IMG/VR virus record: IMGVR_UViG_3300031631_000030
Span: 1 to 21,676 of that record
Source of the DNA: a virus
Direction: 5' to 3' (one strand)
Length of the DNA stretch: 21,676 nucleotides
The notes under the pieces: model-generated
The model's database searches: none
What the model was told of the DNA's origin: nothing
The model's input: only the letters and a program-made list of their open reading frames with translations
Program-made: the position numbers and the translations under genes
Part shown: in pieces, positions 1 through 21,676 of the stretch
How positions within the stretch are numbered: the stretch's first letter is position 1
How the letters are laid out: every line of letters starts with the position of its first letter

Positions 1-66
1 TATAGTAAAGATATGTTAGTAGTGTTAGTAGTTGTTAGTGTATATCTCCTATTGAATATTAGATAA
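1..66 (+). CDS. Possible C-terminal end of a membrane protein (partial)
   Basis: The frame is open from the left edge and ends at TAA 64-66. Its last 18 or so residues (MLVVLVVVSVYLLLNIR) form one strongly hydrophobic helix ending in a basic residue, as expected of a C-terminal membrane anchor. An ATG at 13 would also allow a 17-residue peptide. The stretch is short and built from GTTAGTAGT-like repeats, so it may be chance. The sequence left of the window would decide. Confidence 0.3.
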   Translation, partial: YSKDMLVVLVVVSVYLLLNIR

Positions 67-68
67 TG

Positions 69-92
69 TAATAATAATAATAATAATAATAA
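69..92 (+). repeat. (TAA)8 trinucleotide microsatellite
   Basis: Eight uninterrupted TAA units lie between the possible upstream stop codon (64-66) and the structured element at 93. The tract is non-coding in the forward frames. It could be a slippage-prone spacer or an easily melted AT region; no function can be assigned. Confidence 0.9.
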
Positions 93-174
93 GCTATGTA
101 AGGCACTTTCATCCTACGGTCCTCGTCTTTACATAGCGAGATATCCTAAAGGAAAGGAAGCCCTGGCGGGCTTC
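93..174 (+). other. GC-rich structured element with two strong hairpins
   Basis: Two perfect stems stand out in AT-rich flanks. GCTATGTAA (93-101) pairs with TTACATAGC (129-137), extendable by a G-T and a G-C pair (102/128, 103/127). GAAGCCC (157-163) pairs with GGGCTTC (168-174) around a TGGC tetraloop. A minor TCC/GGA hairpin (144-153) lies between them. No tRNA, C/D or H/ACA signature was recognised. It could be a small structured RNA, a leader or terminator structure, or a DNA-level protein site. The strand is not established, since inverted repeats fold on both. Confidence 0.45.
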
Positions 175-180
175 AACTGC

Positions 181-188
181 TTATATAT
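181..188 (+). promoter_or_regulatory. TATA box for the gene at 209
   Basis: TTATATAT is centred about 24.5 nt before the ATG at 209. That spacing suits archaeal transcription starting at or next to the start codon, giving a leaderless mRNA. No Shine-Dalgarno sequence is seen. Confidence 0.65.
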
Positions 189-208
189 GTAAAATAGAAT
201 ATTATATC

Positions 209-337
209 ATGTCTTACTTTAACAAGATCAAGAAAAGTAGTCCATCATTTGATGCACCAAAGACAAAAAAGGCCTGTAAATGTCCTTTCCACGAGTCATT
301 TGATAGACACTGTGTTGATTGTAACTGCAAATGCTAA
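209..337 (+). CDS. Small Cys-rich (probable zinc-binding) protein, 42 aa
   Basis: ATG 209 to TAA 335-337 encodes 42 residues. The N-terminal half is basic and Ser/Lys-rich. The C-terminal 21 residues hold five cysteines and two histidines in the order C-x-C-x2-H-x5-H-C-x2-C-x-C-x-C, with C23, C25, H28, H34, C35, C38, C40 and C42 available, enough for one zinc site or a small knuckle. The TATA box at 181-188 gives strong support for this start. It is not assigned to a family. Its length is below usual gene-calling cut-offs. Small viral zinc-binding proteins often act as regulators, but that is only an analogy. Confidence 0.6.
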   Translation: MSYFNKIKKSSPSFDAPKTKKACKCPFHESFDRHCVDCNCKC

Positions 338-345
338 TAGATACA

Positions 346-354
346 CTTATATAC
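346..354 (+). promoter_or_regulatory. Candidate TATA box upstream of a structured transcript
   Basis: CTTATATAC is centred near 350. Archaeal spacing puts a transcription start near 373-376, which is where the paired element at 373-423 begins. The only following frame starts with TTG 373 and has 39 unconvincing codons. Confidence 0.35.
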
Positions 355-372
355 TAGGATCATCTAGTAATA

Positions 373-423
373 TTGTCTGTCTGGGATAACCTAATCGGTT
401 GCTCACTTAAGACATCAAGACAA
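373..423 (+). ncRNA. Candidate small structured RNA
   Basis: TTGTCT (373-378) pairs with AGACAA (418-423), and GTCT (379-382) pairs with AGAC (410-413). An inner AACC (388-391) pairs with GGTT (397-400) around a five-base loop. Together they form a nested stem-loop about 51 nt long whose 5' end matches the start predicted from the TATA box at 346-354. It lies between a small forward gene and the 3' end of the leftward zinc-finger gene, so it could also act on that mRNA or help end it. No known RNA family was recognised. This rests only on manual pairing. Confidence 0.3.
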
Positions 424-439
424 AAGAACGTTAGATACG

Positions 440-802
440 TCATTGTCTTTCTAAGATATAATAATCTTTCACTTTCGTGTTTCCTCGTCTAACTATGAAA
501 TCTAATTGCTTATACAACTTGTGACAGTCTCCTCTACAAGTGTATATCTTCCTACTAGGTAACTCCACACCACACATTAAACAATCAGGATATTCACCCA
601 AGTGTCGTAAAAAGTAAGTTCGTAATTTTGCTGCCTTGTGATTATCTCTACAAGGGTGACAATAAAATGCTCTTGCTATTCCCCTTCCATCAATATCAAT
701 ATTACAATCTACACATCTATTATCATTAGCACTTCTACACTTACCACATCGTATATGACCACGATATGTCATACATTCACAATACATATTACAACATACC
801 AT
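440..802 (-). CDS. Cys-rich multi-zinc-finger protein, 120 aa
   Basis: This leftward gene has about five Cys pairs. An N-terminal cluster (C3, C4, C8, C10) is followed by C-x2-C units near residues 19-22 (CGKC), 30-33 (CVDC) and 48-51 (CHPC). A C-terminal CLMC...CRGDC unit around 75-93 resembles the treble-clef or HNH-associated zinc ribbons of small phage proteins. The C-terminus is basic. A DNA- or RNA-binding role is plausible but unproven; no complete HNH catalytic motif is seen. The start at 802 is supported by a leftward TATA box (TTTATATAG, complement of 823-831) about 25 nt upstream. It diverges from the glycosyltransferase gene across 32 bp. Confidence 0.8.
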   Translation of the reverse strand: MVCCNMYCECMTYRGHIRCGKCRSANDNRCVDCNIDIDGRGIARAFYCHPCRDNHKAAKLRTYFLRHLGEYPDCLMCGVELPSRKIYTCRGDCHKLYKQLDFIVRRGNTKVKDYYILERQ

Positions 803-834
803 AAGGTTTATTAGACTCAGATCTATATAAATTT
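803..834. promoter_or_regulatory. Compact divergent promoter between the 802 and 835 start codons
   Basis: CTATATAAA (823-831) read leftward is TTTATATAG, about 25 nt before the ATG at 802. For the rightward gene the only suitably placed TATA-like sequence is GTTTATTAG (806-814), about 25 nt before ATG 835. The two initiation regions share the same 32 bp and could exclude one another. Confidence 0.55.
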
Positions 835-1617
835 ATGCCTCGATTCCTTCATATATTTAGCATGGCAGGCGTTGCCGAAATGATGTGTAAGTATGGAGCA
901 GGAGACAAGGTTTTACAGTTAGATACTTTAGATCCGTTTGGATTTGCCGAGCATTATGGGGTTACTCAACGCTTTGAGGACATTACATCTTTGATCAATG
1001 AGGCTACTGCTATAGCCGATGATTATGATCGCATCATTATTCACGATTTCGCAGAGTTTGCAATACACTTTACACCTAGTAAAGTAATATTGATCTTTCA
1101 TGGTTCCAAGTTACGATCAATGTCTCAAGCAGACAAGGACAAGTATGCCAAGTTCCCACATTACATTACAACCCAGGACTTGTGGGACCATATGCCTAGT
1201 GCCACATACTTGCCAAACCCTGTTGACTTGGAACTGTTCCTTGACGACAAGTACGAGGAAATAGAGCCTAGAACATATCTATGCATTAACAGATCAAACA
1301 GTAGAAAGGAGATAGAGGCAACGATAAGAGAAAGGTATCCAGATATAGAATACTTTGAAAGGACATCAAAGGAGTTTGTGCGGTATACTGACATGCCCGA
1401 GTATCTGGTACAGTACAGCGACTATGTAGACTGGAAGTTTGACTATTCCCACCCACCCAAAACATTACCTCACCCAAGTTGTACAGGCTTACAAGCATTG
1501 GCATTAGGCTTAGACGTACACGATAAAGACGGATTATTGCTTGACCGAAACCTTTTAATAGTACATGATGCAAAAAGAGTAACGGAGAGATTTCTAAAAG
1601 AGTATGACACGAACTAG
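835..1617 (+). CDS. GT-B-fold glycosyltransferase-like protein
   Basis: The 260-residue product looks like a short GT4-type glycosyltransferase. The N-terminal MAGVAE segment sits where such enzymes have a glycine-rich loop. IFHG (87-90) ends a central strand. YLPNPVDLELF (125-135) matches the usual inter-domain motif, and CTGLQALALGLDV (216-228) resembles the C-terminal nucleotide-sugar-binding segment. The protein is shorter than typical GT4 enzymes (about 350-400 residues). It probably glycosylates a virion or host-surface component. The start at 835 is chosen from a weak TATA (806-814); ATG 862 (residue 10) is the alternative, since a stronger TATA at 823-831 lies too close to 835. The last 14 nt overlap terS, which suggests one transcript with the terminase genes. 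Confidence 0.75.
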   Translation: MPRFLHIFSMAGVAEMMCKYGAGDKVLQLDTLDPFGFAEHYGVTQRFEDITSLINEATAIADDYDRIIIHDFAEFAIHFTPSKVILIFHGSKLRSMSQADKDKYAKFPHYITTQDLWDHMPSATYLPNPVDLELFLDDKYEEIEPRTYLCINRSNSRKEIEATIRERYPDIEYFERTSKEFVRYTDMPEYLVQYSDYVDWKFDYSHPPKTLPHPSCTGLQALALGLDVHDKDGLLLDRNLLIVHDAKRVTERFLKEYDTN

Positions 1618-2146
1618 AGGACCAGAGTTATCTAAAAAGCTGCACGAATATGTGTCAACTCAATGGATGTTCTTTGGGAGAAATGCTTATCAGATAAGCG
1701 ATCAGATAAACAAGGATACAGTTCTAATGTCACAGTTTGGAAAGACATCTCCGCCTGGCATACACTATCACGTTAAACAGATTCAACAGGAAATGGAGAA
1801 CAGCATTAGTGAGGATGCTATGGATACATACATTGGTGAGTTCATCAGGGCAAGACTTGGCTTTGAGCAGGATGTCATAGCACTTGAGGAGATTATGCTT
1901 GATGAGAAGAACAAGGGAATGGAAGATATGGACAAGGAATTATACTTAAAGTTTGCCAGAGCAAGACACGAGATTAAACTTGACTCATTTAAGATGCTAC
2001 AGGATTCAGCGTTGCCACTACAGGTTAAGAAACTCAAAATGGAAAGAGCAAAGTTGCGACCTGCTAGACCAATGCCTGAAATTGAGCCACCTGTGGAAGA
2101 AGATACAAACTGGCAACAAGACGGTGAACGGGGTGCAACACCATAG
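1604..2146 (+). CDS. terS: Terminase small subunit (probable)
   Basis: This 180-residue protein directly precedes TerL. Residues about 25-65 suggest a helix-turn-helix (NAYQISDQIN, then GIHYHVKQIQQEM as the recognition helix), followed by long charged helices (about 75-150) likely to oligomerise, and a Pro/Glu-rich tail (about 151-180). This order fits small terminase subunits, which recognise viral DNA and present it to TerL. There is no direct sequence match to a known TerS, so the call rests on architecture, size and position. It overlaps the glycosyltransferase gene by 14 nt and needs no promoter of its own. Confidence 0.65.
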   Translation: MTRTRGPELSKKLHEYVSTQWMFFGRNAYQISDQINKDTVLMSQFGKTSPPGIHYHVKQIQQEMENSISEDAMDTYIGEFIRARLGFEQDVIALEEIMLDEKNKGMEDMDKELYLKFARARHEIKLDSFKMLQDSALPLQVKKLKMERAKLRPARPMPEIEPPVEEDTNWQQDGERGATP

Positions 2147-2217
2147 GATTAGCAAGTAAGAATACATTACAATTAATCGCTGCCGCTGCAACACGAGATG
2201 TACCTTTAGTACCAACT

Positions 2218-3588
2218 GTGTTTTGGTGTAAGGATTCACTAAGTAAGGAAGAGCATTGTTGCTTTTGGCATTTCATATTCCATCCGTACGGTGGTCCTGA
2301 GAGAGATGGAATATATCATCCTTGCTATGCATACGAACAAGAGATCTTAGACAAGATGCAAATGGAGGAGTTAGATGATGAAAGAACAAACCCATGCAAG
2401 TGGTTTTGTGTTTACAAAGCAACAGGTTTAGGATTAACAGAATTTATATTACTTTGGATTGTTTGGAAGAGTTTAGTTGATCCCTGGTTTACAAATAAAG
2501 AGGCTATGATTATAACAGGACCTAACGTTGACTTGGCACGAGATCTTATATTAAGAGCGAAAGGTTTTTTAACTAAGAAAGGACTCGGGTATATAGATCA
2601 TGGTGCGTACGAGCTCGACATTAACGGAAGCAGAATTAAATGTTATCCGTCAAATAACATCCATTCAGCTAGAGGTAAGCCAAAGGTTAGTCTCTTTTTT
2701 GGAGATGAAGCAAGCTTCTTTAAGCTACGAGATGATAGTGTTGTTAGAACCGTTGGAGAGAGATACATTGGAAAATCTAATAGTTGGGTTATATGGGTAT
2801 CTACAGCGGGAGAAGAACCAAAGGGCTTTTTTTACGACATTATGCAAGAACCTATCACAGGAGCAGACGCGACAATATACGAAAGATTCCATTTTTATGT
2901 TGAGGCAGGTCTTAAGGTTGATCCGAAAACGAAAACGTCAATCTTTAGCCCAGCCTACCTAAAGGAAGCCTCCAATGCCCGAAGTTATGAAAGGGAGTAT
3001 CTTGGGGTATGGGGAAAGAATGTCGGTGATATATTTTCTCCAGAGGGAATCGAATTATGCTGTGCTGAAGAATACTCTTGGCGAGTCAACGATGATAGCA
3101 ACGATAGGGTTATTGGAATTGATCCAGGATTTGGTAGTTCTGAATTTGGTATCTGTATCATGCAAAAAGACAAAGGAAAAAAGGCTGTCATATATGCCGA
3201 ATCTTTTGAACGTGTATCTTACATTGACATTGTGGAGAAAGTTAAAGATTTATCAACAAAGTATAGGACTAAACGGTTATTTGTCGATGGTTCGTGGGCG
3301 GAGGGAATTAGAGACTTGCGAGATAAACATGGACTAAACGTTCAAAACATATCCTTCCTTCAGTATGGTGAAAAGATGTTAAACTTTGCAGCCAATGCTA
3401 TAGACTTTCAAGAGGTTAAGATCCATCCAAGTTTTAAGAAACTCAAGATGCAACTAATGACAATAAAATTTAACAATAAGGGTGGTACTAATAAAACTAA
3501 AGTTAATACCTTCGACCTCGGAGATGCTTGGCTATTGGCTATGTATTATTACAAGATGGGTCAAGGAACTCTAGCTGGAGTCGGGTAG
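2218..3588 (+). CDS. terL: Terminase large subunit (DNA-packaging ATPase-nuclease)
   Basis: TerL powers DNA packaging into the prohead and cuts the DNA. Counting from GTG 2218, the ATPase domain shows a deviant Walker A (YKATGLGLTEF, K67), Walker B with catalytic glutamate (FFGDEA, D163-E164) and a coupling motif (WVSTAGEE, 193-200). The RNase H-like nuclease domain has its acidic residues at GIDPG (D302), FVDGSW (D358) and FDLGDAW (D433/D436). At 456 residues from GTG it is near normal length. The frame is open back to 2128, and the preceding 30 codons read like a TerL N-terminus but contain no ATG, GTG or TTG, so the true start is uncertain. The last 18 nt overlap a convergent leftward gene. 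Confidence 0.93.
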   Translation: MFWCKDSLSKEEHCCFWHFIFHPYGGPERDGIYHPCYAYEQEILDKMQMEELDDERTNPCKWFCVYKATGLGLTEFILLWIVWKSLVDPWFTNKEAMIITGPNVDLARDLILRAKGFLTKKGLGYIDHGAYELDINGSRIKCYPSNNIHSARGKPKVSLFFGDEASFFKLRDDSVVRTVGERYIGKSNSWVIWVSTAGEEPKGFFYDIMQEPITGADATIYERFHFYVEAGLKVDPKTKTSIFSPAYLKEASNARSYEREYLGVWGKNVGDIFSPEGIELCCAEEYSWRVNDDSNDRVIGIDPGFGSSEFGICIMQKDKGKKAVIYAESFERVSYIDIVEKVKDLSTKYRTKRLFVDGSWAEGIRDLRDKHGLNVQNISFLQYGEKMLNFAANAIDFQEVKIHPSFKKLKMQLMTIKFNNKGGTNKTKVNTFDLGDAWLLAMYYYKMGQGTLAGVG

Positions 3589-3726
3589 TCCTTTGAGAGC
3601 CATCATAGTCTTAGAGTCATACTTGTACTTGCTAGCATCATATCTACATGCGGCACAAAACAGACCATTTAAAGTATGATCACATTTTAGTAATTTTATA
3701 ATCTTGTCTTTTTCTGCTTGTTTCAT
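3571..3726 (-). CDS. Small Cys-containing protein, 51 aa
   Basis: ATG at 3726 to TAG at 3571-3573 encodes 51 residues. The start overlaps the stop of the upstream leftward gene as ATGA (3723-3726), a strong sign of translational coupling. The centre holds C15-D-H17 and C24-A-A-C27, a plausible CH...CxxC zinc ligand set. Both ends are Lys-rich. Family and function are unknown. Its 3' end overlaps the end of terL by 18 nt on the opposite strand. No promoter of its own is visible, so it probably shares the message starting at 4067. Confidence 0.65.
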   Translation of the reverse strand: MKQAEKDKIIKLLKCDHTLNGLFCAACRYDASKYKYDSKTMMALKGLPDSS

Positions 3727-4067
3727 TTTACACGTTTCTTCTTTAAGTTACTTTCTAACTTCTCTCTGACTTCAGTTCTCTCTCTAGGCAATTTTCTGCT
3801 ATTCTTTTTAGTTACTTTAGGTTTTGATAGATCTGCAACAAAAGCCTTATGGTCCCCCACAGTTACAATCGGGGTAATGCCTTTCATCAATGCAATATAT
3901 AATATAACGTTAGGATCTGTGTTTCTTCGCAACTCATTCATACATAACTCATCAGGATAATGCATGGGAAACGTGACTATCTCATAAACGTGCTGTCTTT
4001 GTAAATCATTTAACAGTTCGTTACGAATCATAGGATAAACTGGAGCTGGCGTGAAATAGGCTAGCAT
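3723..4067 (-). CDS. Hypothetical protein with basic C-terminus, 114 aa
   Basis: This gene is leftward between terL and the portal gene. Residues 1-80 look globular (mixed alpha/beta, with motifs such as FPMHYPDELCMNELRR). Residues about 82-114 are very rich in Lys and Arg, suggesting nucleic-acid binding. The start is well placed: a leftward TATA (complement of CTATATAAG, 4089-4097) lies about 26 nt upstream. The stop overlaps the next leftward start as ATGA. A forward frame in the same DNA (3718-3960) has no promoter and is judged a shadow. I do not recognise the family. Orientation against the structural operon suggests an accessory or regulatory gene. Confidence 0.7.
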   Translation of the reverse strand: MLAYFTPAPVYPMIRNELLNDLQRQHVYEIVTFPMHYPDELCMNELRRNTDPNVILYIALMKGITPIVTVGDHKAFVADLSKPKVTKKNSRKLPRERTEVREKLESNLKKKRVK

Positions 4068-4101
4068 AACTTCCTATAATGCAACAAACTATATAAGTCT
4101 T
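4068..4101. promoter_or_regulatory. Compact divergent promoter (4067 and 4102 genes)
   Basis: Rightward, AACTTCCTATAAT (4068-4080) is a variant of the shared late motif, with its TATA part about 25 nt before ATG 4102. Leftward, the complement of CTATATAAG (4089-4097) is a strong TATA about 26 nt before ATG 4067. Both fit in 34 bp, so TBP/TFB binding for the two directions should compete. Confidence 0.65.
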
Positions 4102-4458
4102 ATGGTTTTATACATCTCTATGGATCAAAAGACATGGGTACAAGGAGACTTTACAGATAGTGTAACATATGACTTGTCAGGTAAGGTGTATGATGAGAAT
4201 ACATTGGCAACAGCAAGAGACATATCATCCTTTACAGGTACATTACGATTAATAGATCAAGATGGGGAACTTGTATTCACAACTACCGAGAATCTAACAT
4301 TGGGATCAGATGGAACAGTATTAATAAAGTTTGCAAGTGGCAAATCACCTAGATTACAAGGAACATTTAAGGTTAGATTACGATTAGAGGTCAGTGGTTC
4401 CAGATTAACCTGTGTTGGTGTTAATGGATCAGACGAAATATACTTTGAATACGATTAA
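4102..4458 (+). CDS. Beta-rich virion-associated protein, 118 aa
   Basis: The sequence alternates short hydrophobic strands and Gly/Asp/Asn turns (TGTLRLIDQDGELVF, GTFKVRLRLEVSG), as in an Ig-like or BppU N-terminal-like beta-sandwich. A second Met at residue 7 (ATG 4120) is possible, but the late-type promoter at 4068-4080 fits ATG 4102. It lies between terL and portal and is transcribed rightward, so a structural role such as a decoration or small fibre-attachment protein is likely. No enzyme motif is seen and the family is not firmly recognised. Confidence 0.75.
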   Translation: MVLYISMDQKTWVQGDFTDSVTYDLSGKVYDENTLATARDISSFTGTLRLIDQDGELVFTTTENLTLGSDGTVLIKFASGKSPRLQGTFKVRLRLEVSGSRLTCVGVNGSDEIYFEYD

Positions 4459-4472
4459 TTACTTCACTTTAT
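4457..4472 (+). promoter_or_regulatory. Late-motif promoter for portal
   Basis: AATTACTTCACTTTAT keeps the TACTTC core, followed by a TTTAT TATA-like block centred about 27 nt before ATG 4497. It overlaps the stop codon of the preceding gene. Confidence 0.55.
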
Positions 4473-4496
4473 CACAAAACAACTAGAAAAGCACAT

Positions 4497-5948
4497 ATGG
4501 CTAACATATTTAACATAAGAAAGAGTGTTTCTGGCTCAAATGCACCCGTTTTACCTAAAATTAACCCAGTTAAGGAGAAATATGAGGGTTCAATCAGGGT
4601 AATTGAGGCATTTAACCACAAAAGTGAGGTAAATCAGAGTGATTACATGGATGAACTGGCTCCAGATAGACCTTTTGTACAAACTCTTAACGCAATTAAC
4701 CAAGATCCTAGATTAAACTTATCAAATGAAACATATATCCAAATGGTCCTAGGAAAAGGACTTCGAGTATCAGCAAAGAAGGAAAACATAGCCGATATGG
4801 TAACAGATTGGTGGGATGATATCAACTGGGATGAACAACTCGAAGATGCACTATATTCTTACCTAGGATGTGGCAATATGTTCTTTGAACATGATCCGAC
4901 ATTTAAGGAATACATTGAAGTTCCAGTTACAACAATAGAAAGCATTGTAAGAAATAAGAACGGGGATATAAAGTTCTACTTACAACACGTTAATGATATT
5001 GACATCAAACTAAAACCAAGTGAGGTAACACAGTTCAAGCTAACTAACGTATCCAGAGAACCTTTCGGCAGAGGACTACATCATTCTGTCTTATCCAACT
5101 ATACCAATCCAGATACGGGAGAGATATACGACTCTCCACTAATTCAAATGAAAAAGATGGAAGATGCAATGCCAAAGATCTTTGAAGGCCACGCAGATCC
5201 AACTGTAATGTTCCACTTTGCAGATGCAGGCGAACAGTTCATTAAAACACAGGCAGACGCACTTAAGAAGATGAAACATGGATCAAAGATAGTTACGGAT
5301 AAGGAATTTGATGTCAAAGTTATCGAGTCAAGTGGCAACAGCAAGTTCGAAGGTTACATTGAACACATTCAAAGGGATCTATTAGAGCCTGGTTCCAAAT
5401 TCCCACTACAATTCTTCAATGCAGGCTTTACAGCACGAGCATCTAGTGAGTCTACTGACTCTGTATTGACGCGAAAAGTAAAGAGAATTCAGGCACGATT
5501 AGCCAATCAAATCAAGTTAAAAATGGTATTACCATATCTTAAGGCAAGAGGTAAGAACGTTAAGGCCAAAGATATACAAATATTCTTTGAAACTCCTCAA
5601 AAACAAGAGGCAACCATAGCAGATGTCACAACATCATTTAGAGACAACATCATCAGACGTAGTGAGGCAAGACAATGGTTTGTAAACAACTCCAGTGTTG
5701 ACATTAACGAGACTGACATGGCTGACGAACCACCTATCACAAGTGTTACACCTACGGACCAAATGAAAGACACCAGAGTAGGAAAACCCGAGGATACTTC
5801 TATTAATGATAAAGAAGAAACAGTAATAGAACGAGCAATGAATGATCTTAAAAATATGGTAAACATGAGAGAGGAACTGGACAGATCCGACAAGAGAAAG
5901 AACACTACAGAGATCTTAGACTTTATCAAGGAGTTAAAAAATGATTAA
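4497..5948 (+). CDS. Portal protein
   Basis: The portal is the dodecameric ring at one capsid vertex through which DNA enters and to which the neck attaches. The 483-residue product has the usual family pattern: an N-terminal wing, a DALYSYLGCGNMFFE segment (about 116-130) with the conserved aromatic and Gly-rich strand, ESIVRNKNGDIKFYLQ, then FGRGLHHSVL (about 193-202, the position of the common G-x-S/G-x-L portal motif). Long helices follow (about 215-265 and 330-360), and the C-terminus is acidic and helical. Length is normal for siphovirus portals. It has its own late-motif promoter at 4457-4472. Its stop overlaps the next start by 8 nt. Confidence 0.88.
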   Translation: MANIFNIRKSVSGSNAPVLPKINPVKEKYEGSIRVIEAFNHKSEVNQSDYMDELAPDRPFVQTLNAINQDPRLNLSNETYIQMVLGKGLRVSAKKENIADMVTDWWDDINWDEQLEDALYSYLGCGNMFFEHDPTFKEYIEVPVTTIESIVRNKNGDIKFYLQHVNDIDIKLKPSEVTQFKLTNVSREPFGRGLHHSVLSNYTNPDTGEIYDSPLIQMKKMEDAMPKIFEGHADPTVMFHFADAGEQFIKTQADALKKMKHGSKIVTDKEFDVKVIESSGNSKFEGYIEHIQRDLLEPGSKFPLQFFNAGFTARASSESTDSVLTRKVKRIQARLANQIKLKMVLPYLKARGKNVKAKDIQIFFETPQKQEATIADVTTSFRDNIIRRSEARQWFVNNSSVDINETDMADEPPITSVTPTDQMKDTRVGKPEDTSINDKEETVIERAMNDLKNMVNMREELDRSDKRKNTTEILDFIKELKND

Positions 5949-6237
5949 AATATACTTGGATGTTAAAGGCGATAGACTAATCGAGTCCTTAGATCTAGGA
6001 AGAGTATCATTAGGAGAATCAACTAAATATACAGTATACATGAAGAACACAGATCCAGATTGGTCTATTTATAATATCAAGATTGAGAACACTAATCCAG
6101 AATTACGATTTGAATCACCTGAGATGTTAAAGCCAAACGAGGTAAGAGAGGTCCATGTTTTCTGGACACCTAAACTAGACAACAGACAACCACTTAGAGC
6201 AGAATTCAAATTTTCAGGCGATATCTTTATAGGATAA
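5941..6237 (+). CDS. Ig-like beta-sandwich protein, 98 aa
   Basis: This is a short all-beta protein. LGRVSLGESTKYTVYMKN, then IYNIKIENTNPELRF and LKPNEVREVHVFWTP, resemble the ASPM/SPD-2/Hydin class of Ig-like domains, in which strands lead to a P-N-E turn. It is translationally coupled on both sides: it overlaps the portal stop by 8 nt and shares a TAATG junction with the next gene. Position after portal suggests an accessory head or decoration protein. Function is not shown. Confidence 0.75.
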   Translation: MIKIYLDVKGDRLIESLDLGRVSLGESTKYTVYMKNTDPDWSIYNIKIENTNPELRFESPEMLKPNEVREVHVFWTPKLDNRQPLRAEFKFSGDIFIG

Positions 6238-6635
6238 TGTCCGCAGACTTTGCACCTGCCAACTTTGAGAGTTCTGACTTTTCATTACCCGCAAGTAAGA
6301 CAGGAAAGAAGATAGTATCATTTGCTGAAACAAAACACTTTGAGAGTTCACTACCAATCATGGGTAATACTAAAATCCATATACCTTCACAGTCCTTAGA
6401 TGTGTCAGCAACACAAATACAAACTGTATCTGAGACAATTAAATATGATTACATTATTGCAACAGACGCTATACTACTAATCGAAGCAGCATGGATATTA
6501 CCTATGCGTACCGTACCGTACAGTACCATAGGAACAACCCAGTTAAACGTTTCAGAAGGTTTAGAGATAAGAGGTCAAAAGGATTATACAAAGGTTATTA
6601 GGAAACTAGAAAAGGTACTAAGTGAGAGTATCTAA
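6237..6635 (+). CDS. Hypothetical head-region protein with N-terminal ADFxx repeats, 132 aa
   Basis: The start codon overlaps the previous stop (TAATG, 6235-6239). Residues 3-17 form three five-residue units (ADFAP, ANFES, SDFSL) that fit the pentapeptide-repeat pattern A(D/N)(L/F)xx. Similar units occur in the fibre gene at 19683. Residues about 55-110 are beta-rich, and the C-terminus is a basic helix. A cluster of four GTAC words lies in the gene (6508-6526). I do not recognise the family; its position between portal and protease suggests a head-completion or accessory role. Confidence 0.7.
   Translation: MSADFAPANFESSDFSLPASKTGKKIVSFAETKHFESSLPIMGNTKIHIPSQSLDVSATQIQTVSETIKYDYIIATDAILLIEAAWILPMRTVPYSTIGTTQLNVSEGLEIRGQKDYTKVIRKLEKVLSESI
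6501..6532. repeat. Inverted repeat containing four GTAC at 5-bp spacing
   Basis: CCTATG (6501-6506) and CATAGG (6527-6532) are perfect complements. Between them GTAC occurs at 6508, 6513, 6518 and 6523, exactly 5 bp apart, and the outer two copies can also pair. The element is inside a coding gene. It could be a protein-binding site or an RNA hairpin; no function is known. Confidence 0.6.
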
Positions 6636-6637
6636 AC

Positions 6638-6652
6638 AATACTTCTCTATAT
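6638..6652 (+). promoter_or_regulatory. Late-motif promoter for protease-capsid gene
   Basis: AATACTTCTCTATAT matches the consensus fully. Its CTATAT end is centred about 25.5 nt before ATG 6674, and the motif begins 36 nt before it. Position and sequence are nearly identical to the copies before 12384, 14474 and 20829. Confidence 0.8.
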
Positions 6653-6673
6653 CAATAACATTACAGATTACTC

Positions 6674-8518
6674 ATGGCTAAACGAATAGCAGGTATAGCA
6701 TTAATGCCAAGAGAATCAAGAAACGGCATATATTATGATACAGAAGAATTAAAGAAATTTGATGGGGTTCAAGTACCACTACGAGTAGAACATGGTGGAC
6801 CTGAAACTAATATCGGTACAGTTCTATTCACTTATGATGTAGAGAAATCTCAAGTAAGATATGAAGCAGAAGTAGAGAATGAGGAATGGCAAAACAAATT
6901 AGACAATGAACAGTATCAAGTATCTATAGGAGCATCAGTATTAGAACAAAGAGAACTATGCGATGAACAAAGAGAGAAATGTTTAAACTCACCAATACTT
7001 AAAGATATACTAGAATTAAGTTTAGTTAAAACACCTGGGATACCAGAGTCAACATTAGCAGTTATTGAGGATTTTCATATTCTATACGAAGAGGACCAAG
7101 CACCTATGACAGTACAAACTCCGACACTTATATCACCTGTAGTTCAAGATAATACTTCCAATATAGAAATACCTACGGAGATACAACATATGACAACCGA
7201 AATTTCTAAAAAAATTGAAGAAAAAGTCAAAGTAACCATCGAAACCGATGGCGAAGTAGAAGTAGGTAAAGCCGAAGCAAACACTGAGGTAGCCCCAGTT
7301 GTCGAAGCACCCGCTCCAGCAACAGCAACCCCAGAAACAACTTCTGAAAAAGTAGCCGAAAGAATCGAGAAATCCAATGCAGATACACTAAAAGCAGTTA
7401 TTGAAACTGTTTCAGATGCATGGAAACCAAAATCTGAAGTAGCAGAATCAACCTCTGACGCAGGTCATGTAGAGGAAGCATTTACTGATGATCAAGCCAC
7501 AGAATTCATGGATAAACTCTTTGAATCTGGGTATAACAAATTGGTACTCGAGAAAGAAGGATGGATTCAAACCCACACAAGCCAAAAACAATCTGGCAAT
7601 GGTGAGGTTCAAGAAGCCGTTTCAACATCAGGAACTATTTCTGGTGTTAAATCAGCTAGCAACATCTCAATTCAATTAGGTGCAAAAACTGCAATTCCTA
7701 TTAGACAGTATGGTCAATTCCAAGCTGTTCCCGTAGGACAAAATACAGCAAGATTCTACAGAATCACTGTACCAGATGCAGGAGCTATTACTGAAAGCCC
7801 AACTACAGATATCACAGCATCAACCCACACCCTAACAAGCATTGATGTCACCTGTTCAATTAGAGGTTGGAGACAAACAGTTGAGAAAGCAGAACTAGAG
7901 GATTATCCTGCAAGTTTCTTAAACGCAATAAGAGAAACCGCAAGATTAGAATCCATTAGAGATGAACACAAACTGATCCTCCAAGACCTAGCTTCAACAG
8001 CACGAGACTTTGGTGGAGTTACTACAGCCCCTTACCACATTGGTGGTTCTGACGGTGTAGCAACAACAGATCCTACCGAAGAAGATGCAGACGGTGAATT
8101 AGACGAGGACGGTCTTACATTTAGTAAGAGATACCTTGAAGAATTAGGTCAAGATACCTCCCCTGGTAACTTGATTGCCTTCATCAGCCCTAGAGCCTTT
8201 GAAGCACTAATTTCCTCAACCTCCCTATCTGAGTACACCCAGATCGGAAACGCTAGTGTCACCAGATTAGGACAAATGGAAAGATTATATGGTATCGACA
8301 TCATTGTCACCAACGAACTTCTATCCGCCAATAACGCATCAAGAAACCTTGTATGTGTTAAAGGTAAAGCATGGGGATTAGCCTCACAAAGAAAGATGGA
8401 AATTGAGTTCCAAAAGAATGTCGCAGGACAATACTGGGATATCGTATGGACTCATAGAATTGGTGTTAATGTAATTGACGCAAACACATACGTTATAGTC
8501 TCTACTGTTAACGCATAG
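6674..8518 (+). CDS. Prohead protease-scaffold-major capsid protein fusion
   Basis: One 614-residue frame joins three head functions. Residues 1-140 resemble HK97-type prohead proteases (peptidase S78/U35): RVEHGG holds the candidate catalytic His40, YQVSIGAS the candidate Ser84, and ELSLVKTPGIPESTLAV (114-130) matches the terminal family motif. Residues about 170-300 are charged and helical with an Ala/Pro/Glu linker, like a scaffold or delta domain. Residues about 305-614 look like an HK97-fold capsid protein (IRGWRQTVEKAELEDYPASF; LIAFISPRAFEAL; IDIIVTNELL; MEIEFQKNVAG). Cleavage near residues 300-330 would be expected. Codon choice shifts towards GAA and C-ending codons after about 7190, which hints at higher expression of the capsid part. 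An internal promoter may make that part separately. Confidence 0.88.
   Translation: MAKRIAGIALMPRESRNGIYYDTEELKKFDGVQVPLRVEHGGPETNIGTVLFTYDVEKSQVRYEAEVENEEWQNKLDNEQYQVSIGASVLEQRELCDEQREKCLNSPILKDILELSLVKTPGIPESTLAVIEDFHILYEEDQAPMTVQTPTLISPVVQDNTSNIEIPTEIQHMTTEISKKIEEKVKVTIETDGEVEVGKAEANTEVAPVVEAPAPATATPETTSEKVAERIEKSNADTLKAVIETVSDAWKPKSEVAESTSDAGHVEEAFTDDQATEFMDKLFESGYNKLVLEKEGWIQTHTSQKQSGNGEVQEAVSTSGTISGVKSASNISIQLGAKTAIPIRQYGQFQAVPVGQNTARFYRITVPDAGAITESPTTDITASTHTLTSIDVTCSIRGWRQTVEKAELEDYPASFLNAIRETARLESIRDEHKLILQDLASTARDFGGVTTAPYHIGGSDGVATTDPTEEDADGELDEDGLTFSKRYLEELGQDTSPGNLIAFISPRAFEALISSTSLSEYTQIGNASVTRLGQMERLYGIDIIVTNELLSANNASRNLVCVKGKAWGLASQRKMEIEFQKNVAGQYWDIVWTHRIGVNVIDANTYVIVSTVNA
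7151..7166 (+). promoter_or_regulatory. Internal late-motif promoter within the protease-capsid gene
   Basis: AATACTTCCAATATAG carries the full AATACTTC core and an AATATA TATA block centred about 27 nt before the in-frame ATG 7190 (Met173). The spacing matches that of the portal promoter (TACTTC 37 nt before ATG in both). Confidence 0.55.
7190..8518 (+). CDS. Nested scaffold-major capsid protein (alternative start)
   Basis: Starting at ATG 7190 in the same frame gives a 442-residue scaffold plus capsid protein without protease. Support comes from the late-motif promoter at 7151-7166, and from a boundary at this Met: the protease motifs end about 40 residues earlier and a Lys/Glu-rich helical scaffold begins (TTEISKKIEEKVKV). 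It would solve the stoichiometry problem, since capsids need hundreds of shell subunits but few proteases. It is comparable in logic to the nested C/Nu3 genes of phage lambda. There is no direct proof of separate expression. Confidence 0.5.
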   Translation: MTTEISKKIEEKVKVTIETDGEVEVGKAEANTEVAPVVEAPAPATATPETTSEKVAERIEKSNADTLKAVIETVSDAWKPKSEVAESTSDAGHVEEAFTDDQATEFMDKLFESGYNKLVLEKEGWIQTHTSQKQSGNGEVQEAVSTSGTISGVKSASNISIQLGAKTAIPIRQYGQFQAVPVGQNTARFYRITVPDAGAITESPTTDITASTHTLTSIDVTCSIRGWRQTVEKAELEDYPASFLNAIRETARLESIRDEHKLILQDLASTARDFGGVTTAPYHIGGSDGVATTDPTEEDADGELDEDGLTFSKRYLEELGQDTSPGNLIAFISPRAFEALISSTSLSEYTQIGNASVTRLGQMERLYGIDIIVTNELLSANNASRNLVCVKGKAWGLASQRKMEIEFQKNVAGQYWDIVWTHRIGVNVIDANTYVIVSTVNA

Positions 8519-8524
8519 AACTAT

Positions 8525-8549
8525 ATCTTTTTTTATTTTTTTTATTTTA
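8525..8549 (+). terminator. T-rich terminator after the capsid gene
   Basis: A nearly pure T tract (T7, A, T8, A, T4) begins a few bases after the capsid stop. Such tracts end transcription in archaea without needing a hairpin. It would separate capsid transcription from the signal-peptide gene. Confidence 0.7.
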
Positions 8550-8557
8550 GCAGTACG

Positions 8558-8565
8558 CTTATATG
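8558..8565 (+). promoter_or_regulatory. TATA box for the signal-peptide gene
   Basis: CTTATATG is centred about 25.5 nt before ATG 8587. It overlaps the upstream in-frame ATG at 8563, which argues that translation starts at 8587 and not 8563. Confidence 0.6.
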
Positions 8566-8586
8566 TTACCGCATGTATCCACTTTT

Positions 8587-9570
8587 ATGGATAGTAAGAT
8601 ACTAGCATTAGTTGCACTATTAGCAATAGGAACAACATATGCATACGCAGAAACTTCAACAGTAGAAGTACCATTCGAATCACATGGACAATCATGTTGG
8701 TTTGATGATCTAGCCATAGAGTACACCTGTACTTGGCAAGGAGTAGTAGAGAAATTCACTATTGAGGATCTAAAAGAATACAAGTCAATACTATCAAACG
8801 AAGTATATGACCAAGAGATTCAAAGACTCAATGAGGAAGCCTTAGCAGAAATTGCAATAGAGCAAGCAAAACTCTCACCTAACGAGAAAATCATTCAAAA
8901 GATTGAAGAGAAACTCGATAGAGGTATAGCAACTGCAACAGACTCAGTGTTAATGAATCTACTCAAAGAGTTGAACACTTGCAAGCAAGGAATGGATGAA
9001 AGGACACAACATGTTCAAACAGCCAGAGAATTTGAAATCAGTGATTTCGAACTTTGGTCAGTAAACAATGTGAAATATGATGGACCTATCGGCAAAATTG
9101 TCATGGCAATAGAGGAGTGTCAAGCACAAGAACACGTCTATAAACTTAGTGTAGGCTATCAGAACTTTGACTTTGGTAGTAAACAATACTCACTAAATGA
9201 CAAGTTCACACCTGACATACAGGCCGTCAACTATGACAACCTACTTGCAACAAGTAACTCCATAGATAGCAGTTTAATCTGTGATAGCAACCAACATAGC
9301 CAACAATACAAGAAACAGTTTGGATGTATGGTGCTATATGACGGACTAGATGCAGAGGAAATCAAACGTCAAAACGAGGTACGATTTGGAACTGACGGAA
9401 AGATCAGTTATCAATCACAAGTCTTGACTGACTATATGGATTTCTTGAACAACTATGGAAACAAACTAGCAACTACTGAAGATAAAAAGGTACAAGAGTT
9501 AATCGCTGAGCCAATCGCAAACGAATGGAAAGAGAATAATAACTTTTACCAAAACCACTTAGAGGAATAA
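8587..9570 (+). CDS. Secreted or surface protein with signal peptide, Cys-rich, 327 aa
   Basis: From ATG 8587 the protein begins MDSKILALVALLAIGTTYAYA, a textbook signal peptide (polar n-region with one Lys, hydrophobic core, A-Y-A cleavage site), followed by mature ETSTVEV. An in-frame ATG at 8563 would add eight residues, but it overlaps the TATA box. The mature part has charged helices (about 60-130) likely to coil, and about six cysteines spread along the chain, consistent with disulfides outside the cell. No catalytic motif is recognised. It lies between the capsid and neck genes with its own TATA and a terminator on each side. Possible roles are virion surface, host envelope interaction or exit. 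A host origin is possible. Confidence 0.8.
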   Translation: MDSKILALVALLAIGTTYAYAETSTVEVPFESHGQSCWFDDLAIEYTCTWQGVVEKFTIEDLKEYKSILSNEVYDQEIQRLNEEALAEIAIEQAKLSPNEKIIQKIEEKLDRGIATATDSVLMNLLKELNTCKQGMDERTQHVQTAREFEISDFELWSVNNVKYDGPIGKIVMAIEECQAQEHVYKLSVGYQNFDFGSKQYSLNDKFTPDIQAVNYDNLLATSNSIDSSLICDSNQHSQQYKKQFGCMVLYDGLDAEEIKRQNEVRFGTDGKISYQSQVLTDYMDFLNNYGNKLATTEDKKVQELIAEPIANEWKENNNFYQNHLEE

Positions 9571-9589
9571 CCTCTTTTTTATTTTTATT
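9561..9589 (+). terminator. Hairpin plus poly-T terminator
   Basis: AGAGG (9561-9565) pairs with CCTCT (9571-9575) around AATAA, the last three bases of which are the stop codon of the secreted-protein gene. T tracts follow (9575-9580, 9582-9586). It resembles an intrinsic terminator. Confidence 0.65.
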
Positions 9590-9591
9590 TA

Positions 9592-9606
9592 AATACTTCT
9601 AATACC
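9592..9606 (+). promoter_or_regulatory. Late-motif promoter for the XhlA-like gene
   Basis: AATACTTCTAATACC keeps the core and begins 36 nt before ATG 9628, as in the consensus promoters. A second TATA (CTTTATATA) ends on ATG 9628 itself and could instead serve ATG 9646. Confidence 0.55.
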
Positions 9607-9627
9607 TATTTTGCTACACCTTTATAT

Positions 9628-9867
9628 ATGGTCCCTGATAGTGAGATGCACGATGCACTACTAGTCAGTATACATAGACTGTCTGATAAGGTAGACTCAA
9701 CTTATGATAAAATTGATGAACGTATGGATAAATTAGAAAAGGAACTAACACGAATAGACACTGAGCGTAAGACATCTAGTGTTATATCATCAAAGTCATG
9801 GAGTCGTGTATTTGGAATTATAGGAGCATTAGGTGTACTAATAGCAATATACTATACATCTATGTAG
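9628..9867 (+). CDS. XhlA-like coiled-coil protein with C-terminal membrane anchor, 79 aa
   Basis: Residues about 10-47 form an amphipathic coiled coil (DKVDSTYDKIDERMDKLEKE). A transmembrane helix near 58-76 (VFGIIGALGVLIAIYYTSM) then ends the protein. This is the architecture of the XhlA/haemolysin family found beside phage holins. An internal in-frame ATG at 9646 is the other start candidate. It sits just before a holin-like small gene, supporting a role in membrane disruption or virus exit, although the envelope of an archaeal host differs from that of bacteria. It might instead be a membrane-linked scaffold. Confidence 0.75.
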   Translation: MVPDSEMHDALLVSIHRLSDKVDSTYDKIDERMDKLEKELTRIDTERKTSSVISSKSWSRVFGIIGALGVLIAIYYTSM

Positions 9868-9887
9868 GCGTAATCTATACATAAGAG

Positions 9888-9895
9888 TTATATAG
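9888..9895 (+). promoter_or_regulatory. TATA box for the holin-like gene
   Basis: TTATATAG is centred about 24.5 nt before ATG 9916, giving a leaderless start. Confidence 0.65.
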
Positions 9896-9915
9896 TCAAT
9901 AATTAAGCATTTATT

Positions 9916-10083
9916 ATGACCGAAGGAAATCTTAGATACTATGGTTTGGCAGCATACACAGGTTTAGTAGCATTATTTGTTGTACTAGATAAAATTGTAT
10001 TTGACCAAACAACCGCAGTAGCATTATTAGCCCCAGTCGCAATCCTGATTGGTGCTGACTATGCAAAACATAGAAATGATTAG
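9916..10083 (+). CDS. Holin-like two-helix membrane protein, 55 aa
   Basis: ATG 9916 to TAG 10081-10083 encodes 55 residues. There are two hydrophobic segments, about residues 9-24 (YGLAAYTGLVALFVVL) and 34-47 (TAVALLAPVAILIG), joined by a short acidic and polar turn (DKIVFDQT) and followed by a charged tail (DYAKHRND). Small size, two membrane helices and a charged end are typical of holins, and an XhlA-like gene lies directly upstream. It has its own TATA. No family-level match can be claimed. A general small membrane protein is the alternative. Confidence 0.68.
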   Translation: MTEGNLRYYGLAAYTGLVALFVVLDKIVFDQTTAVALLAPVAILIGADYAKHRND

Positions 10084-10090
10084 ATAGTAT

Positions 10091-10098
10091 CTTTATAC
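10091..10098 (+). promoter_or_regulatory. TATA box upstream of the HExxH gene
   Basis: CTTTATAC is centred about 25 nt before ATG 10120, indicating transcription start at or near that ATG. The T7 tract at 10112-10118, also a likely terminator for the holin-like gene, lies between them. Confidence 0.5.
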
Positions 10099-10119
10099 TA
10101 TTCTAACCATTCTTTTTTT

Positions 10120-10600
10120 ATGTTAACATGGTCGGTGATATGATATTCCTATTATCTTCCATACAGAACATATTAACAAACGCTTTATTCGTAATACCAT
10201 ATGGAACACCCTTTTACATTTTAAAGTTAATGATACTGGCAAATGGATAAGTAAATGGGATATACATGTATGGGCATTAAAGGACACAAACCCTCTATTC
10301 TTTGAACATGTCAGGACAACGTCAGGCCAGAAGATAAACACTGACATGCCAAGCGGTGTGACAGGAAAGTTCAGGATGGACCTGTACCTACACGATTCAC
10401 AAAACATCTACAAGGCAAGGGAGAACAGTGACAGGGTAATGCACGAGGTTTGTCATGCCAGGCTAATAGGAACTCCACACTTTGTATCTGGGGTACATGA
10501 CAACGTTGGCAACAGATTCAGAGTAAAGTTCTGGTACTGGGATAGATTTAAATATAGCAGATTTTACCTATCTATCATTGACATCAGAAAATACCTATAG
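10120..10600 (+). CDS. HExxH putative zinc metallopeptidase; 5' end broken or frameshifted
   Basis: The convincing frame runs from 10139 to TAG 10598-10600 and includes VMHEVCHARL, an HExxH zinc motif (His at 10442-10444 and 10454-10456), with further His in the following GTPHFVSGVHDN as candidate third ligands. The remainder is beta-rich with aromatic strands (FWYWDRFKYSRFY). No ATG, GTG or TTG precedes 10346 in this frame, and TGA 10136 closes it upstream. The TATA-positioned ATG 10120 reads MLTWSVI then TGA in another frame; a +1 shift near 10141 would join it, as would a -1 shift from ATG 10128. If ATG 10346 is the true start, only 84 residues are made. It follows the holin-like gene, so an envelope-cleaving role is possible. 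Confidence 0.6.
10547..10557 (+). promoter_or_regulatory. TATA box for the GT-A gene (TTG start)
   Basis: TTTAAATATAG is centred about 26 nt before TTG 10578. It lies inside the 3' end of the HExxH gene and supports the unusual TTG start. Confidence 0.55.
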
Positions 10601-11273
10601 AGTAGCAGTAGGAATAAACTATTGGGATGATCCAAAAGGATTAATTAAAATATTAACTAATGACAGTGTATATGATTATGTAGAAAAGTTCTATGTAATT
10701 GACGGTAGGTATGAAGGTAGATTAGATGAAGCAGAAAGTCACCTGGACTATCTTACAGATTTATCCGAGATATATTCTAAACTACATATCGTAAGCATGG
10801 ATGGATCAAAACAAATAGCGAAGAGGAACAAATACTGGGAGTTAGCACAGGTAGATGAAATGGACTATATGATAGTATGTGACTCTGACGAGTATATGGA
10901 TTTTGATATTACAAAACTTGTTAGTTCGTTACGAACTCTAGATCAACGACCTGAGAAATGTTATCCAGTAAAACAGCATATGGAAGGTATATCAATAATG
11001 AGTAGACCAAGATTATTCAAAGGACCATTTACTTTTAGACATTTACAAAGTGAACAGGATAGTACAATATCTCATGGATCACTATATGAGAAAGATGGAA
11101 CTGAGATAATTAATCAGATGTATGCTTGGTTTAAGGATCATCCAAAAAGACAGATTAATAGTGATGATCAATCTGGTATAGATGGTATAAATATGTGGCA
11201 TGATAAGACATTTCGTAGTAGAGATAGAGTTATAGCAGATAGAGTCTACTATGATGAAACTCCAAATAGATGA
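10578..11273 (+). CDS. GT-A-fold (GT2-like) glycosyltransferase, 231 aa
   Basis: The start is TTG 10578, placed by the TATA box at 10547-10557; the first 23 nt overlap the previous gene. The N-terminus (YRVAVGINYWDDPKGL) is the first strand of a GT-A fold. KFYVIDGRYEGRLDE and IAKRNKYWELA follow the usual donor-binding layout, and MIVCDSDEYMDFD (98-110) is the D-x-D metal and nucleotide-sugar site. The protein is short, like many viral GT2-type enzymes. It probably transfers a sugar to a virion or cell-surface acceptor. It is the second glycosyltransferase in the window and of a different fold from the first. Confidence 0.78.
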   Translation: MTSENTYRVAVGINYWDDPKGLIKILTNDSVYDYVEKFYVIDGRYEGRLDEAESHLDYLTDLSEIYSKLHIVSMDGSKQIAKRNKYWELAQVDEMDYMIVCDSDEYMDFDITKLVSSLRTLDQRPEKCYPVKQHMEGISIMSRPRLFKGPFTFRHLQSEQDSTISHGSLYEKDGTEIINQMYAWFKDHPKRQINSDDQSGIDGINMWHDKTFRSRDRVIADRVYYDETPNR

Positions 11274-11289
11274 TTTAAATAAAAAAAAA
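11274..11289 (-). terminator. Poly-T terminator for the small leftward gene
   Basis: Read leftward, nine T residues (complement of 11281-11289) follow directly after the stop codon of the 58-residue gene, then further A/T. The tract also sits in the gap between two convergent genes. Confidence 0.6.
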
Positions 11290-11466
11290 TTAACCCATAT
11301 GCTTGATAACATAATCAAATTCTAATTCGAATGATTTATCTTCTGTACTTTTTTGTACCGTAACTGTACCGTACTTTGAGGTACTAATTTGTACTAGGTT
11401 CTCTAGATATTTATTTGACTCTCTAAACCACTGTATTCCTAGTGGTATTTGTAAAATTGTTGACAT
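11290..11466 (-). CDS. Small hypothetical protein, 58 aa
   Basis: ATG at 11466 to TAA at 11290-11292 encodes 58 residues with a plausible fold: an N-terminal helix (IQWFRESNKYLENLVQ), strands (STSKYGTVTVQKST) and an acidic strand (SFELEFDYVIKHMG). A strong leftward TATA (complement of 11490-11497) lies about 27 nt upstream and a poly-T tract follows the stop, so it has complete transcription signals. It diverges from the neck gene at 11505. The family is not recognised. A run of helically spaced GTAC words covers residues about 25-41, so DNA-level constraint may overlap the coding. Confidence 0.65.
   Translation of the reverse strand: MSTILQIPLGIQWFRESNKYLENLVQISTSKYGTVTVQKSTEDKSFELEFDYVIKHMG
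11345..11394. repeat. Six GTAC tetranucleotides at 10-bp phase
   Basis: GTAC occurs at 11345, 11355, 11366, 11371, 11381 and 11391, giving spacings of 10, 11, 5, 10 and 10 bp. The copies fall in different codon positions of the leftward gene, so the spacing is not explained by repeated amino acids. Spacing near one helical turn puts the sites on one DNA face. Confidence 0.6.
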
Positions 11467-11504
11467 AATTACTTCTTGTACAAGATGTCTATATAAACAT
11501 TATT
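11467..11504. promoter_or_regulatory. Compact divergent promoter (11466 and 11505 genes)
   Basis: Rightward, AATTACTTCTTGTACAAG (11467-11484) contains the TACTTC core 35 nt before ATG 11505. Leftward, the complement of TATATAAA (11490-11497) is a strong TATA about 27 nt before ATG 11466. The TTGTAC palindrome TTGTACAA sits where the rightward TATA box should be. Confidence 0.6.
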
Positions 11505-11834
11505 ATGACCAAGTATGGATCAACTGACGAGATAGAGAAACTAGCCTGGGGAGGAACAAAATCAGCAGGAACTCCAGCAACAGTAACTACCATACGTAAC
11601 ACAGTAACAGATCTTATCAATCTTATATTAAACAGAAATACTGATTTTACAACTGTACCTACAGCAATAGATAGCATCGCTAATTTAACAGGCTCCGAGA
11701 TCCTTAGAAATATAGGTAAAAGGACAGAACTATCTACAGTACAGATATACGATCAGTTAGCAGTATTACTCAAAAACTACATGGACCAAGCACCTCAAGA
11801 TCAATCCCGATGGGGTAACGTGTGGTATACTTGA
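11505..11834 (+). CDS. Probable head-tail connector (neck) protein, 109 aa
   Basis: The protein is mostly helical (TTIRNTVTDLINLILN, VPTAIDSIANLTGSEIL, TVQIYDQLAVLLKNYM). Size and helix pattern resemble connector or adaptor proteins that bind below the portal. It follows the accessory block and starts the neck-tail block, before a tail-terminator-like gene and the tail tube. Its stop overlaps the next gene. Assignment is by position and general character; no diagnostic motif exists. Confidence 0.6.
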   Translation: MTKYGSTDEIEKLAWGGTKSAGTPATVTTIRNTVTDLINLILNRNTDFTTVPTAIDSIANLTGSEILRNIGKRTELSTVQIYDQLAVLLKNYMDQAPQDQSRWGNVWYT

Positions 11835-12349
11835 CCATTACATTTACAAATCTAGTTGGTTCAAGAGAAAATCTAGATAAAACAATTAGAGATTTAATAC
11901 AAGATAACTGGACAGCCTCAAATATGACAGGTACAATAACTCCAAACTTTGTCAGTGATACTGAAGAACCTGATCAACTGGCAAGAGCAGATGGATCATA
12001 TATGAATGAGATAAGGGTAAACTACTCTAGTAGAACCAGATATGAAGCAGATAGTTTTGAAGTCAATGGAGATGATAAACATGCATGGGTATGTATATGT
12101 TTCATTGAAGTACAAGGTGAATCACTAGCGACACTATTAGAACTCGAGGATGAAGTTCACAGAATCTTATGGGAGAATAGACCAAATGGAGCAACTAGAC
12201 TAGCCAAGAGTAATACACAAGCATCAGAAGTAGCCTTCTTTGAAGAATCTGAACCAGAGTTTGAACGTTTAGAACCAGATTCAGAAGACGATCAGACACC
12301 AACTTCACAAGCAGAATTAAAGATGGTTTATTATAAGACAAGAACGTAA
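11822..12349 (+). CDS. Probable tail terminator or neck protein, 175 aa
   Basis: The 175-residue product (from GTG 11822) has an N-terminal strand-helix unit (LTITFTNLVGSRENLDKTIRDLI... in part) and later WVCICFIEVQGESLATLLELEDEVHRIL, a strand followed by a long helix, as in the small alpha/beta tail terminators that cap siphovirus tails. A C-terminal acidic stretch (EESEPEFERLEPDSEDD) precedes a last strand. A TTG at 11831 overlaps the previous TGA as TTGA and is an equally plausible start, giving 172 residues. It is directly before the tail tube gene, the usual place for this protein. Confidence 0.6.
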   Translation: MVYLTITFTNLVGSRENLDKTIRDLIQDNWTASNMTGTITPNFVSDTEEPDQLARADGSYMNEIRVNYSSRTRYEADSFEVNGDDKHAWVCICFIEVQGESLATLLELEDEVHRILWENRPNGATRLAKSNTQASEVAFFEESEPEFERLEPDSEDDQTPTSQAELKMVYYKTRT

Positions 12350-12362
12350 TACTTCTCTATAA
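12348..12362 (+). promoter_or_regulatory. Late-motif promoter for tail tube gene
   Basis: AATACTTCTCTATAA is nearly consensus, begins 36 nt before ATG 12384 and overlaps the preceding TAA stop. Confidence 0.8.
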
Positions 12363-12383
12363 CAATTTAATCGAATCATTGAT

Positions 12384-13316
12384 ATGGTAGTTTCAGCACA
12401 CAACGTTACAACTAAAAGAGATATAGTAAAAGAATTACAATTCGTTACAGAAGGAGATTCTGTTAGCAATGCAGCATTATACGGTGTTACACCAAGCTCT
12501 TCAACCTTTGCACTAGTTGGAAACAACAGTGAGATTAATATTCAGCCAGATGTACAACATATGGATGTCTCAGTATTAGGATCCGAGGATGTCATTGAAG
12601 CAGTTAAGACACAATCATTATATGCATTTACAATTAGAAATAACCCTGTAGATTTAACACTATGGAAATATCTGTGGAATTCAAGTGGAACAGGAGCAAC
12701 TAGTCCAGACAGTTCAATATCATTTACATATTCTTTTAACTTAAACGGTACAGAATACTTTCAACATATTAGAGGAGCAAGACCAACATCAGGAACTCTA
12801 TCTGTATCAAGAGGTATGTGGGATCAAAATATGACCTTTATCGCAAAAGATATTACAGTTCCAACTACATCAACAGGAGATCCAGGAACACCTGTATATC
12901 AATCAGCAGAAACAGCATCAGCACCAATCGTACATAGTGACGGTGGAGCAGATCCATTCACATATAACTCTATTGCATACGGTGAGAGATCATTTAGTAC
13001 AACAGTAAATAGAAATATGGCAGTAATGGCAGTCAACGGTGAAACTGATATCACTTATACTAAAGCAACTGACAGATCTATTACATTTACAGCAGATGTA
13101 TTTGCAGGAACAGCAAGTAGTGAGACAGCATTATACACACTATACGAATCTAAAGACGCAGATGCAGCAAGTTACAAATTCAATTCATCAGGACCAATCA
13201 CATTAACATATGCAAACTCTGTTATCACAGACTATAGTTACACTCACGCAGCAGGATCATCAGATGCATTAATTGAGTCTATCACTTGCAGAGCAGAATC
13301 AGTTACAAACTTATAG
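12384..13316 (+). CDS. Major tail tube protein
   Basis: This is a 310-residue beta-rich protein. The N-terminus (VVSAHNVTTKRDIVKELQFVTEGD) leads into strand-loop segments such as SEINIQPDVQHMDVSVLGSE, RGARPTSGTLSVSRGMWDQ and RSITFTADVFAG, then a C-terminal half with ISFTYSFNLNG-like strands. These fit tube-forming proteins that stack as hexamers in long non-contractile tails. A strong late promoter upstream fits the large amounts needed, and the chaperone and tape measure follow in normal order. A Ser/Thr/Gly-rich inserted segment (about 165-195) may be a surface loop. No sheath gene is found next to it. Confidence 0.78.
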   Translation: MVVSAHNVTTKRDIVKELQFVTEGDSVSNAALYGVTPSSSTFALVGNNSEINIQPDVQHMDVSVLGSEDVIEAVKTQSLYAFTIRNNPVDLTLWKYLWNSSGTGATSPDSSISFTYSFNLNGTEYFQHIRGARPTSGTLSVSRGMWDQNMTFIAKDITVPTTSTGDPGTPVYQSAETASAPIVHSDGGADPFTYNSIAYGERSFSTTVNRNMAVMAVNGETDITYTKATDRSITFTADVFAGTASSETALYTLYESKDADAASYKFNSSGPITLTYANSVITDYSYTHAAGSSDALIESITCRAESVTNL

Positions 13317-13320
13317 ATAC

Positions 13321-13329
13321 CTTTATTAA
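13321..13329 (+). promoter_or_regulatory. Weak TATA-like promoter for tail chaperone
   Basis: CTTTATTAA is centred about 26 nt before ATG 13351. The preceding GATAC only partly resembles the late motif, so a weaker promoter is likely, suiting a low-abundance assembly factor. Confidence 0.4.
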
Positions 13330-13350
13330 CTATAACTTATCAATCATATT

Positions 13351-13737
13351 ATGTTTTTAGATATTAAGAAAAAGGTATGGATTATTAGAGATTTAACAAT
13401 ACCTGTTACCGAGAATGTATCTATGAAGGATATGACATGGTTTAGAGATAAAGTAAAATGGGCAGCAGAGAGAGAAGAGAAAGGAGATATAACACAAACA
13501 CAAGCATTAGCAGTAGATGATGAGTGGTGGACCAGAACTTGTGAAGTAGGATTAGGTGTAACAATGGATACTATATTAGATTCAGGGGTTACAGAACCAG
13601 AATTTAGAGAATTAATGGCTGAGGTATACACTTTTTTAGCAGTTCATGGAACGATAGAAAGAGCCAAGCAGTCCGCTTTGTACGATCCAGAGATCCTAAA
13701 GAGAGAAAACAAGCGTTCAAAGACTACCCAGAATTAA
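13351..13737 (+). CDS. Tail assembly chaperone, short (unshifted) form
   Basis: This 128-residue helical protein lies between the tail tube and tape measure genes, the position of gpG-type chaperones, which coat the tape measure during tail assembly. N-terminal strands (FLDIKKKVWIIRDLTIPVTENV) precede helices (TWFRDKVKWAAEREEKGDITQTQALAVDDEWWT, in part) and VTEPEFRELMAEVYTFLAVHG. The C-terminus is basic. A -1 slippery heptamer (13632-13638) near the end gives a longer product, as in lambda G/GT and many siphoviruses. The short form is expected to be the major product. Confidence 0.75.
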   Translation: MFLDIKKKVWIIRDLTIPVTENVSMKDMTWFRDKVKWAAEREEKGDITQTQALAVDDEWWTRTCEVGLGVTMDTILDSGVTEPEFRELMAEVYTFLAVHGTIERAKQSALYDPEILKRENKRSKTTQN

Positions 13738-13901
13738 AAGAATTAGTTCCTATCATATCTTTAGTTAGAGGTGGATTTGGATCATATACAGAGATCTATG
13801 CTTTAAAGGAAAAGTTAGGTATGGAGAAACTACTAGAGATACAAAATATACTATCTATATTGCAACAAGAAGAAGAGTTAGATAATGGTCATAGAAACTA
13901 A
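13351..13901 (+). CDS. Tail assembly chaperone, -1 frameshift fusion form
   Basis: The -1 frame, open from 13623 to TAA 13899-13901, encodes a coherent helical protein not covered by any independent gene (QAFKDYPELKELVPIISLV, YTEIYALKEKLGMEKLLEIQ, SILQQEEELD). It has no start codon suited to separate expression near 13640. Slippage at T-TTT-TTA (13632-13638) joins 96 codons of the short form to 87 codons of this frame, making about 183 residues. The coordinates give the outer span; the join is 13351-13638 then 13638-13901. The last 17 nt overlap the gp10-like gene. Confidence 0.68.
13632..13638 (+). other. -1 ribosomal frameshift slippery heptamer (T TTT TTA)
   Basis: In the chaperone frame the codons read ACT TTT TTA, giving the ideal X-XXY-YYZ heptamer T TTT TTA. 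After slipping back one base both tRNAs re-pair as TTT TTT with only a final-base change. The new frame stays open for 87 codons. Confidence 0.65.
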
Positions 13902-14439
13902 AGGATTAGATAAATTACAAAAACAGTTTAACAAGTTTAATTTTATGGGTAATAATGTTAAATATAGATTCCTAGAGATGGTAGGTGTGGAATCATTACA
14001 ATTACTTAAAATGAATACACCTATTGATACAGGAATATTAAGAGATAGTTGGGTATTACAACAAAGTTCAAATGATATAACTATTACCAATGAGCAACAG
14101 GACCTTATAGGATTTCACACGTTTGGTACTATACGACACATAGCAAACCCATTCATTCAGAGGGTTAACAGTCAGGTGAATAATATTGTCATGGCTAGAC
14201 TAGAGTTAGCATTGTCTGAATCACATCAATGGTTTGATAAACTTCCAGGTGGTAAGAATAGAAAGTTCCAACAGGTAGGAAGAACTAGTGCAGGATTCAA
14301 GGGAGGTACATCATTTGCAGGTAGATCAAGTTTGGTAAGGGCGGGAACAGGTAGAAGACAGTTAAAGCGTAGATTATCTCTTAGGCGTAGACGAGGTAGA
14401 TCTGTGAACCCTGCTAGAAAAGACGTAAAAGTAGGGTAA
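13885..14439 (+). CDS. HK97 gp10-like tail/neck completion protein with Arg-rich tail
   Basis: The motif NTPIDTGILRDSWVL (about 44-58) is the hallmark of the HK97 gp10-like family, small proteins at the head-tail or tail-terminator joint. The preceding helices (LDKLQKQFNKF, VKYRFLEMVGVESLQLLK) and the following HTFGTIRHIANPFIQRV fit it. Residues about 130-184 are an unusual extension rich in Gly, Ser and Arg (RRQLKRRLSLRRRRGR), likely disordered and able to bind nucleic acid. Its location after the chaperone, not before the tail tube, is also uncommon. Its start overlaps the frameshifted chaperone by 17 nt. Confidence 0.75.
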   Translation: MVIETKGLDKLQKQFNKFNFMGNNVKYRFLEMVGVESLQLLKMNTPIDTGILRDSWVLQQSSNDITITNEQQDLIGFHTFGTIRHIANPFIQRVNSQVNNIVMARLELALSESHQWFDKLPGGKNRKFQQVGRTSAGFKGGTSFAGRSSLVRAGTGRRQLKRRLSLRRRRGRSVNPARKDVKVG

Positions 14440-14452
14440 TACTTCTCTATAT
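14438..14452 (+). promoter_or_regulatory. Late-motif promoter for tape measure gene
   Basis: AATACTTCTCTATAT is a full consensus copy, starting 36 nt before ATG 14474 and overlapping the TAA of the preceding gene. Confidence 0.8.
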
Positions 14453-14473
14453 TATTCAAAGGAAGTATAACTT

Positions 14474-17400
14474 ATGGCTAGGGATAATGTAACATTTAAG
14501 TTTAATATAGACTTAACCCAAATGACTGTAAAAGGTCGTCAGGCTGTAAAGGTACTAGATGAGATACAAAGAGCATCAGGTAATGCATCATCAGGAATGA
14601 CCAGATTAGGAAATGTATCAAGAGGAGCAGGAGAACAAACAGCAGCCGCAGCACAAAACTTCCAGACAGCAACTCAAGGTATGCTCAACTTATCAACTGC
14701 CGCAGTACAGACTTTTACATCCATATCTAACTTGGACCGAGCAGGTAATAGATTAGCACAATCTCAAATAGCAGTAGCAAGAGCAACTGACTTGATGAAT
14801 AATAAAGAATTAAGATTAAACACTATAAGAGAACAAGGGTTAGGAAACACAAGACAAGCAACAAACTTAACTAATGAATTAAAAACTGCTAGAGCAGATC
14901 TATTAGTAAAGACAGATAAATTGAAAATAGAGGAGGGTGCATTATTTGATATTCAATTACTATTTATAACAAACATAGCAAACGTTATGATTTCATCCAT
15001 TCAGACTATAGTAAGTTTAAAGCACGCAAATGTAGGAGCAACCATTAAACTCATAGTTCAAGAGAGATTATTAGCAACTACAATGTTTACAAAAACTGTT
15101 CCAGCATTTGGTGCAGCAACATTAGAAATGGGACTTATGAACGGAATGACAAAACAAGTAATCAATACTAATCGATTATTAATGGTAGGAATCCCTGTAA
15201 TTGGTACAGCTATTATAGCAGTTTCATTAGCAATACAAGCATATACTGAAAACTGGGGTGGTTTTAGAGATATGATACAGACCATATTACCATTCATGAA
15301 AGATCAGAAAGCGTTATTAAATGATGTGAATAATGTATTAGGTGAAGTTACAGAATCACAAGATGGGTTTAATAAATCATTAGAAAGTGAATCTAAATTA
15401 TTATTTGATTTACCAAAGAGTTTGAAATTGACAGCAGAAGGTCTTGCTAAAATAAATAAAGAATATGGTGGAGATAAAGTTATTAGTATGAAGGCGTTTA
15501 ATGACGAAATAGAGAGAACTGGAAGATTAGCAGCAGACACAGGTCAACTTTTTCCTAACGCCTCCTCTAATGGAGGCTCCGCAAAAACAGCAAACTCAAT
15601 AAATGTAATTCCTCATGAGGGAGACACTACATCCACACCTTCAGCAATTAATAATAACTCATTGTCAGCACAAATAGGAAATCCTGATCGTTCATCTGTT
15701 TTACAGAGTTTTGGATATGCTCCTTCAGATCAAAAACAAGAATCACAAATTGCTAGATCGGCTTTCCCTGGTATGACTTTAAGTATTGTAGGAGGAGGAC
15801 CAAGTTTTTCACAGGGTGAACCTCAACCAGTACCCGCACCTACATTAGAAAGTAGAATGTATAATTCTCAACAATCTAAAGATGAGAGGTTACTTTCATT
15901 TATTTCAGAAGAGATTATTCAAGCAGGAACAAAGGGATTATATTTGATGGGGCAAAACATAAGTGATGAGTTATTCAAAGATAGAATGATAAAAGATGCA
16001 GAAGGTCAAGTTACAACAGAAATAGCCCCACCAACAGCAGGAAGATCATTAGGTATGGGAATAGAATCTTTCTTACAATATCATTCTGAGAAAAGTAAAC
16101 AAAGATTAGCAAAAAGAGCATTAGATCAAGAACTTAAAGATGCTAAACATAGAGGGTTTAATACTATAGAGGAAATGCGTAATTTTAATAATGAAAGTCG
16201 TCTTGATCAAATACCAATTAATACATTTAAGCGTACATTAACTCCAGACAACCTTAAAATATTTGAGAACTTAGAGAAAGCATATCCTAATCAAAAGAAT
16301 CTTGCAGAATTAAAATCATTATATAATACTATGATACCAAAGGTAGAGCCTGGAGATCCATATTTTAAAGGTGGTAGAGGTATGAGTGCAGTTTCAGGTC
16401 AAGGTATTTTCTTTGGAACAAAACAATATGAATTTATAAAAGGACAATTACAAGATAAAAATAGTCAATTATATGAAGATTATAATGCTGCCGAAATAAA
16501 GGAATTTGAACAAATGGTTTGGAATACAGAAAATACTGCATTAGGAGCAGCACAAAGATTAACAGAAGACAGTATATTAAAATCTATAGATCCTAGAATA
16601 GTATTACAAGAAGATCAAGAACAATACTTTAAGGATTTAGCAATCGAAAAGAGTAAGGAGGATGCACGAATACTTAATGAAGCATTGATAGAAGCAGCCA
16701 AACAGACTGAATTATCAAGAGTAAAAGAAATAGCAACTTCATTAGGATATGATGATAAAGGTGAATTAAACGTAAGTGTTAAGGATATAATGCGAAGAGA
16801 AAAATTAGGTGGAGGTAGATGGGCAATGGTAGATGGAGTTTTAAAAAGAGTTGGAGTGGGAATAGGAGGTGATATATTAAGACATAAGCAAGCACTTACA
16901 GATGAACAGATGAATACATTAAAAGGATATGGTGGTATAGTAAACATGGGAACTATGAAATCTTATGATACTACAATAGGTGATTGGTGGAAGAATGATA
17001 ACCCTGATAGAATATACACACCAGAGAAAGCATTAGATGCAATGAAGATTAGAAGTAGATTAGAAGAAGGAAATCTAGAATCATTTGTAGGTAGTGATGG
17101 TAGGATGATTGGTGGTCTTCCAACTGATACTGTACATGATCAAATAGTAAAAGAGACATACATGAATAAATATTCTCCTGACGGTACTATGTATAACAGT
17201 CAAGGTATAAATAAGGGTAAGATTTATAATACTAAAGAACTTAATACAAGATTTAAAGCCGAAGCCTTAGCAGAAAAATATAAAGCACAAAAGACACGAA
17301 ATGATAAAACATTAGCAGATAATAGAAGACGTAATAACATTAAAGATGCTAATACAAACAGATTAAGACAGGGAGGAACTAGAGTAGAGGAAATACCTAT

Positions 17401-17983
17401 GGACCAAGAGGGAGCAGTAGTAGGAGGATATACATCATTGAGAGAATATAGACAGTCTGTAAAGAACGCATATTGGGTTAAGGTAGGACAGGCAAGAACG
17501 AACCTAGACTTCTTTGGACAGGGAATGAGAGTTGTACTGAACAAGAATTACATGAGATCTGAATATGGTAGAATGGTATCCACATGGGCATCTATACAAT
17601 CCACATTGTCAAGTGCAGGATTATCATATAAAACAACTAACGCAAGATACAGAAGAGGACAAGGGAAAACACAATATGACTATGTAACGGCAGAATGGGC
17701 AAATGTAAAATCATTTAACGCTAGTCAATTAAGCAAGGCTAATGAGATCAATACATTACAACAAGGGTTTGGGTTAGATCAATATAATGGATCTAGTCTA
17801 TCATTACCTTCATTACAAGATGCTGTAGCAAAACAAGATGAATTGATTAAAACGATAGGTTTAAATAGGACAGAAGCATTTCAAATCATTGATACACAAG
17901 GTAGAGGTAGAGAAGAGATAGATGATAGGGTATTATGGAAGAACAGGGTGAATAATATATCTACAGGAACGAGTGTATTATGA
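14474..17983 (+). CDS. Tail tape measure protein
   Basis: At 1169 residues this is the longest gene, directly after the tail chaperone region. The N-terminal 150 residues are helical and rich in Ala, Gln and Asn (AGEQTAAAAQNFQTATQ). Two membrane-like helices follow near 157-182 and 234-257 (LLMVGIPVIGTAIIAVSLAI), usual in tape measures that enter the host membrane with the DNA. A Pro/Ser/Asn-rich flexible stretch (about 365-465) links to long charged helices to the C-terminus. No lysozyme or peptidase domain is evident. By the usual 0.15 nm per residue, the tail would be near 170 nm; this is an estimate. The stop overlaps the next start as ATGA. Confidence 0.88.
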   Translation: MARDNVTFKFNIDLTQMTVKGRQAVKVLDEIQRASGNASSGMTRLGNVSRGAGEQTAAAAQNFQTATQGMLNLSTAAVQTFTSISNLDRAGNRLAQSQIAVARATDLMNNKELRLNTIREQGLGNTRQATNLTNELKTARADLLVKTDKLKIEEGALFDIQLLFITNIANVMISSIQTIVSLKHANVGATIKLIVQERLLATTMFTKTVPAFGAATLEMGLMNGMTKQVINTNRLLMVGIPVIGTAIIAVSLAIQAYTENWGGFRDMIQTILPFMKDQKALLNDVNNVLGEVTESQDGFNKSLESESKLLFDLPKSLKLTAEGLAKINKEYGGDKVISMKAFNDEIERTGRLAADTGQLFPNASSNGGSAKTANSINVIPHEGDTTSTPSAINNNSLSAQIGNPDRSSVLQSFGYAPSDQKQESQIARSAFPGMTLSIVGGGPSFSQGEPQPVPAPTLESRMYNSQQSKDERLLSFISEEIIQAGTKGLYLMGQNISDELFKDRMIKDAEGQVTTEIAPPTAGRSLGMGIESFLQYHSEKSKQRLAKRALDQELKDAKHRGFNTIEEMRNFNNESRLDQIPINTFKRTLTPDNLKIFENLEKAYPNQKNLAELKSLYNTMIPKVEPGDPYFKGGRGMSAVSGQGIFFGTKQYEFIKGQLQDKNSQLYEDYNAAEIKEFEQMVWNTENTALGAAQRLTEDSILKSIDPRIVLQEDQEQYFKDLAIEKSKEDARILNEALIEAAKQTELSRVKEIATSLGYDDKGELNVSVKDIMRREKLGGGRWAMVDGVLKRVGVGIGGDILRHKQALTDEQMNTLKGYGGIVNMGTMKSYDTTIGDWWKNDNPDRIYTPEKALDAMKIRSRLEEGNLESFVGSDGRMIGGLPTDTVHDQIVKETYMNKYSPDGTMYNSQGINKGKIYNTKELNTRFKAEALAEKYKAQKTRNDKTLADNRRRNNIKDANTNRLRQGGTRVEEIPMDQEGAVVGGYTSLREYRQSVKNAYWVKVGQARTNLDFFGQGMRVVLNKNYMRSEYGRMVSTWASIQSTLSSAGLSYKTTNARYRRGQGKTQYDYVTAEWANVKSFNASQLSKANEINTLQQGFGLDQYNGSSLSLPSLQDAVAKQDELIKTIGLNRTEAFQIIDTQGRGREEIDDRVLWKNRVNNISTGTSVL

Positions 17984-19686
17984 CCTCCCTAACACCAAAC
18001 TATAACCCGAACCAATTAAACCCTAGAATAGTGATAACTAATTTAACAGGAGGTTCAGCATATACGTTTGAATCATCCCAATTATCAGCAACACCTACAC
18101 AAGACTTTAAGTTAGAAGCATTAAAATTCCATCTTGGTATAGATGATGATTTTGGTTTCCTTCAACTAGTTATTCACGATCATGATAATAAATTAACTGA
18201 TTTAACAGATAGCGATAGACCTGGAGTAATAGGTAGAGAATGGGGAATACAACTATTCTTAGGTAAGACATTGGCACTAGAAGAAAGATGGTTCTATGGA
18301 AAGATTAAGGACCTTGCAGTATCTAGACCTACAACAGGAATACAAACCATATCACTTACATGTGTAGGATGGGGAATCATATTAAGGGAGAGAATGACCA
18401 GACTTGTAAGAAATCAAGCAAAGGCAGCAGACGGTGTTACTCTAGATGATGCAGACGATTCAACAAAGATATCAGAATTAATCTTAGATTTGTTTAATGA
18501 TAAGGACCACCAGATAGATGATAATATGCCACAAATATCAAACATCATAGCACAAACAAGTACCACAGGTAACGGTATAGATGAGGCAGCAACCAGCGGA
18601 AAGATAGCCAACGTTAACTTTACAGTAGCATCATATGCACAAGTCATATCAAACTTGGCAGGTATCGCAAATACCACATGGCATATTAACCCAGATAGAG
18701 CATTGGTAGTACAAGATCCAGCATCTATAGATTCAGGATTCTTATTTACAAATAACTTGGGAAATACTAAAGCAACTACATGGGATGCTAACAAGATAGG
18801 ATATGTATTAAACGCACCATTAGAGTGGAAGGATTCTAGTGCTGACATGCTATACAACTTTGTACATGGATTTGGACACTTTGCTCCAGGTGTATCAGTA
18901 AGTGAAACCACAGCACCAGATGCCGCAGACAATTTAGATTCTGAATTACATGCAATACCATTTATACCAACATCAGATAACGTGGTAAAGATAGCAGTAA
19001 GGTCAATCAAAACTGGAACCCCTGTGGCAGGATCTATAAAGATATTGGGAGGAACAACAGGAGGTGGACCAGATCCAGCAGATATACGATATACCAAAGC
19101 ACTTAACGCATCATTGTTAAGCAAGTTAGGAGTTGTTACACCTGCAACATGGTTAGAAGTACCTATCACACCTAGACTTCAGGTTATCCCAGGAGAACAG
19201 TTATTTATAGTATTTAGTAGAACAGGAAATGCAATAAATACCATATCAGTTAACTATACATCAGGAAGCGGTGTATTTTGGGATAGTACAGATGGAATCA
19301 CATGGACAAGTAGAGTAGGTAAATCAAGTTACAGAGTATATGAGTCTAGAAAACTAGTTACCACAGTTGAGAACGTATCAGCATCAGAGTTCTTATCTGA
19401 ACCTAGAGAGAGAATATTTCCTATAAGGGCTGACCTTGAAGAACAAACTGTGAGGGCAACACTAATAGCAGCATCAGAAGTATTGGGTAAACAAAGAAGA
19501 ACCTATGGAACTGTAATAGTATCCCCTACAACAAGTAGAATACCATTGGGAACATATTGTACACTTGAAGATGGTAAGACAGGACTATCAGTTAAGGCAA
19601 ACATTACAAGTGTAGATCTAAGTGCAGGATCAGATGATCTAGGTGTACAAAGAATATCATTAACATTGGATGGCTATCACAGATGA
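17980..19686 (+). CDS. Tail hub / distal tail protein, 568 aa
   Basis: It follows the tape measure with an ATGA overlap, in the place of distal tail or hub proteins (gp27/Tal type). The N-terminal half reads as two beta-barrel-like parts: FKLEALKFHLGIDDDFGF and LQLVIHDHDNKLTD, then WGIQLFLGK, RWFYGKIKDLAV and IQTISLTCVGWGIIL, a pattern common in hub proteins where strands build a ring. A middle segment (about 270-460) carries a beta-sandwich of virion type (VKIAVRSIKTGTPVAGSIKILG), and the C-terminal part (RIPLGTYCTLEDGKTGLSVKANITSVDLS) matches the closing barrel. No protease or glycosidase site is seen. Long antisense frames here are shadows. Confidence 0.75.
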   Translation: MTSLTPNYNPNQLNPRIVITNLTGGSAYTFESSQLSATPTQDFKLEALKFHLGIDDDFGFLQLVIHDHDNKLTDLTDSDRPGVIGREWGIQLFLGKTLALEERWFYGKIKDLAVSRPTTGIQTISLTCVGWGIILRERMTRLVRNQAKAADGVTLDDADDSTKISELILDLFNDKDHQIDDNMPQISNIIAQTSTTGNGIDEAATSGKIANVNFTVASYAQVISNLAGIANTTWHINPDRALVVQDPASIDSGFLFTNNLGNTKATTWDANKIGYVLNAPLEWKDSSADMLYNFVHGFGHFAPGVSVSETTAPDAADNLDSELHAIPFIPTSDNVVKIAVRSIKTGTPVAGSIKILGGTTGGGPDPADIRYTKALNASLLSKLGVVTPATWLEVPITPRLQVIPGEQLFIVFSRTGNAINTISVNYTSGSGVFWDSTDGITWTSRVGKSSYRVYESRKLVTTVENVSASEFLSEPRERIFPIRADLEEQTVRATLIAASEVLGKQRRTYGTVIVSPTTSRIPLGTYCTLEDGKTGLSVKANITSVDLSAGSDDLGVQRISLTLDGYHR

Positions 19687-20792
19687 GTGACGTATCTAGT
19701 TTCATTAGACGAGGTCAGTCTGATACTGAGACTATAAACAAATTACAAGCCTTAATCACACCATTAGCATTTCCTGATCCTGAAGCAGACTCTTTAAAGG
19801 AACGTGTAATATTAGCCAGTCCAAAGAGACTACGAACATTAACTCATGCGGAAGGATTGGATATCACGACAAGCACAACATCAACACGAGACAGATTATC
19901 AAATACATATACTATTACACCTGATACAGCATCACCTGTGTCATATCCTGTAACAAATGTAACCACAGGAACAATAACCTTTGGAGAATCTTCAATAATA
20001 AAGGGAGGATGTGGAGCATTATTTGATGGATCACAGTACATAACTATACCAGATAACTCTACATTGGAATCAGAACCACCTATAGGATTAATGTTTACAT
20101 TTAAATCAAGCGGAACAGGTGGTTCACAAGCAATATATTGTAAGAAGAATGAAGCAATAGGAGCAGATTTTTATGAGTATAATTTCAATGCTACAGACTT
20201 TGACAGGTCTACAACAGGAATTCAAGCAGGCATATATGTAGAGGTACTTAAAAATGATACACCAGACTTTGACCAAGTATCATCAGATTTTAATTTAACA
20301 GACTTTAACTCAACCACACAAGTATCAGCAGTAAGGGTTCATATAGCAGATGGAACTAACGAGGTAGACTTTATACAGGCTTCAACTGTAGATTTATTTG
20401 ATGGAAATGTACATAGCATAGCAATAAACATATCAAATGCATCAGCAGACTTTGATTCTAACGACTTTAACGCAACTGACTTTGACTTTGGTACTAATAA
20501 AACTATTGAAATATGGGTTGATAAAGTATCAAGAGGATCAACTTCAACAGCAAGTATAACGGGATCACTATTAAATTCTAGATCAGCATACTTTGGAGGT
20601 AGAGATGTATCAGGATCAATAGACTCTAAATTACGAGGATATGTAGCATTATTTGAGGTCCAGAATGGTCTATTCTCACAGTCTCAAATAAACTCATATC
20701 ATGATGATGATAGACTGTCCGTTACGAACCAGCTAAATGCCATTCATTTCTGTGGAGATGAATCTACAAGTGTATTGGATTCAGTGTTCTAA
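19683..20792 (+). CDS. LamG/concanavalin-like tail fibre protein with ADFxx insertions
   Basis: The start overlaps the hub stop (ATGA). Residues about 110-360 resemble a LamG/concanavalin-A-like jelly roll: ALFDGSQYITIPDNSTLES, LMFTFKSSG, DGNVHSIAINIS, KTIEIWVDKVSRGS, AYFGGRDV and KLRGYVALFEVQNGLFSQSQI follow the classic strand order of these sugar-binding domains. Two inserts hold five-residue units of the type (A/T/S/N)DFxx, such as ADFDSNDFNATDF (about 258-270) and SDFNLTDFNS. The N-terminal 100 residues are likely the attachment part. A receptor-binding or fibre role is probable. Confidence 0.75.
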   Translation: MSDVSSFIRRGQSDTETINKLQALITPLAFPDPEADSLKERVILASPKRLRTLTHAEGLDITTSTTSTRDRLSNTYTITPDTASPVSYPVTNVTTGTITFGESSIIKGGCGALFDGSQYITIPDNSTLESEPPIGLMFTFKSSGTGGSQAIYCKKNEAIGADFYEYNFNATDFDRSTTGIQAGIYVEVLKNDTPDFDQVSSDFNLTDFNSTTQVSAVRVHIADGTNEVDFIQASTVDLFDGNVHSIAINISNASADFDSNDFNATDFDFGTNKTIEIWVDKVSRGSTSTASITGSLLNSRSAYFGGRDVSGSIDSKLRGYVALFEVQNGLFSQSQINSYHDDDRLSVTNQLNAIHFCGDESTSVLDSVF

Positions 20793-20806
20793 ATACTTCT
20801 CTATAT
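20792..20806 (+). promoter_or_regulatory. Late-motif promoter for the gene at 20829
   Basis: AATACTTCTCTATAT is a full consensus copy, starting 37 nt before ATG 20829 and overlapping the TAA stop of the fibre gene. Confidence 0.8.
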
Positions 20807-20828
20807 CGTAAAATATCAAGAATAAGGT

Positions 20829-21590
20829 ATGACTTTTGAAACTATTACAGGAGCCGTAGCAACTACATCAACTGTAGTAGGCGGAGAACTTACCAATAAA
20901 TATTCTAATCTATTAAACGGAGGAGGTAGTGAAGTAGCAACTGTATACGATGATGATATATTTATCGTAGATCCAGCAGATTCAAGTAAACGAATTAGAT
21001 TAAACGCAGATTCAATATCTACAAGTACAGATGTTGTATGTAGTGTAAAGTCAGATAGTGCAGTTAATCTGGGATGTGTTGGAACTCACGAGATTTATAT
21101 ACCAGCAGGAGCAATGTATACAGTTACAACAAATGGAGCAGACTATGCAACAAGAGAACTAGCAACTAACGATATTATGATTTCATCATTTGCATTTGAT
21201 ACTACAACAGCACAAAAGACACAATTCAACTGGGCAACACCTGCCAACTGGAACGCAGGAACTATTAAATTTAAATTATATTGGACCACAACAGGTGGAT
21301 CAAGTACACAAACAGTAGACTTTGATTTGGCTGGAGTTGGATTCGCTAATGATAATCCAATGGATACAGCAGTAGGAACACCACAAAACGCAACAGATAC
21401 ATGGATAGCAGATGATGATTTACACGTTTCAGCATACTCCTCTGCAATTACAATAGCAGGTTCCCCAGCAGCAGGAGAGTTGGTAGTATTCCAATTAAGC
21501 AGAGATGTGGCAGCAGATAATTTGGGGGTAGATGCAGAGGTTGTAGGAGTATTAATTGAATATTCTACAGACGCATCTAATTCAAGTTAG
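20829..21590 (+). CDS. Tail or virion structural protein of a type common in marine viruses, 253 aa
   Basis: The C-terminal 140 residues follow a pattern I associate with structural proteins of many environmental phages: FNWATPANWNAGTIKFKLYW, then VDFDLAGVGFANDNPMDTA, GTPQNATDTWIADDDLHVSA, ITIAGSPAAGELVVFQLSRD and VDAEVVGVLIEYSTDA. This reads as a beta-sandwich, often located near fibres or on capsids. The N-terminal half is a Thr/Ser-rich beta domain. It has its own full late promoter, implying abundant product. Family assignment is from memory of the motif pattern, not a search. Confidence 0.7.
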   Translation: MTFETITGAVATTSTVVGGELTNKYSNLLNGGGSEVATVYDDDIFIVDPADSSKRIRLNADSISTSTDVVCSVKSDSAVNLGCVGTHEIYIPAGAMYTVTTNGADYATRELATNDIMISSFAFDTTTAQKTQFNWATPANWNAGTIKFKLYWTTTGGSSTQTVDFDLAGVGFANDNPMDTAVGTPQNATDTWIADDDLHVSAYSSAITIAGSPAAGELVVFQLSRDVAADNLGVDAEVVGVLIEYSTDASNSS

Positions 21591-21676
21591 TTGTCACTAC
21601 CATTTATGCAACCCTATATGGGATTAGGTAACTCATTACAGACAGCTCAAGGAGGAGCAGGTGGAGCCGTAGGTGG
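21591..21676 (+). CDS. 5' end of a Gly/Ala-rich protein (partial)
   Basis: The frame is open from TTG 21591 (directly after the preceding TAG) or ATG 21606 to the window end, giving MQPYMGLGNSLQTAQGGAGG and onward. The Gly/Ala/Gln-rich start is typical of low-complexity linkers in tail or fibre proteins. No TATA or late motif is evident before it, so it probably shares the 20829 transcript. Too little is present for a function. Confidence 0.45.
   Translation, partial: MSLPFMQPYMGLGNSLQTAQGGAGGAVG

Follow-up and report, generated by a model that had tools for sequence, protein, structure and literature searches.

The virus and its fusion gene

We analyzed a virus record of 21,676 bases (IMGVR_UViG_3300031631_000030, hereafter the window; G+C 36%), in which the genes run in the order terminase, portal, fusion, and tail genes. 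The fusion is a protease-scaffold-capsid reading frame of 614 codons on the plus strand (6674–8518), and it is a single uninterrupted frame in every relative. Among annotated phage records, a similar fusion or portal is found only in Nvie-Pro1, a soil provirus of Nitrososphaera, and because of this a thaumarchaeal host is likely for the virus of the window. The group of tailed viruses to which it belongs probably has ammonia-oxidising archaea as hosts. As a side observation, one record with a viral fusion 72% identical to that of the window (JAERTG010000021.1, L084) is filed in a Neomarinimicrobiota MAG, where it has probably been mis-binned; given that filing, its host may also be other than thaumarchaeal.

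The first ~120 residues of the fusion form one folded domain in both of our structure models. The protease domain occupies approximately residues 1–132 (6674–7069, plus strand; model pLDDT 80), and the best eight PDB matches of its model are all herpesvirus proteases (best E-value 7.5e-3, probability 0.75–1.00, TM ~0.4–0.5), matches that are weak one by one but agree with each other. Residues H40 and S84 and the motif ELSxV..PGIP are invariant in the relatives, and the H40/S84 domain is a putative capsid maturation protease. Searches of Pfam and NCBIfam returned no protease family match, the Pfam prohead protease included. In the AlphaFold model of the whole fusion (pLDDT 41, too poor to use beyond protease, linker, and helix), residues 121–223 are disordered, Met173 among them. 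They are followed by a helix predicted, in a low-confidence model, to belong to a scaffold or delta domain (residues 224–249; 7343–7420, plus strand). The C-terminal part matches PHROG 267, which holds phage major head proteins (E-value 1.7e-6), and 5tjt_A, a solved major capsid protein (E-value 5.6e-8), and the profile matched by the C-terminal domain is that of an HK97-fold major capsid protein. Directly past the stop codon, a poly-T tract can be read on the plus strand (8527–8554), a possible transcription terminator.

A candidate late promoter inside the coding sequence

A candidate late-type promoter element, TACTTCTCTATA (6640–6651, plus strand), lies 34 nt upstream of the ATG of the full-length fusion. 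A similar element, AATACTTCCAATATA (7151–7165, plus strand, with core TACTTC at 7153–7158), lies inside the coding sequence, ahead of the in-frame ATG of codon 173 (Met173, 7190–7192, plus strand). From that codon on, the frame would constitute a nested gene (7190–8518, plus strand) for a chain of 442 amino acids that lacks the protease and consists of scaffold (delta domain) and major capsid protein. An earlier note on this DNA had proposed an internal late promoter and a nested start at this place. The element and its in-frame ATG are indeed there, as is the arrangement of an internal start past the protease domain with a stop codon common to both frames. The placement of Met173 at the protease/scaffold boundary holds only in part: the residue does fall between the two, but in a disordered linker that has no sharp domain edge. 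The claim that the spacing is the one seen before separate genes also needs qualification. The 37 nt from TACTTC (7153) to ATG 7190 equal the spacing at the portal gene (4460 to 4497), but the usual distance is 34–35 nt, and 37 nt is a minority.

How unusual is this word in the window? TACTTC-N28-31-ATG occurs at 8 sites, all on the plus strand, where 1.24 would be expected, and 100 shuffles never reached that number of sites. Seven of these sites precede separate genes, those starting at 4497, 6674, 9628, 11505, 12384, 14474, and 20829, and the eighth is the internal one. Besides the fusion start, the plus-strand hexamers are found at 4460–4465 (portal), at 9594–9599 (34 nt before its ATG), at 11470–11475 (35 nt), at 12350–12355 (tail tube, 34 nt), at 14440–14445 (a tape-measure-like gene, 34 nt), and at 20794–20799 (35 nt). 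The window has one more plus-strand TACTTC, at 5795, without an ATG at 34–37 nt. After thinning at 90% nucleotide identity, 23 relatives remain, in which 84 of the 114 intergenic occurrences of TACTTC lie 34–37 nt upstream of a gene start, and as a control, only 5 of the 142 minus-strand occurrences have an ATG at 33–38 nt. The consensus over these relatives is (A/T)(A/T)TACTTCT(A/C/T)T(A/T)TAT. This consistent position upstream of genes suggests that TACTTC is a promoter.

Against the full consensus, the internal sites score lower than the intergenic ones (median PSSM scores of 10.2 and 19.3). The intergenic sites continue past TACTTC with the T/A-rich extension TCTATAT, where internal sites carry CAATATA or CAATAAA instead. 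Coding constraint could explain the lower score. Still, a weaker internal promoter fits poorly with a product made in excess, unless the T/A-rich extension matters little. When the other in-frame ATGs inside genes are scored in the same way (n = 1260), only one has a higher promoter score than the median of the internal sites, and it is a mis-called gene start.

We note three side observations about the promoter. A near variant of the word (TAACTTCCTATAAT) is present in 4060–4101, at about promoter distance from the gene at 4102. A collection scan with AATACTTCTCTATAT returned relatives mixed with matches in unrelated contigs, and it was left out of the counts. And with respect to a virus-encoded TFB as a possible reader of the motif, there are 0 matches to PF00382 in six related records, some of which are fragments.

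Conservation of the internal site

The conservation of the internal site was evaluated on 64 distinct marine sequences that span it, the window included, obtained from viral-contig searches, with relatives that are 56–98% identical; since the members are related, counts over the 64 are not independent. ACTTC is found exactly 34 nt (42 sequences) or 37 nt (22 sequences) upstream of an in-frame ATG in all 64 of them. With the preceding base included, 61 read TACTTC and 3 read CACTTC. For comparison, ACTTC stands 34–36 nt upstream of the start of the fusion itself in 63 of the 64. Among the 64 there is no relative that keeps the amino acids and has lost the motif, which the earlier note would have taken as evidence against its reading, and the motif and ATG are retained even where the neighboring residues differ.

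All of this occurs in a linker that is hypervariable, with length and composition that differ between relatives. As an example, sequences L207–L217 (~57% identical overall) have an unrelated linker sequence, yet the internal site is kept. In L049, the internal Met is displaced by one codon with no change in the distance from motif to ATG.

The alignment also allows a ranking by codon. Considering the 45 columns upstream of Met173 with a conserved four- or six-fold degenerate amino acid, and codon identity between pairs that are <80% identical in nucleotides, the most conserved codon is that of Thr161 (ACT, 100%) and the second is that of Ser162 (TCC, 90%), against a mean of 52%. Elsewhere there, TCC accounts for ~6% of the Ser codons. 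In the codon preceding Thr161, relatives exchange Asn and Ile, and the final T is mostly kept. The pattern argues that the internal motif is under selection at the DNA level. Given the amino acids, the chance of the motif is 8–39% per lineage, so this test alone is moderate; multiplied over 15 divergent lineages, whose independence is only partial, the chance would be ~2e-10 under full independence. Coincidence as the source of the internal motif is ruled out by the 8 sites against 1.24 expected together with the 64/64 conservation. The internal element and nested Met are a much stronger observation than the earlier note stated.

Could the conserved residues instead be a feature of the protein? 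Thr-Ser-Asn might be, for instance, the site where the protease cleaves its own linker, in which case the motif would be a by-product and there would be no nested chain. Neither Thr161 nor Ser162 varies among the marine sequences, and a linker that follows a protease is a plausible place for self-cleavage. But it is not only the residues that are invariant but also their codons, and a protein feature does not account for the fixed 34 or 37 nt to the ATG, nor for a step in codon usage that we describe below.

As a separate matter, most relatives carry ~50–70 extra residues (SFGGFLDxxRLxxE...) between the protease and the internal Met (for example, L026 at 6082–6330, and L209). This insert is absent from the window (7060–7150) and from several other clades, and the inserts of L207–L217 are unrelated to it. 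Three sequences (L025–L027) had looked like protease-less capsid genes, as the tblastn match started only at residue 155 or 172; read directly, they are full fusions.

The same arrangement with a different promoter word

Nvie-Pro1 (FR725450; L033/L194) has a homologous fusion, ~30% identical to that of the window. There we observe a different word, TAGTTCT, at 34–38 nt upstream of start codons, with 11 sites against 0.35 expected; its distances are 35 nt for the portal, 34 nt for the fusion start, and 35 nt for the major tail protein. A copy of it is internal to the fusion: TAGTTCTCTTA at 7402 lies 37 nt from the in-frame ATG 7439, which is Met171. TACTTC does not occur at promoter spacing in Nvie-Pro1, and the forward strand of the window is free of TAGTTCT sites. 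As far as the two genomes can be read, the internal element switches together with each virus's own promoter word. This co-variation is the strongest single argument for a promoter, as opposed to a protein feature. At the place of the marine Thr-Ser-Asn, Nvie-Pro1 has Leu-Ser-Ser-Leu with its own word, and the self-cleavage reading is very improbable.

In Nvie-Pro1 we also note the candidate word TAGTTCTCTT, found 34–38 nt ahead of about ten starts (at 7402–7441 and genome-wide), with targets that include start-like codons past 10812 and 15667, which are unannotated as gene starts. A search for further Nvie-like viral contigs found none.

Codon usage and translation signals

The step in synonymous codon usage falls at the same place. 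With the 23 relatives pooled, the breakpoint is at residue 165–173, and the log-likelihood ratio is 515, where the highest among 60 column-permuted nulls is 179. In the window itself the breakpoint is at residue 175 and 0 of 200 synonymous shuffles reach it, in agreement with the earlier claim that codon choice shifts after Met173. Across the step, ATA goes from 59% to 7% of Ile codons, TTC from 20% to 55% of Phe codons, and TAC from 12% to 46% of Tyr codons. The genes of the window can be placed on a codon scale derived from the fusion's two halves. The scaffold-capsid half is separated on it from all other genes, with the tail tube nearest, and the protease half is among the lowest, like most other genes. 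From Met173 on, the gene reads like one that is highly expressed, while the protease half looks ordinary. Were the full-length chain the sole product, ribosomes would pass through the two halves equally often, and one would not expect a codon step. A step is also present in Nvie-Pro1, at residue 174 (2 of 200 shuffles), where usage shifts in another direction; as support for a nested start it is suggestive only.

A fusion of two once-separate genes through the loss of a stop codon would also leave a capsid promoter inside the frame, as a relic without function. It is a plausible origin, in that thaumarchaeal proviruses show the two genes in separate or fused form (PMC6563490). Yet a functionless motif would not stay intact down to ~57% identity in linkers that have been replaced, it would not track the promoter word of Nvie-Pro1, and the join still shows a step in codon adaptation; a mere relic seems to us scarcely credible. 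No split-gene relatives that would allow a direct comparison of promoters were found within this group. In L083 (22% identical), the protease-scaffold and capsid genes are separate, at a distance too large for that comparison.

A nested protein does not by itself require a second promoter. In lambda C/Nu3, the internal translation start is on the same mRNA, and the capsid protein is separate; the overlap was reportedly described by Shaw and Murialdo in 1980. Ribosomes could similarly initiate at Met173 on the long mRNA. The residue is conserved and in frame, and internal initiation predicts an identical nested protein as well as the codon step. However, Shine-Dalgarno-like motifs are found at 28 of the 69 tight operon genes, at 5 of the 86 TACTTC-led genes, and at 1 of the 23 internal Mets, the one in the window being without. 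The TACTTC-led genes, the internal one among them, look like genes with short-leader or leaderless transcripts, which speaks against internal ribosome entry on a long mRNA. Internal initiation also gives no reason why ACTTC is invariant and kept at promoter spacing, or why the element changes between TACTTC and TAGTTCT along with the virus's own word, and we consider it unlikely. An internal promoter with a nested start, on the other hand, is supported by Nvie-Pro1 having its own word in the same place, by the codon step, and by the lack of a Shine-Dalgarno motif.

A proposed gene within a gene

We propose that the fusion gene is two nested transcription units, in the same frame and with a common stop codon. 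The promoter at 6640 would give the entire protease-scaffold-capsid chain, and the promoter of the same type at 7153 would give a short-leader or leaderless mRNA from near 7190. Translation of the short mRNA from Met173 would yield, in excess, the 442-residue scaffold-capsid chain. Shells would then be mixed, with few protease domains and many plain capsid subunits, and the protease would mature the shell from the inside. The element, its spacing, its conservation, the change of promoter word, and the codon step are read from sequence; from them we infer the transcription and translation starts near 7190 and Met173, a surplus of the short chain, and the role of that chain in assembly. We put at about 0.86 the probability that the nested promoter makes protease-free capsid chains in excess of the fusion.

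If true, this would explain how shells assemble in viruses with fused protease-capsid genes: a conserved internal promoter would be a simple answer to building a shell when each capsid subunit bears a protease. For viruses that infect ammonia-oxidising archaea, TACTTC would be a candidate late promoter. There would also be a functional parallel to the nested protease/scaffold gene of herpesviruses, in a lineage that probably has the protease and capsid folds in common with them.

In herpesviruses, UL26.5 lies within UL26, with an internal promoter inside the capsid protease gene (PMC10284419). UL26/UL26.5 (UL80/UL80.5) is an in-frame nested gene, 3′-coterminal with the protease gene, that yields a protease-free scaffold (PMC10284419, PMC12474303). 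The window fusion would likewise have an in-frame, 3′-coterminal nested frame with an internal promoter element, and its protease domain finds its best solved-structure matches among herpesvirus proteases. The differences are that the herpesvirus nested product is scaffold only, with the major capsid protein in a separate gene, whereas that of the window would be scaffold plus major capsid protein, and that the host domain and promoter type are unlike. Since the HK97-type capsid domain is part of the nested frame, that frame would work like UL26.5 without being a member of the same gene type.

Lambda C/Nu3 (cited in PMC8508860), in which a nested scaffold product overlaps the protease gene, is the translational counterpart of the promoter-driven nesting proposed here. 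HK97 has the capsid protein layout with a delta domain that we propose for the nested product, but there the protease is a separate gene, and because of that no nested start is needed. Nvie-Pro1 has a fused protease/major capsid protein with the same internal promoter-ATG arrangement, differing by TAGTTCT in place of TACTTC. The Nvie-Pro1 and NCAV2-Pro1 fusions, the latter containing a typical prohead protease, were published without a nested product, and with promoters unmentioned (PMC6563490). In CalSub-Pro, by comparison, the genes are split. Capsid-protease nested genes and thaumarchaeal fusions were known; what appears to be new is the nested start in a protease-capsid fusion, of which we found no description in the literature, covered mostly outside subscription journals. 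Quite probably, this is a gene-in-gene device that is ancient in archaeal tailed viruses, with two promoters in a single frame that makes the fusion together with scaffold-capsid chain in excess. It would predate the split between marine and soil viruses, with a promoter word that has changed since, and it would be the archaeal counterpart of UL26/UL26.5 extended into the capsid protein.

Elsewhere in the window, we observe a gene with repeated DFN/DFD-rich motifs (SDFNLTDFNSTT, SDFDSNDFNATDFDFGTN) at 19683–20792, a probable tail or adhesion protein.
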